From Candidatus Paceibacterota bacterium (GTDB lineage: Bacteria; Actinomycetota; Actinomycetes; Nanopelagicales; Nanopelagicaceae): 64,000 nucleotides of DNA. The position numbers and the translations under genes are program-made. Position 1 is the first letter of the stretch; every line of letters begins with the position of its first letter. Of the stretch, positions 1 to 64,000 are shown piece after piece. Where the stretch lies: positions 372,001-436,000 of the forward strand of contig DATKUL010000001.1 in assembly GCA_035530615.1 (NCBI GenBank), given 5' to 3'. The notes beneath the pieces are model-generated. The model did no database searches. It had not been told where the DNA came from and worked only from the letters and a program-made list of their open reading frames with translations.

Positions 1-1159
1 TAATTAATCCGCCGCTTGCGATTGTCGGTCGTACGCCTATGCGCTCAGCCATAAATCCAACTAGCGGAGAACCCAGTGGTGCGCCGCCCATGAATACAAA
101 AAGATAAATACCCATAACTCGTCCGCGGAGTACTGGGTCCGTATTCACTTGCATCAGGGAATTGGCGGCGATCATGGTTGTGAGCGTTGCAAAACCACAA
201 ACAGGCAACCACATTGCGTAGAGAGTAAAGGTGGGCATCAGAGCCAAAATCATGAGAGCCACTCCAAAGGAGAGGCTTCCATAAACAACAAACATCGTCT
301 TTCTAAATCGCTCTAAGCGGGCGGAAAGCAACGCCCCGCTAAGTGAACCGATTGCAATGATTGTTCCGAGCAATCCAAAGGATGCGGCTCCGCGATGAAA
401 TATTTTTGTCGCAGCGAGAGCGTTAAAGATTTGGAAATTGAGCCCAAACGTCGCCATAAAGAAGACGACAATCATTATTGCGTAGAGATCGGGACGGGCC
501 TTTACATAACGTATGCCCTCTCTCACGCTACCCATACTCGTGCTCCGTGGCATGAAGAAGAATTCACTCTTTCGAAGAGTTAAGAGGGCAGTTATTACGA
601 TGAGATATGAGCCTGAATTAAGCAGAAAGGAAGGACCGGTGCCAAAGACGGCAATTGAGGCTCCCGACAGCGCAGGCCCAATGAGGCGACCAGCATTGAA
701 GTTTGCAGAGTTGAGACTAACTGCATTACCGACATCAGAGTGACCCACAACCTCGGTAATGAAACTCGCGCGAACGGGATTATCAACAGCATTTGCAACT
801 CCAAGAGCAAACGCAAGAACAAAAACGTGCCATAGTCGCGCTTGGTGAATTGTTACCAGCAATCCCAATATTCCCGCAGACAATCCTCCGCCCACATTGG
901 TGAAAATGAGAACTTTCCGTTTATCAAATCGGTCTGCGAGCGCGCCACCATGAAGGCTAAAAAAGAGAACAGGTGTGAATTGCAGCGCGGTCACGAGTCC
1001 CAAATACGAGCCGTTGTTATTTGTAAGTTCGAGTACAAGCCAATCTTGGGCAATTCTCTGCGCCCAACTTCCAATATTTGAAATCGTATTTGCTGCGAAG
1101 AGGATTCTAAAATTACGATGGCGAAAAGAACGCCAATTACCATTCTCTTTCACACGCAC
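1..1159 (-). CDS. MFS transporter, EntS/MFS_3-like exporter (3' end cut by window edge)
   Basis: An open frame runs from a GTG at 1159 to the window edge without a stop, so the C-terminus is missing. A strong AGGAGG lies 8 nt before the GTG, which decides the start; no ATG start was needed. The N-terminus reads as F-R-x-L-F-A-A-N-T followed by a first transmembrane helix and the MFS loop motif G-G-A-L-A-D-R-F-D-K-R. Several further hydrophobic segments follow and a second G-F-M-A-E-R loop is seen near position 60. These are typical of 12-TM major facilitator drug/siderophore exporters of the EntS type. Substrate cannot be read from the sequence. It is divergent from the small membrane protein at 1207. 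Confidence 0.85.
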   Translation of the reverse strand, partial: MRVKENGNWRSFRHRNFRILFAANTISNIGSWAQRIAQDWLVLELTNNNGSYLGLVTALQFTPVLFFSLHGGALADRFDKRKVLIFTNVGGGLSAGILGLLVTIHQARLWHVFVLAFALGVANAVDNPVRASFITEVVGHSDVGNAVSLNSANFNAGRLIGPALSGASIAVFGTGPSFLLNSGSYLIVITALLTLRKSEFFFMPRSTSMGSVREGIRYVKARPDLYAIMIVVFFMATFGLNFQIFNALAATKIFHRGAASFGLLGTIIAIGSLSGALLSARLERFRKTMFVVYGSLSFGVALMILALMPTFTLYAMWLPVCGFATLTTMIAANSLMQVNTDPVLRGRVMGIYLFVFMGGAPLGSPLVGFMAERIGVRPTIASGGLI

Positions 1160-1206
1160 CGGGCGGACCTCCTAAAGACACCCTACCGCCATTAGAGAGG
1201 TGGCCC

Positions 1207-1413
1207 TTGGGCTACGATGCAGATATGGCTCAGTATGTGAGATCGGTCGTAAAATTATTATCTTTCGGCATCAGCGCTTGGATTGTCGCGGGCGCAATCG
1301 CGATCGCAATTAATGCAGAATCGAAAGTGATCTGGACCTGCTTCATCGGGGCGCTTCTTGGATTGACAGGGATGCTCTACACAATTCGCAGAGCACGCAG
1401 AACCGGCATTTAA
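1207..1413 (+). CDS. small two-helix membrane protein, DUF2530-like
   Basis: This 68-residue protein has two hydrophobic helices (about residues 16-34 and 41-57) separated by a short loop with W-T-C, and ends in a basic tail (R-R-A-R-R-T-G). The pattern W-x-C-x-x-G-x-x-L-G-x-x-G-x-x-Y-x-x-R-R matches my memory of the actinobacterial DUF2530 family, which commonly sits between an MFS gene and a cold-shock gene as here. The start is a TTG at 1207 with GAGAGG about 6 nt upstream; an ATG at 1225 is the alternative. It overlaps the convergent cold-shock gene by 4 nt. Function unknown. Confidence 0.65.
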   Translation: MGYDADMAQYVRSVVKLLSFGISAWIVAGAIAIAINAESKVIWTCFIGALLGLTGMLYTIRRARRTGI

Positions 1414-1793
1414 GCCTCTAGCTGGCCGGCAATACCGCGCAGGACTTTTCCGAGTCGCTCAGCTTCAACTGCCGATGGATGTCGTCCATGGCGCAGGCCA
1501 TTTCCAACTTTGTCCAAGATCTTGATAGTGTCTTCAATCATTGCGGCAAGGTCATCAGGGTTAACGTGATTGTTTGCGACCAGTGACGGCGGAGCATCGA
1601 TTACTCGTACAGAAAGGGCTTGCGGTCCACGACGGCCGTCGGCAACGCCAAATTCCAGTTTCGTTCCGGGCTTGACAGTGGTCACGCCTTCTGGAAGAGA
1701 GGTTGCAGCCAAATAAACATCTTCGCCCTCATCTGAGGCGATAAATCCAAATCCCTTTTCCAGGCTGAACCATTTCACGCGACCTGTAGGCAT
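1410..1793 (-). CDS. cold-shock domain protein with C-terminal extension
   Basis: The N-terminal 65 residues are a cold-shock domain that binds single-stranded RNA or DNA: G-R-V-K-W-F and K-G-F-G-F-I are the RNP1-type motifs, followed by D-V-Y-L-A. Residues 70-127 form an extension seen in actinobacterial CspB-type proteins and absent from the 67-residue CspA. The ATG at 1793 is chosen because AAAGGAG lies just upstream; the frame stays open to 1835 but that longer form lacks a ribosome site. The canonical V-F-V-H-x-S stretch is altered to D-V-Y-L-A-A-T-S, so one nucleic-acid-contacting His is replaced. Confidence 0.88.
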   Translation of the reverse strand: MPTGRVKWFSLEKGFGFIASDEGEDVYLAATSLPEGVTTVKPGTKLEFGVADGRRGPQALSVRVIDAPPSLVANNHVNPDDLAAMIEDTIKILDKVGNGLRHGRHPSAVEAERLGKVLRGIAGQLEA

Positions 1794-1954
1794 GGGGAAC
1801 ACTCCTTTAAATAACTCAACTCGTGTGAGCCGCACGGAAATTACGGGCAGAGGACGAGTTTACCGTAGTGGCCCTGCGCGGGGAACAATGATTAATCAAT
1901 AAACGCAGTTCCGTCGGCACGGCTGCACAGCGCTAAATTCGAGACTCTTGCAAT

Positions 1955-1974
1955 CTATACAGAATCCTGTACAG
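1955..1974. promoter_or_regulatory. candidate operator of the Phd/RelE-like module
   Basis: Two 8-bp half-sites, CTATACAG (1955-1962) and the self-palindromic CTGTACAG (1967-1974), are separated by 4 nt and end 8 nt before the antitoxin ATG. Phd-type antitoxins repress their own operons by binding such palindromes. Autoregulation here is inference. Confidence 0.5.
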
Positions 1975-1982
1975 TTCAAGAC

Positions 1983-2312
1983 ATGTTTACCCTACTCCCT
2001 CACGCCGAGACCTTCTCTGTCACCGAGGCGGCCGAACGTGGTCTGCCCTCCGTTGTACGCAGCGCTAACGCTGGTACAGATTTTGTCATTGAGCGATACG
2101 GCAAGCCACAAGCTGTCATTGTCGGGATTGAGCGCATCACGAAACTTGCCGAACTTGAGCGCGATCTCCAAAGCGCAGCATTAGTCCTAAGTCGCGTTGC
2201 CACTGACAACGGCAACCGTACCGACATCGATGTGGTCATCAAACATTTTGGCTTTGATCCGGCGGAACTTCGCGCAGAGGCAGCTGCTGAGTTCGCAGCC
2301 TCTCAAAAATAA
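1983..2312 (+). CDS. Phd/YefM-type antitoxin
   Basis: The 109-residue protein has the Phd/YefM N-terminal fold: an early F-S-V-T-E-A segment, then D-F-V-I-E-R-Y-G-K-P-Q-A-V-I-V-G-I, the usual signature in which antitoxin strands end in G-x-P-x-A-V-I. The C-terminal half is helical and charged and should neutralise the toxin encoded 38 nt downstream. The start is ATG at 1983. The next gene encodes a RelE-like protein, which supports the pairing. It is one of six toxin-antitoxin modules in this window. Confidence 0.82.
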   Translation: MFTLLPHAETFSVTEAAERGLPSVVRSANAGTDFVIERYGKPQAVIVGIERITKLAELERDLQSAALVLSRVATDNGNRTDIDVVIKHFGFDPAELRAEAAAEFAASQK

Positions 2313-2350
2313 CCCAACCGCTCCTACTGAGAAGCTAGAGCCCTAGAGCC

Positions 2351-2890
2351 TTGGCCTACATTCGGCTTACCGATCCTGCCATTGATGACCTAAATCAGTT
2401 ATTTCGTCTTGACCCTTCAGTTATGCGGAAGATCATCGCCAAAATGTTGATTTTGGAACTTAACCCCGAGGCTGGTGAGCCTTTACTTGGTGATCTCATG
2501 GGGTGGCGCAAACTCACAGTGGGAGATCGGACCTGGCGCATTATTTGGAGAAGCAAGAAAGATGAATCTGGCGGCCAGATGATCGAAATAGCTCAGGTCT
2601 GGGCCATTGGCGCTCGCAGCGACTCCGATATCTACGATGAGATGAAGGAAAGAATTGCATCTGCTCCGTCCTCACCTCAAAGAACAGCATTGTTCGATGT
2701 TCTCGAATTATTCGGTGACAAAGTTGGCGACGTTGTTGCAACACCCGAACCAATGGACTCGCCTGCCCCCAAGTGGTTGCTGGATAGACTCGAGCACAGC
2801 ATCGGTTTGCATCAGGATCAGATACGTGGGCTTTCTGTTGAACAGGCGATGGAGATATGGGAAGAGTACATACGTAGGCCGAAGCAGTAA
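2351..2890 (+). CDS. RelE/ParE-superfamily toxin with a C-terminal extension
   Basis: Residues 1-95 resemble RelE-type ribosome-dependent mRNA interferases: A-Y-I-R-L-T-D-P-A-I-D-D-L at the N-terminus, then W-R-K-L-T-V-G-D-R-T-W-R-I-I-W, the strand pattern that carries basic catalytic residues in this family. RelE proteins are usually 85-100 residues; this one is 179, with an extra acidic and helical region (about 100-179) that has no family I recognise. The start is TTG at 2351. It lies 38 nt behind the antitoxin and almost abuts the convergent DUF3027 gene. Confidence 0.72.
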   Translation: MAYIRLTDPAIDDLNQLFRLDPSVMRKIIAKMLILELNPEAGEPLLGDLMGWRKLTVGDRTWRIIWRSKKDESGGQMIEIAQVWAIGARSDSDIYDEMKERIASAPSSPQRTALFDVLELFGDKVGDVVATPEPMDSPAPKWLLDRLEHSIGLHQDQIRGLSVEQAMEIWEEYIRRPKQ

Positions 2891-2907
2891 AAGCGACCTA
2901 GGGTTAG

Positions 2908-3591
2908 TTACAGCGTCGCTTCAGAGTGAGCGCCACATCCGTGGTCAACTGAGACCACATGACCATCTTGCGGTGAAATCGCGTTTGCGCATACTCCAAA
3001 GGCTCCTCGAAGTGAGCCTGCGATATGGATAAAGAAACCACAAGAGACACATGGTTTAGGGGCGGCCTTGGCAATCGGCGCGTCTGGGCCGTAGTCACCC
3101 GTGTACCAACGCTTGCTGGCTTGATCGCGACCTTCTATGGACATCACCCGTGCACGGCCGAGACCAAGTTCCCAAAATTGAATCTCCTCTAACTCTTCAT
3201 CTCCTGGCAGGGCAGCCAAACCAGGCACCAATCGCGTGTCATCCGGTGATGAAGGCAGTATGTCGCCGACTCCAATATCGCCGGGCTGAATACGGTCTGC
3301 GTACGGAATCCACTCAGGTGCAAGAAGCGAATCGGGCCCTGGAAGCAGAACGACATCACAGATGGTCGGCTCGCTCTTATCGTCAACCTTGATCGCGGTT
3401 ACAACCCAGCGCCAGCCTTTGTACCCGGGCAATGAGGCTTCAAAGAGGTAACTTGCCATCCTGCCTTTGGTATCAACATCTTCCGAGATGAAATCTCCGA
3501 CATGTTTGGCTTCAGCAGCGCCCTCAATAAGTGCTGCCCGCGCTAGATCGAGCGCATCAAATGAGCCCGCAGATTTCCTTAACCATGCCAT
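2908..3591 (-). CDS. DUF3027 family protein
   Basis: This 227-residue protein matches the actinobacterial DUF3027 family, often found near cold-shock genes as here. Visible hallmarks are A-R-A-A-L near the start, the central G-W-R-W-V-V-T, and a cysteine-rich C-terminus: C-V-S-C-G-F-F, then C-A-N-x-x-S-P-x-D-G and a final G-C-G-A-H-S-E. The four cysteines plus histidine suggest a metal-binding zinc-ribbon-like end, which is inference. No catalytic motif is seen. Its promoter region holds the terminator of the upstream gene, so it is probably transcribed on its own. Function unknown. Confidence 0.85.
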   Translation of the reverse strand: MAWLRKSAGSFDALDLARAALIEGAAEAKHVGDFISEDVDTKGRMASYLFEASLPGYKGWRWVVTAIKVDDKSEPTICDVVLLPGPDSLLAPEWIPYADRIQPGDIGVGDILPSSPDDTRLVPGLAALPGDEELEEIQFWELGLGRARVMSIEGRDQASKRWYTGDYGPDAPIAKAAPKPCVSCGFFIHIAGSLRGAFGVCANAISPQDGHVVSVDHGCGAHSEATL

Positions 3592-3609
3592 GGGGTAAGG
3601 GTAAAGCAG

Positions 3610-3640
3610 AAAGGACTCCCGAGGTAATCGGGAGTCCTTT
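3610..3640 (-). terminator. intrinsic terminator of the alanine-rich protein gene
   Basis: A perfect 13-bp inverted repeat, AAAGGACTCCCGA (3610-3622) and its complement (3628-3640), encloses a 5-nt loop. It lies 20 nt past the stop of the gene at 3660-4433, and the minus-strand copy ends in CCTTTC, giving a U-containing tail. Confidence 0.8.
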
Positions 3641-3659
3641 CGTAGGCTTTTTGAACGAT

Positions 3660-4433
3660 TTATGCGCTCGCAGAAGCACTTGGGGATGGAGACGTGCTCG
3701 AAGTTGGGGATGCACTTGGGGATGGAGACGTGCTCGAAGTTGGGGATGCACTTGGGGATGCTGTTGGGGTAGCGAGGTGAAGCGCGGCAATCGCGGCACG
3801 GAAGGCAGTATTGGCAGCCTGCAACGCAGTGTTCAATGCCACTTGGGCAGTGCTTACCGCAGTTTTGTATGTTGCAAGTGCGGCTGCAGTTGCGCTCTTG
3901 TAAGCAGTTTCAGCAGTTTTCACCGCTGCCTTAAATACACTCTTGGCGTCCTCTTTGGCTTGTTCAGTAGTTGCAGCAGCAAGAGCGGCAGCGTAGGCAG
4001 TCTTAGCTGCATCAATTGCGCTCTTCTCTATTGCGACTGCTGGTGCAGCAGCACCCTGGAAAGCATCACGTGCTGCCTTGGTCGCATTTTGGAAAGTTGC
4101 GACAGCCGCATTTCTCGCGTTCTGATAAACAGTGAGCGCTGCGGTGATAGCAGGATCGGTTTTGCCTTTCTTTGTGAACTTCTTGGCCAGAGCACGCGCT
4201 TGTGCTTCCAAACTCTTGCCTTCATTTTCAAATTTCTTACCCTTATTTTCTAGACTTCGGTTATTCCACTTTGGTGCGGAAGGAATAGAGGGGGATGAAA
4301 TTTCGCTTTTCTTTCCGCCTTTTCCTTGGTTGCCCTTGCCCTCTGAAGCCATAGCGAGTGGCGATGCTGCGGCAACAATGAGCAATGCAGAACTGGCGGC
4401 GACTATTACATTAAATGTCTTTCTCGAAATCAC
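3660..4433 (-). CDS. secreted alanine-rich coiled-coil protein with Ser/Pro/Thr tail
   Basis: A signal peptide is clear: basic start, hydrophobic stretch of alanines, valines and leucines, and an A-M-A-S cleavage site near residue 29. Residues 30-85 are lysine-rich. Residues 90-215 are an alanine-rich heptad-like region in which A-x-x-A-A-x-x-A-Y and A-x-x-T-A segments recur, predicting a long helical coiled coil. The tail (about 217-257) is T-A-S-P-S-A-S-P-T-S-S repeats, a wall-spanning or glycosylation-type linker. No enzyme motif is seen. A stalk or cell-surface structural role is inference. The coding DNA of the tail contains a 36-bp tandem repeat. Confidence 0.75.
   Translation of the reverse strand: MISRKTFNVIVAASSALLIVAAASPLAMASEGKGNQGKGGKKSEISSPSIPSAPKWNNRSLENKGKKFENEGKSLEAQARALAKKFTKKGKTDPAITAALTVYQNARNAAVATFQNATKAARDAFQGAAAPAVAIEKSAIDAAKTAYAAALAAATTEQAKEDAKSVFKAAVKTAETAYKSATAAALATYKTAVSTAQVALNTALQAANTAFRAAIAALHLATPTASPSASPTSSTSPSPSASPTSSTSPSPSASASA
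3676..3760. repeat. 36-bp tandem repeat encoding the Ser/Pro tail
   Basis: Two identical 36-bp units (3676-3711 and 3712-3747) are followed by a third partial unit. Each encodes 12 residues of the S-P-T-S-S-T type repeat. Identical copies at DNA level point to recent slippage or unequal crossover, so tail length may vary between strains. Confidence 0.85.
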
Positions 4434-4573
4434 GTGTTCTCCGATCTTAGGGAAGCGTTCAGTGTAAAGAAGAAAAATAGTTCACAGAACTAAATTTGAG
4501 ATATTCACACGATTTTCACAAAGTTAACTTCTGATTTAGCCTCTGGCATAAGTAGGAATACATACTTCTATAG

Positions 4574-4616
4574 AAAGAATGCGCCCCGAGAGTTTGACTC
4601 CCGAGGCGCATTCTTT
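4574..4616 (-). terminator. intrinsic terminator of groEL
   Basis: AAAGAATGCGCC (4574-4585) pairs with its complement at 4605-4616 and is followed, on the minus strand, by a short U-containing tail. It lies 18 nt past the groEL stop. The loop region contains a further CTCCCGA-type sub-stem resembling the terminator at 3610. Confidence 0.85.
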
Positions 4617-4633
4617 TTAAAGGGTAAAGATAT

Positions 4634-6301
<1,668 letters not shown>

Positions 6302-6328
6302 TTATCACTCACACCCCTAGAGTGCTAA
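6302..6328 (-). promoter_or_regulatory. CIRCE operator (HrcA binding site)
   Basis: TTATCACTC (6302-6310), nine spacer bases, then GAGTGCTAA (6320-6328). The CIRCE consensus is TTAGCACTC-N9-GAGTGCTAA, so there is a single mismatch in one arm. It lies about 43 nt before the groEL ATG. HrcA represses chaperonin genes at this element in many bacteria. Confidence 0.93.
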
Positions 6329-6397
6329 CGCTAAATCTAGAGCAGGGCTAGCCAGTGGGCAAATGCAAGCCTCTTGAGAAATCGGCGCTGGTTGGCT

Positions 6398-6670
6398 TTA
6401 GCGGGCCGAGCGCGCACTCATCCGCGCCTGACGGAGTCGGCGCAGCCGTTTGACGAGCATAGGAGAGGCCAGGAGGGCATCTTCCCGATCTACCAGGTCA
6501 TTGAGGAGTTGGTAGTAACGAGGGGCGCTAAGGTCGAAGAGCTCTTTGATAGCGCTCTCTTTAGCCCCGGCGTAGCGCCACCAACTGCGCTCAAACTCCA
6601 AGATCCGTACCTCAAGGTCGCTCAGGGTCGTGGAAGTGGGAGTAGAAGTAATCACTGCGCTCTCGTCCAT
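6398..6670 (-). CDS. DUF3263 family protein
   Basis: This 90-residue protein matches the actinobacterial DUF3263 family: I-L-x-F-E-x-x-W-W near residue 25, K-E-x-A-I, then R-Y-Y-Q-L-L-N and a basic C-terminus P-M-L-V-K-R-L-R-R-L-R-Q-A-R. The middle looks like a helix-turn-helix (A-I-K-E-L-F-D-L-S-A-P-R-Y-Y), so DNA binding is plausible, but the family has no assigned function. It lies between groEL and a decarboxylase on the same strand. Confidence 0.85.
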   Translation of the reverse strand: MDESAVITSTPTSTTLSDLEVRILEFERSWWRYAGAKESAIKELFDLSAPRYYQLLNDLVDREDALLASPMLVKRLRRLRQARMSARSAR

Positions 6671-6710
6671 ATGGGCAAGCCTAAAGCAATCCCGTCCGAA
6701 ATGTGGGGAT

Positions 6711-8060
6711 TCAGAGGGTCTCCAAGATGAGTTCGATATCGCTCACCTTGGTCCAGGGGTTCACGATGGCAAAGCGGAGGATGGGTTGGCCGTGATGGGC
6801 AGAGGGTGGGATGAACCCGATCTGATTGGCCAGAAGATGATCACTCCAGGATTGATAGTCAGTGCTTGCCCACCCTTTGCGGGTGAAGGCCACAACAGAG
6901 AGTTCTGGCTCTCGGAGAAGTTCGAGCCTGGGATGCAAACGGATTTTCTCCGCCGCGGCACGAGCAACTTCCATTGTCTTCTCAATCGCCGCGGCATAGG
7001 CATCTGTTCCATGCGCCGCAAGTGAGAACCAGAAAGGTAACCCACGAGTGCGACGGGTCAGGTGGATTGCATAATCAGAAGGATTCCAAGAATCTTCTTC
7101 TTGCAAAGTTTCCAAGTAAGAAGCGTGCTGCGTATGAACTGCCTTCGCCAATTTTGGATTTCTGTAAATCAATGCGCAAGCATCAAATGGCGCAAAGAGC
7201 CATTTGTGTGGGTCGACGATAAATGAATCCGAAAGTTCGATGCCGAGAAATTTCTCTCGAACAGTTGGCGAGCACATTGCCGCCAATCCGTAAGCGCCAT
7301 CTACATGAAACCAAATGTCACGTTCTTTTGTTACAGGTCCAATTGAAACTAAATCATCAATGGTTCCTAAATTCGTAGTACCTGCGGTAGCCACGACTGC
7401 GCAGACTCGTGTCTGCTGCGATGCGTGATATCTGTCAATCTCTCGCGCAACATCGGCACCCTGCAATTTTCCTTCAGCATCAGGTGCGATAGCCAATACA
7501 TCCACATCCATAACTTGAGCGGCCGATGAGATAGACGAGTGAGCTTCTTGGCTGCAAGCAATCGCCCATCGAGTTGTTTCAGGCCATAACTTTCTCGCCT
7601 CTGCTCGAGCGACAACCAGGGCAGAAAGGTTTCCGACTGTCCCGCCTTGCACAAAAACACCGCCCGAACTCGCTGGCAATCCCGCAAGATCCGATAACCA
7701 TCGAAGTGCCTGATTCTCTGCAAATACCGCGCCGGCGCCCTCTTGCCACGAACCTCCATAGAGTGCACTGGCACCAACGACGAGATCGAAAAGGTTGGCG
7801 TACTCGCTAGGAGCAGATGGAATGAAGGCTAGGTTGCGCGGATGATCCGTTGAAATACACGCTTTCGCAAGGACTCGGGTAAAGACTTCAAGGGCCGCAT
7901 GACCACCCAGACCCTGTGCGGTAATCGTGTTTCCAACTGCCTCAAATAATTGAGACTCAGAGAGGGGTCCGTCCAACGGCGGATCAGTCTTAAGACGATG
8001 AAGACTGTAGGCCAACACTTCATCTGCGAGTACCTCGACTTCATGGGTGAACTCATGCAT
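6711..8060 (-). CDS. PLP-dependent group II amino-acid decarboxylase
   Basis: The 449-residue protein belongs to the pyridoxal-phosphate decarboxylase family (aromatic-amino-acid, glutamate or diaminobutyrate decarboxylases). The cofactor lysine sits in D-P-H-K-W-L-F-A-P-F-D, the PLP-ring aspartate in H-V-D-G-A-Y-G, and the aldimine-side histidine in A-C-S-Q-E-A-H-S-S. G-T-T-N-L-G-T-I-D-D is also typical. The frame is open to 8216, but that would overlap the divergent hydrolase, so ATG at 8060 (M-H-E-F-T) is preferred; no strong ribosome site supports either. The substrate cannot be read from sequence. Confidence 0.85.
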   Translation of the reverse strand: MHEFTHEVEVLADEVLAYSLHRLKTDPPLDGPLSESQLFEAVGNTITAQGLGGHAALEVFTRVLAKACISTDHPRNLAFIPSAPSEYANLFDLVVGASALYGGSWQEGAGAVFAENQALRWLSDLAGLPASSGGVFVQGGTVGNLSALVVARAEARKLWPETTRWAIACSQEAHSSISSAAQVMDVDVLAIAPDAEGKLQGADVAREIDRYHASQQTRVCAVVATAGTTNLGTIDDLVSIGPVTKERDIWFHVDGAYGLAAMCSPTVREKFLGIELSDSFIVDPHKWLFAPFDACALIYRNPKLAKAVHTQHASYLETLQEEDSWNPSDYAIHLTRRTRGLPFWFSLAAHGTDAYAAAIEKTMEVARAAAEKIRLHPRLELLREPELSVVAFTRKGWASTDYQSWSDHLLANQIGFIPPSAHHGQPILRFAIVNPWTKVSDIELILETL

Positions 8061-8129
8061 GTAGAGAAGTGTGCCATGCCACCCTCTAAACTCATCACAG
8101 AACCAGGATGCACCTTGAGAGGAGAGGTC

Positions 8130-8909
8130 GTGAATCAGCGGTATATAGATCTCCGCGGTCACCAAATCTGGAATTCCGAGTGGGCCAATAACGGAGAGGC
8201 ACTTGTTCTGCTGCACGGGGGCTTGAGCGCAACAGAGGACTTCGACAAATATTTACTCCCTGCCTTTCTTGATACCCACCACGTTTATGCCTATGACCGT
8301 ACCGCCCACGGTCGAACTGCAGATCGGCCCGGGAGCCTTCACTACGAATTCCAAACGAGTGAGGCAATTGCCTATCTCGCAGATGTCGTGAAAGAGCCGG
8401 CTCACCTAGTTGGGTGGAGTGACGGCGGAATCATCGCCCTGCTAGTGGCAATCACGCGACCAGAACTGGTGAAGTCAATTGTTGCGATAGGTGCCAATTT
8501 TCACTTCGCGCAGAACGGAGAACCAATTGAGGAGTGGGAGATATCTGAAGCAGACCGATTAGAACATGCGCAGCGATCACCTGATGCACCAGAATCACTC
8601 GACGAGAAAGTGCGTCGTATGAGAGATATCTGGAATAGCGAACCGACGTTAACACCGGATGATCTGGCAAAAATTCCCTGCCCGACCCTCATTATGGCGG
8701 GTGACGACGAGCGGATGGAGATCGAACATACCGCGTCTATGTACCGGGCAATTCCACAAGGGCAGTTAGCGATCATTCCAGGCACGTCGCACTTTGTTCT
8801 TAAGGAAAAACCGGCCCTAACTCAGGCAGTCATCAAACAATTCCTCAACGATCTGAACCCGCCCATTACGCGTCAGCCATTTAGAAGAACTAATCCCGAA
8901 GTCAATTAG
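8130..8909 (+). CDS. alpha/beta-hydrolase fold esterase/lipase-like enzyme
   Basis: The 259-residue protein has the alpha/beta-hydrolase layout: oxyanion-hole strand L-V-L-L-H-G-G-L, nucleophile elbow V-G-W-S-D-G-G, acid in M-A-G-D-D-E-R and catalytic histidine in G-T-S-H-F. The chosen start is GTG at 8130 behind GAGGAG; the frame extends back to 7950, but that part is antisense to the decarboxylase. The family covers esterases, haloperoxidases and C-C hydrolases; the substrate is unknown. It is divergent from the decarboxylase and overlaps gatD by 4 nt at the 3' end. Confidence 0.85.
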   Translation: MNQRYIDLRGHQIWNSEWANNGEALVLLHGGLSATEDFDKYLLPAFLDTHHVYAYDRTAHGRTADRPGSLHYEFQTSEAIAYLADVVKEPAHLVGWSDGGIIALLVAITRPELVKSIVAIGANFHFAQNGEPIEEWEISEADRLEHAQRSPDAPESLDEKVRRMRDIWNSEPTLTPDDLAKIPCPTLIMAGDDERMEIEHTASMYRAIPQGQLAIIPGTSHFVLKEKPALTQAVIKQFLNDLNPPITRQPFRRTNPEVN

Positions 8910-9604
8910 TGGGTGACTGCTCGCACTCTCTCATCATGAAGTTGCTCGAATATTGGTGCGGAGATTGGTGACATCGCGCCCAACTTTCTTTCAAGTATCC
9001 AATCTGCTAGTTCTGGGTTTCGCGCCAGTGCTGGACCATGCATATACGTGGCGACTACTTGATCTGTCACCAGGCCCTCAGAATTGCTTCCTGCCCCATT
9101 GCCGATTCCATGTACTACCTGTCCAAGGGGCTGCATCCCTTCGAGCAGACGGGTCTGCCCACTGTGATTCTCAAAGCCGGTCAACGTGGCGATCGGAATA
9201 GTCGGTTCAGAAATTACTTCCCCCACCGAACGTAACTCTGCAGAGATGGTTTCGACTGCGATCAATTCAAGTCCAGGAACTATCCGCCCTCCTGAGGCCG
9301 GAAAATTCATTCCTAATATTTGAAATCCCGCGCAGACGGCAAATATATGTGCACCACTCTCCAGCGCTTTCTTCATTCCATCTTTTCGCGCCAAAATTTC
9401 CTTGGCTGCAATCTGCGCATCATCCTCGCCCCCACCCAGGAGATAGAGATCAGCACTTGTTGGAACCTTTTCTCCAATGCCAATTGTTAGAACTTCGTGC
9501 GCGATATCGCGCTGCTTAAGCCGCCAACTCAAGATGTCAACATTGCCACGGTCTCCATATGTTCCTAACAATTCTGGGAGAAGATGGATGATAGAAAAAG
9601 TCAT
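8906..9604 (-). CDS. gatD: lipid II isoglutaminyl synthase, glutamine amidotransferase subunit GatD
   Basis: GatD hydrolyses glutamine and passes ammonia to MurT, which amidates the D-glutamate of lipid II. The 232-residue class I glutaminase shows the cysteine nucleophile in F-A-V-C-A-G-F-Q, a G-G-G-E-D-D-A-Q segment, and the catalytic histidine in T-Y-M-H-G-P. The start ATG overlaps the murT stop by 4 nt (ATGA), implying translational coupling, and its 3' end overlaps the convergent hydrolase gene. Confidence 0.93.
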   Translation of the reverse strand: MTFSIIHLLPELLGTYGDRGNVDILSWRLKQRDIAHEVLTIGIGEKVPTSADLYLLGGGEDDAQIAAKEILARKDGMKKALESGAHIFAVCAGFQILGMNFPASGGRIVPGLELIAVETISAELRSVGEVISEPTIPIATLTGFENHSGQTRLLEGMQPLGQVVHGIGNGAGSNSEGLVTDQVVATYMHGPALARNPELADWILERKLGAMSPISAPIFEQLHDERVRAVTH

Positions 9605-10827
9605 CTGCGTCTCACCGACTTCGACAATCGGTGGAAGGCGGTATATGAAGCAATCAAATCCGCTTTCCTATCTCCTATCACCCGCGCCGCCTCTAATTCG
9701 TCGTTAACCAGCCGGTGCGGAATTTCATTGACGGTTAGTCGCGCTGACACGTCAATGCCCCGCTCGCCAGTAACTAAGACAACTCTCCCGCGCAGTGGCG
9801 AGTAATCAACATCCCAAAGCCAAGATGTGTCCTTGCCGTCTTGCGTATTCGCATTTACTGCGAGGAGAACCGTCTCGGGACCACTCGTCGAACTCGTCGC
9901 TAAGGTCTCCCGCCAACTTGCGGGATTCTTGGAAAGAAGAAGTCGGAAAGTAGTTGTGCCGATGTGCAATTCGCCAAAACGTCCATCGACGCTCGAAACC
10001 ATTGAAACCGCATTTGCCGCAGTGGCTGAGGGAACTCCCATCACAGAAGCAGAAATGATCGCCCGAGCTGCATTTGAAAGTGCCGCTCTCCCGGGGATTC
10101 GACTCACCACTTCGATCATCTCTCCGTGCGGACCGCGCAGAGTGTCATCCTTTAAAACCCATTCTGGATTGGGTTTCTTGAAGCCGCATTCACAGTGATA
10201 AGAGTTTCCACCATCAGACCACCCCAAAACGTGCCCGCAAACAGGGCAGGTCGAGGCATCCATATGCCCCGCTGTCCCAGCACTAAACCAGATGACTCTT
10301 GACCAATCTTGCGCGGCCCAGACGACAAAGGGATCATCTGCATCGGCGAGTATCTGACAATTCGCTGGTAGTCCAAGAAGAGCCACTTTCCATTTCTGCG
10401 CAACAGAGCGGACTTCCGAGAGGCGATCTAGTTGGTCTCGCCCAAGATTGAGAAGAACAACCAATTCCGGCCTGGTCTGAGTGATGGCCCACGGTAGAAC
10501 CATTTCATCAACCTCAAGTGCTGCAGTTGTTGCCTTTGTATCTTGGCCCAGGGCGGTTGCCACACCCGCGAAGAGATTCGCCCCCGTGAAATTGCTAATC
10601 GTTCTGGTTGTCGTGCTCAGCGCATTGCAGATGAGAGAAGTTGTCGTGGTCTTGCCGTTAGTTCCGGTGATGAGAACAATTCTGCGATTCTTGGAGAGGG
10701 TAGCAACCGCACTGGGCATAAGTTTGAGGATTATCCGCCCGGTAACCATGACGCCACTGCCCCGCCCAGTTAGCCTGGAAAGAGCACCAAAAACATTGGC
10801 AAACCAAAGGGTGACTTTCAGCTTCAT
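9601..10827 (-). CDS. murT: lipid II isoglutaminyl synthase, MurT subunit
   Basis: MurT is the Mur-ligase-like partner that activates the D-Glu side chain of lipid II for amidation. The 408-residue protein shows the ATP loop T-G-T-N-G-K-T-T-T-T, the L-E-V-D-E segment that replaces the usual Mur E-V-S-S, and a Cys4 zinc ribbon inserted mid-protein (C-P-V-C and C-E-C). The C-terminal DUF1727-type domain contacts GatD. The gene starts 4 nt after the carbonic anhydrase stop, so the three probably form one transcript. Confidence 0.93.
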   Translation of the reverse strand: MKLKVTLWFANVFGALSRLTGRGSGVMVTGRIILKLMPSAVATLSKNRRIVLITGTNGKTTTTSLICNALSTTTRTISNFTGANLFAGVATALGQDTKATTAALEVDEMVLPWAITQTRPELVVLLNLGRDQLDRLSEVRSVAQKWKVALLGLPANCQILADADDPFVVWAAQDWSRVIWFSAGTAGHMDASTCPVCGHVLGWSDGGNSYHCECGFKKPNPEWVLKDDTLRGPHGEMIEVVSRIPGRAALSNAARAIISASVMGVPSATAANAVSMVSSVDGRFGELHIGTTTFRLLLSKNPASWRETLATSSTSGPETVLLAVNANTQDGKDTSWLWDVDYSPLRGRVVLVTGERGIDVSARLTVNEIPHRLVNDELEAARVIGDRKADLIASYTAFHRLSKSVRRR

Positions 10828-10831
10828 CAGT

Positions 10832-11353
10832 TCAGCAATCCAACGGCTCTAATACTCCAGTGCTCACGTCATAAATTGCGCCAGCCACCACCACGCCCTT
10901 TCGCAGAAGCGGGTACGAGCGAATCCGCATGAGATCGGTCGCGAGCGCCTGGCGCTGATCTCGATCCGTTCTAAATTCAAGGCTGCGAGTATCGACTCCG
11001 TACTGTTCAAAGATCGTTGCGTGAATATCCGCTTCGTTGCTCTGCGCCATTCGGCAGTCGGTATGAGGCATGACCAGAATCCGATCGACTCCCAGCAGGT
11101 AAGTCGCAAGGACCAGAGTGCGTAGTACATCCTCTGTCACCCGGGCACCGGCATTTCGCAAAATCTTGGCATCCCCTGACGCCATCCCAACTACAGCAAG
11201 GGGGTTAATCCGCGAATCCATACAGGTCACGATCGCCAAGCCCTGCGCCGCCGTCCCCGTGAGTTCTCGGCCTTGGAAATTCGCGACAAAACCCTTATTT
11301 GCGCTTAAGACATCTTTAAATGCCTCCGCTGGGAAAGTGCCTGGCTCCATCAT
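10832..11353 (-). CDS. beta-carbonic anhydrase
   Basis: The 173-residue enzyme interconverts CO2 and bicarbonate. Zinc ligands are visible as C-M-D-S-R (cysteine plus the Asp-Arg dyad) and H-T-D-C-R-M (histidine and cysteine). The size fits the short, Rv1284-like clade. In that clade the last motif is commonly H-T-D-C-G-M; the arginine after the zinc cysteine is unusual. Two adjacent ATGs (11353 and 11350) are possible. It begins the transcript that continues into murT-gatD. Confidence 0.88.
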   Translation of the reverse strand: MMEPGTFPAEAFKDVLSANKGFVANFQGRELTGTAAQGLAIVTCMDSRINPLAVVGMASGDAKILRNAGARVTEDVLRTLVLATYLLGVDRILVMPHTDCRMAQSNEADIHATIFEQYGVDTRSLEFRTDRDQRQALATDLMRIRSYPLLRKGVVVAGAIYDVSTGVLEPLDC

Positions 11354-11468
11354 CCTGCAAGTCTACTGAGTCAAAAATCTCACTCGTTGGTTGTAACGCA
11401 GGGGCCTTTCCAATCGTTCTAAGCACCAGATACCCACATACCCCACTAACCCCATTGGGAGGATTGCC

Positions 11469-11906
11469 ATGAAAGCCCTCAACCGGAACCATCTCGCCGC
11501 CATCGCGGTAGGAGCCCTGCTCCTCTCTGGTTCCAATCTGGCTCTGGCCCAGGCTGACAATCACAAGAAAGAAAACTCTCACCCCAAGCACGCAAAAAAG
11601 GTCGAACCGATCAAAATCAAGGGCGGGGTAGGTGTACTGATCCTGGATACGAGCACAGTTGTTCCTACATTCCAGTTCGACACCTCAACCGTGGTACCCC
11701 GCATTGAAATCGACGCAGACCACACCCCACGCTTTGATACAAGCACCGCCACCTCGCCATGGCCCCCACTCCAATTCCCCGCTGAAACCAGCTCCCACCA
11801 TGGAGACGATGGAGACGATGGAGACGATGAGGGCGATGAGGGCGATGAGGGCGATGACGACTCGGGAATCGTCTCTTCCTCGCCGCTGGGCATCCGCGAA
11901 GGCTGA
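11469..11906 (+). CDS. secreted protein with DTST repeats and an Asp/Glu-rich tail
   Basis: A 145-residue exported protein: signal peptide about residues 1-28 ending A-L-A-Q-A, a basic region rich in His and Lys (29-50), then three spaced D-T-S-T motifs (D-T-S-T-V-V-P twice, D-T-S-T-A once). The C-terminus is a run of G-D-D and E-G-D triplets encoded by perfect 9-bp repeats. Acidic tails of this kind can bind calcium or other cations, which is inference. A GGGAGG ribosome site precedes the ATG. It lies 45 nt upstream of an ECF sigma gene on the same strand. Confidence 0.7.
   Translation: MKALNRNHLAAIAVGALLLSGSNLALAQADNHKKENSHPKHAKKVEPIKIKGGVGVLILDTSTVVPTFQFDTSTVVPRIEIDADHTPRFDTSTATSPWPPLQFPAETSSHHGDDGDDGDDEGDEGDEGDDDSGIVSSSPLGIREG
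11802..11855. repeat. 9-bp tandem repeats encoding the acidic tail
   Basis: Three copies of GGAGACGAT are followed by three copies of GAGGGCGAT, in frame with the gene (G-D-D x3, E-G-D x3). Such repeats expand and contract easily, so the tail length may be strain variable. Confidence 0.9.
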
Positions 11907-11951
11907 AGAGAGTTAATCTTTGAGGCAACACCGCAAAAGGGTTAGGGGCAG

Positions 11952-12524
11952 ATGGAAGAGTCAGAAGAAAAGATCGGCAATGCGCACGAGCAGAGTGAAG
12001 AGTTCACCGATGCTCCATCCGATCTGCCTGATTACGACAAACTAGTAGAGGAGGCAATCCGTGGCAGCGATTCAGCATTCACCCTTCTGTGGCGACACTT
12101 CCAGCCACGCATGGTCCGCTACCTCGCCATGTTTACCAATGATCCAGAAGACCTCTCCTCGGAAGTTTGGATCAAAGTTGCGACGTCAATTAAGGGCTTT
12201 GACGGTGACTCCAAGGCCTTTAGGGGATGGATTTACACGATTGCTCGAAATTCCGCCACTGACCTGGCGCGAAAAAGAAAGCGAGAAGGAGTCACGTCCG
12301 AACTTCATGATGGAGATTGGATGGGTGAGAACTCCACAATGGTCGAGGTCATGGATCTGATTAAGAAATTGCCGCAAGAGTACGCAGAAATCATCATGCT
12401 ACGGGTAGTTGCAGACCTGGAAGTAAATGATGTGGCTGAAATCGTAGGTAAAACACCTGGAAATGTAAGGGTACTAACGCACCGCGGACTCAAACAGCTT
12501 AACGAAATGCTCTCAAGGGGGTGA
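11952..12524 (+). CDS. ECF-family RNA polymerase sigma factor
   Basis: The 190-residue protein has a sigma-70 region 2 (about residues 48-115, with W-x-x-F-x-P-R-M-V-R-Y and F-R-G-W-I-Y-T-I-A-R-N, the -10 recognition helix) and region 4 (about 133-185, L-P-Q-E-Y-A-E-I-I-M-L-R-V-V-A-D-L and the helix-turn-helix V-A-E-I-V-G-K-T-P-G-N-V-R-V). The first 30 residues are acidic. AGGGGCAG precedes the ATG. The next gene, 6 nt downstream, encodes a single-pass membrane protein placed where an anti-sigma factor is expected. Confidence 0.9.
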   Translation: MEESEEKIGNAHEQSEEFTDAPSDLPDYDKLVEEAIRGSDSAFTLLWRHFQPRMVRYLAMFTNDPEDLSSEVWIKVATSIKGFDGDSKAFRGWIYTIARNSATDLARKRKREGVTSELHDGDWMGENSTMVEVMDLIKKLPQEYAEIIMLRVVADLEVNDVAEIVGKTPGNVRVLTHRGLKQLNEMLSRG

Positions 12525-12530
12525 TGCAGA

Positions 12531-13193
12531 ATGAATAAAAATAAAGATTTTTCGCTGGAAGATAGCGAAGATTTAATCAACAATCTCAAGTCGAACGCTG
12601 CACCCGAGTTTGAGAAATTGCGAAGCACGCTTAACCTACTCTCGCATGTACACGATCTTTCACCTATTTCGATTCCACCGGTACTTCCGTCTGAGATTGG
12701 CCAGCCAGTTCAGCTCCTCACTGGCAGGATCTCTCACACGAGACGAACTGTGGTCACATCAATTCTTTCAGTGGGAATTCTGGCTTCTGCATCCCTTGCC
12801 GCCGCTGCTGTTACAGGAAGAGGACCGGCTCCCATAGTGAGTGCGGGCCACCAGAGCGCAAAAGTTGTTAAAGCAGTTGCCGGCGCCATCAGTGAGGTCG
12901 TAACAGGAAAGAGCGATGCGTCTCCAGTAAAGCCTGCATCAACCATCAGCAACCCCGCGCTTGCCCCAGGTGGGGTAGATGAGGATGATTCTGATGGCCG
13001 AAAAAATTCAGAGCATTCACTAGTTGGTCCGTCATCACTCCCATCGTCGCTTCCAACTTCCGAAAGCGACGATGATGAGGGACTTTCACTTTCAGTTACG
13101 GTATCTCCTGCACCCACAACAATAAAACCTTCTGGAATACCGAAACCCACAACACAGCCAGAAGATGATGAAGAGGATGAAGAGGACGACTAA
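12531..13193 (+). CDS. putative membrane anti-sigma partner with acidic extracytoplasmic tail
   Basis: A 220-residue single-pass protein: cytoplasmic part about 1-78, transmembrane segment about 80-101 (V-V-T-S-I-L-S-V-G-I-L-A-S-A-S-L), then an extracytoplasmic region of low complexity rich in Ser, Pro and Asp, ending E-D-D-E-E-D-E-E-D-D. It follows the sigma gene by 6 nt, the classic anti-sigma position. No zinc-binding H-x-x-x-C-x-x-C motif of ZAS anti-sigma factors is present, so the role is inferred from position and topology only. Its acidic tail echoes that of the secreted protein at 11469. Confidence 0.6.
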   Translation: MNKNKDFSLEDSEDLINNLKSNAAPEFEKLRSTLNLLSHVHDLSPISIPPVLPSEIGQPVQLLTGRISHTRRTVVTSILSVGILASASLAAAAVTGRGPAPIVSAGHQSAKVVKAVAGAISEVVTGKSDASPVKPASTISNPALAPGGVDEDDSDGRKNSEHSLVGPSSLPSSLPTSESDDDEGLSLSVTVSPAPTTIKPSGIPKPTTQPEDDEEDEEDD

Positions 13194-13204
13194 GCCAGAA
13201 CGAA

Positions 13205-13312
13205 CTACTTATTCTTCTCTTTCTTCTCCTGCTTCTTCGCACGCTTCTCTTTGAGAGAGAGTTTTGGTTCTTTCTTCTGGTTCGCGTTGCTCTTCTGTTC
13301 CTTATTTGCCAT
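13205..13312 (-). CDS. 35-residue lysine-rich basic protein
   Basis: A short frame, M-A-N-K-E-Q-K-S at the start and K-K-E-K-N-K at the end, with roughly 40% lysine. GGAGTG lies about 6 nt before the ATG. Codons are coding-like and the whole frame is nearly free of hydrophobic residues. Small basic proteins of this type may bind nucleic acid or ribosomes; no function is known to me. It is convergent with the anti-sigma-like gene and ends 11 nt from its stop. Confidence 0.6.
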   Translation of the reverse strand: MANKEQKSNANQKKEPKLSLKEKRAKKQEKKEKNK

Positions 13313-13421
13313 GGTCACTCCGTTCTTGGCGCTCGATTACGAGTAAATCACTACGGTGAGTCTAAGGCAAAGGTATGCTCCCAGTCTTGGCTATTGGGCC
13401 AGAAGGAACTAGGGGTCCTGG

Positions 13422-14150
13422 ATGCTGGGATTTGCAATCACAGTCATTGCGGGGCTCGTCGTCGGCACAATCAACGGAATGGCTGGTGGGGCTTCTCTCA
13501 TTTCCTACCCAGTCCTGCTCGCACTCGGACTTCCTCCCGTTGATGCGGCAATTACAAATGCCTTGGGTGTCTCCAGCGCCAATCTATTTGCTATTCGAGC
13601 CGGAGAGCACACTGCAGTAAAACTTATTAAGGACTATAAACGGCTCATCATCATTTCCACTATCTGCGCCTTAATTGGAGCGACACTTCTCCTAATCTTT
13701 CCCCCAAACATCTTCGAACACGTCGTTCCATTTCTATTGCTGGCAGCCACACTCACCCTTCTACTGCCAACCAAACCTCGCCTCAGCCGACGCAATGAAA
13801 TTGCCGAAACACTTGGCATTGCCTCAAGTGGGCTTTACTGCGGATATTTCGGACCTGGTCAGGGTGTCATGGTGATTACATCTCTGGCGCGAAACCCCAA
13901 AGATCCAGCAACTCTCAACGCAGCAAAAAATATCATCGTCGGAGTCACGAGCATCGCATCAAACATCGTCTACGTATTTAGCGGTCACGTGTACTGGTCG
14001 CTTGCCTTTGCCTTGTTCCTTGGTTCGAGCATCGGCGGAACCCTCGGTGGCCGGTGGGCAACCAAGATGTCTCCGCTATTTTACAGAGTGCTTGTCATGA
14101 GTGTTGGATTTGGAGCCTCAATCTGGCTCTTCATCAAGTACTTCTTCTAA
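13422..14150 (+). CDS. TauE/SafE-family membrane transporter
   Basis: The 242-residue protein is almost entirely hydrophobic, with about seven or eight transmembrane helices in two repeats. Family signatures are G-x-I-N-G-M-A-G-G-A-S-L-I-S-Y-P near residue 17 and Y-F-G-P-G-Q-G near residue 147, the paired G-G and G-P-G loops of TauE/SafE anion exporters. Members export sulfite, sulfoacetate or related organosulfur anions. There is no sulfur gene nearby, so the substrate is open. A second, distinct member lies at 61301. Confidence 0.85.
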   Translation: MLGFAITVIAGLVVGTINGMAGGASLISYPVLLALGLPPVDAAITNALGVSSANLFAIRAGEHTAVKLIKDYKRLIIISTICALIGATLLLIFPPNIFEHVVPFLLLAATLTLLLPTKPRLSRRNEIAETLGIASSGLYCGYFGPGQGVMVITSLARNPKDPATLNAAKNIIVGVTSIASNIVYVFSGHVYWSLAFALFLGSSIGGTLGGRWATKMSPLFYRVLVMSVGFGASIWLFIKYFF

Positions 14151-14231
14151 GCCACCCATGCGTGGGGGCCTTCAGTGTTTTATGGGATCCACGATCGTGG
14201 CAAATGATTTGTTTGGGTGAATCTGACAACA

Positions 14232-14885
14232 CTAGTTTTTACTGTAATCATTAATATCGCGGGCCTTTTCAAAGTTAGCGGCATTCAACCTCGTATTCCA
14301 CACTGCCGAGGACTCAGACCTAATCTCCCTACTTGAGTGATTCCCTTTCAGGTACCAGGAACAGGTTTCTACCTTTCCTATTCTCAGAGAAGTTGCTTCA
14401 TTAATAGCTGGAATTAAGTCTGTATCTTGGGACGCGAGGATCACTAAGTCGGCAGTCCTCACTTCCCGGACCAGTGCAAGTGCACACAAAACATCAATGC
14501 CTTTTTCTTGTTTACCAATCGGAATTTTCTCGCCGCTACTATCTAAAACAGGTGTGCCCGAAGCATCTCTCTCAAATGTATATTTCAAAGGGCGGTGAGT
14601 AACGATGACCCGTTTATCGCGCTCCCAAAAAGCGGCCTGCGCAAGATTGCGCGCATATTGAATTGGATTATGAACGTTTGATGGCAAACCACGATAAACT
14701 AAAACTTTGGAAACTGTGGCCGATGAGAAACCTTCTTTAATCCTTGAATTTCGCTTCTCAATTAATTCTTCTGCAAATTTAATTGGATCAATGTAATGCT
14801 GATGATGCCCGAGATTGAAACCATGCAATTTGGAACCAGTAATGTGAACATTCTGGTAGTCCATAATGACTGTTGTTTTAAGCAC
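14232..14885 (-). CDS. NYN-domain protein (PIN-like nuclease fold)
   Basis: The 217-residue protein has the NYN/LabA-type layout: an N-terminal strand ending in an acidic residue, M-D-Y-Q-N-V, a central K-G-I-D-V segment, and A-S-Q-D-T-D-L-I-P-A-I. These spaced aspartates are the metal-binding residues of the PIN-like nuclease fold, so RNA cleavage is likely but not shown. It is transcribed alone, just after the tRNA-Thr terminator. The C-terminal 35 residues are polar and without a recognised domain. Confidence 0.82.
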   Translation of the reverse strand: MLKTTVIMDYQNVHITGSKLHGFNLGHHQHYIDPIKFAEELIEKRNSRIKEGFSSATVSKVLVYRGLPSNVHNPIQYARNLAQAAFWERDKRVIVTHRPLKYTFERDASGTPVLDSSGEKIPIGKQEKGIDVLCALALVREVRTADLVILASQDTDLIPAINEATSLRIGKVETCSWYLKGNHSSREIRSESSAVWNTRLNAANFEKARDINDYSKN

Positions 14886-14907
14886 AATGATTCCTTATAT
14901 GAAAAAG

Positions 14908-14934
14908 CCCCACCAGTCCCGGAGGACGGTGGGG
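14908..14934 (-). terminator. intrinsic terminator after tRNA-Thr
   Basis: CCCCACC (14908-14914) pairs with GGTGGGG (14928-14934), with an inner GTCC/GGAC stem. On the minus strand the hairpin is followed by CTTTTTC, a good U tract. It ends tRNA-Thr transcription before the NYN gene. Confidence 0.88.
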
Positions 14935-14999
14935 AACTATGGCTTAAGTATGGCACAAACTAATGAGCTTGGTAAAGATTCTGAATTACTGTGGACAAA

Positions 15000-15074
15000 T
15001 GGAGCCCCCCGTCAGGATTGAACTGACGACCTTCCGCTTACAAGGCGGATGCTCTACCACTGAGCTAGGGAGGC
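15000..15074 (-). tRNA. tRNA-Thr (anticodon TGT), CCA encoded
   Basis: Read on the minus strand: acceptor GCCTCCC pairs with GGGGGGC, the D arm has TAGCTCAGTGGTAGAGC, the anticodon stem CCGCC/GCGG encloses CTTGTAA with anticodon TGT (reads ACA), and the T arm is GTCAG-TTCAATC-CTGAC. A U discriminator base and CCA follow in the DNA (15000-15003). Confidence 0.95.
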
Positions 15075-15139
15075 CTTTCTTACCAGCGCATTATGTCAGC
15101 GCATTTGAGATTGAAGAAATTCAGACCAGACTAGGCCGC

Positions 15140-15931
15140 CTAGCCACTATTCTGCGGGCTTTTCCAGGAAACTGGGATCGAATGTTTTGCCGATCTTCCA
15201 TCCCCGGAAGATTTTCCGCGAAATCGTCGCCACATCCACGGGAGCAAAAAAATCAGACACCAACGAAAGTTGGAAGCTATTCTTTCCCGAATTCCCACCT
15301 TCGCGCGTGGCGCTAATGGCTCTCGCCAATTCGTTGAGTGCGGAAACTCTAATTTTTCCAGGACACCTTGCGCCACTCGATCGTGTCCAAGTGGATTGAG
15401 GTGGAGCCGGTCATCGGCAAGAAAGCGACGATCGCTTAGGACATTCTCCGCATTGGCATCTGCCACTACGGCGCCAACTTCCCTGGCCACCGATCGGACA
15501 TTCTCGTTGAACACACGGAAGCGGGACTCCCAGAGATCCGCGGTCTTGCCCGTCCGATCGGTTCTTTCTAGCACGGTGAAGAGAAGGATCGTTGCCCCAG
15601 ATTTCGAAATATCGCGAACTGCTTGTCGATAGAGCGGTAGGACTATCTCTGCTCTGTAATTGGGACGCAGCACATCATTGGCCCCAGCATGGAAGGAGAG
15701 AAGAGTCTCGGGGCCTGTCACATAAGTAAGAGCGACCGGAATCTGATCCTGGACAACCTGTCTGACCAACTTTCCCCGTACCGCCAAATTTAAATAAGTG
15801 AAATCTGGAACTTGCTCAGACATGACATCTGCAACTCGATCTGCCCAACCACGATACTCGCCGTTCACCACATGATCAGACATTCCTTCAGTGAAGGAAT
15901 CTCCGCAAGCGATGAGTCGTGAGAACTTCAT
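15140..15931 (-). CDS. SGNH/GDSL-type hydrolase
   Basis: The 263-residue protein has the four SGNH blocks: nucleophile serine in G-D-S-F-T-E-G, glycine region in L-A-V-R-G, asparagine in G-A-N-D-V-L, and the C-terminal D-R-L-H-L-N-P-L-G-H with the catalytic Asp and His. The family includes esterases and acyl hydrolases acting on lipids, sugars or wall polymers. The start overlaps the rlmB stop by 4 nt. After the catalytic domain a basic C-terminal region with a short hydrophobic stretch (W-C-L-I-F-L-L-P-W-M-W) could bind the membrane. Substrate unknown. Confidence 0.85.
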   Translation of the reverse strand: MKFSRLIACGDSFTEGMSDHVVNGEYRGWADRVADVMSEQVPDFTYLNLAVRGKLVRQVVQDQIPVALTYVTGPETLLSFHAGANDVLRPNYRAEIVLPLYRQAVRDISKSGATILLFTVLERTDRTGKTADLWESRFRVFNENVRSVAREVGAVVADANAENVLSDRRFLADDRLHLNPLGHDRVAQGVLEKLEFPHSTNWREPLAPRAKVGIRERIASNFRWCLIFLLPWMWRRFRGKSSGDGRSAKHSIPVSWKSPQNSG

Positions 15932-16875
15932 TGTGTGCGGCGTTGCTCATCCACCCAGAAAAGTGCGATTGATGTTGCAACACTCGCATTGAGCGACTCT
16001 GTAGTTGTACTCATCGGAATTGCAACAACTAGATCGCATTTCTCTTTGACAAGTCGAGAAAGTCCCTTTCCCTCGCTACCGACAACGATCATGATTGACT
16101 CCTTGGCAAGTTTCATCTTGCTTAAAGAATTCTCAGATTCGCCATCAAGTCCGATTACGAAACAGCCCAACTTCTTTGCCGCATCAATCGCGCGCGACAA
16201 ATTTGAAACCTGCGCGATCTGCATTCGTGCAGCGGCGCCAGCCGAACTCTTCCAAGCCGATGCAGTCATTGCCGCGGCGCGGCGTTCGGTCATGACAACT
16301 CCGTCCGCACCAAATGCGGCCGCACTTCGGACGATGGCTCCCAGATTTCGTGGATCAGTCACACCGTCAAGAGCAACGATCAACATCGGACTCTTTGCTC
16401 GAACCGCTATCTCCTCAAAACTTGAGTATTGATATGGCTTGATTGCCAGCAAGACTCCCTGGCTGCTTCCAGAGAGGCCCTCAACTTCGGCGCGATGTAC
16501 TTCTCTGATTGGAAGGTGAATTGCCATCGCCAACTTCAATGACTCAGTGATGCGGTCGTCAACGTCAATGCTTCTGGCAATGATCAATTCCGTAGCGGGA
16601 ACTCCTGCCCTAAGTGCTTCAACAACTGCATTCCGACCGGCAACCAATTCACCGCCGCCCTTTGGACGCTCGCTCTTCTGACGAGGAGCACGGGGCCGAG
16701 TCTCCTTGGCCCCAGCAGTTTTCTTTCGCTTCGCAGCAGCGTGATACGGGCGATCTTCAGCTTTCGGGGTAGGTCCTTTACCGGCGAGGCGACGTTTGTT
16801 CTTCCCGCCGGTACCCGTTGTCGCACCCTTTTTGGATGAACGTACCGCGCCACGACGCTCTGAATTTCCAGCCAT
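15928..16875 (-). CDS. rlmB: 23S rRNA 2'-O-ribose methyltransferase, RlmB/SpoU family
   Basis: The 315-residue protein has a basic, disordered N-terminal arm (about 1-75), a small substrate-binding domain (G-R-N-A-V-V-E-A-L), and a SPOUT catalytic domain with motif 1 D-P-R-N-L-G-A-I-V-R-S-A, motif 2 V-V-G-S-E-G-K-G-L and motif 3 I-P-M-S-T-T-T-E-S-L-N-A-S-V-A. E. coli RlmB methylates G2251 of 23S rRNA with SAM. It follows cysS directly (1 nt gap), the usual actinobacterial order. Confidence 0.92.
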   Translation of the reverse strand: MAGNSERRGAVRSSKKGATTGTGGKNKRRLAGKGPTPKAEDRPYHAAAKRKKTAGAKETRPRAPRQKSERPKGGGELVAGRNAVVEALRAGVPATELIIARSIDVDDRITESLKLAMAIHLPIREVHRAEVEGLSGSSQGVLLAIKPYQYSSFEEIAVRAKSPMLIVALDGVTDPRNLGAIVRSAAAFGADGVVMTERRAAAMTASAWKSSAGAAARMQIAQVSNLSRAIDAAKKLGCFVIGLDGESENSLSKMKLAKESIMIVVGSEGKGLSRLVKEKCDLVVAIPMSTTTESLNASVATSIALFWVDEQRRTQ

Positions 16876-16876
16876 G

Positions 16877-18283
16877 TTATTTCCGCTCTTCCTTAGGTTT
16901 TATCGACCAACGTGGTCCTTGCGGCGTATCTTCAACAATGATTCCTAATTCGCCCAGTTCGTCGCGTATCTGGTCGGATGCAGCAAAATCCTTCCGCGCG
17001 CGTGCCGCAAGACGTTGCGCCAGGGCGAGTTCGATCGTGCCAGAAAGTGCCGTTTCAAGATCGGTCCCATCACTGGTTGCAAAGACTGAGTCGTAAGGAT
17101 CGCAACCAAGAACATCGAGTGCCCCGCGAATTTCTGACGCCTTCAATTCCAATGTTTTTTGGTCGTCGGCGGTTATTGCAATATTTCCTACGCGAAGTGC
17201 TTCGGCAATATGGGCCAGTCCCTGTGGTACAGCCAAATCGTCATTCATTGCATCAGTAAATTCTTGCGAAAGAGTTGGAGCCGGAACTTTCCCTAAGGCT
17301 ATGCAGGCGCGCTTGAGAAAACTTTCAAGACGACGAAATGCCGTGGCAGACTCTTCGAGCGACTCAGGTGAATATTCAAGGATCGATCGGTAATGCGCGC
17401 TACTGAGATACCAGCGCAATTCAATGCGTCGCACGTGTTGGAGAACTGCTTTCACCTGCATCGAATTGCCGAGAGACTTACTCATCTTCTCACCCGACGC
17501 AGTCACGAGGGCGTTGTGCATCCATGTGGTTGCAAATGCCCATCCCGCCGCTTGCGACTGTGCAATCTCATTTTCGTGGTGGGGGAAAATTAGATCTAAA
17601 CCGCCACCGTGAATATCAAAAGCTTCCCCTAAATACGCGTGCGCCATAGCCGAGCACTCCAAGTGCCAACCTGGTCTGCCCGGACCCCAGGGAGTCGGCC
17701 AAGACGGTTCTCCCTCTTTCGCGGCTTTCCACATTGCGAAATCGCGCGGGTCCTTCTTAAAGGTCTCTTCAGCATCTGCTGCAGATTGCAGGTCATCCAC
17801 ATTCTGTCGAGAGAGGGTTAAGTACGATTTGAGTTTGCGTACCTGAAGGTAGACATCCCCATTGCCGGGTGCGTAGGCAACTCCCTTTTCCATCAAATTG
17901 GCCATTAAGTCGATCATCTGAGTGATGTGTCCGGTTGCCCGCGGCTCGTACGTGGGAGCGATGACGTTGAGGGCTTCATAGGCGGCCGCAAACTCGCGCT
18001 CGTACTTCATGGCCAGAGCCCACCAAGGCATTTTCTCGTGGATCGCCTTATGCAAGATCTTGTCATCAATATCGGTGACATTGCGAATAAAGGTCACTTC
18101 GTATCCGGATTTCATCAACCAACGACGGAGGATATCGAAATTGATGGCACTTCTGACATGACCAACGTGCGGTGAGGCTTGAACCGTTGCACCGCACAAA
18201 TAAATGCTTACTTCACCTTTTTTAATTGGGAGAAATGGTTTCGTTGTACGCGACATCGTGTCGTACAACGCGAACGAACTCAT
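16877..18283 (-). CDS. cysS: cysteinyl-tRNA synthetase
   Basis: The 468-residue class I synthetase charges tRNA-Cys. The HIGH motif is P-H-V-G-H, the KMSKS loop is G-E-K-M-S-K-S-L-G-N, and zinc-site residues are seen in L-C-G-A-T-V, H-L-E-C-S-A-M and H-H-E-N-E. A TTG at 18295 could start it, but the AGAGGA ribosome site is 11-12 nt before the ATG at 18283 and too close to the TTG, so 18283 is chosen. Part of the block carD-ispF-cysS-rlmB known from mycobacteria. Confidence 0.95.
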   Translation of the reverse strand: MSSFALYDTMSRTTKPFLPIKKGEVSIYLCGATVQASPHVGHVRSAINFDILRRWLMKSGYEVTFIRNVTDIDDKILHKAIHEKMPWWALAMKYEREFAAAYEALNVIAPTYEPRATGHITQMIDLMANLMEKGVAYAPGNGDVYLQVRKLKSYLTLSRQNVDDLQSAADAEETFKKDPRDFAMWKAAKEGEPSWPTPWGPGRPGWHLECSAMAHAYLGEAFDIHGGGLDLIFPHHENEIAQSQAAGWAFATTWMHNALVTASGEKMSKSLGNSMQVKAVLQHVRRIELRWYLSSAHYRSILEYSPESLEESATAFRRLESFLKRACIALGKVPAPTLSQEFTDAMNDDLAVPQGLAHIAEALRVGNIAITADDQKTLELKASEIRGALDVLGCDPYDSVFATSDGTDLETALSGTIELALAQRLAARARKDFAASDQIRDELGELGIIVEDTPQGPRWSIKPKEERK

Positions 18284-18313
18284 CGGGTCAACCAATCCTC
18301 TAGATAGTGATAA

Positions 18314-18829
18314 TTAAGAAGCAGTGTAAATTAGTGCAGAGGCGATAGCAGCCAAGCCACGACCTTCACCCGTAAATCCCAAACCATCTGTCGTTGTCCC
18401 TGAAATCGAAACATCGGCGCCGTCGAGCGCCCGAGAAAGTGCGGCAACGGCCTCACTTCTACGAGCACCCAGTTTCGGGCGGTTGCCGATGACTTGCACA
18501 CTCACGTTCCCGATTTCAAAATTGGCGCTACGGATGATTCGCAGAGTCTCGGCCAAGAGTTGAGCACCAGATGCGGCTTTGTACTCTGGTCTATCCACCC
18601 CGAAATTGGAGCCGAGATCTCCCAAACCCGCCGCCGCGAAGAGTGCGTCACAGATTGCGTGGGCGGCGACATCTCCATCGGAATGGGCTTCGACACCGAT
18701 CTCATCTGGCCAATGGATCCCGCCGAGCCACATAGGTCGGTCATGATCCATTGAGTAAGCATGGGCGTCGACACCCACTCCAGTTCGAAATCCGGAGTAG
18801 CCAGCCTTATCTACGGGGGGCAGCGACAT
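18314..18829 (-). CDS. ispF: 2-C-methyl-D-erythritol 2,4-cyclodiphosphate synthase
   Basis: IspF makes MEcPP in the non-mevalonate isoprenoid pathway. The 171-residue protein has the metal-site D-A-H near residue 21 (usually D-x-H), the A-H-S-D-G-D-V-x-x-H-A block with the second-metal histidine, and the C-terminal [17 protein letters not shown]. It starts 24 nt behind carD. In mycobacteria ispD sits between carD and ispF; here it is absent. Confidence 0.94.
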
Positions 18830-18852
18830 GAAGAGCCTTCCGACAAAGGGAG

Positions 18853-19335
18853 TTACGAAGCAAGTACCTCATCAAGAATGAATCCGGCCTTTTCTTCGTC
18901 CGTGCGTTCGGCCAGGGCAAGTTCGGAGACAAGAATCTGCTTGGCCTTGGCCAGCATTCGCTTCTCACCAGCTGATAGTCCGCGATCAAGGTCACGTCGG
19001 TAGAGATCTCGCACAACCTCAGCAACCTTGATTACATCGCCAGAGGCAAGCTTCTCAAGGTTGGCCTTGTAACGTCGAGACCAGTTGGTGGGTTCTTCTG
19101 TATACGGCTGACGCAGAACATTAAATACCCGCTCCAGTCCGGCACTATCTACGACATCGCGGACGCCCACTAGATCGATATTTTCGGATGGAACGCGGAC
19201 GGTCAGATCTCCTTGCGCAATCTTGAGAACCAAATAAGTCTTCTCTTCACCTTTGATTAAACGAGTTTCGATCGCTTCGATTAGAGCCGCTCCATGATGG
19301 GGGTAAACAACGGTTTCGCCAACCTTAAATGACAT
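18853..19335 (-). CDS. carD: RNA polymerase-binding transcription factor CarD
   Basis: The 160-residue protein has the N-terminal RNA-polymerase-interaction Tudor-like domain ([13 protein letters not shown]) and the C-terminal helical DNA-binding domain ([13 protein letters not shown], with the promoter-fork tryptophan; [11 protein letters not shown]). CarD stabilises open promoter complexes, notably at rRNA promoters, and is essential in mycobacteria. Full length for the family. Confidence 0.95.
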
Positions 19336-19476
19336 GTAATGCCCTTCGTTAGGCCCTAATAATACCAGCGATTAGTGATCACCATCACCCCCGATTTAAG
19401 CGCAAAATACCGGCTTCTTGGATATTCCTTGCGCCATGAGAGAATTACGCAGCCCATATACCTGGAGGAGAACCAC

Positions 19477-19971
19477 ATGCATCTGCGAACCGCTGCAATC
19501 GTCGCCCTATCTATAACTCTGGGGTTCTCGCTTACCGCATGTGGAGCTGGCAGTGACGCAGCGACAAGTCAGATCGCTCAAGTTACCGACGGTGTGGATG
19601 GTTCGATAACCACTTACGGCAGTGACTTGAAAGTGACTTCGATGTTGCTTGTGGCACAGCCTGATGGTTCTGCAGTTCTTGTTGGTTCGATCGTAAATAG
19701 ATCTTCGAAGGACGATGTGCTTCTCGGAATAATGGCCGATGGAATCACCGCAACACTTTCACAGAATGAATTACCACTCGTACAAAATACGCCCCTGTTC
19801 TTTAGCGGGGATAGCGCCAACGCGAGTGCAGCAATTCCTGGTCTTAACGCTGCTATTGGAACACGCACCAAATTACACATATTCTTTGGAGTTGCTGGGG
19901 AGTTAACACTCGATGTGATTGTCCGCGAACGCGCCGGCGAGTTTGCACTTGTTGGAGCACCCACTAGTTAA
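19477..19971 (+). CDS. lipoprotein of unknown function beside carD
   Basis: The 164-residue protein has a lipoprotein signal peptide: positive start, hydrophobic core, lipobox L-T-A-C at about residues 18-21. The mature part (V-T-S-M-L-L-V, G-S-I-V-N-R-S-S-K-D-D) looks like a beta-rich immunoglobulin or copper-chaperone-like fold (DUF461/PCuAC-like), recalled from similar actinobacterial neighbours but not confirmed; no Met/His copper site is obvious. GGAGGAG before the ATG at 19477 decides the start over the open frame from 19375. It is divergent from carD and convergent with regX3. Confidence 0.75.
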   Translation: MHLRTAAIVALSITLGFSLTACGAGSDAATSQIAQVTDGVDGSITTYGSDLKVTSMLLVAQPDGSAVLVGSIVNRSSKDDVLLGIMADGITATLSQNELPLVQNTPLFFSGDSANASAAIPGLNAAIGTRTKLHIFFGVAGELTLDVIVRERAGEFALVGAPTS

Positions 19972-19986
19972 CTCTAGTTTGGGTCG

Positions 19987-20673
19987 CTAAGCCTCCATTT
20001 TGTAACCCAGACCGCGCACGGTCTGGATTAACAAAGGGTTGGCAGGATCTTTCTCGATTTTTGACCGCAATCTTTTAATGTGGACGTCCAAAGTCTTTGT
20101 ATCGCCTACGTAATCGCTTCCCCATACGCGATCAATAAGTTGCATACGCGTTACCACTCGTCCAGAATTTCTCATAAGGAACTCAAGGAGTTCAAACTCT
20201 TTGAGTGGAAAATTGATAGTGGCATTATCGACGGTCACAATGTGCCTCTCGGTATCCATTCGTACCGAGCCAGCCACAAGTACATGTCCGTCATCGGATG
20301 AGAAGCCTGTATCACTATTTCTACGGAGAACCGCATGTATGCGAGCCACCAATTCGCGTGAAGAGTAGGGCTTGGTCACGTAATCATCGGCACCAAGCTC
20401 GAGGCCCACAACTTTGTCTACTTCTGAGTCTTTGGCAGTCAACATAATAATTGGAACATTCGATCTCGTGCGCAGTTGTCTACATACTTCGGTTCCCGAT
20501 AACCCAGGAAGCATGAGATCCAGCAAAACGAGATCGGCACCGTGACGGTCAAATTCCTCAATAGCTTTGGGTCCAGTGTCAGCGACTCCAACTTCAAATC
20601 CTTCACGTCCCAAGAGATAAGAAAGCGCTTCCGAGAAAGAGTCTTCATCTTCAACGACGAGGATTCGTGTCAT
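19987..20673 (-). CDS. regX3: OmpR/PhoB-family response regulator RegX3
   Basis: The 228-residue protein has a receiver domain with acidic pocket E-D-E-D, phosphoacceptor aspartate D52 in L-L-D-L-M-L-P-G, T-A-K-D and K-P, and a winged-helix domain (about 130-226) with V-W-G-S-D-Y-V-G-D-T-K-T-L-D-V-H-I-K-R-L-R. It controls phosphate-starvation genes in Actinobacteria. The start overlaps the kinase stop by 4 nt. The adjacent phoU supports the phosphate role. Confidence 0.93.
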   Translation of the reverse strand: MTRILVVEDEDSFSEALSYLLGREGFEVGVADTGPKAIEEFDRHGADLVLLDLMLPGLSGTEVCRQLRTRSNVPIIMLTAKDSEVDKVVGLELGADDYVTKPYSSRELVARIHAVLRRNSDTGFSSDDGHVLVAGSVRMDTERHIVTVDNATINFPLKEFELLEFLMRNSGRVVTRMQLIDRVWGSDYVGDTKTLDVHIKRLRSKIEKDPANPLLIQTVRGLGYKMEA

Positions 20674-21761
20674 TTTTCCTCCGATTGTGACATAGCAATA
20701 CTATTTGATTCTGCCCGGCGATAGAGGGGCAGACGGATCGTGAAAGTCGTACCAGCACCTTCTTCGCTCCATACGGAAATATCTCCCCCATGATTTGCGA
20801 CAACATGTTTAACGATGGACAAACCTAAACCAGTACCTCCAGTCGCGCGCGAACGGGCTGGATCTACTCGATAGAAACGTTCGAAGATCCGCTCAATGTC
20901 CTTCTCTGGAATGCCTATCCCTTGATCCGAAATCGAAATTTCCGCAAGATCGTCTTGAGTTCGCAATGCGATTGCCACTCGAGTGCCATCTGGACTGTAG
21001 TTGATCGCATTCTCGATCAGATTGCTAATCGCCATCTGAATTTGATGACGATCCCCCAAGACTAGGAATTCATCTGACTCGCTAAAACTCAGCGAAATAC
21101 TCCGCGAATCTGCAGCCATACGAGAGGCATCAATCGCATCCGCGATTAAATCGGAGAGATTGAGAACTTTCGCATTCTTTAAAGGATCATCATCCTGCAA
21201 TCGTGAAAGATCAATAATCTCCTGAACAAGATCCGAAAGTCTCTTTGCCTCCGCCTGCATCCGTGTTGCAAATTTAACAATTGCATCGGGGTCGTCGCGG
21301 GCGCCCAGAACTGCTTCACTGAGAATGGAGAGAGCACCAATTGGCGTCTTCAATTCATGCGAAATATTTGCAATGAAATCGCGCCGAATTGCATCTAGGC
21401 GACGAAATTCGCTCTCATCAAATATGAGAACCACGATTAGTCCTTGTCCGCCTATTGGCGAGACCCTCACCTGTAGATCATGCGTACCTTCTCCAATTGG
21501 ACCCCGCGGCAGAGCGACGGTGGCCTCTTGATACTGTCCAGATCGTCTGGCTGCCCGCACAAGGGGGAGAATCTGGTCTGAGACCAATCTTCCGTCTCTA
21601 CTAAGACCCAGGGCTTCGGTTCGTTTGGACGAATCCAGAATCACTTCGCCGGGCGCCAACACCAGATATTCGGCGTCCACAATTTGGAGCAAGTCAATGA
21701 TGCCCGAGGGTAGATCCCACGTCGGTCGAATCTGCGTACTTGTTCGTCGCCGTCTTAGCAC
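20670..21761 (-). CDS. senX3: sensor histidine kinase SenX3-like, lacking transmembrane segments
   Basis: The 363-residue kinase has a PAS-like domain (about 15-115), a HisKA dimerisation helix with H135 in N-I-S-H-E-L-K-T-P, and an ATPase domain with N-L-I-E-N-A-I-N-Y, D-Q-G-I-G-I-P and G-G-T-G-L-G-L-S-I-V. The mycobacterial SenX3 begins with two membrane helices; here the frame opens at GTG 21761 and an in-frame TAA about 40-50 nt upstream prevents a longer form, so the protein appears soluble. Partner regX3 overlaps it by 4 nt; phoU is divergent. Confidence 0.9.
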   Translation of the reverse strand: MLRRRRTSTQIRPTWDLPSGIIDLLQIVDAEYLVLAPGEVILDSSKRTEALGLSRDGRLVSDQILPLVRAARRSGQYQEATVALPRGPIGEGTHDLQVRVSPIGGQGLIVVLIFDESEFRRLDAIRRDFIANISHELKTPIGALSILSEAVLGARDDPDAIVKFATRMQAEAKRLSDLVQEIIDLSRLQDDDPLKNAKVLNLSDLIADAIDASRMAADSRSISLSFSESDEFLVLGDRHQIQMAISNLIENAINYSPDGTRVAIALRTQDDLAEISISDQGIGIPEKDIERIFERFYRVDPARSRATGGTGLGLSIVKHVVANHGGDISVWSEEGAGTTFTIRLPLYRRAESNSIAMSQSEEK

Positions 21762-21844
21762 CCCCTTATCGTAGAGTCGCAGGTCCTTCCATACCCAACC
21801 CGCAGCCAGTTAAGCCACTCATAAAGCCAAGTCTTAGCGAGTCA

Positions 21845-21859
21845 TTCAATTCCCGTTCA
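21845..21859. promoter_or_regulatory. weak PHO-box-like direct repeat (speculative)
   Basis: TTCA occurs at 21845-21848 and again at 21856-21859, exactly 11 nt apart, within CATTCA and GTTCAC. Actinobacterial PhoP/RegX3 boxes are 11-nt direct repeats of GTTCACC type. It lies in the phoU/senX3 divergent region. Only two imperfect units are visible. Confidence 0.25.
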
Positions 21860-21903
21860 CTTAGGGCCCCCGAAACCGACCATTCACAAGATATTGTTAC
21901 TCC

Positions 21904-22563
21904 ATGCGCGACGCGTTTCACGATGATCTCAATGCCATTGGCCAGACTCTTATTGATATGAGTCAGCGGGTCTCTAAAGCGATGGAGTTGGCGACAACTG
22001 CGCTGCTAGAGGCAGATCTGCAATTGGCCGAGCAAATCATCTCCGATGATGATGTGATCGATGTAATGCAGCACGAATTAGATGCGAAAACTCTCAATGT
22101 GCTCGCTCGTCAACAACCTGTAGCCGGTGACTTAAGAACGCTCGTCACGTCTCTAAGAATGAGCGCCGACCTCGAACGTATGGGCGACATGACCCACCAC
22201 ATCGCAAAGATTGCGCGGATGAGATATCCCGCAAAGGCGGTCCCGCCAGAATTAGCCGACACTATTCAAGCCATGGGAAAAGTTGCCAAGAATATTATTG
22301 ATAAAACCACGCATGTGCTTGAGACGCACGACTTGCAGTCGGCAGTGGAGTTAGAAACAGACGATGATGAAATGGACAAATTGCATCGTAAGTTATTTCT
22401 CACGCTACTAGACGATGCCTGGCCCCATGGCATTGAGTGCGCGATCGATATGACATTGCTTGGTCGCTACTACGAACGCTGTGCAGATCATGCAGTTTCT
22501 GTGGCTAGACGGGTTTACTTCCTCGTCACCGGAGAGTTCGCATCAGAAACGGACGAACGCTGA
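21904..22563 (+). CDS. phoU: phosphate-specific transport regulator PhoU
   Basis: The 219-residue all-helical protein has two PhoU three-helix bundles. The metal-cluster motifs are visible: D-L-E-R-M-G-D-M (repeat 1, about residue 95) and Y-Y-E-R-C-A-D-H-A (repeat 2, about 188). PhoU restrains the phosphate sensor kinase when phosphate is plentiful. It is divergent from senX3-regX3 and its last 49 nt overlap the end of gpmA on the other strand. Confidence 0.94.
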
Positions 22564-23300
22564 CCCTGATTGGCCACGGCACTGATTGCCGCTTGGGCGG
22601 CAGTTGGATCTAGGTACTCGCCACCTTTTTTTACTGGTCGCATCTGATCGTCGAGTTCGTAAAGCAAAGGGATACCCGTCGGGATATTGAGTTCGGCAAT
22701 ATCTGCATCAGAAATTCCATCAAGATGCTTTACAAGGGCGCGGATAGAGTTTCCGTGAGCGGTTACGAGTACAACTTTGCCCGTCCGCAAATCAGGCACG
22801 ATTGACTCCTCCCAGTAAGGAAGCATCCGCACAACAACGTCCTTGAGGCATTCCGTTCGTGGCAGGGCCGGGCCAAGGTCGGCATAACGTGGATCGTTCA
22901 CCTGGCTATATGGATCTGCATCATCAATGGGTGGTGGCGGAACATCGTACGAACGCCTCCACAACTTGAACTGCGCTTCGCCGTAGGCCTCCAAAGTTGC
23001 CTTCTTGTCTTTGCCTTGTAGTGCACCGTAGTGTCGCTCGTTCAGACGCCACGTTCGTCGCACCGGAATCCACTGTCGATCACATGTCTCTAACGTAATT
23101 TGCGATGTTTGAATTGCCCGGCGAAGCAGAGAAGTATGCAGAAGGTCCGGCAGCAAGCCACGACTCTTGAGAAGCACCCCTGCTCTGGCTGCTTCTATCT
23201 CTCCAGCATGTGAAAGAGGGACATCGACCCATCCAGTGAATAGATTCTTCGCATTCCATTCGCTCTCACCGTGTCGGAGCAAGATCAATGTGTAAGTCAT
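22515..23300 (-). CDS. gpmA: 2,3-bisphosphoglycerate-dependent phosphoglycerate mutase
   Basis: GpmA interconverts 3- and 2-phosphoglycerate in glycolysis. The phospho-acceptor motif [10 protein letters not shown] is at residue 6, [10 protein letters not shown] follows, [10 protein letters not shown] is intact, and the second histidine sits in V-T-A-H-G-N-S-I-R. The ATG at 23300 (M-T-Y-T-L) matches the family start better than the open frame from 23336. The C-terminus overlaps phoU by 49 nt. Confidence 0.95.
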
Positions 23301-23344
23301 AGGTCTATCTTGCCAAGTACCGAGCCCTGTATTCAAATCTAGAA

Positions 23345-23827
23345 CTAAATCAAGTGCTCAAAAGCTTTGAGATTGGCTAATGACTCTCCCCGTGAAACTC
23401 GCCAGGCCCATTCGCGGCGAATTGCAGTGGCAAAACCCAACTCGAGAAGTGGGTTGAAAGAGGCATCTGAATACTGAAGTACGCCCCCAATAAGGCGATC
23501 CAATTCTTGATCACTCACTACAGAGAGCGGCAACCGCCCGACAAGGTACAAATCTCCCAATTCGTTCAGTGCAAATGCAACTCCGTACATCGCTGCATTC
23601 TTCTGCATACACCACTCAAATACTTTCACCTGATTCTCATCAGGCTTACGGATGATGAATGCATTAATACTCAATGAGTGGTCACCGACAATAAGTGCAC
23701 AGTGGGTCTGCAATTTCTTTTCACCCGGAAGGGTAAGTAAAAATGTATCGTGATTTTTCCGTTCGTACTCGATGTCATGTGACTCTAAGAAATCTTCAAT
23801 CGTAATTCGAGGATCGATACTAGCCAT
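23345..23827 (-). CDS. YbjN-domain protein
   Basis: The 160-residue protein matches the YbjN family (type III secretion chaperone-like fold): [17 protein letters not shown], and R-R-E-W-A-W-R. The gene order mshA - ybjN - gpmA is the same as in mycobacteria (Rv0486-Rv0487-Rv0489). No enzyme motif is known for the family. It starts 5 nt after the mshA stop and is likely cotranscribed. Confidence 0.88.
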
Positions 23828-23832
23828 TGGAG

Positions 23833-25095
23833 TTAGCCGTCCGATGAAGCTTTTTGGCGTTCCATTTGTGAAAGCACTCGGTCATAAGTATCAAGTGTGC
23901 CCCGCGCCGTTGCGTCCCATCCGAAGTGAGACGAGTGTTCGAGAGCGCCAATTGAAAGCAAAATTCGTCGTTGTGGTTCGACAAGTAATCTGGCAATGAC
24001 CGAAGACCATGCACGTGGATCATGACCATCAACAAGAACGCCAGAAATGCCATCGGCCACTGCAGTTCGCAAGCCACCTACGGCCGTCGCGATGACAGGA
24101 GTGCCACAGGCCTGTGCTTCAAGAGCTACAAGCCCAAATGATTCGCTATAACTTGGTACGCAGACCAAGTCAGCGGCGCGATACCAGTTGGGAAGTTCGG
24201 TGCGTGGCAGCGGTGGTAAAAATCGAACGACATCGGAGAGATTGAGCCAACTGGCCAACTCTTTCAATCGCTCTACTTCCTCGACACCATTTCCGGAGGC
24301 CCCACCGATGATGAAGACGATGAGTTTGGCCCGTAGATGCGGAGAGTGTGAAAGCATCTCAGCGGTTGCGCGGATGAGAAGCTCTGGGCCTTTGTGGGGC
24401 TGAATGCGTCCGACAAATGTCACCACGTGGGCGTCGTGCGGAATCTGCAAGAGTGCTCGTGCGCTCGACTTTCCACTTCCAGGTGTAAATGTGTAGAGGT
24501 CCACTCCCGGAGTGACTACGTGAACGATATCTGGACACGCGCCGTACAAGGAAACTAAGCTCGCCGCTTCCGCATCAGTATTTGCAATCAGTGCACTTGA
24601 TGCCGCCACAACTTCGGTCTCTCCGACAACTCTCTCTTCTGGCTCTGCCGATTCACCTTCAGCAAGATTGAGGTTCTTCACACGCGCCATCGTGTGCATC
24701 GTGTGAATAAGAGGGATATCCAACTTCTTGCTCGCAGCAATGCCAACCTTCCCGGAAATCCAATAGTGGGAGTGGATGACGTCGTATCCTGGCTTAGATT
24801 GGATTGCTCGAAGAAATTCTTCTGATAATTCCTCGCAAAATTTAGGCAAATCCTCCTTCGCAACTCCGCTAACCGGCCCGGCAGTCAAATGGCGAACGGT
24901 TACACCGGGGGCAAACTCAACGACATCAGGAAGATCTGGATGGTTGCGTCGCGTGAAGATATCAACGCCGACGCCCATTGCAGCCATCCGCTTGGCGTTC
25001 TCGGCCACATACACGTTCATTCCACCCGCATCACCGATGCCAGCTTGATCCAGGGGGGATGAGTGCACCATCAAAGTGGCGATGCGTCGGTTCAT
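23833..25095 (-). CDS. mshA: D-inositol-3-phosphate glycosyltransferase MshA
   Basis: MshA makes the first dedicated mycothiol intermediate from UDP-GlcNAc and inositol 3-phosphate. The 420-residue GT4 enzyme has the MshA N-terminal loop H-S-S-P-L-D-Q-A-G-I-G-D-A-G-G-M-N-V-Y, H-S-H-Y-W-I-S-G, F-V-G-R-I-Q-P-H-K-G-P-E-L, and the donor site E-S-F-G-L-V-A-L-E-A-Q-A-C-G-T-P-V. Together with mshD at 30312 it indicates a mycothiol-making organism. Confidence 0.95.
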   Translation of the reverse strand: MNRRIATLMVHSSPLDQAGIGDAGGMNVYVAENAKRMAAMGVGVDIFTRRNHPDLPDVVEFAPGVTVRHLTAGPVSGVAKEDLPKFCEELSEEFLRAIQSKPGYDVIHSHYWISGKVGIAASKKLDIPLIHTMHTMARVKNLNLAEGESAEPEERVVGETEVVAASSALIANTDAEAASLVSLYGACPDIVHVVTPGVDLYTFTPGSGKSSARALLQIPHDAHVVTFVGRIQPHKGPELLIRATAEMLSHSPHLRAKLIVFIIGGASGNGVEEVERLKELASWLNLSDVVRFLPPLPRTELPNWYRAADLVCVPSYSESFGLVALEAQACGTPVIATAVGGLRTAVADGISGVLVDGHDPRAWSSVIARLLVEPQRRILLSIGALEHSSHFGWDATARGTLDTYDRVLSQMERQKASSDG

Positions 25096-25113
25096 TCGAG
25101 AAGTCTATCCAGG

Positions 25114-26046
25114 CTAGAAATTTGCGCGAATGGAGCCGACAACTTCTTTACCCCCGTAGATTGGAGTTGACTCAGATGATGAAACAACTCCAAACGATTC
25201 CAAGGCTGCAACAAGGAGCACGCCCAGAGCGCGTGCTGAGCCATCATCGACCTTGACGGCAAGCGAGCGGCCGTCCGGAAGTGAGGCAACTTGAACTCCT
25301 TCGGCCCCTTCTTTTAAGAATAATCCAGGGATTTCACGCATCTTCCGAGTGGTCAAACGCCCCTCGCCTGCCACCATCTCAGGAAAGTCGCGACAAGCGC
25401 CGATGACACTGCGGTGGATGGGATCGGTGGAAATCGTGATGTTGCGAATCGCACGCGCTAATCCCAGCAGCGAAATGAGGAAGAGGGGCGCACCACAACC
25501 GTCCACACTCACGAAAGAAACTTCTTCCCCGGCTAAGGATTCCAGTTCGACTCTGCAGGCCACCTGAACTGGATGTTCTGGATGAAGATAACTTTCAGTA
25601 GGCCACCCATTTATCACCGACGTCAGAAGCATGCCTGAATGCTTTCCGCTGCAATTTTGTGCCAAGGAGGTACCGGGTTTGCCACCCCACTTGATTCGAT
25701 CTGCTTCACCCAACGGTCTATCTTTCGCATTCTGCAGAGCCGACTCATCAAGATTGGCGAGGAGTAAAATTTCTCGCGCAGCACTCTGGTGTATTTCAGA
25801 TCCAGAATGACTTGCCGCAACGAGTGCCAACAACCGAGGTTCCAATTGCATTCCTGCGCGAACCATGGCGGAGGCTTGAATACTCTTAATCGATGAGCGC
25901 GGATAGATAAGAAGAGAAGGATTTCCCCGCGAAAGGTGGATGCTCCCATCAGCACCAAGAAGAACCATGTGTCCGCGGTGCTGTGATTCTACGAAACCGC
26001 TCCTGACAACCTCCGCCAGTACTTCTCCGATCTGATCGGTAGCCAT
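25114..26046 (-). CDS. L-asparaginase II family (rhizobial-type) enzyme
   Basis: The 310-residue protein matches the asparaginase family typified by Rhizobium etli AnsA, distinct from the E. coli enzymes. It has the S-x-x-K dyad (P-R-S-S-I-K), the C-S-G-K-H-S-G-M block and D-G-C-G-A-P, whose two Cys and Lys correspond to the zinc site of the rhizobial enzyme. The reaction would be Asn to Asp plus ammonia. It lies 18 nt upstream of mshA and 4 nt after the nitrobindin-like gene, so these likely share a transcript. Confidence 0.87.
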   Translation of the reverse strand: MATDQIGEVLAEVVRSGFVESQHRGHMVLLGADGSIHLSRGNPSLLIYPRSSIKSIQASAMVRAGMQLEPRLLALVAASHSGSEIHQSAAREILLLANLDESALQNAKDRPLGEADRIKWGGKPGTSLAQNCSGKHSGMLLTSVINGWPTESYLHPEHPVQVACRVELESLAGEEVSFVSVDGCGAPLFLISLLGLARAIRNITISTDPIHRSVIGACRDFPEMVAGEGRLTTRKMREIPGLFLKEGAEGVQVASLPDGRSLAVKVDDGSARALGVLLVAALESFGVVSSSESTPIYGGKEVVGSIRANF

Positions 26047-26050
26047 TTGG

Positions 26051-26551
26051 TTATTCGTAAGAACGCGGAAGTGTCGACCAGAGATGCGGTTGCATCAGTT
26101 TGCCCTCCGCGGCCATGTCATAAGCGAAAAAGAGTTCGCCCTCGACCAGGCCATACAACCGCGAACCTTCTGTAACAATTTTCGCTGAAGGTGCTGAATA
26201 ACCTTGATCCATCACAAGTTGTATTTTGGGTCCGTCGAATCGACCAACCCAACCCTCGGCAATTCCCGTGTTGTGGGCAATGATGACTTCGAGAGTGTTG
26301 CCCGGCTTCACCCGCCAAAATCCAGTTTCGGAAGCACCCGGACGAATTATTTCGTCATCATCATCAATGAGCCAGGAGCGAGAGTAATAGTTCAGGAAGG
26401 GGCGACCGTCGTGGCCAAACACAACTTCGTGCGCAAATTGAAAGGGCTCAATACCTTCGTACTCTCCGCGTCCTTTTCCCCGCCAGGTTCCAACCAGCCA
26501 TGCAAGCGGATTGAGGTCCGGATGCAGGCCCTCGGGAATAGTAAAAGCCAT
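26051..26551 (-). CDS. nitrobindin-like (FABP-fold, heme-binding) protein
   Basis: The 166-residue protein has the nitrobindin signatures: L-V-G-T-W-R-G-K-G-R-G-E-Y near residue 19 and a C-terminal H-L-W-S-T-L-P-R. In nitrobindins a ferric heme bound in a ten-stranded barrel reacts with NO or peroxynitrite. The C-terminal distal residues vary, so heme binding is likely but not certain. ATG at 26551 is preceded by AGGAAATA and overlaps the stop of the tiny membrane protein upstream (TAATG). The frame extends to 26698 but without a ribosome site. Confidence 0.85.
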   Translation of the reverse strand: MAFTIPEGLHPDLNPLAWLVGTWRGKGRGEYEGIEPFQFAHEVVFGHDGRPFLNYYSRSWLIDDDDEIIRPGASETGFWRVKPGNTLEVIIAHNTGIAEGWVGRFDGPKIQLVMDQGYSAPSAKIVTEGSRLYGLVEGELFFAYDMAAEGKLMQPHLWSTLPRSYE

Positions 26552-26655
26552 TATTTCCTGCCTCTCCGTCGCTTGCCGCCGAGTCCATAGACAATCAAGA
26601 CGATACCCAAAAGTATCGCGATAGTTGCCAGCAGCGTAGAAGTTACTAGCGCCAT
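26551..26655 (-). CDS. 34-residue single-pass membrane protein
   Basis: A short frame starts at ATG 26655, begins M-A-L-V-T-S-T-L-L-A, has one transmembrane helix (about residues 3-24) and a strongly basic end G-G-K-R-R-R-G-R-K. Its TAA shares one base with the ATG of the nitrobindin-like gene, a coupling arrangement that supports real translation. A GAAAG lies near the start. The topology (out-in, basic tail inside) is like small membrane modulators. Function unknown. Confidence 0.55.
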   Translation of the reverse strand: MALVTSTLLATIAILLGIVLIVYGLGGKRRRGRK

Positions 26656-26714
26656 TGCTGGCTTTCTCGCTCCATAGTCGCCAGCCTACCTGCTCCATCC
26701 TTTAGAGTTCTTGT

Positions 26715-27083
26715 ATGGCACGATCATCGAATTTGGTTATCAAACTGGCATCCGGGGCTGCTGAGGCTGAACGGGTTGCGCAAGCATTTTCAGTTGCATC
26801 GATAGCACTTGCGGCAGGCGTTGAAGTCTCTCTCTGGCTAGCAGGTGAAGCATCATGGTTCGCAATCCCAGGGCGAGCCGAAGAATTTTCTCTGCCGCAT
26901 TCAGCGCCACTACATGAAATGCTCTCTACTCTCATCGAGAGCGGAACAGTCACGCTCTGCACACAATGTGCGGTTCGCAGAAATATTCAAGATGGCGATC
27001 AAATCAAGGGGATCCGTATTGCCGGCACGGCGACTTTCGTGGAAGAAATTACCAGAGAGGCAACGCAGGCTCTCGTGTACTAA
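26715..27083 (+). CDS. DsrE/DsrF-like protein
   Basis: The 122-residue protein has the DsrE-like alpha/beta fold: N-L-V-I-K-L-A-S-G near the start, a hydrophobic A-A-G-V-E-V-S-L-W-L strand, and C-T-Q-C-A-V-R-R followed by a late G-T-A-T-F. DsrE-type proteins relay sulfur on a conserved cysteine; here C-x-x-C is present, but a sulfur-relay role is inference. Convergent with ygfZ, overlapping it by 4 nt. Confidence 0.75.
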   Translation: MARSSNLVIKLASGAAEAERVAQAFSVASIALAAGVEVSLWLAGEASWFAIPGRAEEFSLPHSAPLHEMLSTLIESGTVTLCTQCAVRRNIQDGDQIKGIRIAGTATFVEEITREATQALVY

Positions 27084-27985
27084 GTTAAATTAGTAGCCTC
27101 TTGAGTTGCCGGAATCCCTTCAATCATTAGTGTCGCATCCAGCGGAATGCTCCGCTTCAATACTGCAAGTGCGATTGTTCCTAATTCGTAATGCCGTGCG
27201 ACGGTTCCGATAAATCCAACCTTCACACCATCTTTTTCAACATCAGCACCGGTCGCGGGAATACTGATAACACTCCCATCCAAATGGAGCATTGCAAGTC
27301 GACGGGGAGGTTTGCCCAAATTTGCAATCTTCGCAACGGTTTCCTGTCCGCAATAGCAACCTTTGTTCATGTGAACTGATTTGTTCAGCAGCCCAAGTTC
27401 ATTTGGAATTGACTTGTAATCGGTTTCAAATCCTATTCGCGGCCTACCAACGGCGACCCTTTCCGCCTCCAGTGCCCAAGTACCAACTCGAACCGCACTC
27501 TGATTAAATTTCTCGTGCCAGAGCGCGATCTCATTTCGAGGCACTATTGCAAATGGCCCGCCAAGAGAATCTGAAAGTCCCGGGGCACGTAACAACGCAT
27601 ACTCACCGCTCAAATCGCGCACTTCAACACGGAGCATAAATTTCATCTTCTCCAAATGGGCAAGCAGTGCCTTCCCCCGCCCCGCATCCAACGTCAGCCA
27701 AGTTCTCTCACCGTCATCCATCAGATTGAACTGATGCTCGATGTGGCCCTGCGGATCCAGAATAAGAGCAGAAGTCCATATGCCGGGCGCTAATTTCTCA
27801 AGGTGCTGAGTTGTGAGTGAATGGAGCCAATGTAAGCGATCCTGACCTGTAATGCCGATGATCTCGAAGTGAGAGAGATCTGCCCAAGCGTTGCCCGCTG
27901 CCAGAGCGCGTTGCTCTTGGCTGGGTTGTCCAAAATGCCAGACCGCACCCTTATCTGGGCCATCTTCAACAAGGACCTGCGTCAC
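27080..27985 (-). CDS. ygfZ: YgfZ/GcvT-family folate-binding protein
   Basis: The 301-residue protein matches YgfZ, the tetrahydrofolate-dependent iron-sulfur cluster repair factor. The family motif K-G-C-Y-C-G-Q-E (consensus K-G-C-Y-x-G-Q-E) is intact near residue 205, and D-R-L-H-W-L-H-S-L-T-T and L-D-P-Q-G-H lie in the folate domain. It lies downstream of a Fur-family regulator gene on the same strand (25 nt gap). Confidence 0.9.
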   Translation of the reverse strand: MTQVLVEDGPDKGAVWHFGQPSQEQRALAAGNAWADLSHFEIIGITGQDRLHWLHSLTTQHLEKLAPGIWTSALILDPQGHIEHQFNLMDDGERTWLTLDAGRGKALLAHLEKMKFMLRVEVRDLSGEYALLRAPGLSDSLGGPFAIVPRNEIALWHEKFNQSAVRVGTWALEAERVAVGRPRIGFETDYKSIPNELGLLNKSVHMNKGCYCGQETVAKIANLGKPPRRLAMLHLDGSVISIPATGADVEKDGVKVGFIGTVARHYELGTIALAVLKRSIPLDATLMIEGIPATQEATNLT

Positions 27986-28010
27986 ATGCTCAATCTACTG
28001 CGCGAAGAGA

Positions 28011-28436
28011 TTAAATGTCGTCTCGAGCGCAGTCAGCGCAGGTGCCGTACACCGCAAAATGAGTGACATCGGTCTTGAAACCATAATCATCGGCCAACGA
28101 ATTCACGAAATTAGCCGCAACTTCGATGGGTGCGTCACCGACAGATCCACACGTTCCGCAAACAAGGTGGAGATGAGTGAGTTCTTCAGCGGCGTGATAG
28201 GTGGCGCCACCATGACCGAGGTGGGTGTGTTGCACCAATCCCACATTTTCCAGGGTTTCGAGGTTTCGATAAACCGTCGAAAGATTTATTCCGGGATGAG
28301 ACTGCCGAACCCGCTCGGCGACTTCTTCTGGTGTCGCATGTCCCAACTCACGGACAGCTGAGAGCACGAGCTCTCGTTGCGGGGTGAGGCGTAATCCTCT
28401 TTGGCGAAGTTCATGCTGTTCGGCCATGTCAGCCAT
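28011..28436 (-). CDS. Fur-family metalloregulator
   Basis: The 141-residue protein has a Fur winged helix (L-R-L-T-P-Q-R, H-A-T-P-E-E-V, S-T-V-Y-R-N-L-E-T-L-E) and a dimerisation domain with H-L-H-L-V-C-G-T-C and G-T-C-A-D-C, two Cys pairs for structural zinc. Whether it senses iron, zinc, nickel or peroxide cannot be decided; a Fur-family gene next to ygfZ in Streptomyces is the nickel regulator Nur. ATG at 28436 follows the DUF4395 stop by 1 nt, which fixes the start over the open frame from 28559. Confidence 0.88.
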   Translation of the reverse strand: MADMAEQHELRQRGLRLTPQRELVLSAVRELGHATPEEVAERVRQSHPGINLSTVYRNLETLENVGLVQHTHLGHGGATYHAAEELTHLHLVCGTCGSVGDAPIEVAANFVNSLADDYGFKTDVTHFAVYGTCADCARDDI

Positions 28437-28437
28437 T

Positions 28438-28890
28438 CTAACGGAGCCGAAGTAGGAGAAGGTAAACCTCGCAGCCGAGGCAGAAGTTAAATGCTGCGTT
28501 GAGGAAGGCGGCGGCGAGCGCGGCGCTGGTTGCGATTGTAAAGATGAGTGGGAGACCACTTAGAGAGCCGGCGATGCCAACCAGGGCAAAAATCAATCCG
28601 ACGCTCTGCGCAAATTGTGGAGGGCGGATATCTTCGGCAGGGACCTCGCCCTTCAAGCGAGGACGTACCAAAGATTTATAGATTTGTGCATAGGGGGTGA
28701 ATTGCGGTCCACGAAAAGCGCCAATCGCAAAAACTACGGCCTGAAAAATAAGCACCCATACTGAATTCGTGGCGAGAGCCAGTATTAGAACTCCAGTTGT
28801 TAGAAGTGCCGAGAATCGCGGGCCACGTGCATCGATCGTTTTAACTTCTGCTGAGTTTTCATCTGTGATTTGAGAAGCAAAATGTGTCAT
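28438..28890 (-). CDS. DUF4395 membrane protein
   Basis: The 150-residue protein has about four hydrophobic helices and the DUF4395 hallmarks: D-A-R-G-P-R-F near the N-terminus, G-P-x-x-x-P-Y-A in the middle, and the C-terminal A-A-F-N-F-C-L-G-C-E-V-Y. The C-x-x-C at the end of the last helix and the usual neighbourhood with thioredoxins suggest a redox or sulfur role, which is inference. AAGGAA precedes the ATG. Its leader contains nested inverted repeats (28906-28959). Confidence 0.87.
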   Translation of the reverse strand: MTHFASQITDENSAEVKTIDARGPRFSALLTTGVLILALATNSVWVLIFQAVVFAIGAFRGPQFTPYAQIYKSLVRPRLKGEVPAEDIRPPQFAQSVGLIFALVGIAGSLSGLPLIFTIATSAALAAAFLNAAFNFCLGCEVYLLLLRLR

Positions 28891-28905
28891 GTGAGTTCCT
28901 TAAAG

Positions 28906-28959
28906 TTGTGTCGGGAAATGGATGTAAATGCAAAAACGCTTACATCACATTCGACACAA
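28906..28959. promoter_or_regulatory. nested inverted repeats in the DUF4395-fur leader
   Basis: TTGTGTCG (28906-28913) is complementary to CGACACAA (28952-28959), and inside it GATGTAA (28921-28927) is complementary to TTACATC (28940-28946). The outer arm lies 15 nt before the DUF4395 start. As RNA this is a long stem with internal loops next to the ribosome site; as DNA it could be two regulator sites. Confidence 0.55.
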
Positions 28960-29109
28960 AGAACCCGCTATGCGACCAAAATCCAGAAAGCGGCGCATAG
29001 TGAAAAACGTGGGCTCAGAGTGGAACATGGGTTAAGCGTAAAGAAAATCAAATGAATGCGCTAATTGCGAGATGTTCGCACCTTCAAGTTACAGGCGCTC
29101 TGCAAAGTT

Positions 29110-29541
29110 CTACCTAAGCGATGCCAAGGAATTCAAAACCTGGTCGCGGTTGGGAGCGCCCACGGCACGGCCCACCTCCACTCCTTGCGAATTCAGAATC
29201 AAGGTAGTTGGCGTGGAATGAATATTGAGTTTTCGGACAAGATCAAGGTGGGCTTCGGCATCTATTTCAATGTGCACCACATCCGGCAATGCTGAAACAA
29301 CATTTTCCAGAAGGATCCGGGTCACCCTGCAAGGGGTGCAGAAAGCCGATGAGAACTGGACCAAAGTAGCCCTTGATCCAAGTGGGCCGCCAAGTATTTC
29401 GCTACTCAGAGCGGCTGCTGGGCCCTTATGTGAGGCGCGAATCCTTCCCCTTGAGCGTTGGTACCAGAAACCATAGGCAGTGGCCAGAGAGAGAACAATT
29501 AGAATTGGAGCCAAGGAATTCACGCGAGTAGTCTGACCCAT
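29110..29541 (-). CDS. membrane-anchored thioredoxin-fold protein
   Basis: The 143-residue protein starts with a signal-anchor helix (about residues 9-26) and has a thioredoxin domain with active site C-T-P-C in F-C-T-P-C-R and the cis-proline segment S-T-P-T-T. The proline-before-last position differs from the classic C-G-P-C. It probably faces outside the cytoplasmic membrane. The order thioredoxin - glnR - mshD matches mycobacteria (Rv0816c, Rv0818, Rv0819). Divergent from glnR. Confidence 0.87.
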
Positions 29542-29597
29542 TAACTCCGAAGTTCCAACTGATTTATGGGCGAGTTATTAGAGAGAGGAAGTCGATC

Positions 29598-30311
29598 ATG
29601 GCACGCGTTCTTCTTCTCACCAATGCTTTGGGAAGTGCCGAGGTACTTCCTGCGCTTGGTTTGCTCCAACATCAAGTACGAATTCTTCCGGCTGAGGCAA
29701 GTCTCCTCGTAGAAGTTCCGGAGATGGATCTCCTCTTCATTGATGCTCGGCGCGACTTACCGGCAGCTAAGAGTCTTACGCGCTTACTGACATCCACCGG
29801 AATTGGCTCGCCGGTAATCGTCATCGTGACCGAAGGCGGTCTCTCTGCGATCAGTACGGAGTGGGGAATCGACGATGTCATTCTTGACACGGCCGGGCCG
29901 GCGGAAGTTGAGGCGAGAATTCGCATTGCCATCGGTGCGCACATGGCACTTAGGAATGCATTAGATCCAACATCAGGTGAAATTCGTACCGGCGATATTG
30001 TGATCGATGAGAATGCATACACGGCAAAAGTAAAAGGCCGAACGCTGGACCTAACTTTCAAGGAGTTCGAGCTCCTAAAATATCTGGCACAACATCCGGG
30101 GCGTGTTTTCACGCGCGCCCAACTGCTTCAAGAGATTTGGGGGTATGACTACTTCGGCGGTACGCGAACCGTAGACGTTCATATCCGTCGTCTGCGAGCG
30201 AAACTCGGACCTGAATTTGAATCCATTATCGGCACAGTGCGAAATGTTGGATACCGCTTCACTTTGCCAGCAGGAAGTAAAGAAAGTCTGCTTACAGAAC
30301 GCGTTCAGTAA
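29598..30311 (+). CDS. glnR: GlnR-type orphan response regulator
   Basis: The 237-residue protein has an atypical receiver (about 1-118) that lacks the full acidic pocket but keeps D49 in L-F-I-D-A-R-R-D-L, as in nitrogen regulator GlnR of actinomycetes, and an OmpR-type winged helix (about 128-228) with [18 protein letters not shown] and [10 protein letters not shown]. GlnR regulates nitrogen assimilation. Position before mshD supports the name. An AGAGGAAG site precedes the ATG. Confidence 0.83.
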
Positions 30312-31238
30312 TTGATAGAGAATCTCAATCATCTCGATCCTGGAGCGCAAGAGGGCGTCCTCAATCTCATTTCCGCTGCGACGGAGCACGATGGAATTCC
30401 ACCGATCGCCGAACATATTGTCCTGCACCTGCGGCACGGTGGCGATAAGGATGATCGACATCTCATCGTCAAGGCAGATGGCTTGATAGTCGGCTATGCG
30501 CACATTGATCTCACCGATACCGTTGCTGGATCCAGCGCCGAACTTGTCATTCATCCTCACTATCGAGGAAAGGGGCTCGGACGCGCCCTTCTCCAAGAGA
30601 TTTGCGGCATTACATCCCCCCGGTTGTGGGCTCACGGAGATCTGCCCAGTGCGCAGAAATTGGCAAGGGACTATGGACTAGTCCGCGCTAGAACCGTGAT
30701 TCAAATGCGCAGGTCGCTCAACCAACCTCTCCCGATTTTAGAAACCGATCTGAAATTGCGGTCCTTTCTTCCAGGACTCGATGATGAGGGTTGGCTCGCG
30801 CTCAATAATCGGTCCTTCGCCGGACACCCAGAGCAGGGTGGGTGGACAATCGAGAATTTGCACCAACGAATGGGTGAAAGTTGGTTTGACCCACAGGGTT
30901 TTTTCCTTGCAACTATCGCTACCGGCGCGGGGGAAGAACTCATTGCCTTCTGTTGGACAAAAATCCACGGCGCACACACGCATTCGCACGATGGGCAAGA
31001 AGAACACGGACACGATCCGATTGGTGAAATCTATGCAATGGGAGTCGATCCTTCTTACCAAGGAAAGAAAATCGGTAGAGCAATCACGATCGCCGGACTT
31101 GCTCACCTTCGTCGCCAGGGATTGATGTCAGCAATGCTCTATGTAGACGCAGAAAATGCAGCCGCAATCAAAATCTACAAAGATCTCGGATTCTCCGAGT
31201 GGGGACGCGATGTTATGTATCTGGAGTCAAGCCACTAA
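30312..31238 (+). CDS. mshD: mycothiol synthase MshD
   Basis: MshD acetylates Cys-GlcN-Ins in the last step of mycothiol synthesis. The 308-residue protein has two GNAT domains: the first with E-L-V-I-H-P-H-Y-R-G-K-G-L-G-R-A-L-L, the second with M-G-V-D-P-S-Y-Q-G-K-K-I-G-R-A and L-Y-V-D-A-E-N. Near residue 219 is a histidine-rich insertion (H-T-H-S-H-D-G-x-x-E-H-G-H-D) that may bind metal. The start is TTG directly after the glnR stop, so the two are coupled. Confidence 0.92.
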   Translation: MIENLNHLDPGAQEGVLNLISAATEHDGIPPIAEHIVLHLRHGGDKDDRHLIVKADGLIVGYAHIDLTDTVAGSSAELVIHPHYRGKGLGRALLQEICGITSPRLWAHGDLPSAQKLARDYGLVRARTVIQMRRSLNQPLPILETDLKLRSFLPGLDDEGWLALNNRSFAGHPEQGGWTIENLHQRMGESWFDPQGFFLATIATGAGEELIAFCWTKIHGAHTHSHDGQEEHGHDPIGEIYAMGVDPSYQGKKIGRAITIAGLAHLRRQGLMSAMLYVDAENAAAIKIYKDLGFSEWGRDVMYLESSH

Positions 31239-32576
31239 ATCTGAGCAGAGTTTTCGAAACGCCTCCGTGTGCGCATCAACATCAGCCTCAGTAGTTGCTG
31301 GAGACATCAATGCCATGTTGTGAAATGGAGTAAGCAGGAACCCATCATTGAGTAGACGCAGATGTATGTACTGTTCCAATTCAAAATCACCGGCTTCGGC
31401 GGCTTCACGGCCAGTTCGCGGCGCATCTGGTTGGAAGACGTACTCAGCACGTGCACCTAAGCGATTGCAGTGCCAAGGAAGATTGAACTCCTTAATTGCC
31501 GCATCCACCCCATCTGCCCAACGAGTGGCGAGTGCAATCATTTTCTCAAATGCTTCGACGGTTAGGACTTGGGACAATGTTGCCCGCATTGCAGCCAGGG
31601 ACAGAGCATTGCCCGCCAGCGTTCCGCCTATACCTCCAGTATCAATCTGTTCAAGCAAGACTCGACTCGATATTGCATCAGAGACTTCCTTTGTCATGCC
31701 AAATGTCCCAGTTGGTATTCCTCCACCAATTGCTTTCCCGATTGTAAGAAAATCAGGCTTCAATCCGAGGCTCCGGGTCATTCCACCAATACCCATAGAG
31801 ATCGTGTGAGTCTCATCAATAATCCATAGCGCGCCGTATTTCTTGGTCAATTCGCCCACCTTCACCAAGTAGCCCTCCTCGGCAAGCACGATGCCAACAT
31901 TGGTCATGGCGGGCTCCATCAAAATTGCAGCAATATCCCCCCTCGCCAGCGCCTCCTCCATTCCCACAAGATCGTTGAATTCAACAACGGTGGTTGTCTC
32001 GGCAAGCGGAACGGGTGCGCCAATATTGCCCTCACGTGCCACTGTCATGCCTGATGCATCTAAGGTAGCAAAAGTTTCATCGACACTTCCGTGATAGCAA
32101 CGGTCGATAACAATGATCTTTTTCTTGCCAGTGATGAGACGCGAGTAGCGAATAACATGCCGGTTTGCGTCAGTGGCAGAGACGGTAAATTGCCACAATG
32201 GCAGCCCGAAGCGGTCAGCCAACTCAGCTGAAACGGCAAGTGCATCTCCGGTTGGCAACATGGCAGTGAGCCCCCGTGTTGCCTGCTTATGAATGGCCTT
32301 AACTGTTGCAGCAGGTGAATGCCCGGTCATTGATCCAGTGTCACCTAGACAAAAATCGATGTACTTATTCTGATCGACATCAATGAAACTGGCGCCTTGT
32401 GCACTTTCGACAAATACTGGGTAGGCACCAGGCCATTTCGCCATCCATGACATAGGAACACCACCGGGCATCACCGCTTTGGCAGATTCGAACATCTCAC
32501 CGCTCTTCGGGTGTTTCTTGAGAAAACGATCTTCTTCATAGGCGGTCAGATCTGCTAGCTTCTTTCGATTTATCAC
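31227..32576 (-). CDS. class III aminotransferase, glutamate-1-semialdehyde-aminomutase-like
   Basis: The 449-residue PLP enzyme has the class III layout: V-M-P-G-G-V-P, C-Y-H-G-S-V-D, D-E-T-H in W-I-I-D-E-T-H-T, and the cofactor lysine in T-I-G-K-A-I-G-G-G-I-P-T-G. It resembles the GSA-aminomutase-like aspartate aminotransferase group, not HemL itself, because it travels with a sugar kinase and epimerase-like gene rather than heme genes. The amino substrate is unknown. It follows the epimerase by 2 nt. Confidence 0.83.
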   Translation of the reverse strand: MINRKKLADLTAYEEDRFLKKHPKSGEMFESAKAVMPGGVPMSWMAKWPGAYPVFVESAQGASFIDVDQNKYIDFCLGDTGSMTGHSPAATVKAIHKQATRGLTAMLPTGDALAVSAELADRFGLPLWQFTVSATDANRHVIRYSRLITGKKKIIVIDRCYHGSVDETFATLDASGMTVAREGNIGAPVPLAETTTVVEFNDLVGMEEALARGDIAAILMEPAMTNVGIVLAEEGYLVKVGELTKKYGALWIIDETHTISMGIGGMTRSLGLKPDFLTIGKAIGGGIPTGTFGMTKEVSDAISSRVLLEQIDTGGIGGTLAGNALSLAAMRATLSQVLTVEAFEKMIALATRWADGVDAAIKEFNLPWHCNRLGARAEYVFQPDAPRTGREAAEAGDFELEQYIHLRLLNDGFLLTPFHNMALMSPATTEADVDAHTEAFRKLCSDLVA

Positions 32577-32578
32577 TC

Positions 32579-33349
32579 TTAATCCTCCGAGAAAATGAAT
32601 AGCGCTTCGATGTAATGCTCTCCTGAAATTCCTAAGTTTGCTGCGTCAGGCGGCGCAGTCTGCGGCTCGATGCAGATGGCTTCGGGATCTTCGGTGTAGA
32701 CAACCCACCACGGGGCGTCGCATTCAATGTCAATGCGAGCGGCGCCTTCCCAAACGATCGCTGGGGTTCCTCGAATTTCTGTAAAGGCATCATCCCAGGG
32801 TTGCCGCGACGGCTCGATCAATTTTCCAGTAGGAAATAACTCGCTATCTCTCTCCATCATTTTCAGCGCGGAGAATTCAATCTTCGCGCTAGCTCCACGG
32901 TCCAGTTCGCGGGGAAACCAGGGATGGAATCCAAGCCAAGCAGGAAGATCACATTCACCGGGTTCGTACTCCATGCTCCAACGAAGGGCGTCATCGAGTA
33001 CCTCAAAACTCTGCTCAATGCTTGCACCTTTGTAAGGCGCCGGAAGTTCCAAGAGGGAGCGACCCGGACCAATATCGCGCCAAGAGGAGTGAAAACCGTA
33101 GCCATGAAGTGCATGAGGTGGATCGAAGGTAGTCGGTAGTTGGAAACTCTTACCCGCAGGATTTTTAATAATTCCATTGCGAATCCGACCCGCCCATGGC
33201 GCCATGGGATACCAGCCATAGGTCGGTACTTCCCCACGAAATGGGAGCGCGAATTCCATATCTTGCCATTTCAGGGAGGCGATTCGCCCGCCTTGATCAA
33301 GATCTATTGCTACTTGAAATTCCGCATCGTCAATGAACTGCATTTTCAC
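32579..33349 (-). CDS. aldose 1-epimerase-like protein
   Basis: The 256-residue protein has the galactose-mutarotase fold: N-terminal G-G-R-I-A-S-L, W-A-G-R-I-R-N-G (substrate Arg), H-A-L-H-G-Y-G-F with the catalytic histidine, L-G-F-H-P-W-F and a C-terminal C-I-E-P-Q-T with the catalytic glutamate. It would interconvert sugar anomers; the sugar is unknown. It overlaps the end of the pfkB gene by about 20 nt and precedes the aminotransferase, so the three form one operon. Confidence 0.85.
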   Translation of the reverse strand: MKMQFIDDAEFQVAIDLDQGGRIASLKWQDMEFALPFRGEVPTYGWYPMAPWAGRIRNGIIKNPAGKSFQLPTTFDPPHALHGYGFHSSWRDIGPGRSLLELPAPYKGASIEQSFEVLDDALRWSMEYEPGECDLPAWLGFHPWFPRELDRGASAKIEFSALKMMERDSELFPTGKLIEPSRQPWDDAFTEIRGTPAIVWEGAARIDIECDAPWWVVYTEDPEAICIEPQTAPPDAANLGISGEHYIEALFIFSED

Positions 33350-34262
33350 TTCTCTCTATTGCGGCATCAATTTCAGACCTAGTCGGAGACTGTGCGCCCA
33401 CACGACTACAGGTTATTGCAGCGGCATGAACTGCACAATTCAAGGCTTCATGGAGCACAGGTCCCTGGAGATTGAGAATCCCATTCCTAAGAATTGAATC
33501 AACAAGAACCGCCCCAACGCTATCCCCAGCACCAACCGTGTCGACTACTTTGGATGCAACCGCCCCGACCTCTACGCTTTCCTCGCGGGTTACTGCACTA
33601 ATTCCCTGAGCGCCGCGGGTTATGACAAGTAACTGGATTCCACCTTCGATTAATTGGGTAACGACATCGACAATAGGTCGATCGGGATACAACCAGCCAA
33701 GATCCTCTTCACTCGCTTTCACAACGGTAGAGATGTCGGCCCACTTTTCAAAAATACTCAGATACTTCACTCGATCACCTAGTGCTTGTGGACGCACATT
33801 AGGGTCGAAAATAATCGGGGCAAACTCAGATACGCGAGTAGCCCATTCAAAGAGTGCTGAAGCGCCCGGCTCAATGACGGTGGCGAGACTTCCAATGTGG
33901 AGTGCCGATGGCTTGTATCGATAAGGGTCTGGAAGCCAATCGAGAGAGAAATCAAAAGTAGCGGTGCCAGATGTACTGAATTGATAAGCAGCTTGACCAT
34001 GAGCGTCGATACTCACCGACGCGATCGCAGTTGGTTTTTTTGATCTATGAACATGGCGCATGCCGACCTTGTCGCGGACAAATTCTTCGCTGACACGCAC
34101 TCCAAATTCATCGGTTGAGATTCCGCCAACGAACTCGACGTCTTGCCCTAGCCGAGCGACCGCTCTTGCGGTATTTGCTGGACCGCCACCGACCGCAGTG
34201 GACTCGCCTAAACTATCGACCAATACCTCACCGCAGACCCAGACGGTCATCTGGTTTGGCAT
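33330..34262 (-). CDS. PfkB-family carbohydrate kinase (fructokinase-like)
   Basis: The 310-residue protein has the PfkB signatures G-G-G-P-A-N-T-A near residue 25 and D-T-V-G-A-G-D-S near residue 246, whose aspartate is the catalytic base. Fructokinase is the nearest call, but ribokinase or another sugar is possible. Its start lies next to the duplicated aldo/keto-reductase promoter segment, so in an ancestor it was divergent from the gene now at 35893. No clear ribosome site precedes the ATG. Confidence 0.85.
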   Translation of the reverse strand: MPNQMTVWVCGEVLVDSLGESTAVGGGPANTARAVARLGQDVEFVGGISTDEFGVRVSEEFVRDKVGMRHVHRSKKPTAIASVSIDAHGQAAYQFSTSGTATFDFSLDWLPDPYRYKPSALHIGSLATVIEPGASALFEWATRVSEFAPIIFDPNVRPQALGDRVKYLSIFEKWADISTVVKASEEDLGWLYPDRPIVDVVTQLIEGGIQLLVITRGAQGISAVTREESVEVGAVASKVVDTVGAGDSVGAVLVDSILRNGILNLQGPVLHEALNCAVHAAAITCSRVGAQSPTRSEIDAAIERSENAVH

Positions 34263-34263
34263 T

Positions 34264-34375
34264 TCATTTCGCGCACGGACTCATTCTGCCTTTCCGTGAG
34301 CCAATGATTACTATTCCTCAAACATCGCTCTCAGTCCTTCCACTCTGCCAGGGCGAGTGGGGGTCGCAGAAGTAG
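34264..34375 (+). pseudogene. 5' remnant of the aldo/keto reductase gene and its promoter
   Basis: Bases 34264-34355 align without gaps to 35853-35944 (78 of 92 identical by my count). They include the upstream region and the start of a frame, M-I-T-I-P-Q-T-S-L-S-V-L-P-L-C, which then diverges and stops at 34375. The intact copy reads the same except F for L. The toxin-antitoxin module lies between the two copies. Confidence 0.8.
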
Positions 34376-34495
34376 ATCGGCACACCGGTAGTAATGGTGA
34401 AGTTCAAGTGAGTGGCCATTACTAGCGTGAGGGGCCTTTGGCTCTGCACAACATGGGCTGTATTCGTGCGCTTCTAATCAGTGTGGCCACGATAG

Positions 34496-34545
34496 TAGCC
34501 ACGTGGATAGTATTATAGCCACGTGGATAGTATTATAGCCACGTG
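34496..34545. repeat. 20-bp tandem repeat upstream of the MNT/HEPN module
   Basis: The 20-bp unit TAGCCACGTGGATAGTATTA occurs at 34496-34515 and 34516-34535, with a half unit TAGCCACGTG at 34536-34545. Each unit carries the palindrome CACGTG, so three sites sit two helical turns apart, 60 nt before the start codon of a gene whose product has an N-terminal winged helix. A binding array for autoregulation is likely. Confidence 0.85.
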
Positions 34546-34605
34546 ACCCCAGGCACTCCCTAGGGTCCCAAAGCATCTGCCGTGCAGTCGGAAGAAAGGA
34601 AGACC

Positions 34606-35277
34606 ATGGACCTAAGCGCGCCCGCTCACGCGATCATTCCTACCCTAGATGCAGATGTCTTGACCGTGTTGGCCGGAGTAACTAAGCCTCTGACCGGTAG
34701 GCAGATAAGCCGGATGATTGAGGCCAAGAGTCACCGGGGGGTCGGGTTGGTCCTTGAGAGGCTGCGATCGCAGGGAGTCGTTGATGCGGTTGAGGCTGGA
34801 AGTTCCTATCTATACACACTCAATCGCGAACATGTCACCTTCCCTGCTATTGAGGCTCTTACTGATTTGCGAGGCAAGCTTTACTCGCGCATGACCGTGG
34901 AAATCAAGACGTGGCAAATTCTGCCTGTCTCTGTAGCGGTATTCGGATCGGCGGCCCGTGGGGATGGTGGCATTGACTCTGACATCGACATCTTGATCGT
35001 GCGGCAGGAGGAGTTGTACCCAAACAACTTAGAAAATTTCGAGATAGAACAGAACGAAGGGGAAGAGGTGTATTGGGATCTGTGGGCTGCTCAGCTTTCG
35101 GAGTTTGGCTCGAAGGTTCGGCGATGGTCAGGCAATACCGCAAGTCTTATCCAAGCCACACAATCGCAGTTGGTAGCCATGGTGGAGCGCAATGAGCCTA
35201 TCGTTGCATCGTTGCAAAGGGATGCGCGCTACCTCTGGGGGCCAAAGATAATGAAGACGCTGATGGATCAAAAGTGA
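34606..35277 (+). CDS. winged-helix nucleotidyltransferase (MNT-type antitoxin)
   Basis: The 223-residue protein has a winged-helix domain (about 10-75: L-T-V-L-A-G-V-T-K-P-L-T-G-R-Q-I-S-R) and a Pol-beta nucleotidyltransferase domain with the metal-binding motif F-G-S-A-A-R-G-D-G-G, then D-S-D-I-D-I-L. In MNT/HEPN modules this enzyme AMPylates and silences the HEPN toxin. GGAAGAAAGGAAG precedes the ATG at 34606, preferred over GTG at 34582. It overlaps the next gene by 4 nt. Repeats upstream suggest self-repression. Confidence 0.83.
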   Translation: MDLSAPAHAIIPTLDADVLTVLAGVTKPLTGRQISRMIEAKSHRGVGLVLERLRSQGVVDAVEAGSSYLYTLNREHVTFPAIEALTDLRGKLYSRMTVEIKTWQILPVSVAVFGSAARGDGGIDSDIDILIVRQEELYPNNLENFEIEQNEGEEVYWDLWAAQLSEFGSKVRRWSGNTASLIQATQSQLVAMVERNEPIVASLQRDARYLWGPKIMKTLMDQK

Positions 35278-35702
35278 TGCCGACCAAGCTAGGCCGAGGT
35301 GGAGAGTGCGGAAAGCCGCAGGCACTCGCACGATTTGCCCACGCCCAGAAATTCCTGGATGTGGCAGAGCTGGTTGCGAGCGAAGCCGCTGACGGTATCG
35401 ACCCCGCATCGGCGAGTGTTGCCGCAGCGCTTGCAATTTTGGCAGGGATCGCAGCCTCTGATGCCGCATGTTGTCTGGTACTAAATAAGCGATCCAGGGG
35501 TGAGAGTCATGCACAAGCCGCAGATTTTCTCAGGACCATTACAGGCGGAGGTAAGGCGGCTGATGCACTCTCGGAACTGAATTCACTAAAGGACACTGCC
35601 CATTACGGCGTAATCAACATCTCTAGCAAGGAACTCAAAGTCGCCATGCGTCGGGCCACAACTTTGGTCGATTTCGCTCAATCACTATTTGACGCGGCCT
35701 AG
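35274..35702 (+). CDS. HEPN-domain protein (toxin partner)
   Basis: The 142-residue all-helical protein has the length and helix pattern of HEPN domains: H-A-Q-K-F-L-D-V-A-E-L near residue 23, an alanine-rich second helix ending in A-A-S-D-A-A-C, and R-S-R-G-E-S-H, which fits the R-x4-6-H RNase motif. A final helix (T-T-L-V-D-F-A-Q) follows. GTG at 35274 overlaps the nucleotidyltransferase stop (GTGA). HEPN proteins of this type are RNases neutralised by their partner. Confidence 0.72.
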   Translation: MMPTKLGRGGECGKPQALARFAHAQKFLDVAELVASEAADGIDPASASVAAALAILAGIAASDAACCLVLNKRSRGESHAQAADFLRTITGGGKAADALSELNSLKDTAHYGVINISSKELKVAMRRATTLVDFAQSLFDAA

Positions 35703-35892
35703 TAGTAAGCAGGCAACCAAGGGCACTGCATCACTAAGCAAGTTGAAGAATACAAGGAGTGGCGTGAGGACCACTTTTCGACAAGTCAGCGAAGTGCGAG
35801 CGTGAATTACCATATGAATGTTCTCGGTGCGCTGGAAGAGTGTGGGACGCTCTCATTTCGCGCACGATCCCATTCTGCCTTACGGTAAGCCA

Positions 35893-36819
35893 ATGATTAC
35901 TATCCCTCAGACATCGCTATCCGTCTTTCCACTCTGTCTAGGCGGAAACGTCTTTGGATGGAGTGCCGATGAAGAAGAGTCCTTTAAAGTCCTTGATGCT
36001 TTTGTAAAGGTAGGCGGCAATTTTATAGATACCGCGGATGTGTACTCCGAATGGAAAGAGGGAAATGAGGGTGGTGAGAGCGAGAAAATCATTGGGAATT
36101 GGATGAAAAAGCGGGGAAATCGCGGCTCCGTTGTTATCGCCACAAAAGTGGCAAAGTTTTCAAAGCGTCCGGGATTGTCAGCAAAGAATATTCTCAGCGC
36201 CTGCGACGATTCGTTGAAAAGACTACAAGTGGATCACATTGATCTGTACTACGCACATGAAGATGACACAAAGACGCCTATGGGAGAGAGCCTCGAGGCA
36301 TTTACTAAGTTAGTTGAAGCAGGAAAAGTCAGATACATCGCCTCTTCGAACTTCTCAGCCCCTCGATTGGCGCAGTCCTTGAAGATAAGCAAAGAGAATG
36401 GATTCGCCTCATACATTGGCGCTCAGAATATGTACAACCTTCTCGACCGTAAAGATTATGAAGAGTCAGTGGCAGAGGTTATTTCTAAGAATGAGCTCTC
36501 ATGTATTCCGTTCTATGGTCTTGCGCGTGGATTCCTCAGTGGTAAGTACAGCCCGGGAGTTGACGTGGACTCCGTGAGAAGTAAAGGCGTAGTTAAGTAT
36601 CAAGATGATCGTGGATGGAAAACGCTCGACGCGCTTCGCGAAATTTCCAAGGAGTACAGATGCTCAGTAGCCGCTGTTGCTTTGGCCTGGCTACGTGCCC
36701 AACCCACCGTGAGTACTCCGATTGCGAGCGCGCGAACTGTTGAGCAGTTGGAAGAAATTACTCAGATCGTCGAACTTTCAACAGAGGAGATTGTTCGGTT
36801 GAGTCAGATTACGGCTTGA
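35893..36819 (+). CDS. aldo/keto reductase
   Basis: The 308-residue (alpha/beta)8 NADPH-dependent reductase has the catalytic tetrad: D in N-F-I-D-T-A-D, Y in D-V-Y-S, K in A-T-K-V-A, H in Y-Y-A-H-E-D. The end carries the cofactor segment T-P-I-A-S-A-R. It belongs to the YajO/Tas-like AKR group; substrate unknown. ATG at 35893 is supported by the conserved promoter duplicate at 34264. It is convergent with apbE, overlapping by 11 nt. Confidence 0.88.
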   Translation: MITIPQTSLSVFPLCLGGNVFGWSADEEESFKVLDAFVKVGGNFIDTADVYSEWKEGNEGGESEKIIGNWMKKRGNRGSVVIATKVAKFSKRPGLSAKNILSACDDSLKRLQVDHIDLYYAHEDDTKTPMGESLEAFTKLVEAGKVRYIASSNFSAPRLAQSLKISKENGFASYIGAQNMYNLLDRKDYEESVAEVISKNELSCIPFYGLARGFLSGKYSPGVDVDSVRSKGVVKYQDDRGWKTLDALREISKEYRCSVAAVALAWLRAQPTVSTPIASARTVEQLEEITQIVELSTEEIVRLSQITA

Positions 36820-37600
36820 GCGACTCAGGTCCTACGCTCCACGCAATGTCGTCGTGACGATCCACCACCCACGCGGAGTATTGGGCTAACTCTGGTTGCG
36901 AAAACCAGATCGCTCCATCGCGGCCCTCGACCATTAATGCGGTTGCCAATGCATCAGCCAGAGCAGCATCTGGACCTAGAACAGTCGCGGAACGAGCACC
37001 AATGGCAATAAGTCCCGAGTGCGGATCAAGAATATGGGCGCCTCGCTCATACGTTCCACTTGTCGCGATCGCCCCATCCATTATTTCGAAGACCTGTACG
37101 ACCTCCTGGCGGTTCTCAGGATTCACCACCCCGATGGACCAAGGCTTCGTCTGCTTCCCATCGAAAAATCCGCCCCGCAGTGAGAGGTCGCCGGCAGCAT
37201 TGATTTGAATATGTTCCGCACCGGCGCCTTGCAAAATCTGGGCGCACTTGTCAGCAGCCCATCCCTTTACAAGCCCAGATGGATCAAATCCACCCTCAAC
37301 GGCCCAAGGGTCGAAGGCACCGTCGGTGAGATCACGTACCTCGATACAGCGATCCCAAACGTCTCGCACTTCAGCCGTAGTTTCTTCAATCTGGATTTCT
37401 TTGCGGCGTAATTGTGAAATGACGGAATCGTCTTTATAGGTAGAGAATAGGTCATCAACGTGCAAAACAAACTTTCCGAGAGCATCCATTCCTTCCTGAA
37501 GGGAGGATTCGTCTACTCGTCCGGACGAAGCGTCAACAAAAAGCGTGGTCCCCCATACTTCGATCTCGCTTCTTAAATGTGCCACACCTGATGATGTCAC
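36809..37600 (-). CDS. apbE: FAD:protein FMN transferase ApbE
   Basis: ApbE covalently attaches FMN from FAD to a threonine or serine of partner proteins outside the membrane. The 263-residue protein shows D-D-L-F-S-T-Y-K-D-D-S, G-A-F-D-P-W, D-P-S-G-L-V-K-G-W-A, N-A-A-G-D-L and the metal-site D-A-A-L-A-D-A-L-A-T-A-L. No signal peptide is visible, so export may depend on another route or the start is incomplete. Its substrate is very probably the FMN-binding protein encoded 4 nt upstream with overlapping ATGA. Confidence 0.92.
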   Translation of the reverse strand: MTSSGVAHLRSEIEVWGTTLFVDASSGRVDESSLQEGMDALGKFVLHVDDLFSTYKDDSVISQLRRKEIQIEETTAEVRDVWDRCIEVRDLTDGAFDPWAVEGGFDPSGLVKGWAADKCAQILQGAGAEHIQINAAGDLSLRGGFFDGKQTKPWSIGVVNPENRQEVVQVFEIMDGAIATSGTYERGAHILDPHSGLIAIGARSATVLGPDAALADALATALMVEGRDGAIWFSQPELAQYSAWVVDRHDDIAWSVGPESLKP

Positions 37601-38295
37601 AGACCAGCTTTAGCCAGCGCCACCTGAAGTGAGGTGTACCAGCCGTAGGAGGTATACGAAGCCCCGGACACTCCTTGAATATTTGCGGACTGGGCAGCCA
37701 GTGTCTGTTGGCGAAGAAAAGGGACTGCCTTTCGTGTGAATCGATCACTTCGCCCCGTAGGTGCTTGAAGCGCGTGCGCATCAGTAATCTTTCCATTAAC
37801 AACGGTAATCTCCACTTGGACCGTTCCGAAGCTAACAAAAACGGAAGAGCCGACAAAAGTGCCATTTACCGTATTAGCCGTCGGTGTAGGCGCTGCACTC
37901 TTTGTGACCACTGGCGTTGGTGCTGGAGTCGTTGATTGCGAACTGGCCGTATTCGCTGGTGTTGTAGAAGCGACTTTCCTTGTTGGAGTTGCGGTGGTCT
38001 TCTTCGTTGCAACCGATACTTTGGGAGTTGCTGCCGTTGTTTTCTTTTTGACAGTTGACTTGGGAGTTACCGATGCAGATGAAGCGGACGCGCTCACAAC
38101 TGCGGATGTAGCTTGAGGAACTACTGCCTTCGTTGTTTGTGAACTAGCCGTACTTGCCGTCGCAGTGCTTGCCGCACTGTTGAGACTGCTAGAAAGATTC
38201 GTCATACCCGGCGAACCTAACTCTGGCGGCGTAATCGAGAGAACTGCCCCCAGTCCTCCGACCGTACCGCCGACTATAAGCAGCGCCCGCTTCAT
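37597..38295 (-). CDS. exported FMN-binding domain protein, predicted ApbE substrate
   Basis: The 232-residue protein has an N-terminal signal or anchor helix, a long Ser/Thr/Ala/Pro/Lys linker (about 30-135), and an NqrC/RnfG-type FMN-binding domain (about 140-232). The flavinylation motif S-G-A-S-Y-T-S (consensus S-G-A-T-x-T) is near the end; the acceptor would be the second Ser/Thr. FMN is expected to be bound covalently and to shuttle electrons outside the membrane. Placed between the ferric-reductase-like protein and ApbE. Confidence 0.85.
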   Translation of the reverse strand: MKRALLIVGGTVGGLGAVLSITPPELGSPGMTNLSSSLNSAASTATASTASSQTTKAVVPQATSAVVSASASSASVTPKSTVKKKTTAATPKVSVATKKTTATPTRKVASTTPANTASSQSTTPAPTPVVTKSAAPTPTANTVNGTFVGSSVFVSFGTVQVEITVVNGKITDAHALQAPTGRSDRFTRKAVPFLRQQTLAAQSANIQGVSGASYTSYGWYTSLQVALAKAGL

Positions 38296-38415
38296 TCTGA
38301 CCCCCTGGAAAAAGAACCACTTGCACGTACAAACAAACTCTCTAACACCAACCTGAGAGAGTCCTGAAACCGAACCGAGCGGATTATGCGACTTTCTGCT
38401 TCGTGAATCATGAAA

Positions 38416-39771
38416 TTAGGCCGAGTGGAAAGCGAAGGCTTCATCATGGAAGCGGTTCATGGGGATTCCGGCATCCTTTGCAGCCTGTCGAACGGTCTCG
38501 ACCAGCGGGGCCGGCCCGCAAATGTAGATATCTGAATCGGCGAAGAGCGGGATCATCTTCAGCAAAGCATCTGCGTTCATTGGGTGCTCTTTGCGAGAGC
38601 CCACCAAATAGTGAATACGCACCGCTTCTTCTGAGTGGGCTGCCAAATAATCCAATTCTTGACGAAATACCAGATCTTCTTCCCGAGAGGCGCGAAAAAT
38701 AACGTCCATCTGCACTCCGCCGCGGAACTCTTCCATGATCGCACGGATCGGAGTGATGCCAACTCCGCCGCCAATCAGTACCACGTGACGCCGCGAAGAT
38801 CTCCCTGCAGTAAATGCGCCATAAGGACCTTCAACAAGTACGCGAGTTCCCGGCTTCAAGTATGCAAGAGAACGGGAATGATCTCCCAAATCCTTCACAG
38901 TAATTCGCATAAGGTGTTCGGTCGGTGCCGCCGATAATGAGTAGGGGTGCGAAATCATGAGGTGATTACGTGCAAGAAAACGCCAACCAAAGAACTGTCC
39001 GCCCTCTGCCGCCAATTTGTGCAACTTGCGACCACGCATAATGATGGAGATGACGCCAGGACCTTCGACAACAATGCGGCTAACTTTCAAGTTGTGGCGA
39101 ATAGAGCGTGCGACTGGAATTCCTATCCGCCAGGTGATGACACTTAGTCCCATAAAGAAATAGAGGCCGGTCCAGTATGCACGGTTAAGGGGATGACCGA
39201 TGAACATAGGGCCATTCAAAACCTGATGCATAAAGGAGAGTGCGATAGCAAGATAGGTGTAGACGTGAATCATCCACCACGTTTCATAACTCATTTTTGC
39301 ACGTGCTTTTTTGTACGAAGTCACTCCCGCAATGATCATCAAAATAAATGCACCTAGTGCGGCCCACATCCATGGATACTCAGTGAAGAAGCTCCACAGT
39401 TGTCGGTAGAGCGGAATGTGATCTTGACCCGCATAGCCAATGGTCACAAAGAGAACGTGGAACCCCACGAGGAAGAGCGAGTAAGGACCGAGTTTGCGAT
39501 GCCACGTGATGAGTCGGTCGTGACCAACTCCTTGCTCGATCCACGGAATACGAGAAACGAGAAGAATTCCCAAAAGTGCGAAGTATGTTCCAACCAATGC
39601 GCACAATCGTGAAAAAGAACTGATTGCGGCATAGACCGAATTGATATCGGATTTGCTCAACGTGGTGATCTGAATTGCGATTGTGAGTCCCAGGCCAAGG
39701 CCGGTTATCAGTGCTGCCCAATCCACCCCAAGACCTTTTGCTCGAGTTGGTTGAACCAGTCCCTTTGCCAT
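38416..39771 (-). CDS. ferric reductase-like transmembrane oxidoreductase with FNR domain
   Basis: The 451-residue protein has about six transmembrane helices (residues 15-215), with heme-type histidines in W-H-R-K-L-G, G-F-H-V-L-F, I-H-V-Y and F-M-H-Q, followed by a cytoplasmic ferredoxin-reductase domain: FAD site H-P-Y-S-L-S-A-A-P, NAD(P) site I-G-G-G-V-G-I-T-P-I and C-G-P-A-P-L-V. It would pass electrons from NAD(P)H across the membrane. With the FMN-binding protein and ApbE it makes an extracytosolic flavin redox system. Confidence 0.87.
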   Translation of the reverse strand: MAKGLVQPTRAKGLGVDWAALITGLGLGLTIAIQITTLSKSDINSVYAAISSFSRLCALVGTYFALLGILLVSRIPWIEQGVGHDRLITWHRKLGPYSLFLVGFHVLFVTIGYAGQDHIPLYRQLWSFFTEYPWMWAALGAFILMIIAGVTSYKKARAKMSYETWWMIHVYTYLAIALSFMHQVLNGPMFIGHPLNRAYWTGLYFFMGLSVITWRIGIPVARSIRHNLKVSRIVVEGPGVISIIMRGRKLHKLAAEGGQFFGWRFLARNHLMISHPYSLSAAPTEHLMRITVKDLGDHSRSLAYLKPGTRVLVEGPYGAFTAGRSSRRHVVLIGGGVGITPIRAIMEEFRGGVQMDVIFRASREEDLVFRQELDYLAAHSEEAVRIHYLVGSRKEHPMNADALLKMIPLFADSDIYICGPAPLVETVRQAAKDAGIPMNRFHDEAFAFHSA

Positions 39772-39871
39772 GCCCGAAGATAACCCTATAAACCTGGGAG
39801 TTAGGTGAGAAGCATCTGGATGCTCTCGGAGAGTGTGCCCATCTTCAGGGAGTACATCCAGGGGTTAAACG

Positions 39872-40513
39872 TTAAGGGATGAAGGGCGTTATCACGACGT
39901 CTTTCGGGATTTCCAAAACAGAGATCCCTGCATTTCGAAGTTCATCAAGAAGTTGCAGATCCGATCTGAGAGCTGCACGAGTTGTTTGCCACCCACGCAC
40001 ACTCTTAGCAGTTCCGGATTTCCCGAAGACTCCTACATTTCGGGCTAGACCACTTGGGTCGTGTCGCAACAGCGCGATTACTCCGCCGAGCTTCGCTGCG
40101 TGGAATGCGAGAGCCCAGGCTTGAGCTCTGGTGTAGTCCTCGCCCGAGAAGTCATCTAAGGTGACGCCGAAACTCATGGCTCCTCGATCAGCCATATCCG
40201 CAAACCGGATATTTGCGGTCCCAGTTGCCGTCAGCAATGTTCTGCAATCAATATCAGTGCCATTTACGATATGTGCGCCTCGAAATGTCTCACTCCACGC
40301 GCCAAATTTCTCAGTGGAGAAGTAGCAGGTCCCATGAGGCTCCGGTAGGTCAAACCTCCCAGATCGTGGTGCCCCGATACTTGAGAAGTACCAACCGGAT
40401 CGAATTCCGGGAGTCGAGGAGACATGTTTGAAGAGACGGTATAACGGCGAGTTCGAAGCGAGTTTGGTCTTTGGAAACCCCCTCACACTAAAGGGTGGTT
40501 TAGTGCTCGTCAC
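39872..40513 (-). CDS. RES-domain toxin
   Basis: The 213-residue protein has the RES-domain pattern: R-S-G-W-Y-F-S-S-I-G-A-P-R-S-G-R-F-D (paired arginines), Y-F-S-T-E in the middle, and a distal serine. RES toxins degrade NAD+. A start GTG at 40513 lies 1 nt past the antitoxin stop. The order antitoxin then toxin and the paired regulator support the call. Confidence 0.78.
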   Translation of the reverse strand: MTSTKPPFSVRGFPKTKLASNSPLYRLFKHVSSTPGIRSGWYFSSIGAPRSGRFDLPEPHGTCYFSTEKFGAWSETFRGAHIVNGTDIDCRTLLTATGTANIRFADMADRGAMSFGVTLDDFSGEDYTRAQAWALAFHAAKLGGVIALLRHDPSGLARNVGVFGKSGTAKSVRGWQTTRAALRSDLQLLDELRNAGISVLEIPKDVVITPFIP

Positions 40514-40514
40514 T

Positions 40515-41078
40515 TCAGGCGCTTAAAGATTGCGCCCAATGACGAGCAATCGACATCACCTGCTCCACGTTGCCTTGGTGAAGGGCCTCGATGGGCGCGG
40601 TGTCCCCAAGTTCCTTTTCTTTGGAAACCAGCCAGGAGGCAAGGGTCCAACGCGAAAGTAAATCCTCGGGAAGTTGCGCTAGAACCTCATCCAGGCCTTT
40701 GACCACAGTGCGATCTCTAAACTGAAATGATGGATAAACCACGCGCTTCGAGCCGGTCGTGAGTGCGAGCAAATTCTTGCGCTTACTGACGGCCTGGCGA
40801 GACAAGGGCTTACCGCTTCGGGAAAGTAAGTTTCGGACACCCTCGACGTCGTAAAAAGTCCCCAGGTGCTCCTGCCATGTCCTTGAGGCATCTATGACTT
40901 TTTCAGCGGTCTCACGCGCGAATCGTTGGGTGTCTTCTATCCGGTCAATTTGCTGGCCTTGAGGGTCAAGCAGGTGCAACTCTCTAGCGAGTAGTTTTAT
41001 GAAATATTCAACGCCATCAGACTCTAGGCGTGCCTGAGTTGTACTCGCTGTAACGTACGTTGCTGCTTTAGTGGGCAT
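40515..41078 (-). CDS. antitoxin partner of the RES toxin (DNA-binding)
   Basis: The 187-residue protein has a helix-turn-helix-like middle region (V-R-N-L-L-S-R-S-G-K-P-L-S-R-Q-A-V-S-K-R) and a C-terminal Xre/MbcA/ParS-type toxin-binding region (L-A-S-W-L, P-I-E-A-L). The ATG at 41078 is behind GGAGGTCATC; an upstream in-frame ATG at 41102 lies within the operator repeats. It probably represses its own promoter at the direct repeats 41088-41140. Confidence 0.75.
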   Translation of the reverse strand: MPTKAATYVTASTTQARLESDGVEYFIKLLARELHLLDPQGQQIDRIEDTQRFARETAEKVIDASRTWQEHLGTFYDVEGVRNLLSRSGKPLSRQAVSKRKNLLALTTGSKRVVYPSFQFRDRTVVKGLDEVLAQLPEDLLSRWTLASWLVSKEKELGDTAPIEALHQGNVEQVMSIARHWAQSLSA

Positions 41079-41087
41079 GATGACCTC

Positions 41088-41140
41088 CGTCAACCTTGTC
41101 AACCATTATAGTACGCGTTTCGTCAACCTTGTCAACCATT
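41088..41140 (-). promoter_or_regulatory. promoter and repeat operator of the RES module
   Basis: CGTCAACCTTGTCAACCATT occurs twice, at 41088-41107 and 41121-41140 (33 bp, about three helical turns, apart). On the minus strand TTGACA (41135-41130) and TATAAT (41110-41105) make a sigma-70-like promoter with a 19-nt spacer; one repeat covers the -35 and the other the start region. This is a textbook repression layout. Confidence 0.7.
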
Positions 41141-41195
41141 CATTTGCCACATGAATTGCGGAATTCAACTAACCCTCATCCATTAGGGTGGGCTC

Positions 41196-42158
41196 ATGCG
41201 TGTTTTGATCACCGGAGGGGCCGGATTTATCGGTTCGCACCTCACAGACCGCCTTATTTCAGATGGCCATGACGTAACCGTCCTGGACAACCTCGAGACC
41301 GGGCGGATCGAGAATCTCGCCGATGCCAGCACGTCGGGTCGGCTCACCTTTATCGAAGGTTCCGTCCTTGACGCCGAGGTGGTCGAGAAGCAGGTGGGTG
41401 AGGTCGATTTTATTTATCACCTCGCAGCCGCGGTCGGCGTATTTAACATCCTCGAGCGGCCACTCGCCAGCTTGATGACGAATCTTCGAGGCACAGAGAT
41501 CGTTCTGGATGCAGCACTCAAATATTCGCGCCCAATCCTTGTGGCAAGCAGCAGCGAGGTTTACGGAAAAAATACTTCTGACTCTCTCCACGAAGACGAC
41601 AACAGAATTCTTGGCTCGCCTCTCATGATCCGCTGGTCTTATAGCCAGGCGAAGGCGATTGATGAAACCCTCGCTTACGCCTACTGGGAAGAGAAGAAAC
41701 TTCCAACGAGAATTGTCCGCTTCTTCAACACCGTTGGCCCCCGCCAACTTGGCGCCTATGGCATGGTCGTCCCCCGCTTTGTTGCAGCGGCGCTCGACAA
41801 TGAAGAGATTACGATATACGGGGATGGCAATCAGACCCGATGCTTCGGTCACGTTGCCGACATTATTGATGCGCTCATATCTGTTGCAAATTCTGAGAAG
41901 ACAATCGGCACTGTGGTCAATATCGGAAATGATGAAGAGATTTCAATCATCGATCTGGCCAAGAAAATCATTGATATGACAGAGTCCAAGAGTAAAATTG
42001 TCTATCTCTCATACGCCGATGCCTACAAATCTGGGTTTGAGGATATGGAACGTCGCGTGCCCAATATCCAACGGATTAAGAAACTAACTGGATGGGCACC
42101 GACTCGAAATTTAGAGACCATCATCCGCGATGTCGCCGATCACCTTCGATCGAATTAG
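41196..42158 (+). CDS. NAD-dependent nucleotide-sugar epimerase/dehydratase
   Basis: The 320-residue extended SDR has G-G-A-G-F-I-G-S-H-L at the N-terminus, S-S-S-E-V-Y-G and the catalytic Y-S-Q-A-K, and R-F-F-N-T-V-G-P-R. The sequence most resembles UDP-glucuronate decarboxylase or UDP-glucose 4-epimerase-like enzymes; the exact sugar cannot be decided. It overlaps the convergent dehydrogenase gene by 4 nt; both serve nucleotide-sugar supply for a surface polysaccharide. Confidence 0.83.
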   Translation: MRVLITGGAGFIGSHLTDRLISDGHDVTVLDNLETGRIENLADASTSGRLTFIEGSVLDAEVVEKQVGEVDFIYHLAAAVGVFNILERPLASLMTNLRGTEIVLDAALKYSRPILVASSSEVYGKNTSDSLHEDDNRILGSPLMIRWSYSQAKAIDETLAYAYWEEKKLPTRIVRFFNTVGPRQLGAYGMVVPRFVAAALDNEEITIYGDGNQTRCFGHVADIIDALISVANSEKTIGTVVNIGNDEEISIIDLAKKIIDMTESKSKIVYLSYADAYKSGFEDMERRVPNIQRIKKLTGWAPTRNLETIIRDVADHLRSN

Positions 42159-43393
42159 AGTCGAACTACATTCTCTAAATCTTTAAAAGTTCCGGTGCAA
42201 TCAAGGATCGGAATTCCTCGCGCAGCGATCACTTCCACATGCATGCCTGGTTGAGCCGTTGCAACGACAGCCACATCGCACTTCCACGTGAGATCCACAG
42301 GACGCGAACCCTCCCAATCAGGAACAAGTGGATCGTGCCAGGCCACTATGTATCCATGAGCAATGAGATCGTCACGAAGTGCAGTGACAGGAGTCTCACG
42401 AATATCTTTGACGCCTGGCTTATATGCGACGCCAAGAATCAACACCCTTTTCTTTCCGTTGCTCTCGCCCGCGAGTTCGCGGACCCGCTTTGAAACATAG
42501 AGAGGCATTCCCAAATTGATCTCATCGGAATGTTCAATAATCGAAGCTTGGCGACCATTTCTCTCGGCCCACCACGACAAATACATGGGATCAACCGGAA
42601 TGCAGTGTCCACCAACGCCCACGCTAGGGGTAAATTTCATAAAGCCATACGGCTTTGTAGCAGCAGCCTCGATCACCTCATGGACGTTGATATTTTGGAC
42701 TGAGCAGAGTTGAGTCAACTGATTGACAAGGGCAATATTGACCAATCTAAAAGTGTTCTCCAACAGCTTTGCAGTCTCTGCTATTTCAGGAGACGAGACT
42801 TCCACAACCTCATCGCAAATGGTGCGATAAAAATCAACCGCAAGTCTTGTCGAATGCTCGTCAATGCCGCCCACAAGCCTTGGCGTGTTTTTCTGATGCC
42901 ATTTAACATCCCCAGGATTGACTCGCTCTGGCGCCACCGCCAAAAAGACCTCTACATCGCCCGATGACTTTCCAGCCACAATCAAAGGCGCGATGAACTC
43001 CCTCAACGTGCCAGGAAATGAAGTGGATTCATTAATGACCAATGTCCCACTTGTAAGGTGTGGCGCAATATCGGTGACCGCCCTCTCCAAAATACCAAGG
43101 TCGGGCTGTCTCGCATCATCTAACGGTGTTGGCACGCAAATGATGACGACTGATGCTTCCTTCACATCGGCAGCAGAATTCGAAATCCGATAGGCACCAC
43201 TTGCCAGCACAGATTGAACCTCCGACGAAGGCACATCTTCAACGGGGCTGACCCCCGCGGCTATGCCTGTAAATTTTGAAGGAGAATTCTCAACCCCAAC
43301 AACCTTCCAACCACCTGCGATGGCGGCCATCGCCAGCGGAAGTCCCACATACCCTTGACCGATAATGGCAATCGTTTTACTACGCTGCGACAT
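42155..43393 (-). CDS. UDP-sugar 6-dehydrogenase (UDP-ManNAc/UDP-glucose type)
   Basis: The 412-residue protein has an N-terminal NAD site I-G-Q-G-Y-V-G-L-P-L-A, N-E-S-T-S-F-P-G-T, a helical middle with E-N-T-F-R, and the catalytic cysteine in G-V-G-G-H-C-I-P-V-D-P. The C-terminal domain carries G-V-A-Y-K-P-G-V-K-D-I-R-E-T-P. It makes a UDP-uronate for surface glycans. The family WecC/UDP-ManNAc dehydrogenase fits best. The polymerase-like gene ends upstream by 11 nt, so cotranscription is likely. Confidence 0.88.
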   Translation of the reverse strand: MSQRSKTIAIIGQGYVGLPLAMAAIAGGWKVVGVENSPSKFTGIAAGVSPVEDVPSSEVQSVLASGAYRISNSAADVKEASVVIICVPTPLDDARQPDLGILERAVTDIAPHLTSGTLVINESTSFPGTLREFIAPLIVAGKSSGDVEVFLAVAPERVNPGDVKWHQKNTPRLVGGIDEHSTRLAVDFYRTICDEVVEVSSPEIAETAKLLENTFRLVNIALVNQLTQLCSVQNINVHEVIEAAATKPYGFMKFTPSVGVGGHCIPVDPMYLSWWAERNGRQASIIEHSDEINLGMPLYVSKRVRELAGESNGKKRVLILGVAYKPGVKDIRETPVTALRDDLIAHGYIVAWHDPLVPDWEGSRPVDLTWKCDVAVVATAQPGMHVEVIAARGIPILDCTGTFKDLENVVRL

Positions 43394-43403
43394 GAGGAAA
43401 ACC

Positions 43404-45233
43404 CTATCCTTTTATAAGAGCAGCGGCCGCAAGATCTTCGCCACTTCCGGGTGCCAATTGAGCTATCCTTTCCGCCATGACCTTCGCCTTCGTAACATCC
43501 TGAAGGGCAAGGTAATCCCGCACGATTTCGAGCATATTTTTGGCGTTCCATGGATCCATTCCAATGACACGCAGCCGGTAAGGGATGGCTAATTCATACT
43601 TCTCTGACATTTCGTATGCCGAGGCCGTGAGAAGGTTCCCTAAAAAAGATTTTTGATCCTCCTCCAAGACCACCTTCGTGAATCTCAATGCCTGGTCAGG
43701 GTCGGAAATGCGAAGGGAAAGGTCTGCGAGCGAAGTGAGGGTCTGAGAATTCTTTGGAAAACCATTGGCCACGTCATTTAGCCGTGTTACATACTGCTCT
43801 TTAGTTAGACCATCGCCGTTTCCAGAGAGCCTATAGATGGATCCCGATGTGCGGATGATTGGCACCATAAGAGTGAGCGTCGCAATCACAAGAACCAACG
43901 AAGCAATCGGCGCTATGTATGAAGAATTGTCCTGCTTGGGTTGACGAGCCGATTTACCTTTACCCTTCTTACTCTTATTGGATAAAACCATCTCCGGCTC
44001 ACGAGAGTGAGTGATCGCATAAAGTGCCCCTCCGGATATCCAGAACCAGATTGTGACACCCAAGTTATCAATCGAAATCAAAGAGACTAGTAGCAGGGCA
44101 ATCCAGATCGAGAAAAGTGCCGCGATTTCAATCTGCTCGCGTGCTGAAGAGGATTTTATAGCTTTCAATGCCGTCCAGAAGATGAGAGCCAGAAGAAAAA
44201 GGTAGGGAATGATTACTAGCAAGCCACCAGTTGCGAGCAATTGAAGAAAGACATTGTGTGCATTATCCGTATTTACTCCCTGCACCACTTGCACTTGTGG
44301 AGCGTACTGAGGGTAATTCTCTGCAAACCGTTCTAGTCCCAGGCCAAAGAAAGGATGGGATTTGAACATACTCAAAGCCGCGCGCCAATAATCCACACGA
44401 TTGGTCAGGGATGCTCTGTAGACGAAAGTTGCGAGTGGTCCATGGTTTACAACCCCGAGAAATACCAGCACGCCTCCAATGAAAACTCCTATGGTGGCAA
44501 TAACTCCGAGTCGCCTCTGATATTGCCAGATTCGAACGAGCACCACGATGCTCGTTCCTATGGCGAAGGCGACAAGGCCCTGAAGAGAGCCGGAGCGTTT
44601 TACTACGAAAAGTTCCAAGAGAAGAAGGACGCCGGCACCAACTCTATATTTCATTTCATTCTTTACGAGCAAAAACCAGACCGTGGCGATGGCAGCGACA
44701 CCAACGAGCGCAGAGAAAAAGTCGGGATTTCCTACGGTGCCGACTACTGGACTGTATAGATGAGTCCACCTGAACGGATCGTGCCCCGTAGTTTGCAGCA
44801 GACCATAAATGGTGGATAATATCCCCACAATCAATAGAGATGTTCGTAATTGGTTCAAACTCTTAAAATCAAAACAAATCATTGCTGCAAACGAAATAAC
44901 CGCTAGTGCGATATACGTAAACGCTCCATTATTGCGATGGGTTCCACCAAAGAACGCGGTGTAACGTACGTCAGTCAAAATTGCAGCTACGATCATCGAT
45001 AAAACCACTGCAAGCAGCGCCCATTGGGCAGGTTCGAATTTTCTTGACCGATCGTAGAAAATGGCCACCGCAAGGCTTCCGAATATCCAGGCAGAGAGTG
45101 TGAGAACCACAAACAGCTTGGGCAAGTTCATTGGGTCGTCTAGTGGAAACCAGAAAGCAAAAGTCGCCATTAACCCAGTAATGAGAACACGTCGGCGCAT
45201 CTGTTGTGATTGATCCTGCGAAAGTGAAATCAC
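43404..45233 (-). CDS. O-antigen ligase/polymerase-like membrane protein with TPR-like C-terminus
   Basis: The 609-residue protein has about 11 to 12 transmembrane helices in residues 15-450, with the Wzy/WaaL-type periplasmic loop (F-F-G-L-G-L-E-R-F, N-A-H-N-V-F-L-Q-L). A charged cytoplasmic stretch (K-S-K-K-G-K-G-K) and then a helical repeat region (about 500-609) resembling TPRs follow. Such proteins polymerise or transfer glycan chains at the membrane. Its partner genes supply sugar nucleotides. Exact reaction unknown. Confidence 0.8.
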   Translation of the reverse strand: MISLSQDQSQQMRRRVLITGLMATFAFWFPLDDPMNLPKLFVVLTLSAWIFGSLAVAIFYDRSRKFEPAQWALLAVVLSMIVAAILTDVRYTAFFGGTHRNNGAFTYIALAVISFAAMICFDFKSLNQLRTSLLIVGILSTIYGLLQTTGHDPFRWTHLYSPVVGTVGNPDFFSALVGVAAIATVWFLLVKNEMKYRVGAGVLLLLELFVVKRSGSLQGLVAFAIGTSIVVLVRIWQYQRRLGVIATIGVFIGGVLVFLGVVNHGPLATFVYRASLTNRVDYWRAALSMFKSHPFFGLGLERFAENYPQYAPQVQVVQGVNTDNAHNVFLQLLATGGLLVIIPYLFLLALIFWTALKAIKSSSAREQIEIAALFSIWIALLLVSLISIDNLGVTIWFWISGGALYAITHSREPEMVLSNKSKKGKGKSARQPKQDNSSYIAPIASLVLVIATLTLMVPIIRTSGSIYRLSGNGDGLTKEQYVTRLNDVANGFPKNSQTLTSLADLSLRISDPDQALRFTKVVLEEDQKSFLGNLLTASAYEMSEKYELAIPYRLRVIGMDPWNAKNMLEIVRDYLALQDVTKAKVMAERIAQLAPGSGEDLAAAALIKG

Positions 45234-45319
45234 TTGCCAACCCCATCCCGTGTCTGCCTAAGAGTGGACTCTAACAATCATTGTCGGAATTCTCCGCTAT
45301 TTGAAAGGTCATAAGAAAG

Positions 45320-45359
45320 CCGAAACCCGACCCCTACCGAAGCAGGAGCCGGGTCTCGG
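45320..45359 (-). terminator. intrinsic terminator of the S-layer-like gene
   Basis: CCGAAACCCG (45320-45329) pairs with CGGGTCTCGG (45350-45359) through one wobble; a second inner stem CCCCT/AGGAG extends it. It lies about 50 nt beyond the stop of the gene at 45407 and, on the minus strand, is followed by CTTTCTT. Confidence 0.85.
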
Positions 45360-45406
45360 TTCTAGTTAGTTAAGTACTAACCCGAGGGAGTCCCTCGATT
45401 TAGGCC

Positions 45407-47149
45407 TTATTTCTTTGCGAGGATCTTCTTGATCAAGTTAGCGATCGTCGTCAACTGCGCGCGTACTGAAGCGAGCAAGCTGTCGACACGGAGACCAAGA
45501 GCAACAACTGCAGCAGTTGCGGCATCAGCGGACTCTTGGGCAGCTACTGCAGCAGCAGTTGCTTCCTGAGCGGCTGTGGTAGCGGCATCTGCAGCATCTG
45601 CTGCGTAGTTAGCTGCATCAGTTGCGGCGTTAGCTGCATCTGTTGCTGCATCAGAACCTGGGTTTGTTACATCGAATGTCGCTGTAACAGTTCCCTTTGT
45701 GGTGCTATCAGTAGAAGCACCTTCAGTACCAGTTACTGTAACTGATGCTGTCGCAACAGGTGCATAAAGGGTGTACGTAGCAACGCCGCCCGCAAATACA
45801 ACTGAAGCTGTTGGAAGGGTTCCGGTAAGTGCAATGTTGCTGGTAACGCCGGTTGAAGAGAACGTTGTTGCATATGTTCCGTCTCCAACGGCAGTTCCAT
45901 CTGAACCCTTAGCTGTAACGGTTAGAACGACCTTCTCGCCTGCTGCATATGACGCTTTATCAGTCGACATTGTCAGCGTTCCGATGGTGGTCTTTCCAAC
46001 TGTAACCGTGAAGGTTGTTGAAACTGTTGGTGAAGTCGCCGCATTGCCAATGGTGATAACAGAAGTACCAACTGCAACACCAGTAACAATTACGTTAGTA
46101 CCACTGATCGAAACGGTAGCTACCGAAGTGGTAGCACTTGTTGCGTAGTAAGTACCAACTGAAGCAGCAACTCCAGCAGCATCCTTGCCAGTGATAGCTA
46201 CGGTGTCGGTTGATCCGATACCAATAACTGTCTTAACAGGTGTTGCGGTGAAGGAAGCAAGCGCTCCTGAGAAGGTAACCGTCTCAGTTGAGATTACGGT
46301 TGTTCCGATAGCAACTGTGATGGTCGCAACGCCTGAGGTTCCGTCAGAGAAAACGCCAATAACGTTCTGTCCAGCAGTACCTGTGAGTGCGCGGCCGGTT
46401 GCAGTCTGAGCAGCAACACCAGCTACGTCACTGATTGCCAAACTTCCTGGTCCAGAAATTGAAACAGAGAGAATGGCAGTAGACGTTAGGTCTGTGCCGG
46501 CAGCGTTCTTTGGGGTTACAACGATTGAAGCAGCCTGAGCTGTCGCGTTGATAGTCATTGCAGCAGCAACGGTTGCGTCAGAAGTGGCTGCGGTGGCTTC
46601 GCCCGCGTTCAAGAACGAGGTTGAAGCAGCGGCAGTTGCAGCGCCAACATCGGCAACTGTGACAGTCCAGGTCTGAGCTGTTGAGTTAAGTGGCTGTGTG
46701 GCGTCAGCTGCATCAGTTGGGGTGAACTTAATTACATAAGTTCCAGCCTTGGTTGGTGTAAATGTTGCCGTTGCCGTACCACTTGTGAACAAGCTGTTCG
46801 CATTGTTTCCAACTGAAAACTTGTTGGTGCCAATGTTTGAGCCTGAGTTGGTTCCAGAACTGAAGGTAAATGCTGGAAGCTCTGAAATTGTTGCACCAGA
46901 TGGTGTACTTACGAAGCTAGCTGTAACTGACATGGATTCTGCTGCTGCTCCGGCAAGGAATGACTGGGTAAGAGTCACGGCTGTGACTGCCGTACCCACG
47001 GTTCCTGTGGAAGCTGCTGAAGATAGTGTCAAGGAATCTGCTTGGAAGACGTGAACCGCCGCAGATGATGGCACTACAGACAATAGACCGAAGCCCATTG
47101 CAGCAACAGCAACAAGCGCTACGCGCTTGATTGTTGTCTTTGTAGACAT
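45407..47149 (-). CDS. S-layer-like secreted surface protein
   Basis: The 580-residue protein has a signal peptide (K-R-V-A-L-V-A-V-A-A-M-G-F, cleavage near S-S-A-A at about 30), a long Ser/Thr/Ala/Val-rich region with Ig-like or BIG-type strands, and a C-terminal alanine-rich helix (about 485-560, repeats of A-A-T-D-A-A-N) ending in L-I-K-K-I-L-A-K-K. The composition, size and position fit a major surface-layer protein; S-layer function is inference. ATG at 47149 behind GAAAGGACAC is chosen over the open frame to 47281. A strong terminator follows. Confidence 0.7.
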   Translation of the reverse strand: MSTKTTIKRVALVAVAAMGFGLLSVVPSSAAVHVFQADSLTLSSAASTGTVGTAVTAVTLTQSFLAGAAAESMSVTASFVSTPSGATISELPAFTFSSGTNSGSNIGTNKFSVGNNANSLFTSGTATATFTPTKAGTYVIKFTPTDAADATQPLNSTAQTWTVTVADVGAATAAASTSFLNAGEATAATSDATVAAAMTINATAQAASIVVTPKNAAGTDLTSTAILSVSISGPGSLAISDVAGVAAQTATGRALTGTAGQNVIGVFSDGTSGVATITVAIGTTVISTETVTFSGALASFTATPVKTVIGIGSTDTVAITGKDAAGVAASVGTYYATSATTSVATVSISGTNVIVTGVAVGTSVITIGNAATSPTVSTTFTVTVGKTTIGTLTMSTDKASYAAGEKVVLTVTAKGSDGTAVGDGTYATTFSSTGVTSNIALTGTLPTASVVFAGGVATYTLYAPVATASVTVTGTEGASTDSTTKGTVTATFDVTNPGSDAATDAANAATDAANYAADAADAATTAAQEATAAAVAAQESADAATAAVVALGLRVDSLLASVRAQLTTIANLIKKILAKK

Positions 47150-47168
47150 TTGTGTCCTTTCGATTGTC

Positions 47169-47257
47169 GCTACTGAGACGTTCTCAATAGCGGCTTTTCG
47201 ATGCATCGCACGTGCTGATGCATCAAATCCCCCACCGTGTATCCGGACTCGGCGGGG
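47169..47257 (-). promoter_or_regulatory. structured 5' leader of the S-layer-like gene
   Basis: Within the 132-nt gap before the gene, three stems are visible: GCTACTGAGA...TTCTCAATAGC (47169-47191, one mismatch), two GATGCATC arms (47200-47207, 47217-47224) around GCACGTGC, and CCCCACC/GGCGGGG (47230-47236, 47251-47257, one mismatch). A structured leader may stabilise mRNA or attenuate it. Confidence 0.5.
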
Positions 47258-47280
47258 AAAACTAGATGGAAGGGAGATCA

Positions 47281-48705
47281 TTATGGCGTCCCTCCCTTTC
47301 CTGATTCAGTGACTTGGATGGCTTGGGCAAGGATTTGAGTCTTGCCGGCAGTGAGAAGAAGGCGTGTTGTAATGGTCTTCGGGGCTGCAGACAAATCATA
47401 TCCGTTTCCGCTTGTTGCCAAAAGAAAGTCTGACTTCACGGCCGAATCGATGACCATTGTCACAGTCATGAGGTACTGACCATTGGCTAGGCGCTCAGTA
47501 TAGGTAGTGCTGGACGCCACATTTAACGAGGTCCAGGTGCCATCAATACCTGCAGCTGGTGCTACGGAATAACTAGTGCCAGTCCCATCGACAGTGATCG
47601 ATTGTGCGAGAAGAATATTTGGACCGCCGCTCAACGTCATCGCCTGGTTGCTCAGCACAATTCCGGCATCAGTGAGTATTGGCGCATCTTTGCCAACAAA
47701 GAGGCTGCCAATCTGACCCAGTGAATCAGTGATAGTGAATCCTGTAGGAATGCCGTACTTATCCAGTCCTGGAAATGAAATTCGGGCCGCTTTAACTGCA
47801 AAACCACTGACCAGTCCATTGACCTTTTTGTTTGGAGTCGAAGCGACTGCCAAAGGCGTCTGTGAAGCAGGACTCTCTTTCGTTGGCGTCGAAACTCCAG
47901 GAGTAGGTTCTGAAGGAGTAAGAGGTGCATCGATCGCAGATGATGCTCCGGCAACTGGACCAGATGCAATCTGGGTGTTGGAGGCAGGGATAAGAGATCC
48001 TTCATTGCCTGTCATTGAATTGAATCCGAGGAAGGCTGTAATGACAAGGACGAGAGAAAGCGCGGCCTTGGAAGACTTCTTCGCGATCTCTGACGTCTTT
48101 CGGTAGGTGGTGGAGAGAAGATCCAGGGCGGTGAGGCCACGCTCTTCATCCAGAACCAGCTCGGAGAGAATCCGACGCAGCGATGCTCGAGCGCGAGAAA
48201 CAGTGTGGCGAACTGCGGAGGTCTTGATTCCAAGTTCGGCGGCGATCTCTTCAGTGGAGCGGCCTTCAACTTCCCACATGACTAGAGCAGCGCGCTCTGC
48301 AGGAGAGAGAAGAGCAAGTGCCTGGCGAATAATCGCCGCATCCTCGGCTGCACTCATGGCGACTGAGTGATCCCCGTCGTTCTGCCAGGTGGCCTCGACC
48401 TCTGCAGCCACATCATCGAGAAGGACGAGGTTGGGACGGCGACCTTCCATGCGGAAGAGGTCAATGCAGAGGTTTTCGATGGTGCGGTGCAGATAAGAAA
48501 GTGCGTGCTCTGTTGACTCCAACTCAGGAGCGGCGAGCATGAATTTGATCAAGGCATCTTGAGTGATTTCCTCTGCCTTGGCTGAGTCTTTGAGGACACG
48601 ATTTGCGTGAACGAGTAACTCCGAGCGGTGCTCTGTGTAGAAAGCACCGAGTTGGGCAACAGTCCAGACCATCGGACTTGCCTCAACAACGGACCTTTTC
48701 GCCAC
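47281..48705 (-). CDS. ECF sigma factor fused to a transmembrane segment and an exported domain
   Basis: The 474-residue protein is one frame from GTG 48705 (GAAGGA 8 nt before it). Residues about 20-88 are sigma region 2 (A-E-E-I-T-Q-D-A-L-I-K-F, Y-L-H-R-T-I-E-N-L-C-I-D-L-F-R) and about 120-180 region 4 (L-S-P-A-E-R-A-A-L-V-M-W, A-A-E-L-G-I-K-T-S-A-V-R-H-T-V-S-R-A-R). Residues 214-229 are a hydrophobic helix, then a Ser/Pro/Thr linker and a beta-rich 200-residue outer domain without a known family. Sigma factor and sensor thus share one chain. It sits directly upstream of the S-layer-like gene. Confidence 0.85.
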   Translation of the reverse strand: MAKRSVVEASPMVWTVAQLGAFYTEHRSELLVHANRVLKDSAKAEEITQDALIKFMLAAPELESTEHALSYLHRTIENLCIDLFRMEGRRPNLVLLDDVAAEVEATWQNDGDHSVAMSAAEDAAIIRQALALLSPAERAALVMWEVEGRSTEEIAAELGIKTSAVRHTVSRARASLRRILSELVLDEERGLTALDLLSTTYRKTSEIAKKSSKAALSLVLVITAFLGFNSMTGNEGSLIPASNTQIASGPVAGASSAIDAPLTPSEPTPGVSTPTKESPASQTPLAVASTPNKKVNGLVSGFAVKAARISFPGLDKYGIPTGFTITDSLGQIGSLFVGKDAPILTDAGIVLSNQAMTLSGGPNILLAQSITVDGTGTSYSVAPAAGIDGTWTSLNVASSTTYTERLANGQYLMTVTMVIDSAVKSDFLLATSGNGYDLSAAPKTITTRLLLTAGKTQILAQAIQVTESGKGGTP

Positions 48706-48907
48706 TTGAATATCCTTCGTAACCGGTTTGTGGTGCAGAGGTAACCGTCGTTGCCTCTACTTGCTACTACGAATCTAACGGTAGATTGTCGCGGAGGCTG
48801 GACAAAACGGACATTCCGCCAAGTTCTTAAGGAACTCACACGTTTAGGCACAACTTTGCCGATCCCTGTACTGAAGTTGAGCCGTAACCGTCAATAATGC
48901 ATTATGA

Positions 48908-49034
48908 CGCAGATTTGCGAAAAAAGTCACGACCTAGCCTGCTATTTCACGAGAATCTGCGCTATCATGCAGAAATTGAATGTTTGGAGGCAGATATGGG
49001 AGAAAAAAAGGCTAATCTGCGCATTAACGCAGAT
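48908..49034. promoter_or_regulatory. candidate HipB operator sites
   Basis: The heptamer CGCAGAT or its complement ATCTGCG occurs four times around the hipB start: 48908-48914, 48955-48961, 49015-49021 and 49028-49034. The last two form an inverted repeat (6-nt spacer) inside the hipB coding region, the first two a wider inverted pair. HipB-type proteins repress through such palindromes. Confidence 0.6.
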
Positions 49035-49289
49035 ACTAATCCAAGCCTAGGAAGTTCAATCCGCTCTCGGAGACGTGTCCTTAACCTGACGCAGGAAAAT
49101 CTTTCTGACATTTCTGGAGTGAGTCTGCGTTTGGTGCACGAGATTGAGCACGGGAAAGATGTAGTTCAACTCGCTACTCTCATCAAGATACTTTCCTGCC
49201 TTGGACTGCATCTACAACTCTCCATTGGAGCTGCCGATGCCGTCACCATTGACCCGGCCATTGCTGCGTTAGGGCACGGTGAGAAATGA
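48996..49289 (+). CDS. hipB: HipB-like Xre-family antitoxin
   Basis: The 97-residue protein has an Xre helix-turn-helix: S-I-R-S-R-R-R-V-L-N-L-T-Q-E-N-L-S-D-I-S-G-V at 19-40, then R-L-V-H-E-I-E-H-G, as in HipB antitoxins. The ATG at 48996 is chosen because TTGGAGG precedes it; the frame extends to 48897. It overlaps hipA by 4 nt (ATGA). Confidence 0.82.
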   Translation: MGEKKANLRINADTNPSLGSSIRSRRRVLNLTQENLSDISGVSLRLVHEIEHGKDVVQLATLIKILSCLGLHLQLSIGAADAVTIDPAIAALGHGEK

Positions 49290-50500
49290 GTTCGAAGGGT
49301 CTGGCCGAACTTCGCAAAGTAGATAGAGCCGACGTTTATAAACAAGGGCGCCATGCCGCCACATTGACGCGCACACCAGATGGGGTCACGTTTGAATATC
49401 TATCCACGTGGATCAGCCAAGGTGGTCCGGCAATCGCTAGCACCTTGCCGGTTTCCGATATTGCCCAGGTTCGACCTGGCGGAGGAGTACCTGCCTATTT
49501 TTCTGGGCTTCTCCCCGAAGGAAGACGACTTGGTGCTCTTCGCAGAGAGATAAAAACAAGTGCAGATGACGAACTCTCACTCCTACTGGGAGTGGGAGGC
49601 GATGTCGTCGGCGATGTGCAGGTTCTACCCGAAGGCGCAAAACCTGGCGAGGTACCTCCTCGTATAGAAGTGAGTGATTTTTCCGAGATTAGTTTTACTC
49701 ATTTGTTGGCGGAGCAAGGAATTCGAACCGAACGAGTCGGCATTGCAGGATTTCAAGACAAGGTTAGCGCGGCCGTTCTCAACTTGCCCGTCGCCCAACG
49801 TGGTGCTCGATTTATTCTTAAACTCAATCCGCCAGAATTTCCGCATGTCGTCGAAAATGAAGCATTTTTTTTACGCGCCGCAAAACTAAGTGGTTTAAAT
49901 TCCGCCTCTGCCCGAATAGTTAGCGACGCAGATGGAATGTCCGCACTTCTGGTCACACGATTTGATCGTGTGACAACCCGCGAAGGGGGACCAACTACTC
50001 TGGCAATGGAAGATGCGAGCCAGGCCCTTGGTAGGCCACCTGCCGATAAGTATCTAATTTCTTGCGAGGATGCATTCAGAGCCCTGTCGAACCTCTGCCT
50101 TGCTCCACGTCCAGCTGCGCGCATCTTCATAACCCAACTCGTCTTTGCCTATCTGACAGGGAATGGCGATGCGCACGCGAAAAACTTTTCCGTCTTGCAA
50201 CTCCCCACTGGAGAGTGGCAGCCATCGCCGGCCTACGATCTTCCATCCACCTACTTCTATGGGGACAGCTCAATGGCAATGACCATAGGGGGAAAATCTA
50301 CCGATCTCGACGGAAGTGATTTTGTCGGACTCGGTGATCACTTGGGATTACCAGAGCGAGCAGTTCGACGCGTTATCAACGACATAAGTGATCGGGTGGA
50401 CCTATGGCTTCCGCTTAGAAACGAGCTGCCTTTTCCCATCGCGAATACCGCCAAATTTGTCAGACTCGTTAATTATCGACGCAAGAGGCTCAAGGACTAG
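49286..50500 (+). CDS. hipA: HipA-like serine/threonine kinase toxin
   Basis: The 404-residue protein has HipA-family kinase landmarks: an N-terminal HipA couple domain (P-A-Y-F-S-G-L-L-P-E-G-R-R), the G-I-A-G-F-Q-D-K-V-S glycine-rich region, K-L-N-P-P (ATP lysine), the catalytic G-N-G-D-A-H-A-K-N-F (D and N) and a late Y-D-L. HipA phosphorylates glutamyl-tRNA synthetase and stalls translation, causing dormancy. Overlaps hipB by 4 nt. Confidence 0.87.
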   Translation: MSSKGLAELRKVDRADVYKQGRHAATLTRTPDGVTFEYLSTWISQGGPAIASTLPVSDIAQVRPGGGVPAYFSGLLPEGRRLGALRREIKTSADDELSLLLGVGGDVVGDVQVLPEGAKPGEVPPRIEVSDFSEISFTHLLAEQGIRTERVGIAGFQDKVSAAVLNLPVAQRGARFILKLNPPEFPHVVENEAFFLRAAKLSGLNSASARIVSDADGMSALLVTRFDRVTTREGGPTTLAMEDASQALGRPPADKYLISCEDAFRALSNLCLAPRPAARIFITQLVFAYLTGNGDAHAKNFSVLQLPTGEWQPSPAYDLPSTYFYGDSSMAMTIGGKSTDLDGSDFVGLGDHLGLPERAVRRVINDISDRVDLWLPLRNELPFPIANTAKFVRLVNYRRKRLKD

Positions 50501-50540
50501 GAATCCACCTGAGAGGAGCCCTCAAGTTTTAGGCACAACC

Positions 50541-50572
50541 ATGTATACATGTTGAATTACTACAAATGTAGT
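50541..50572. promoter_or_regulatory. candidate ParD-type operator palindromes
   Basis: Two palindromes precede the antitoxin start: ATGTATACAT (50541-50550) and ACTACA-AA-TGTAGT (50559-50572). The spacing of centres is about 20 bp, two helical turns, and they end 12 nt before the ATG. Ribbon-helix-helix antitoxins bind such tandem palindromes. Confidence 0.55.
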
Positions 50573-50583
50573 AAGGTACTTTC

Positions 50584-50829
50584 ATGAGTATGCCGGTAAG
50601 ACTTGATAAAGAAACGTATGAACGCGCCAAAGCTGAAGCGGCAATAGAGCATCGCACGATTGCCGGCCAGGTTGAGTATTGGGCCAAGGTTGGTCGCACG
50701 GCGATAGATAACCCCGACCTGCCTATAGATTTCATCATTGATGTTCTCGCTGCACTGGCAGAACCGGCGTCAGAGAAGGTTCAACTTGTGCGGCGTGTAG
50801 AGCCATCGGAAATTCAGGAAAATAGTTGA
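50584..50829 (+). CDS. ParD-like antitoxin
   Basis: The 81-residue protein fits the ParD-like family: P-V-R-L-D-K-E-T-Y-E-R-A-K-A-E-A-A-I-E-H-R-T-I-A-G-Q-V-E-Y-W, the ribbon-helix-helix with the conserved R-(S/T)-I-A-x-Q-x-E-Y-W end. The acidic C-terminus should bind the toxin encoded next with overlapping stop and start. Confidence 0.82.
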   Translation: MSMPVRLDKETYERAKAEAAIEHRTIAGQVEYWAKVGRTAIDNPDLPIDFIIDVLAALAEPASEKVQLVRRVEPSEIQENS

Positions 50830-51104
50830 TCTATTCGGAGATTTTTTCCCATCGCTTTCTCCGTTCCTACAAGCGATTACACCCCAACCAACTCCGCGCA
50901 ATCCATGAAGCCCTCGAAAAAATCCTCCATGAACCCACAATTGGTAAACCGAAGAAGGGTGATCTGGCTGAACTCCTCGTATATAAATTCCATGTCACCG
51001 GAGGAGAATTCTTAATTGCCTACACGGTTAATGAATTAGTGGCACGGGTGACCTTCGAAGCAGTGGGCCCGTATGAAAACTTTTATCGCGATCTAAAGCG
51101 ATAA
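50826..51104 (+). CDS. RelE/ParE-type toxin
   Basis: The 92-residue protein has the RelE fold: F-S-H-R-F-L-R-S-Y-K-R-L, helix R-A-I-H-E-A-L-E-K-I, then K-P-K-K-G-D-L-A-E-L-L-V-Y-K-F-H-V and a terminal basic F-Y-R-D-L-K-R. The start is TTG at 50826, overlapping the antitoxin stop by 4 nt. It would cleave mRNA or inhibit gyrase; which cannot be decided. Confidence 0.82.
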   Translation: MIYSEIFSHRFLRSYKRLHPNQLRAIHEALEKILHEPTIGKPKKGDLAELLVYKFHVTGGEFLIAYTVNELVARVTFEAVGPYENFYRDLKR

Positions 51105-51125
51105 AAAACTTAGTGGAGTAAGTCG

Positions 51126-53288
51126 CTATTTGATCCGATAGGTCTTACTAAAGACAATCTTCTTGGCAATGGAGACAATCACAATATAGAGGCCCGGTTT
51201 CAGGGTGTTTTTCCCGATTTTAGCCTTTGACCCGTTGATGGTCACCGTGGCCGCGGCTCCGGTGACGGAGACCGTGAGGACGCGTTTGAGGATGTTGACC
51301 TTGACGATGGGGTTGGTTCCCGGCTGAGCGGTCGGGGTGGTGGTTGGCTTAGGGGTCGGCTTGGGGGTGGGTTTGGCAGTGGGCTTTGGGGTCGGGCCGG
51401 AGGGGACCAAGACTTGGATGGTGAAGGTCCTTTTCGCCCCGGCCAGGGTGGATGTGGGGGCTTGAGTGGCGGTGATTTTGGCGATCCCGATCCCGACCAC
51501 TTGAATCACCGAACCGGCAAATTTCACCACGGATAAATTAGCGGACTCATAACTCCACGGCGCAGTTGATGTCGAAGTAGGCGGAAGAATTTTCGGAATC
51601 GCTGACCCATAAACAATTTTAAGATTGGCAAAGTCGCCAGCAACGGAGCTCTCTTTGCCGGTTATCGTTGTTTGGACGGTATTGGATTGCGAATAGATTC
51701 CCGAAGGACTCTGCGTTGCACTCAGAGTTGAAACTCCAACTCCAACGATCACAACGGCGCCATCTTTTACAATTGCGACTTTCTTATTTGACGATGAGTA
51801 CGTCCACGTGCCACTCGAATCCGAGGTCGGTGGCTTGATCACGATTGGATCCTCGCTCACTCCACCATCGATTGGCGCGAAAGCACCTAGCGTCGGAATG
51901 TCTCCGTTGACGTGAACATTTATCGTTGCGGTTCCTGATTGCCAGAAAGATGTGGCGGCTTGCGTCGCAGTAATAATTGCCTTACCGGCACTCTTTACTT
52001 TGGCGACATCCCCCACAACTGCAACCACATCGGGGCGATCTGAAGAGAAAGTCCATGTGCCAGGTGAGGACGATGATGGCGGCGTTAAAGTGAAATCCGG
52101 GTCTCTTACGACTTTTTCAAGGTCACTCCACGTTCCAAGAGTGGGCGTCCCGACGACCGTGAAATTCATCGAAACTGGTTCGGATGGACCGTACGTACTC
52201 GTGGCAGCTTGCGTCGCGGTAATTTTAGTGACGCCTGGGTTGAGCATTGTGATCGTCGTGCCATTGATCGTTGCCACAGTTGGATCGGAAGAAATAAAAG
52301 TCCATGCACCGAGCGAACTAGATGTAGGTGAAGATAAAGTGACGGTGTGCGTCGTAGTTAAGTTGTAGGCAGTTGTTACATCCGGGAATGCGCCCACCGT
52401 TGGAAGGGCGCCTTGGATTGTCAGAGTCATCATCGCTGCCGCAGATGAAAAACCTCCGATCGGTGCTTGCGTAGCAGTAATAACGGTCGAACCAAATGCC
52501 AGCGGCGTGACGACATTTCCGACCAATCTGGCAACCGTTGAGTTTGAGGAGCTAAATGTCCAGGCACCCGGTGAGGATGAAGTCGGAGGGATGAGCGAAA
52601 GACTGGCGACACTGTCCTTCATAATTGTGATACTTCCGAAGGGACCGAGGGCAGGTTTGATCGCAATCACGGTGAGCGTCATAGGAACGGAAACTGAATT
52701 CCAATTCACTGACGCCCGTTGTGTCGCGGTAATAACTACCGTGCCCCCGTCCAACAAAGTCACCGTCTTGCCCGAGACCAGAGCAATCTGCGGATTTGAA
52801 GAGCTAAAAGACCAATCGGCATCCGAGGTGGATGTCGGCGCAGTGAGGGTGAAAGTTTTCGCAGTTATTTGCACGGACTGCGCGGGGAATACTCCAACTG
52901 TTGGAGTTCCGGCACTCACGCGGAGTTGAGTTGAACGCGAGCGTTCGGTAAACGTCCCAGATGCTGCCTGTGTCGCGGTAATCGTGGTTGTGCCAACAGA
53001 GTGAATTTGCGCAGTATCCCCCACGACCGTTGCAACGTTCGGGTTTGACGAGGTATAAGACCACGTACCAGGTGAGTTGGTTGTGGGATGAACGATCTGA
53101 ACCGACGTCACTCCATACGTCGCTGAGATGACGGGGAATGGCCCGAAAACCGTGAAAGTTGCTTGCGCCAGCGGAGGAATCACAATAGTTATGAGTGCTA
53201 GCACTACCGAAACAATTACACCTCGGCGAATCCGTTGAATGAGTCCATCAGTAAAAGGTCGTGGAGTCAGGAAAGTTGATTTTCGCAT
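51126..53288 (-). CDS. secreted protein with seven Ig-like repeats and a Pro/Lys/Thr linker
   Basis: The 720-residue protein has an N-terminal signal or anchor helix (about 22-42, cleavage at A-Q-A-T), then seven repeats of about 82-87 residues, each with P-P-T-S-S-S-x-G-x-W-T-F-S-S-S followed by V-A-x-V and I-T-A-T-Q-A, as in bacterial Ig-like (BIG2-type) domains. A P-K-P-T-P-K-P-T linker (about 645-665) leads to a small C-terminal domain. No sorting signal is seen. It is likely an adhesin or wall-linked stalk. ATG at 53288 is preferred; the frame opens at 53366. Confidence 0.72.
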   Translation of the reverse strand: MRKSTFLTPRPFTDGLIQRIRRGVIVSVVLALITIVIPPLAQATFTVFGPFPVISATYGVTSVQIVHPTTNSPGTWSYTSSNPNVATVVGDTAQIHSVGTTTITATQAASGTFTERSRSTQLRVSAGTPTVGVFPAQSVQITAKTFTLTAPTSTSDADWSFSSSNPQIALVSGKTVTLLDGGTVVITATQRASVNWNSVSVPMTLTVIAIKPALGPFGSITIMKDSVASLSLIPPTSSSPGAWTFSSSNSTVARLVGNVVTPLAFGSTVITATQAPIGGFSSAAAMMTLTIQGALPTVGAFPDVTTAYNLTTTHTVTLSSPTSSSLGAWTFISSDPTVATINGTTITMLNPGVTKITATQAATSTYGPSEPVSMNFTVVGTPTLGTWSDLEKVVRDPDFTLTPPSSSSPGTWTFSSDRPDVVAVVGDVAKVKSAGKAIITATQAATSFWQSGTATINVHVNGDIPTLGAFAPIDGGVSEDPIVIKPPTSDSSGTWTYSSSNKKVAIVKDGAVVIVGVGVSTLSATQSPSGIYSQSNTVQTTITGKESSVAGDFANLKIVYGSAIPKILPPTSTSTAPWSYESANLSVVKFAGSVIQVVGIGIAKITATQAPTSTLAGAKRTFTIQVLVPSGPTPKPTAKPTPKPTPKPTTTPTAQPGTNPIVKVNILKRVLTVSVTGAAATVTINGSKAKIGKNTLKPGLYIVIVSIAKKIVFSKTYRIK

Positions 53289-53459
53289 AAGGGAATTATC
53301 CCCGTTGTCTCGTGAGTTTCGGGGATTTAGCCACGGCTCACCGATAACAACTGTGTTATGAATCATTATGAAGTTAATCGCAATTGCCTGTTCTGAGTTG
53401 CTTCCATCATGAAATAGGAGAAGGCTTCAAGAGTTCGACGGTGAACGGAGAGGCCACCA

Positions 53460-54047
53460 ATGTTTCAAGTGCGTATTCATGGTCGTGGAGGACAGGGCGT
53501 TGTCACAGCCGCCGAACTTCTCGCGCAAGCTGCATTTTTTGAAGGTCGTCACGCTCAAGCGTTCCCGAGTTTTGGATCAGAACGAACGGGCGCACCAGTG
53601 GTCGCCTTTGCAAGAATTTCAGAGACCCCGATCAGGGTCCGCGAACCCGTAATGATGCCCGATGCGATCATTGTGCAGGATGAGACCCTTTTCCACGTCA
53701 TTGATGTCCTTAATGGACTCTCCCCCACTGGGGTTGTCGTTATTAATACAACTCACACGCTTGCCGAACTTGGCTTGGGCGAATTTGCCTCGACCAAGAT
53801 CCGCTTCGTCACGGTTCCGGCCGCCCAACTGGCAATGGAGCATCTGGGCAAACCCGTGCCAAATGCTGTTCTGTTGGGTGCATTCGCGGCCTTTACAAAT
53901 GTGGTCTCCCTTGACGCAGTAACTCGCGCAATCTCAGCCAGGTTTAGCAACAAACTTGCAACGGGTAACTCGTCCGCAGCCACCGCTGCCTTCGAGATTG
54001 TTCGCTCGCAACTCACTCTAGAGCACGGAGAGCCAGCACATGCTTAA
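53460..54047 (+). CDS. porG: 2-oxoacid:ferredoxin oxidoreductase gamma subunit (PorG-like)
   Basis: The 195-residue protein has the POR gamma pattern: F-Q-V-R-I-H-G-R-G-G-Q-G-V-V-T-A-A-E-L-L-A near the N-terminus and a mid G-S-E-R-T-G-A-P-V. It is part of the heteromeric enzyme that oxidises pyruvate (or another 2-oxoacid) with CoA and passes electrons to ferredoxin. GGAGAGG precedes the ATG. The alpha gene overlaps its end by 8 nt. Confidence 0.88.
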   Translation: MFQVRIHGRGGQGVVTAAELLAQAAFFEGRHAQAFPSFGSERTGAPVVAFARISETPIRVREPVMMPDAIIVQDETLFHVIDVLNGLSPTGVVVINTTHTLAELGLGEFASTKIRFVTVPAAQLAMEHLGKPVPNAVLLGAFAAFTNVVSLDAVTRAISARFSNKLATGNSSAATAAFEIVRSQLTLEHGEPAHA

Positions 54048-55230
54048 ACAAGTCGAAGGGTCAAAAGCGGTGGCAGATGCAGTAGCTTGTTGCCGCCCCG
54101 AAGTTATCTGCGCATATCCAATATCTCCACAAACACATATAGTCGAGGGATTAAGCAAGTTGGTGAAAGAAGGCACACTCAAGAACTGCGAGTTTGTCAA
54201 CGTCGAATCTGAATTTTCTGCCATGTCCGTCGCGATCGGCGCCAGTGCAACCGGCGCTCGCACGTACACAGCAACAGCCAGCCAAGGACTCCTCTACATG
54301 GTCGAAGCTGTATACAACGCCTCCGGTCTGGGATTGCCGATCGTTATGACAGTGGCCAATCGCGCCATCGGTGGACCAATAAATATTTGGAATGACCATA
54401 GCGATTCGATGTCACAACGCGACTCGGGCTGGATTCAGATGTATGCCGAAACCAACCAAGAAGCCGCTGATCTGCACGTTCAGGCTTTCAAAATCGCCGA
54501 GGAACTTTCACTACCCATCATGGTTTGTATGGACGGATTCATTCTTACCCACGCATCAGAGCAGGTGGACATCCCAGAGCAAGAACAAGTGGATGCTTAT
54601 CTTCCACCATTCGTACCGCGTCAGATCTTGGACCCAAATAATCCAGTCTCAATTGGGGCGATGGTTGGACCCGAAGCTTTCACAGAAGTGCGTTACTTAA
54701 TTCATGCGCGGACACTTCGTGCACTCGATGTAATTCCGAAGGCTTCTGAAGAATTTGAGAAAGTATTTCACCGCGAATCTGGCGGACTCGTCCGGCCCTA
54801 TTTCTGCGAAGATGCTGAAACAGTTGTTGTCGCACTCGGCTCGGTCCTGGGAACAATTAAAGATGTTGTGGACGAGCAACGTAGTCGCGGAGTTTCCATC
54901 GGCGTGCTTGGCATCACCACATTTCGACCCTTTCCCTTCGCAGCAGTACGCGAAGCTATATCAAAGGCAAAGCGGGTTATTGTCGTTGAGAAGGCATTCC
55001 AAGTCGGAATCGGCGGGATCGTTTCAGAGAACATCAAGGAGTCACTCTCTGGTCTTGATATCACGTCTTACTCAGTGATTGCCGGACTCGGTGGACGTCC
55101 CATCCTCAAAACTTCGTTAGATACACTATTTAACAAAGGCGTCGCTGATGCTCTCGAACCACTGGTGTTCCTGGATCTAGAGAAGGAAGTAGTAGAGCGA
55201 GAGAGTATTCGCGAGGGGGCAATGTCATGA
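54040..55230 (+). CDS. porA: 2-oxoacid:ferredoxin oxidoreductase alpha subunit (PorA-like)
   Basis: The 396-residue protein has the POR alpha domains: Y-P-I-S-P-Q-T-H-I near residue 26, S-E-F-S-A-M-S-V-A-I-G-A and the pyruvate-type N-R-A-I-G-G-P-I-N-I-W-N-D-H-S-D. The late G-S-V-L-G-T-I-K region is domain II. The last motif favours pyruvate over 2-oxoglutarate. The start overlaps porG by 8 nt and the end overlaps porB by 4 nt. Confidence 0.9.
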   Translation: MLKQVEGSKAVADAVACCRPEVICAYPISPQTHIVEGLSKLVKEGTLKNCEFVNVESEFSAMSVAIGASATGARTYTATASQGLLYMVEAVYNASGLGLPIVMTVANRAIGGPINIWNDHSDSMSQRDSGWIQMYAETNQEAADLHVQAFKIAEELSLPIMVCMDGFILTHASEQVDIPEQEQVDAYLPPFVPRQILDPNNPVSIGAMVGPEAFTEVRYLIHARTLRALDVIPKASEEFEKVFHRESGGLVRPYFCEDAETVVVALGSVLGTIKDVVDEQRSRGVSIGVLGITTFRPFPFAAVREAISKAKRVIVVEKAFQVGIGGIVSENIKESLSGLDITSYSVIAGLGGRPILKTSLDTLFNKGVADALEPLVFLDLEKEVVERESIREGAMS

Positions 55231-56234
55231 CGACAACCCCCGTAAAGTTTTATCAGGTTGGCAGTTTCGCAGTCGGTAATCGACTCCTTCCGCCCGAGAT
55301 GGGTTCAGTACAGTCCGATAGCGAACGTACCAATGCACTTACATCTGGGCACCGCGCATGCCAGGGATGCGGTGAAGCACTCGGAGCAAGGTATGCGCTC
55401 GATGCCGCGATGCGCGCGACCGATGGAAATCTAATCGCGGTCAATGCCACTGGGTGCTTAGAAGTCTTCTCTACTCCGTATCCAGAAAGTTCATGGAGAA
55501 TTGCCTGGCTTCATTCCCTCTTTGGCAACGCCCCTGCAGTAGCCACAGGAGTCGCAGCTGCTCTTAAAGCAAAAGGCCGCACTGAGATCCGTGTGGTTGG
55601 ACAAGGCGGAGATGGCGCAACCGTCGACATTGGTTTTGGTCCGCTCTCTGGAATGTTCGAGCGAAATGACGATGTCCTCTTTATTTGTTATGACAATGAG
55701 GCGTACATGAATACGGGCGTGCAGCGCTCAGGTGCCACACCACCAGCTGCGCGCACTGCCACAACTCAGGCTGTCGGAACCGAGCCGGGCAATGTTTTTG
55801 GCCAAGGTAAAAACCTTCCCCGCATTGCAATGGCTCATGAGATTCCCTACGTCGCAACAGCAACAGTCGCCGACCTACGAGATCTTGAAGCGAAAGTAAC
55901 TCGCGCAATGCAGATTCGCGGTGCGCGATACCTTCATATTCTGGTTCCCTGCCCTCTCGGCTGGGGATCGGAATCCTGTGACACGATCCGCATTGCACGC
56001 CTGGCAACACAGAGCGGTCTCTTCCCCGTGTTTGAAGCAGAGCATGGGGAAGTCACCTCATCCACGCCCATTCGCCAACTAGCAAAAGTCGAGGAATATT
56101 TGAAATTACAGGGTCGCTATGCGCATCTGTTTAGACCAAATCGGAGAGATGACGTAATCGACCACCTGCAATCAATGGCGGACAAAAATATCCAGCGTTA
56201 CAACTTGCTCCCAACCGATGGGGAGGCAAAGTAA
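55227..56234 (+). CDS. porB: 2-oxoacid:ferredoxin oxidoreductase beta subunit (PorB-like)
   Basis: The 335-residue protein is the thiamine diphosphate subunit: C-Q-G-C-G-E near residue 46 (cluster ligands), G-Q-G-G-D-G-A-T-V-D-I-G and Y-D-N-E-A-Y-M-N-T-G (ThDP/Mg2+ motif G-D-G...N). A late cysteine in C-P-L-G-W and E-S-C-D probably completes the 4Fe-4S site. Starts with ATG overlapping porA (ATGA). Confidence 0.92.
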   Translation: MTTTPVKFYQVGSFAVGNRLLPPEMGSVQSDSERTNALTSGHRACQGCGEALGARYALDAAMRATDGNLIAVNATGCLEVFSTPYPESSWRIAWLHSLFGNAPAVATGVAAALKAKGRTEIRVVGQGGDGATVDIGFGPLSGMFERNDDVLFICYDNEAYMNTGVQRSGATPPAARTATTQAVGTEPGNVFGQGKNLPRIAMAHEIPYVATATVADLRDLEAKVTRAMQIRGARYLHILVPCPLGWGSESCDTIRIARLATQSGLFPVFEAEHGEVTSSTPIRQLAKVEEYLKLQGRYAHLFRPNRRDDVIDHLQSMADKNIQRYNLLPTDGEAK

Positions 56235-57856
56235 TGGAACAACCGTATGCAATCACACTTGGTGTTGAAACCAGCCTGGCAAATCACACTGGATCGTGGC
56301 GCGTAGAACGCCCTCAATATGTGAACTTGATGCCGCCCTGCAACAACGCATGTCCAGCAGGAGAGAACATTCAGAATTGGCTATACATCGCAGAAGATGG
56401 GTCGTATGAAGCCGCCTGGCGGGCGCTGGTTATTGAAAATCCCTTTCCGGCAATCATGGGTCGGGTTTGCTACCACCCCTGCCAAACCGTCTGCAGCCGT
56501 GCCCAGTTGGACGAAGCGGTCGGAATTAACTCGGTAGAACGCTTTCTCGGAGATCATGCCATTGAGAAAGGCTGGAGCATTCCTGTCACGGCCGAGCCAA
56601 CGGGACGTCGCATTCTGATTGTTGGTGCGGGACCTGCGGGATTATCAGCTGCCTACCATCTTCGTCGACTTGGTCACGATGTCACCGTGCGGGATTCCAT
56701 GAATGCTCCCGGCGGAATGATGCGCTACGGAATTCCAAAATATCGACTCCCGCGCGAAATATTGGATGCCGAAATCAAACGAATTGCGGATATGGGTGTT
56801 CGATTTGAAATGAATACTCGCCTCACAGATGTGCGAGACGCCATCGAAGAGGGATTTGATGCAGCTTTCCTGGCAGTAGGAGCGCACATCAGCAAACGCG
56901 CATATATTCCCGCCGGGGAGGCGGCTCGAATCCTGGATGCTATTTCAGTTCTGCACGATGTCGAAGATGGACAGGCCCCGCTGTTAGGTCGAAAGGTCGT
57001 TGTCTATGGCGGTGGAAATACCGCAATTGACGTCGCAAGAACGGCCAAGCGACTTGGCGCAGAAGAGTCGATCATTGTTTATCGACGCACGCGCGAAAAG
57101 GCGCCGGCCAACGACACAGAAATTAAAGAGGCCCTGGAAGAGGGCATCCTCATTAAATGGCTCTCTACTATTAAGCAGGCCGATGAGGGGCATCTCACGG
57201 TTGAAAAAATGAAGTTGGATGAGAAAGGATTCCCGCAACCCACAGGTGAATTCGAAGAATTAGAGGCCGATTCACTCGTTCTGGCTCTCGGTCAAGAATC
57301 TGATCTCACCCTTCTTCAAGGAGTCCCTGAACTTGAAGTTATCGACGGGGTAGTGAAAGTGGACTCCACGATGATGACCGGCTATCCGGGAATCTTCGCG
57401 GGTGGAGACATGGTGCCTGCCGAACGGACAGTGACCACGAGTATTGGCCATGGCAAGAAAGCCGCGCGCAACATTGATGCCTGGTTGCGCAAGATCGAAT
57501 ACCAAGGCGCGGAGAAACCGGCAGTCGTTGAATATAAAGATTTGAATCCTTGGTACTACTCAGATGCCCCTCACGCGGTACGCCCGCGATTAGAGGGCGC
57601 GCGACGCGCCACCAACTTTGATGAGGTCGTGCAAGGACTCGATGAATCTACGGCTCTCTATGAGGCGCGGCGTTGTATGTCTTGCGGAAACTGTTTTGAA
57701 TGCGACAACTGTTTCGGGGTCTGCCCGGACAATGCCGTGATCAAACTCGGGCCTGGTAAAGGCTTTGAATTTAATCTCGATTACTGCAAGGGATGCGGTA
57801 TCTGCGTCTCTGAATGCCCATCAGGATCCATCATCATGATTCCAGAGAAGAGTTGA
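56234..57856 (+). CDS. GltD-like FAD/NAD(P) oxidoreductase fused to a 2x[4Fe-4S] ferredoxin
   Basis: The 540-residue protein has an N-terminal Fer4-type region (P-P-C-N-N-A-C-P-A-G-E-N-I, C-Y-H-P-C-Q-T-V-C), an FAD site G-A-G-P-A-G-L-S-A-A, an NAD(P) site Y-G-G-G-N-T-A-I-D-V-A-R, and a C-terminal ferredoxin (about 475-540) with C-M-S-C-G-N-C and C-D-N-C plus C-K-G-C-G-I-C-x-x-x-C-P. It replaces the separate delta ferredoxin of POR and probably moves electrons between ferredoxin and NAD(P)H. It shares one base with porB (TAATG). Confidence 0.88.
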   Translation: MEQPYAITLGVETSLANHTGSWRVERPQYVNLMPPCNNACPAGENIQNWLYIAEDGSYEAAWRALVIENPFPAIMGRVCYHPCQTVCSRAQLDEAVGINSVERFLGDHAIEKGWSIPVTAEPTGRRILIVGAGPAGLSAAYHLRRLGHDVTVRDSMNAPGGMMRYGIPKYRLPREILDAEIKRIADMGVRFEMNTRLTDVRDAIEEGFDAAFLAVGAHISKRAYIPAGEAARILDAISVLHDVEDGQAPLLGRKVVVYGGGNTAIDVARTAKRLGAEESIIVYRRTREKAPANDTEIKEALEEGILIKWLSTIKQADEGHLTVEKMKLDEKGFPQPTGEFEELEADSLVLALGQESDLTLLQGVPELEVIDGVVKVDSTMMTGYPGIFAGGDMVPAERTVTTSIGHGKKAARNIDAWLRKIEYQGAEKPAVVEYKDLNPWYYSDAPHAVRPRLEGARRATNFDEVVQGLDESTALYEARRCMSCGNCFECDNCFGVCPDNAVIKLGPGKGFEFNLDYCKGCGICVSECPSGSIIMIPEKS

Positions 57857-57857
57857 A

Positions 57858-58184
57858 ATGATCGTATGCGTACCAGTGACGAAGTCACACGATGTAGATC
57901 CACGTTGGGGAAGAGCAGATTGGGTGGCTCTGGCCGAGGTTGATGCAGGAGAGATAGTCGACTGGCGCGAGATCGAAGTCTCTTGGAGTACTTTGCATGA
58001 TGAAGGTACCGATGGGTCACACCACGCACGCGTCGTAAAATTTCTTCGCGACAATAATGTCAACGTTGTTGTCTGTCACCACATGGGCGATGGCATGACG
58101 CGCATGCTAAAAACGATGGAAATACCTGTCCATCTCGGAGCAAGTGGAGATGCGAAAACCGCCATTCAAGTCGCTATTTCGTGA
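57858..58184 (+). CDS. NifX/NafY-type dinitrogenase cofactor-like protein
   Basis: The 108-residue protein fits the small Nif-type domain (PF02579-like): M-I-V-C-V-P-V-T near the start, D-P-R-W-G-R-A-D and C-H-H-M-G-D-G-M. Such proteins bind iron-molybdenum or iron-sulfur precursors; outside nitrogen fixers they occur beside iron-sulfur enzymes. It starts 1 nt past the flavoprotein stop and is likely part of the POR operon; a role in maturation is inference. No nif genes are in view. Confidence 0.8.
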   Translation: MIVCVPVTKSHDVDPRWGRADWVALAEVDAGEIVDWREIEVSWSTLHDEGTDGSHHARVVKFLRDNNVNVVVCHHMGDGMTRMLKTMEIPVHLGASGDAKTAIQVAIS

Positions 58185-58600
58185 ATCCCATATTTCTTAT
58201 CCCACCACTCTCGCGCCAGAGCTAACAATTGTGGCTCGGTAAGCCTCGTAACATCGACATCTAAATTGTCCGCAACCTTCTTGGCCAACCCTGGATATTT
58301 CTTCTCAAAATAATCCATAAGGACGGGGTATGCACTTCCTTTTCCGTCGCCATGGGTAATAAGTAAAACTTCTTTCGCTGGCTCAAGTGCTTCGGCGATA
58401 TTTTTTAGATAATCGACGGTATAAACATCGACGCCACGCATGTGATGAAACTGGGCCATACGGACATGGTGGTGACGCGTAAACGGATTGCGTGCTTTCA
58501 CCTCATCATGCTCAGCGCCTCGTTCCAAATCTGGACCAAAGATTCGAGCTTCGTCCTGTGTAACAACTGCTACCGCAAACTGACCCGTGATATCTGACAT
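58166..58600 (-). CDS. small protein resembling eRF1 domain 3 (BaeRF-like)
   Basis: The 144-residue protein has A-V-A-V-V-T-Q-D-E-A-R-I-F at the start and D-Y-L-K-N-I-A-E-A-L, L-L-I-T-H-G-D-G-K-G, Y-F-E-K-K-Y-P-G-L-A-K-K-V at 65-110, reminiscent of the C-terminal (eL30-like) domain of bacterial eRF1-like proteins. The middle is rich in histidine (R-H-H-H-V-R, H-H-M-R). The call is uncertain. It overlaps the NifX-like gene by 19 nt at the 3' end. Confidence 0.55.
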   Translation of the reverse strand: MSDITGQFAVAVVTQDEARIFGPDLERGAEHDEVKARNPFTRHHHVRMAQFHHMRGVDVYTVDYLKNIAEALEPAKEVLLITHGDGKGSAYPVLMDYFEKKYPGLAKKVADNLDVDVTRLTEPQLLALAREWWDKKYGIHEIAT

Positions 58601-58668
58601 GACATGCCTCCAGAGGAGATTGATAACTCAACCCTACCCTTCTGGGCTGATTGGTGGGGAGTCAGGGT

Positions 58669-58694
58669 GTAGCACAAAAATACTATTGTGCTAC
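58669..58694. promoter_or_regulatory. operator palindrome of the Phd/VapC module
   Basis: GTAGCACAA (58669-58677) is the exact complement of TTGTGCTAC (58686-58694), with an 8-nt spacer, ending 9 nt before the antitoxin ATG. Autorepression by the antitoxin is the likely use. Confidence 0.7.
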
Positions 58695-58703
58695 CTTTCT
58701 TCC

Positions 58704-58988
58704 ATGAGTTCAGGTATCAAGCAAGTAGGAGTAAGGAAACTCCGCCAAGATGCCAGCGGAGTACTCCGGGAAGTAAAAGCTGGAGCATCGGTGGAAATCA
58801 CCGAGCATGGTCGGCCCGTGGCTCGCATAATTCCGATCGTTGCTTCTCTCTGGGAGGACTACTTTGCCGCTGGCTTGGCGCTGCCATCCGCTATCGAAGA
58901 TTGGCGCCCTAGTAAAAAAAGAATCAGAATCAAAGGCGGAAAAACCAGCACTCAGATCTTGATTGAGATGAGAGCGCAAGAAGATTGA
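58704..58988 (+). CDS. Phd-type antitoxin of a VapC toxin
   Basis: The 94-residue protein has the Phd/YefM region V-G-V-R-K-L-R-Q-D-A-S-G-V-L-R-E-V, then V-E-I-T-E-H-G-R-P-V-A-R-I-I-P-I. The ATG at 58704 is preferred to the open frame from 58587 because the operator lies in that extra part. Its stop overlaps the toxin start by 4 nt. Confidence 0.85.
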   Translation: MSSGIKQVGVRKLRQDASGVLREVKAGASVEITEHGRPVARIIPIVASLWEDYFAAGLALPSAIEDWRPSKKRIRIKGGKTSTQILIEMRAQED

Positions 58989-59371
58989 ATTGGTATCTAG
59001 ATAGTTCGGCCATTCTCAAACTTATCTTCCAGGAAGACGAATCCAATGCTTTGGTTCGCACAATTACCGATCAATGCGTCACATCTAGCATCTCCCGCAT
59101 TGAAGTTATTCGCATTGTGCAACGCACGAATCCAGGCAGTCTTGGCTTCGCCAGAGAAGAATTATCAAAACTGATTCTTGTACCTATTAGCGAAGCAGTT
59201 ATTCGTATTGCCGAATCTTTCGCCGGTTTGACGACACTTAGATCCCTGGATGCTATCCACGTCGCAAGTGCCCTCTTAGTTCAAAACTCCATTGGAGGCT
59301 TAATCACCTACGACATGACGATGGCCCGAAATGCCAGAGAGTTGGGACTCGTTGTTCAATCCCCTGCCTAG
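58985..59371 (+). CDS. VapC-family PIN-domain RNase toxin
   Basis: The 128-residue protein has the PIN-domain acidic residues: D in Y-L-D-S-S-A, E in R-I-E-V-I-R, D in L-R-S-L-D-A-I-H and the last in I-T-Y-D-M-T-M-A. VapC toxins cut tRNA or rRNA. The start is TTG at 58985 overlapping the antitoxin stop. A weak hairpin (TAGATCAC 59369-59376 and GTGATCTA 59387-59394) lies at its end, possibly a terminator between convergent genes. Confidence 0.87.
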   Translation: MNWYLDSSAILKLIFQEDESNALVRTITDQCVTSSISRIEVIRIVQRTNPGSLGFAREELSKLILVPISEAVIRIAESFAGLTTLRSLDAIHVASALLVQNSIGGLITYDMTMARNARELGLVVQSPA

Positions 59372-59415
59372 ATCACAGAGGAAAGAGTGATCTAAGCCCG
59401 GGACTGAAAGGTTGC

Positions 59416-59583
59416 TTATTTCTTGCCAAATAGCTTGGTGAAGAAGTTCGGCTCCACTGGGTCATTAGCGTGGCCTTGGCAACGCGCGGACTTAGAAACA
59501 CCTTTCAACGCAATCTCGATGTGGTTACCGCAACCGCTCCACGTTGGTTTTCCGCACTTGCGACATGTTGTTCTGCTGCACAT
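59416..59583 (-). CDS. 55-residue Cys-rich protein, copy 1
   Basis: Read as M-C-S-R-T-T-C-R-K-C-G-K-P-T-W-S-G-C-G-N-x-I-E, then a stretch ending F-T-K-L-F-G-K-K. Cysteines are spaced C-x4-C-x2-C-x7-C, which suggests a small zinc ribbon. A purine-rich GGTAAG precedes the ATG. It is paralogous to the 37-residue protein at 59654. Similar tiny M-C-x-x-x-T-C-x-x-C-x-K proteins exist in many bacteria; function unknown. Confidence 0.7.
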   Translation of the reverse strand: MCSRTTCRKCGKPTWSGCGNHIEIALKGVSKSARCQGHANDPVEPNFFTKLFGKK

Positions 59584-59653
59584 TTTCTTACCGTTCCCTA
59601 TCTATTTCATTGGTTATGGATGAGTATTTTCTTCAATCGTTCTTATTACTGAA

Positions 59654-59767
59654 TTAACAGTTGCAACGATCCTGCTCTGGTACGCCCCACAGCGCATCTT
59701 CAATATGATTGCCGCAACCTGACCAGCTTGGTTTCTTGCAGACATAACATGTAACTCTGGAACACAT
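59654..59767 (-). CDS. 37-residue Cys-rich protein, copy 2
   Basis: Read as M-C-S-R-V-T-C-Y-V-C-K-K-P-S-W-S-G-C-G-N-H-I-E at the N-terminus and D-R-C-N-C at the end. It shares most of its first 23 residues with the gene at 59416. GGGAGAG precedes the ATG. It is the gene nearest to the 34-bp palindrome at 59806-59839 and may be controlled by it. Metal or persulfide binding is inference. Confidence 0.75.
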   Translation of the reverse strand: MCSRVTCYVCKKPSWSGCGNHIEDALWGVPEQDRCNC

Positions 59768-59805
59768 TTTCTCTCTCCCTTTTTCGAACAGGTGGTTAAG
59801 TCGCA

Positions 59806-59839
59806 AATCGTAGCATACCCCAGGGGGTATGCTACGATT
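59806..59839. promoter_or_regulatory. 34-bp perfect palindrome, CsoR/CstR-type operator
   Basis: Arm AATCGTAGCATACCCC (59806-59821) and its exact complement (59824-59839) are separated by AG, so ATACCCC-AG-GGGGTAT forms the core. Operators of the CsoR/RcnR/CstR repressors have this C-run/G-run core (ATACCC...GGGTAT). It lies between the Cys-rich proteins (minus) and the persulfide dioxygenase gene (plus) and so may regulate both. No csoR-like gene is in the window. Confidence 0.75.
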
Positions 59840-59858
59840 CAAATGGGAGGATTCATAC

Positions 59859-61265
59859 ATGACGCTGAAGATCATCAATCTAGACACCCCGACCCTGGGA
59901 GATCGCTCATATATTGCCCACGATGGCAAGACCGCTCTCGTGGTCGACCCGCAGCGAGATATCGATCGCGTAGAGGAGATTATTCGAGCCGAAGGGGTGC
60001 AGATTGGCGCGGTAGTCGAGACCCATATGCACAACGATTACATCACTGGTGGATTAGTCCTAGCGCAGAAATACGATGCCAAATACATCACGAGTGCCGA
60101 AGACAAAGTGGATTTTAGTCGGCAAGGGGTTAAGGATCATGAAATTGTAAATGTGGGCGACTTTGCCATTGAAGCTATACACACACCAGGTCACACTTTT
60201 ACTCACATGTCTTATATTTTGTTTACTCCTGACAATGAAGCGCAAGGCATTTTTACTGGTGGTTCTATGTTGCATGGGTCAACTGGCAGGCCAGATTTAC
60301 TTGGTTGGGATCGAGCGGCCACTCTCGCGGGCCTGCAGTATGGAAGCGCACATCGGATTGTCGAACTACTTGAAGATAGGACGAGCGTTCATCCAACCCA
60401 TGGTTTCGGATCATTCTGCGCAGCCACTTCCACGTCGGGAGATTCATCCACGCTCGCTGACGAAAGACGCACTAACCCAGCATTGCTTCTAGATAAAGAA
60501 AGATTTATTTCAGAGACACTTGCTGGCCTTGATGCGTACCCCGCTTATTACAAACTTATGGGACCAACAAATATGGCAGGTCCGGGGCCGATGGATCTCT
60601 CCGAACTCCCGTCCATGTCAACAGATGAATTGCGCAGGGCTGCCCAGGCAGGTGCCTGGGTTCTGGATTTGCGATCTAAGAACTCATATATTCAGGGCCA
60701 TATCCCCGGTTCTCTCTCATTTGGGTTAGACGGATCTTTTGCCACCTACTTTGGTTGGTTATTTCCATATGGGGAGAAATTGATGTTGCTCTCGAACAAG
60801 AAAGAGGACATCACCACCGCGCAGCGCGAATTGGTTCGCATCGGCATAGATCGTCCAGACGGTGCAACCGTGAGTGAGCTGAAAGGAAGTCCAGATCTTA
60901 GTAAAAACAGAGGGGTGACCTTTAATGATGTGCCAGGGGCACTGAAAGATCCTGACGTCCTAGTCCTTGACGTTCGTCGCAACAGCGAACGCTACGCCTC
61001 CCACATTCAGGGCACCGTGCATATTCCGCTCCACGAGTTGGCTAGTCGGGTCACGGAGTTGCCGAAAGAGAAAAATATCTGGGTGCACTGCGCTGGCGCT
61101 TACCGTGCTGCCGGATCATTAGGTATATTGGAATCCGCTGGTTACAAGCCAGTTCTTATTAACGAGTCTTACGACAAGTCTCTGAATGTGGCGGGACTAA
61201 GTATCATTACGGGGCACGCTGATGCTGGACCCGTCGCACCTTCGGATGCAAAGGAAAGTGCCTAA
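59859..61265 (+). CDS. MBL-fold persulfide dioxygenase with two rhodanese domains (CstB-like)
   Basis: The 468-residue protein has a metallo-beta-lactamase domain (about 1-250) with T-H-M-H-N-D-Y-I-T-G, H-T-P-G-H-T, F-T-G-G-S and H-P-T-H-G; the D-Y replaces the D-H of classical metallo-beta-lactamases. A first rhodanese domain (about 265-355) lacks an active-site Cys; a second (about 375-455) has H-C-A-G-A-Y-R-A with Cys. The whole resembles CstB, which oxidises persulfides to sulfite and thiosulfate. ATG 59859 is behind GGGAGG. The operator upstream fits sulfide stress control. Confidence 0.88.
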   Translation: MTLKIINLDTPTLGDRSYIAHDGKTALVVDPQRDIDRVEEIIRAEGVQIGAVVETHMHNDYITGGLVLAQKYDAKYITSAEDKVDFSRQGVKDHEIVNVGDFAIEAIHTPGHTFTHMSYILFTPDNEAQGIFTGGSMLHGSTGRPDLLGWDRAATLAGLQYGSAHRIVELLEDRTSVHPTHGFGSFCAATSTSGDSSTLADERRTNPALLLDKERFISETLAGLDAYPAYYKLMGPTNMAGPGPMDLSELPSMSTDELRRAAQAGAWVLDLRSKNSYIQGHIPGSLSFGLDGSFATYFGWLFPYGEKLMLLSNKKEDITTAQRELVRIGIDRPDGATVSELKGSPDLSKNRGVTFNDVPGALKDPDVLVLDVRRNSERYASHIQGTVHIPLHELASRVTELPKEKNIWVHCAGAYRAAGSLGILESAGYKPVLINESYDKSLNVAGLSIITGHADAGPVAPSDAKESA

Positions 61266-61300
61266 ATGACTCAGACCCCAACGCCACCAGAGTTGCTTAG

Positions 61301-62047
61301 ATGCTGATCACGGAAGGATTGATCCTCGGCATATTTATTGGCTCAGTCCTAGGTATGGTGGGCGCGGGCGGAGCAATCCTTGCAGTTCCTGGATTAATAG
61401 CCATCATGGGCCTTTCAACGACTGCCGCGACTACATCCTCCATGGTGATAGTTGGTGCCGCAGCATTCTCTGGCACGTTGCGAAGATTAAAATCCAAGAA
61501 TTTGGATATAAGAGTCGGGATAATTTTTAGCTTATTAGGCATCTTCGGTACGTTGCTTGGGTCGCGACTCGTCGAATTCTTCTCTGATAGAGCGCTGATA
61601 TTTATATTTGCATTCTTAATGTTTGCGGCGGCTTTCGGCATGTGGCGACACCAGGTCTCGGAGAAAGAAATCTCTAGGGCGTCTTGGCCCTTGGTGGTCC
61701 TCACGGCTTCGGCAGCGGGAGTCCTAACTGGTCTACTAGGAATTGGTGGCGGATTCTTGATAGTCCCAGCACTTGTTCTTGTCCTTGGAATTAAACTCAA
61801 ATTGGCTGTCGGAACTTCGCTTGTGGCAATAACCATGAACTCGATCATTGCCCTCTCACTTCGCTATCAATATTGGGATTTGATCCCATGGAAGAGTGTT
61901 CTGGTATTTACGGCAATGGCGGTCATCGCATCATTTGTAACAACGCCATTGGCCACTCATCTACCAACTAAGACCTTGCAGAAATCCTTCTCAGTTCTTG
62001 TCGTTATCGTTGCAATATTTATGATCATTACTCAAGGTTTCAAATAA
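61301..62047 (+). CDS. TauE/SafE-family exporter (likely sulfite/thiosulfate)
   Basis: The 248-residue protein has about seven or eight transmembrane helices and the paired loops G-M-V-G-A-G-G-A-I-L-A-V-P near residue 19 and G-L-L-G-I-G-G-G-F-L-I-V-P near residue 147. In cst-type operons a TauE protein exports sulfite or related products made by the persulfide dioxygenase. It lies 35 nt downstream of that gene in the same orientation. The start ATG 61301 has no strong ribosome site. Confidence 0.85.
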   Translation: MLITEGLILGIFIGSVLGMVGAGGAILAVPGLIAIMGLSTTAATTSSMVIVGAAAFSGTLRRLKSKNLDIRVGIIFSLLGIFGTLLGSRLVEFFSDRALIFIFAFLMFAAAFGMWRHQVSEKEISRASWPLVVLTASAAGVLTGLLGIGGGFLIVPALVLVLGIKLKLAVGTSLVAITMNSIIALSLRYQYWDLIPWKSVLVFTAMAVIASFVTTPLATHLPTKTLQKSFSVLVVIVAIFMIITQGFK

Positions 62048-62095
62048 CTCAAGGAAATACGTGGGCTGACTGCAAAGAAATGTGTGGTCGAAAGG

Positions 62096-62758
62096 TCAGA
62101 ATGAAGCCTGCACTAAATGGCGCGAGGCCGCGAGATGCTCGCGCATTGCCTTTGCCGCGAGTTCAGGATCGTGAGCCTCCAAAGCGGAAACCAGGTCTGC
62201 ATGCGAGATCATCGTCGATGGCTGCGCGGGTCGCGAAGCCCAATACATTCTCCAGAATCGAAGATTGTGCAGGAGGAGACGGTCCGCGGCGTCTTGTAGC
62301 AGTGAGTTATTGACCATGTGCACGAGAAAGGCGTGGATCGCATGGTCATCGCGGAGGAATTCCTCGTGGTCGGTGCCCTCTCGCGCATGATCCGCCGCCT
62401 CGACCAACTGGCGCAACGTAGTTAGGTCGTCCTTAGTCGCGCGCTTGGCGACGATGTAGGCGACGCCGCACTCAATGGCTTCGCGCGCCTCGAACATGTC
62501 GAGTACATCGCCAAGACCTACGGGTGTGACGACCGCGCCACGACGGGGCACGACAGTGATGAAACGATCGCTTACTAGCCGGGCGATTGCTTCGCGAACC
62601 GGCATCCGACCCAATCCGAGTTCATTAGCCATCGCCTGCTCGTTTACCACCGAGCCAGGCGGCAGGCGCAGGTTGATAATCTGATCGCGTAACCCGTCAT
62701 ACGCGAGCTCGCTGGCTCGTGGCTGACGCCTATCCGCCACTACCTCTCCACTCATCAC
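62096..62758 (-). CDS. GntR-family transcriptional regulator (FadR/FCD subfamily)
   Basis: The 220-residue protein has a winged helix (about 18-82: D-G-L-R-D-Q-I-I, E-Q-A-M-A-N-E-L-G-L-G-R-M-P-V-R-E-A-I) and a helical FCD ligand domain (about 90-215) with R-E-A-I-E and metal-binding D-H-A-I-H and H-x-x-L-V. It likely controls the SDR/amidohydrolase operon to its right, from the same strand. Effector unknown. The region has higher GC than the rest of the window. Confidence 0.88.
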   Translation of the reverse strand: MMSGEVVADRRQPRASELAYDGLRDQIINLRLPPGSVVNEQAMANELGLGRMPVREAIARLVSDRFITVVPRRGAVVTPVGLGDVLDMFEAREAIECGVAYIVAKRATKDDLTTLRQLVEAADHAREGTDHEEFLRDDHAIHAFLVHMVNNSLLQDAADRLLLHNLRFWRMYWASRPAQPSTMISHADLVSALEAHDPELAAKAMREHLAASRHLVQASF

Positions 62759-62794
62759 ACCACCTGTTCTCTTTCTACTTCATTCTTCATTCTT

Positions 62795-63562
62795 CTATAA
62801 ATAATTGCTAGAAATGCCGCCGTCGAGTACGACAACCTGTCCGGTAATCCAAGACGCTGCATCAGAAGCGAGGAAGCATGCCAGTCTCGCCGCGTCCTCT
62901 GGCACTCCGAATCGACCGAGTGGCACTCGCTCAAGTCGAATCCGGCGCGCCTCAGCATCTGGGAAAAATTGTTCTACGTGTGCCGTAATGATGGGTCCGG
63001 GTGCGAGCGCGTTCACGCGGATATGCTGGAAACCAAGTTGCACGGCCATTGAGCGGGTCAAGGATGAGATTGCACCCTTGCTTGCGGCGTACGCGTCCTG
63101 CGGATAGGTGCATCCGATCACCGCCAGAAATGAACTCATATTGACTACGGCACCACCGCCGGCAGCCGCGATATGTGGCACGGCGTACTTCGAGCACAAC
63201 ATGGTGCTGTGTACGTTGATATTGCTGATGAAATGCCAAAGGTCTACATCCGCATCAAGAAATGATTTGTCTTGATGCGGCATTATTCCGGCGTTGTTGA
63301 ATAGCGTATCCAGTCCACCGAAAGCATCAACCGCCTCGCCAACAGCTCGCCGAACCTGCACCTCATCGCTCACGTCGGCGATGATTGAAACGGCCTTACC
63401 TCCCAACTCGGTGATCATGCGAACCGTCTCGTCAGCCGCTTCGGCGTTAATGTCAACCACGGAGACCAGCGCACCCTCACTCGAGAAAAGCAAACTACTC
63501 GCGCGCCCCAGCGCACCTCCGCCGCCAGTAACGAATGCCCGCTTGCCCTCCAACTGCCTCAT
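62795..63562 (-). CDS. short-chain dehydrogenase/reductase
   Basis: The 255-residue SDR has T-G-G-G-G-A-L-G-R near residue 12 (cofactor), N-N-A-G-I-M, the catalytic Y-A-A-S-K with S in N-M-S-S, and a C-terminal I-T-G-Q-V-V-V-L-D-G-G. The D-I-N after strand 2 suggests NAD(H). Substrate is unknown; neighbours suggest a catabolic pathway. Overlaps the amidohydrolase by 4 nt. Confidence 0.88.
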   Translation of the reverse strand: MRQLEGKRAFVTGGGGALGRASSLLFSSEGALVSVVDINAEAADETVRMITELGGKAVSIIADVSDEVQVRRAVGEAVDAFGGLDTLFNNAGIMPHQDKSFLDADVDLWHFISNINVHSTMLCSKYAVPHIAAAGGGAVVNMSSFLAVIGCTYPQDAYAASKGAISSLTRSMAVQLGFQHIRVNALAPGPIITAHVEQFFPDAEARRIRLERVPLGRFGVPEDAARLACFLASDAASWITGQVVVLDGGISSNYL

Positions 63563-64000
63563 CGGGTCGCCCCCGAGTTGAAACCGTATAACTGCAGAGC
63601 GTTATCCCGCAGAATCTGCTCGCCAACACGGCCTGCTTCATCGGGACCCAGATCACCGTCTGCTACGAACTCGCCAAGTACCGTGCCGATCGCACGTCGA
63701 CCCGCATGTGCTCCCATCCAATGCAGTTCGGGAACCCCGACCCCATCTGAGCTGTACATAAGTTTGCTGAACGGGGCAGCACCGAGGGCAGCCCGAGTCA
63801 TTGAGGTCATTTCACCCATTGATAGAAAGGGAATCCCGTACGACAGATCGAGATAAGCGTTGCCATACACAGAGGCGAGATAGGCACCCTCACGGAAGTA
63901 TGGCCAACTGCCGTGCAGTAACACGATGGGCATCGACCGGTACTCTGGTTCTTCCAAGATGGTGCGCAACTCCAGCGGCGAGGCTTTACGAAGATCGACG
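63559..64000 (-). CDS. amidohydrolase-family protein (5' end cut by window edge)
   Basis: The frame stays open to the window edge, so the N-terminus, which would hold the H-x-H motif, is missing. The visible C-terminal part (about 147 residues) has I-V-L-L-H-G-S-W-P-Y near its start, Y-L-D-L-S, and the metal-site-like Y-S-S-D-G-V-G, as in the amidohydrolase_2 (glutamine-amidotransferase-like or decarboxylase) family. It overlaps the SDR start by 4 nt, so the three genes form one operon. Reaction unknown. Confidence 0.75.
   Translation of the reverse strand, partial: VDLRKASPLELRTILEEPEYRSMPIVLLHGSWPYFREGAYLASVYGNAYLDLSYGIPFLSMGEMTSMTRAALGAAPFSKLMYSSDGVGVPELHWMGAHAGRRAIGTVLGEFVADGDLGPDEAGRVGEQILRDNALQLYGFNSGATR

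Follow-up and report, generated by a model that had tools for sequence, protein, structure and literature searches.

Organization and distribution of the cassette

The window, that is, the entire 64,000-nucleotide stretch of DNA analyzed here, contains three tandem genes, denoted A, S and M, which encode a predicted exported protein, an ECF sigma factor and a membrane protein, respectively. The features of the cassette and its borders are as follows (coordinates within the window, strand, description).

10832–11353, minus strand: carbonic anhydrase-like gene, left border of the cassette
11392–11418, plus strand: predicted ECF-type promoter TGTAAC-N17-CGTT before gene A
11469–11906, plus strand: gene A, exported 145-aa protein with an acidic tail (ORF with a ribosome-binding site)
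11646–11756, plus strand: DTST-type repeats of A, residues 60–96
11800–11857, plus strand: 9-bp tandem repeats coding for the GDD/GDE tail of A (11800–11829, 3.3 copies; 11825–11857, 3.7 copies)
11952–12524, plus strand: gene S, ECF sigma factor, 190 aa (Pfam, NCBIfam and 10 orthologues)
12531–13193, plus strand: gene M, single-pass membrane protein, 220 aa, proposed anti-sigma factor
12531–12746, plus strand: cytoplasmic part of M, two helices, no Cys, proposed sigma-binding part
12747–12815, plus strand: membrane helix of M, residues 73–95 (taken as such from the AlphaFold model)
12906–13190, plus strand: outer low-confidence tail of M, rich in S/T/P and D/E
13205–13312, minus strand: very basic ORF of 35 codons, right border of the cassette
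13422–14150, plus strand: TauE/SafE-type permease gene, right flank

The preliminary description of this DNA had placed the three genes in tandem, and its coordinates proved exact; all three lie on the plus strand. The S and M genes overlap by 4 bases at 9 of the 11 loci that contain the trio and by a single base in G010; in the window, they are separated by a gap of 6 bases. Within the A-S-M operon, a scan for sigma-70 promoters detected no promoter-like site, and a terminator scan yielded three terminator-like sites, all on the opposite strand and not above the chance level.

All three genes are present in the same 11 of the 21 genomes of the genus that were compared, and the remaining 10 genomes match none of them. 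The orthologues of S, defined by E-values up to 1e-30 (11 genomes, including that of the window), are 70–84% identical to the window protein, and more distant sigma factors were found in other genomes. The relatives of M were sought in 60 genomes (E up to 0.001) and those of A in 37 genomes (E up to 0.1); the weakest matches to A, in G009, G010 and G019 (E-values of 3e-4 to 1e-3), nevertheless occupy the same position before S. When a profile of A was compared with the class, 2 of the 296 sampled genomes matched, both of which carry the trio. Among the loci included, L044–L048 come from metagenome-assembled actinobacteria. The preliminary description had named loss of the trio's conservation as grounds for abandoning its proposal; the co-occurrence in 11 of 21 genomes shows the trio to be conserved.

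The carbonic anhydrase gene is found in 19 of the 21 genomes of the genus (the search gave no match in G001 and G015) and adjoins the trio in 10 of the 10 other trio genomes, and the small basic ORF immediately follows M at all 9 trio loci that reach that far. In each of the 7 trio-lacking genomes with readable flanks (G003, G006, G007, G008, G011, G012 and G016; in G005, the contig ends at this point), no gene lies between the carbonic anhydrase gene and the small basic ORF, and 3 of these 7 empty sites extend as far as the TauE-type gene. Because the flanking genes close up in all 7 cases, the A-S-M genes are, judging from the arrangement of the flanks, gained or lost together, as one unit. 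A phage origin of A was considered and rejected, the search having returned no phage match (E-values of only 0.03 for A and 0.09 for M against PHROG).

The sigma factor and its membrane partner

The S protein consists of sigma-70 regions 2 and 4 only (Pfam Sigma70_r2, E=1.4e-13; Sigma70_r4_2, E=3.9e-11, both over the cut-off) within about 190 aa and scores 76.7 against the NCBIfam sigma70-ECF cut-off of 42.9, which identifies it as an ECF sigma factor. Assignment to the ShbA or BldN subfamilies was rejected, with scores of 84.9 and 84.6 against NCBIfam cut-offs of 209 and 206.45, respectively. In a tree of 25 sigma factors, from which the S protein of G014 was left out, the 10 trio members form one group (support 100/100). 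The placement of S among the RsdA-linked sigma factors was likewise rejected: the four RsdA-linked sequences (two with partners over the PF16751 cut-off and two with partners just under it), together with one other, lie behind a branch supported at 100/99 that does not include the trio. Given this separate placement and the ShbA and BldN scores far below the cut-offs, S is, by these sequence comparisons, a divergent ECF group with BldN/sigma-D-like logic and a member of neither.

The AlphaFold model of M is poor (mean pLDDT of 49, best block 81) and contains helices at residues 9–21, 25–38, 73–95 and 100–125, followed by a low-confidence tail that ends in EDDEEDEEDD in the window's genome. With the helix at 73–95 as the membrane span, this agrees with the earlier reading of M as a single-pass protein with a D/E-rich outer tail. 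The two helices of the N-terminal, cytoplasmic part are predicted at modest confidence. No Cys occurs in residues 1–72 of any of 10 M proteins (the contig-cut G014 protein was excluded), and therefore the zinc motif of class I anti-sigma factors (Hx3Cx2C) is absent. The lack of this motif, which had been presented as unusual, holds across the trio but is not unusual in itself: according to the excerpted text of a published survey, about 44% of the class I anti-sigma domains, and about half of the membrane-bound ones, are without it (PMC7406223).

Searches with M gave little to classify it by. There was no match in Pfam or NCBIfam, nor was an RsgI domain reported in these scans. The identification of M with RsdA was rejected after a search with PF16751 over 60 genomes, which gave no match at the locus; the window's genome gave a single weak match (E=0.38), on a different contig. 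Profile comparison by hhalign between M and the membrane partners of related sigma factors was not significant (E=0.05, 1% probability), and that with two RsdA-like proteins reached E=0.04 over the membrane helix only; the test is noisy, because a spurious 99.5% also came from 1 of the 30 column-shuffled controls. Among solved structures, M matched two chains, at no better than E=3.7, and a fold search with the M model produced one match (E=9.9).

The absence of a recognizable anti-sigma domain, along with the similarity in make-up between the M tail and the tails of the predicted targets discussed below, is what could be expected if M were not an anti-sigma factor at all but another surface protein of the operon, with S controlled by expression alone. 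We regard this as unlikely, given three features of the locus. First, there is the 4-base overlap of S and M at 9 of the 11 loci. Second, conservation in M is strongest in the cytoplasmic N-terminus: 18 of the 30 invariant columns in the 8-sequence alignment fall within residues 1–72 (G014, G009 and G004 are excluded from alignments A1 and A2), and the outer tail shows no sequence conservation. Third, of 14 loci from the class and the family that encode related sigma factors, 13 have a protein with a hydrophobic stretch next to the sigma gene, its start lying no more than 20 bases upstream or 25 bases downstream of the sigma stop codon; the exception is G044, where the contig ends, and on the trio side of the sigma tree the same holds for 7 of 8 loci. 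On account of the tandem overlap with S, the conservation of the cytoplasmic part and the matching arrangement at related sigma factors, the most likely role of M, to judge from its sequence and gene context, is that of an anti-sigma factor for S, and one without the zinc motif. In the class III anti-sigma factor RsbN, as described in the excerpted text of the same survey, helices bind sigma region 4 and region 2 (PMC7406223).

At one further locus (L032 in G043, about 1–473, minus strand), a related sigma factor is followed by a membrane protein and then by an exported-looking protein, an arrangement suggesting that a wider group of the class shares this logic.

The promoter motif and the predicted regulon

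The sequences TGTAAC and CGTT, 17 bases apart, are invariant before gene A at all 11 trio loci, and the surrounding sequence varies. The site at 11392–11418 is the only exact match to this motif in the window, compared with a mean of 0.05 in 100 shuffled windows, of which 5 contained one match. A set of 22 sites gives TGTAACG-N16-CGTT, with T or A two bases further and with G at position 7 in 18 of the 22; because the sites were picked by the core, only the G at position 7 and the T/A add information. The putative -35 element matches the GTAAC(A/G) given for the sigma-D promoter of Corynebacterium in the excerpted text of PMC6338062, where the -10 element is GAT and thus differs from the CGTT found here. 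The resulting promoter code, TGTAACG-N16-CGTT, is testable.

The motif is not enriched genome-wide: the window's genome contains 4 exact matches, compared with 6 for the reversed control, and in most genomes of the genus it is again the control that gives the larger number. The lack of enrichment and the small number of sites per genome fit the possibility that the motif is shared by chance and that the operon has no wider regulon. The location of the sites points the other way. Three of the four matches in the window's genome are intergenic, and each precedes an exported protein, namely, A, L120 and L122; the fourth touches the end of a transporter-like frame. L120 (227 aa, contig C1), which starts 97 bases after the motif, is an RTX protein with calcium-binding nonapeptide repeats recognized by sequence (PF00353, E=1.8e-36, 5 stretches), and L122 (135 aa, contig C3) is a second acidic exported protein.

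A search of 37 genomes for the acidic protein L122 gave matches in 5, those of the window, G017, G018, G013 and, weakly, G005 (E=7e-4). The motif precedes it in all 4 clear orthologues (the window's genome, G013, G017 and G018), all from trio genomes, and in the trio-lacking G005, the weak relative has TGTAAC with no CGT at 15–19 bases. Within the genus, matches to the RTX protein were limited to the window's genome and G017, and the motif is found before both, in G017 in the form TGTAAC-N17-CGTC. In G013, the motif also precedes a 203-aa exported protein. Directly behind the motif in four genomes are membrane peptides of 24–44 aa, L220 (G013), L254 (G020), L264 (G014) and L292 (G019), which are alike by eye and of the type MIVLAILPLLMIATLLGVALSF...; gene finders and annotation are likely to overlook such motif-linked peptides.

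Outside frames of 80 aa or more lie 17 of the 49 exact matches in the 11 trio genomes and none of the 15 in the 8 trio-lacking genomes of the genus that were scanned (G015 and G016 were left out). With the operon promoters removed, and without a match that falls at the extreme end of a long frame, the counts are 10 of 38 against 0 of 15 (one-sided Fisher test, p=0.024), where the sites include orthologous ones and are therefore not independent, and where the trio genomes tend to be larger. The frame test marks 5 of the 11 operon promoters, including that of the window, as lying inside such frames and therefore undercounts real sites.

The leading T of the motif served as an internal control: across 9 trio genomes, the sites outside frames number 11 of 33 where the T is present (a count that includes the match at the end of the long frame) and 9 of 74 where it is missing, the operon promoters being in neither set. 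The relaxed motif GTAAC-N17-CGTT was rejected, with the 9 no-T matches outside frames unexplained. Sites of this kind, marked intergenic, recur in G013 and G018 (L218 and L233; L228 and L232), which lends something to the chance reading. None of the intergenic no-T sites leads to a signal-bearing protein of at least 70 aa with a ribosome site 15–160 bases on; at one no-T site, L196, an exported-looking frame starts 11 bases after it. Taken against the motif's retention before the acidic protein (4 of 4) and the RTX protein (2 of 2), its position before the tiny membrane peptides in four genomes and the 0 of 15 in trio-lacking genomes, chance alone appears very unlikely. A wider regulon would bring orphan exported proteins of low complexity in this actinobacterial genus under a single regulator.

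Acidic tails, the proposed circuit and known systems

The A protein starts with a hydrophobic, signal-like stretch and, in the window's genome, has a tail of the GDD/GDE type, GDDGDDGDDEGDEGDEGDDD, encoded by the 9-bp repeats. The earlier account of A as an exported protein of 145 residues with G-D-D/E-G-D repeats is accurate here, but the repeats do not extend to the nearest relative, G017, the alignment with which (51% identity) lacks them. Common to all A orthologues is instead a DT(S/R)T-type repeat that the preliminary description had not mentioned, with 2–4 copies in 11 of 11. A gave no family at a meaningful score in Pfam or NCBIfam, and its AlphaFold model (mean pLDDT of 47) is nearly featureless, with one N-terminal helix and nothing else notable; therefore, no fold for the DTST repeats could be shown.

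From residue 29 onward, A carries a net charge of -15 in the window's genome and of -1 to -17 across the 11 genomes, with only -1 or -2 in G009, G010, G014 and G019. The outer part of M shows a comparable spread, -14 in the window's genome and -1 to -19 over the 9 complete proteins, with -1 in G010; the M proteins of G014 and G019 end at contig ends, the former being left out of the charge counts and the latter net positive over its sequenced part. These tails had been proposed to bind calcium or another metal, with occupancy controlling S. Strong acidity of both tails in the window's genome, the RTX calcium-repeat protein among the predicted targets and the 3–10 D/E found within the last 12 residues of all 9 complete M proteins (counted by eye) are compatible with such a role. 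Nevertheless, given that the charge is not constant and that the nearest relative lacks the 9-bp repeats, the tails are unlikely to be a conserved sensor, and the proposal in its original form is not upheld. Moreover, because gene A carries the ECF promoter, its product is, from the sequence evidence, more likely a target than a sensor and thus not an upstream partner of S. All in all, control of S by cation occupancy of the tails strikes us as distinctly improbable; a link to calcium of some kind, as an ion bound at the cell surface, is possible, since one predicted target is an RTX calcium-repeat protein.

The organization of the locus probably reflects an autoregulated ECF sigma/anti-sigma operon, the output of which would be exported and membrane proteins; A-S-M gives the impression of a regulatory unit devoted to the cell surface. 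In this scheme, S would recognize TGTAAC-N17-CGTT, and M would hold S at the membrane via its N-terminal two-helix part. The outer disordered tail of M would sense a signal, the favored type of cue being one from the envelope, upon which S would be released, probably by regulated proteolysis as inferred from the RsdA system. The freed S would then raise the production of A, S itself, M and other surface proteins, which in the window's genome are predicted to include the RTX calcium-repeat protein and the second acidic exported protein. A more elaborate, and most improbable, version is a circuit that monitors the coat: the sigma factor would build a layer of disordered acidic and calcium-binding proteins, the M tail, its make-up resembling that of its own targets, would compete with this layer for a shared ligand, either calcium or a wall polymer, and an unfinished coat would leave the tail free and the circuit on. 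With its natural presence in some genomes and absence from others, the trio offers a small system in which to study how the envelope is sensed by anti-sigma factors that have disordered tails.

Several elements of the autoregulated-operon scheme have precedents. Anti-sigma factors without the zinc motif and the disordered outer tail of RsdA are already known, and A and M match no known family here. RsdA is not known to have a zinc motif, nor RsbN to contain zinc, and RsgI is not known to be part of an ECF pair. Among the literature matches listed (titles and the starts of abstracts), no title concerned an A-S-M operon.

In Mycobacteriales, sigma-D and RsdA form a pair like the one proposed for S and M: the sigma factor is of the ECF type, and the anti-sigma factor sits in the membrane and carries a disordered outer domain; in the excerpted sources, this domain is about 160 aa long and is put forward as a signal sensor (PMC11175481), the sigma-D regulon concerns the envelope, and sigD-rsdA is putatively autoregulated in several genera (PMC6338062, PMC11175481). 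Unlike in that system, S falls outside the RsdA-linked sigma factors in the tree, M has no PF16751 match, the -10 element is CGTT rather than the GAT given for sigma-D in the excerpts of PMC6338062, and an exported protein is the first gene of the operon, of which the excerpts on sigma-D/RsdA make no mention (PMC6338062, PMC11175481).

In Streptomyces, sigma-BldN and RsbN resemble the arrangement proposed for the trio in that the anti-sigma factor is membrane-anchored and the sigma factor switches on exported surface proteins. According to the portions of PMC4255298 and PMC8103513 consulted, RsbN is an anti-sigma class of its own (III) and much more divergent than the BldN sigma factor, the targets of which are chaplins and rodlins. 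The differences are that S scores 84.6 against the BldN cut-off of 206 bits and that S, M and a target share an operon, whereas rsbN of S. venezuelae is stated in these portions to have its own promoter (PMC4255298, PMC8103513). The RsgI-type anti-sigma factors of Bacillus have, as is proposed for M, a disordered sensor region, said to sense cell-wall defects in work cited in the excerpts of PMC11175481, but no RsgI domain was detected in M by the Pfam and NCBIfam scans.

Two minor observations concern the DNA itself. Between A and S, a strong RNA hairpin is found in G010, G014, G018 and G020 (loci L022, L023, L017 and L024, respectively; z-scores of -3.8 to -4.8), and a weaker one in G013, G019 and G009 (-1.7 to -2.2); where strong, the hairpin might allow A to be made in excess over S. 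Because it is absent from the window's genome, as well as from G002, G004 and G017, it is no part of the explanation offered for the window. Positions 3676–3760 of the window hold 2.4 copies of a 36-bp unit repeated perfectly in tandem, and 12-bp units overlap this repeat.

Follow-up and report, generated by a model that had tools for sequence, protein, structure and literature searches.

A predicted membrane-tethered ECF sigma factor linked to an S-layer-like gene in Nanopelagicaceae

A sigma factor joined in one chain to a membrane helix and an outer domain raises the question of how such a protein would be restrained and which genes it would serve. An initial annotation of a Nanopelagicaceae genomic window (the whole stretch of 64,000 nucleotides analysed here) described one such chain, naming no strand, as an uninterrupted frame lying immediately before an S-layer-like gene. 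The reading that we prefer, to which we give an even chance of being right, is that of a one-component transmembrane sigma factor controlling its own S-layer-type operon, and its parts are set out below together with the alternatives.

Architecture and conservation of the fused chain

The frame proved to be uninterrupted, with 474 open codons on the minus strand running from a GTG start at 48705, preceded by a GAAGGA Shine-Dalgarno sequence at 48718-48713, to a stop codon ending at 47281. Sigma regions 2 and 4, as annotated, were recovered by Pfam matches that both exceeded curated cut-offs (Table 1), and the region 3 model reached an E of only 0.11 and overlapped region 4. With regions 2 and 4 present and regions 1 and 3 absent, the protein belongs to the ECF (group 4) sigma factors, and TIGR02937 (sigma70-ECF) scored 75.3 bits against a cut-off of 42.9.

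Table 1 Features of the sigma and S-layer-like genes in the window
Feature	Position	Strand	Evidence
Possible activator site ATGTCCGTTTTGTCC, TGTCC direct repeat just upstream of the -35	48800..48814	-	conservation
Predicted ECF-type promoter: -35 CGACA, 15-nt spacer, -10 CGTAG	48767..48791	-	motif in 36/37 copies
Hairpin AGAGG...GACG...CCTCT at predicted transcript 5' end	48737..48758	-	covariation
ECF sigma factor with predicted membrane tether, 474 aa, start codon GTG	47281..48705	-	open frame, Pfam, orthologs
Sigma region 2 (residues 22-89)	48439..48642	-	PF04542 Sigma70_r2, E 1.3e-11
Sigma region 4 (residues 125-176)	48178..48333	-	PF08281 Sigma70_r4_2, E 1.4e-13
Predicted single transmembrane helix (residues 213-232), cytoplasmic side Lys-rich	48010..48069	-	hydropathy, 37 orthologs
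Ser/Pro/Thr/Ala-rich linker (residues 233-305)	47791..48009	-	composition; model pLDDT ~30
Beta-rich outer domain (residues ~306-470)	47296..47790	-	model pLDDT 87.6; without Pfam or PDB sequence match
Structured RNA leader of S-layer-like gene	47147..47262	-	covariance model R1, E 5.2e-28, single copy in own genome
Leader hairpin 1, loop around CCGGA	47228..47259	-	97% of cells paired; two-sided change in 10/11 pairs
Leader hairpin 2, loop AGCACGUGC	47197..47227	-	99.5% of cells paired
Leader hairpin 3, just 5' of Shine-Dalgarno AAAGGA (47160-47155)	47168..47192	-	covariation
S-layer-like secreted protein, 580 aa, start MSTKTTIKRVALVAVAA	45407..47149	-	signal peptide, C-terminus, composition
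Wzy_C / O-antigen-ligase-like membrane protein, next gene	43404..45233	-	PF04932, E 3.1e-19
UDP-sugar dehydrogenase, next gene after Wzy_C	42155..43393	-	PF03721, E 5e-35

The single hydrophobic helix of the initial annotation coincides with the hydropathy maximum of the chain, whose mean is 1.8 here and 1.6-2.3 in 37 orthologs; its sequence is near-invariant among them, and F225, G227 and N229 are invariant. The helix follows the sigma part at a short distance of ~30 residues and is flanked by KKSSK before and NE after, the latter leading into an acidic and Ser/Pro/Thr-rich stretch. The topology predicted from these flanks is N-in/C-out with one membrane passage. In a full-length model the sigma domain was confident, the linker, whose Ser/Pro/Thr-rich composition agreed with the annotation, was disordered, and residues ~312-470 formed an all-beta domain at a pLDDT of ~90, which modelled alone gave a pTM of 0.82 (pLDDT in Table 1).

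The annotated lack of a known family for this outer domain also held. Residues 221-474 searched alone against Pfam returned no match even at E<10, and the 37 outer domains searched in the same way returned no consistent family, carbohydrate-binding families included, although such profiles may miss a distant fold. No relative was found by a PDB sequence search and none at E<0.001 by Foldseek with the model, the best VIA-align Z of 4.8 (cystatin/NTF2-like) fell below the level of meaningful matches, and comparison of the outer domain with the S-layer-like protein itself found no relation.

An assembly or frameshift fusion of two genes was ruled out by 37 uninterrupted copies from many independent assemblies, including the complete chromosomes IMCC26103, IMCC26077 and IMCC19121 as well as Candidatus Planktophila lacus MMS-21-148; with these relatives and the near-invariant helix, none of the objections anticipated by the annotation (an assembly error, a lack of conservation or the absence of a real helix) applied. 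Sigma and helix together were present in 55 of 151 Nanopelagicaceae genomes, one copy each, and in 44 of the 83 high-quality ones. Searches recovered the outer domain from 52 genomes, in every case within the fusion frame or as a piece at a contig end, and never as a clear separate gene among the Nanopelagicaceae genomes searched.

The same order of sigma, helix, Pro-rich linker and outer domain recurred in a second actinobacterial family of the same class, in open reading frames of 412-612 aa. Profile-profile comparison aligned the chains of the two families end to end (E 1.4e-38), and the outer domain alone gave a weak but collinear match (E 3.3e-4, probability 38%). In both loci of this family having downstream DNA (L177 and L180), a large secreted protein follows, that of L177 with a sub-threshold Ig-like match; in L180 the sigma frame stops before any helix. 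Within Nanopelagicaceae, two complete genomes (L134:4766-5776 and L135:5454-6407) carry sigma and helix in a chain whose beta domain is replaced by a short C-terminal peptide, and these loci have a different S-layer C-terminus and a second leader class of similar overall fold, still with CACGUG in a loop.

Promoter and RNA elements of the predicted operon

ECF promoters combine an AAC-like -35 element and a CGT or GTC -10 element at a distance of ~16 nt. The initial annotation had placed the region to assay for transcription at 47150-47281, which instead holds a covarying RNA leader with many G-U pairs and no ECF motif; the promoter is predicted at 48791-48767, upstream of the sigma gene. There, a C[GTA]ACA-N15-[CT]GT[AC] motif of ECF-type layout precedes the sigma gene in 36 of 37 copies. 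Strict versions of the motif occurred once per locus and always before the sigma gene across 482 kb of loci, and in the window's own genome CGACAA/TTCGTAG occurs at this spacing at 48767-48791 alone, one further match having a different spacer. The promoter is predicted to serve both the sigma and the S-layer-like gene, and, judging from these searches, the sigma appears to have no clear target besides its own operon.

The type of -10 element also varied together with the recognition regions of the sigma. Copies with a -10 of the CGTA type carry 'LHRTIENLCIDLFRxEGRRPN' in region 2.4 and 'GIKESAVRHTVSRARASL' in region 4, and copies with a -10 of the TGTC type carry 'LRTSVTNLSLNIIRARGARPN' and 'NTSPANVRHILVRARKSM', respectively. 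Because the -10 type pairs with the recognition residues, autoregulation of the sigma and S-layer genes is likely; given that promoter and sigma are adjacent in the DNA, the match is consistent with self-recognition rather than proof of it, and the agreement between promoter and sigma in types A and B may reflect a few switches inherited together.

The TGTCC repeat upstream of the promoter is the sole exact match to this element within its own genome; it is near-invariant in type-A copies and absent from type-B copies. Its conservation in the former would fit a sigma part that no longer drives transcription, another factor at the repeat running the operon, a reading that we rate the least probable of those considered here: the core-binding and DNA-contact regions of the sigma are conserved and fit the promoter type, and type-B copies keep the promoter without the repeat. 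At the predicted 5' end of the transcript, the hairpin was paired in 88% of cells, 45 of them with two-sided changes, a result reached by 0 of 500 shuffles.

The spacer between the sigma and S-layer-like genes appears to hold an undescribed structured RNA absent from Rfam, in which the leader had no match near a gathering score; the matches returned lay far below it and were judged to be chance. In an alignment of 34 leader sequences, 98.1% of cells paired, with compensatory two-sided changes in 26 of 33 pairs (196 cells), and in hairpin 3 the corresponding values were 97.6% and 7 of 10 pairs. No shuffle reached the observed pairing, sliding the partners lowered it to 34-48%, and the folding z of the window's leader was -5.8 against shuffles. 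The covariance model detected the leader in 56 of the 151 genomes, mostly as a single copy directly after the outer-domain frame.

Since G-U pairs are common in it, the leader is best read as an RNA-level element. A DNA cruciform or recombination site is less likely as its main reading, since pairing in the leader tolerates G-U and a recombinase is missing from most of the loci retrieved, and a terminator is unlikely because no T-run follows. Stable 5' leaders are found on abundant mRNAs for surface proteins, and this leader may act similarly, stabilising or processing a highly expressed message. The loop of hairpin 2 (AGCACGUGC, within 47197-47227) holds a conserved palindrome, CACGUG or, as a compensated variant, UACGUA, which could permit kissing dimers or protein binding.

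The S-layer-like gene and outer-domain variation

In all 34 copies with enough flank, the sigma gene is followed directly, in the same orientation, by an S-layer-like gene, which bears out the annotated neighbourhood. The product of this gene in the window consists to 61% of A+S+T+V and contains no Cys, and the family has a near-constant signal peptide (MSTKTTFKRVALVAVAA...), a conserved C-terminus and an A/S/T/V-rich variable middle with a mean pairwise identity of 28%. Signal peptide, A/S/T/V-rich composition and low Cys content are features of S-layer proteins; these features and the neighbouring genes are the grounds on which 'S-layer-like' is a fair label for a protein whose lattice is putative. 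An alternative start at the ATG at 47281 is in frame here and not in other clades, and was rejected in favour of the conserved AAAGGA-ATG at 47149. The gene order with the Wzy_C-like and UDP-sugar dehydrogenase genes is shared with many relatives. In genomes without the sigma, most S-layer matches were fragments at contig ends, with the exception of G036, in which leader and S-layer start are present with no sigma upstream.

To relate the parts of the locus, distances between copies were compared over 14-26 loci that are not independent of one another. Outer-domain distance correlated with that of the S-layer C-terminus (r 0.74; 0.75 as a partial correlation given sigma distance; 26 loci), whereas sigma distance did not (-0.07; 26 loci), and in the 14 loci where every gene was available, controlling for sigma, Wzy and dehydrogenase left a partial correlation of 0.67. 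Given that the pairs are non-independent and that the Wzy neighbour also correlates, the apparent co-segregation of outer-domain type with the S-layer C-terminus is only suggestive.

These values bear on what the outer domain would sense. The sigma might drive the S-layer operon with an outer domain that responds to a glycan, a wall fragment, a phage or an antimicrobial rather than to the S-layer, a possibility that we consider unlikely but deserving of real weight: the operon includes the glycan genes Wzy_C and UDP-sugar dehydrogenase, and ECF52 sigmas have an outer carbohydrate-binding domain (PMC5826349). Against it, over the 14 loci the outer domain varies more closely with the S-layer C-terminus than with Wzy or the dehydrogenase, and no carbohydrate-binding family was matched.

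Several loci depart from the common arrangement. In L072, L050, L051, L052 and L053, a type-A sigma and promoter accompany an outer domain nearer to those of type-B loci (L057, L071 and L066), which suggests that sigma and outer-domain modules have been exchanged. In L052:2576-9187 the whole unit of sigma, leader and S-layer gene is duplicated in tandem. At L136:2949-8002 and L137:2824-9779, a further S-layer-like gene lies inverted relative to the first and is separated from it by a tyrosine recombinase, and inverted repeats of 83-94% identity span the leader end and signal peptide as well as the 3' ends, an arrangement that suggests invertible, phase-variable S-layer cassettes.

A possible signalling route and known tethered sigma factors

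No anti-sigma gene was found beside the sigma gene, the HxxxCxxC zinc-finger (ZAS) motif occurred in 0 of 37 copies, and the sigma protein had no Pfam match to zf-HC2 or FecR domains. With neither the motif nor an adjacent anti-sigma gene, the sigma is therefore probably restrained by tethering. The genome's second ECF sigma (G000:C3:361436-362094) forms an ordinary pair with the gene immediately after it, which encodes a zf-HC2 anti-sigma-like protein.

Starting from the architecture, topology signal, predicted promoter, leader and linkage that can be read in the DNA, we infer inhibition by tethering, sensing, cleavage and feedback as follows. The helix would hold the sigma at the membrane and keep it mostly inactive until the outer domain sensed that the surface layer or the envelope had changed and allowed it to act. 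Release would most likely occur by cleavage in or near the helix through the genome's one site-2-type protease; this single M50 protease, of a near-universal kind, permits release but proves nothing. The freed sigma would start transcription at its own promoter, yielding more sensor and more S-layer protein, and the 5' hairpin and leader hairpins would stabilise or process the transcript to give large amounts of coat protein. Of these steps, surface sensing and proteolytic release had been raised by the annotation and are plausible. The complete picture, a one-protein surface-layer homeostat with sensor, anchor and sigma in one chain, no anti-sigma, a single promoter, an outer domain matched to the coat C-terminus, a new RNA leader and, in some lineages, recombinase-linked cassette inversion, is put forward as somewhat less likely than not.

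Cleavage might also be dispensable, with a sigma active in the membrane that recruits RNA polymerase to the envelope and couples transcription with coat export. The ~30-residue distance between sigma and the near-invariant helix, together with the missing inhibitory domain and adjacent anti-sigma gene, would suit such a protein, yet we find this rather improbable, as IutY, the experimentally studied tethered ECF sigma, is cleaved (PMC8999054).

The annotation had called a fusion with this outer domain immediately before an S-layer-like gene striking; joined sigma factors, membrane helices and outer domains are already known in ECF52, ECF48, ECF53 and IutY (PMC8999054, PMC5826349). For the ECF52 member SCO4117 of Streptomyces coelicolor, positive autoregulation is suggested by a promoter motif together with a truncation mutant, and proteolytic release has been proposed (PMC5826349; PMC8999054). 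ECF52 proteins, also actinobacterial, likewise combine an ECF sigma, a membrane helix, a proline-rich stretch and an outer domain in one chain, but they are pleiotropic, their sigma and helix are separated by a zinc finger (pfam13490), and their outer part is a carbohydrate-binding domain (PMC5826349; PMC8999054), whereas the protein described here has the helix and proline-rich stretch with no zinc-finger/ZAS domain, an outer domain that matched no carbohydrate-binding family, a single predicted operon and S-layer linkage.

ECF48 and ECF53 are similarly actinobacterial ECF sigmas with C-terminal membrane-spanning extensions, described with a zinc-finger anti-sigma part (PMC8999054) that is absent here. 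That the present chain is an ordinary ECF52/ECF53-type fusion whose extension is an anti-sigma factor would agree with the identical order of sigma, helix, Pro/Ser-rich stretch and outer domain in the same phylum, but it is highly improbable given that HxxxCxxC is absent from 37 of 37 copies and that neither a zf-HC2 match nor a carbohydrate-binding domain was found. IutY of Pseudomonas putida (ECF243), activated by Prc/RseP cleavage (PMC8999054), likewise links its sigma to an extracytoplasmic sensor by way of a membrane segment; its extension, however, is a cell-surface-signalling anti-sigma for iron/siderophore (PMC8999054), and no match to the FecR-type anti-sigma extension of ECF243 was obtained here. 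The protein thus differs from the known fusions in its missing zinc-finger anti-sigma domain, apparent single-operon target and S-layer linkage, and may still belong to an existing numbered ECF group.

Nanopelagicales (acI) rank among the most numerous bacteria of fresh waters. A literature search returned no report of an S-layer or of the present sigma in Nanopelagicales. If the preferred reading of a tethered sigma controlling its own operon is true, these bacteria would control a surface coat, probably the chief place where they meet phages and grazers, through one chain joining sensing, membrane anchoring and transcription initiation, an example of a sigma that is tethered although no anti-sigma domain can be recognised in it; it would also offer a defined promoter/sigma pair for testing signalling from membrane to RNA polymerase and add an undescribed RNA family.

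Beyond the sigma gene, the window contains HipB/HipA-like and ParD/ParE-like toxin-antitoxin genes (48897-51104), which separate it from a gene for a Big_2-like surface protein (51126-53366); a gene of this kind adjoins the sigma in several relatives (L033, L036, L037 and L039).
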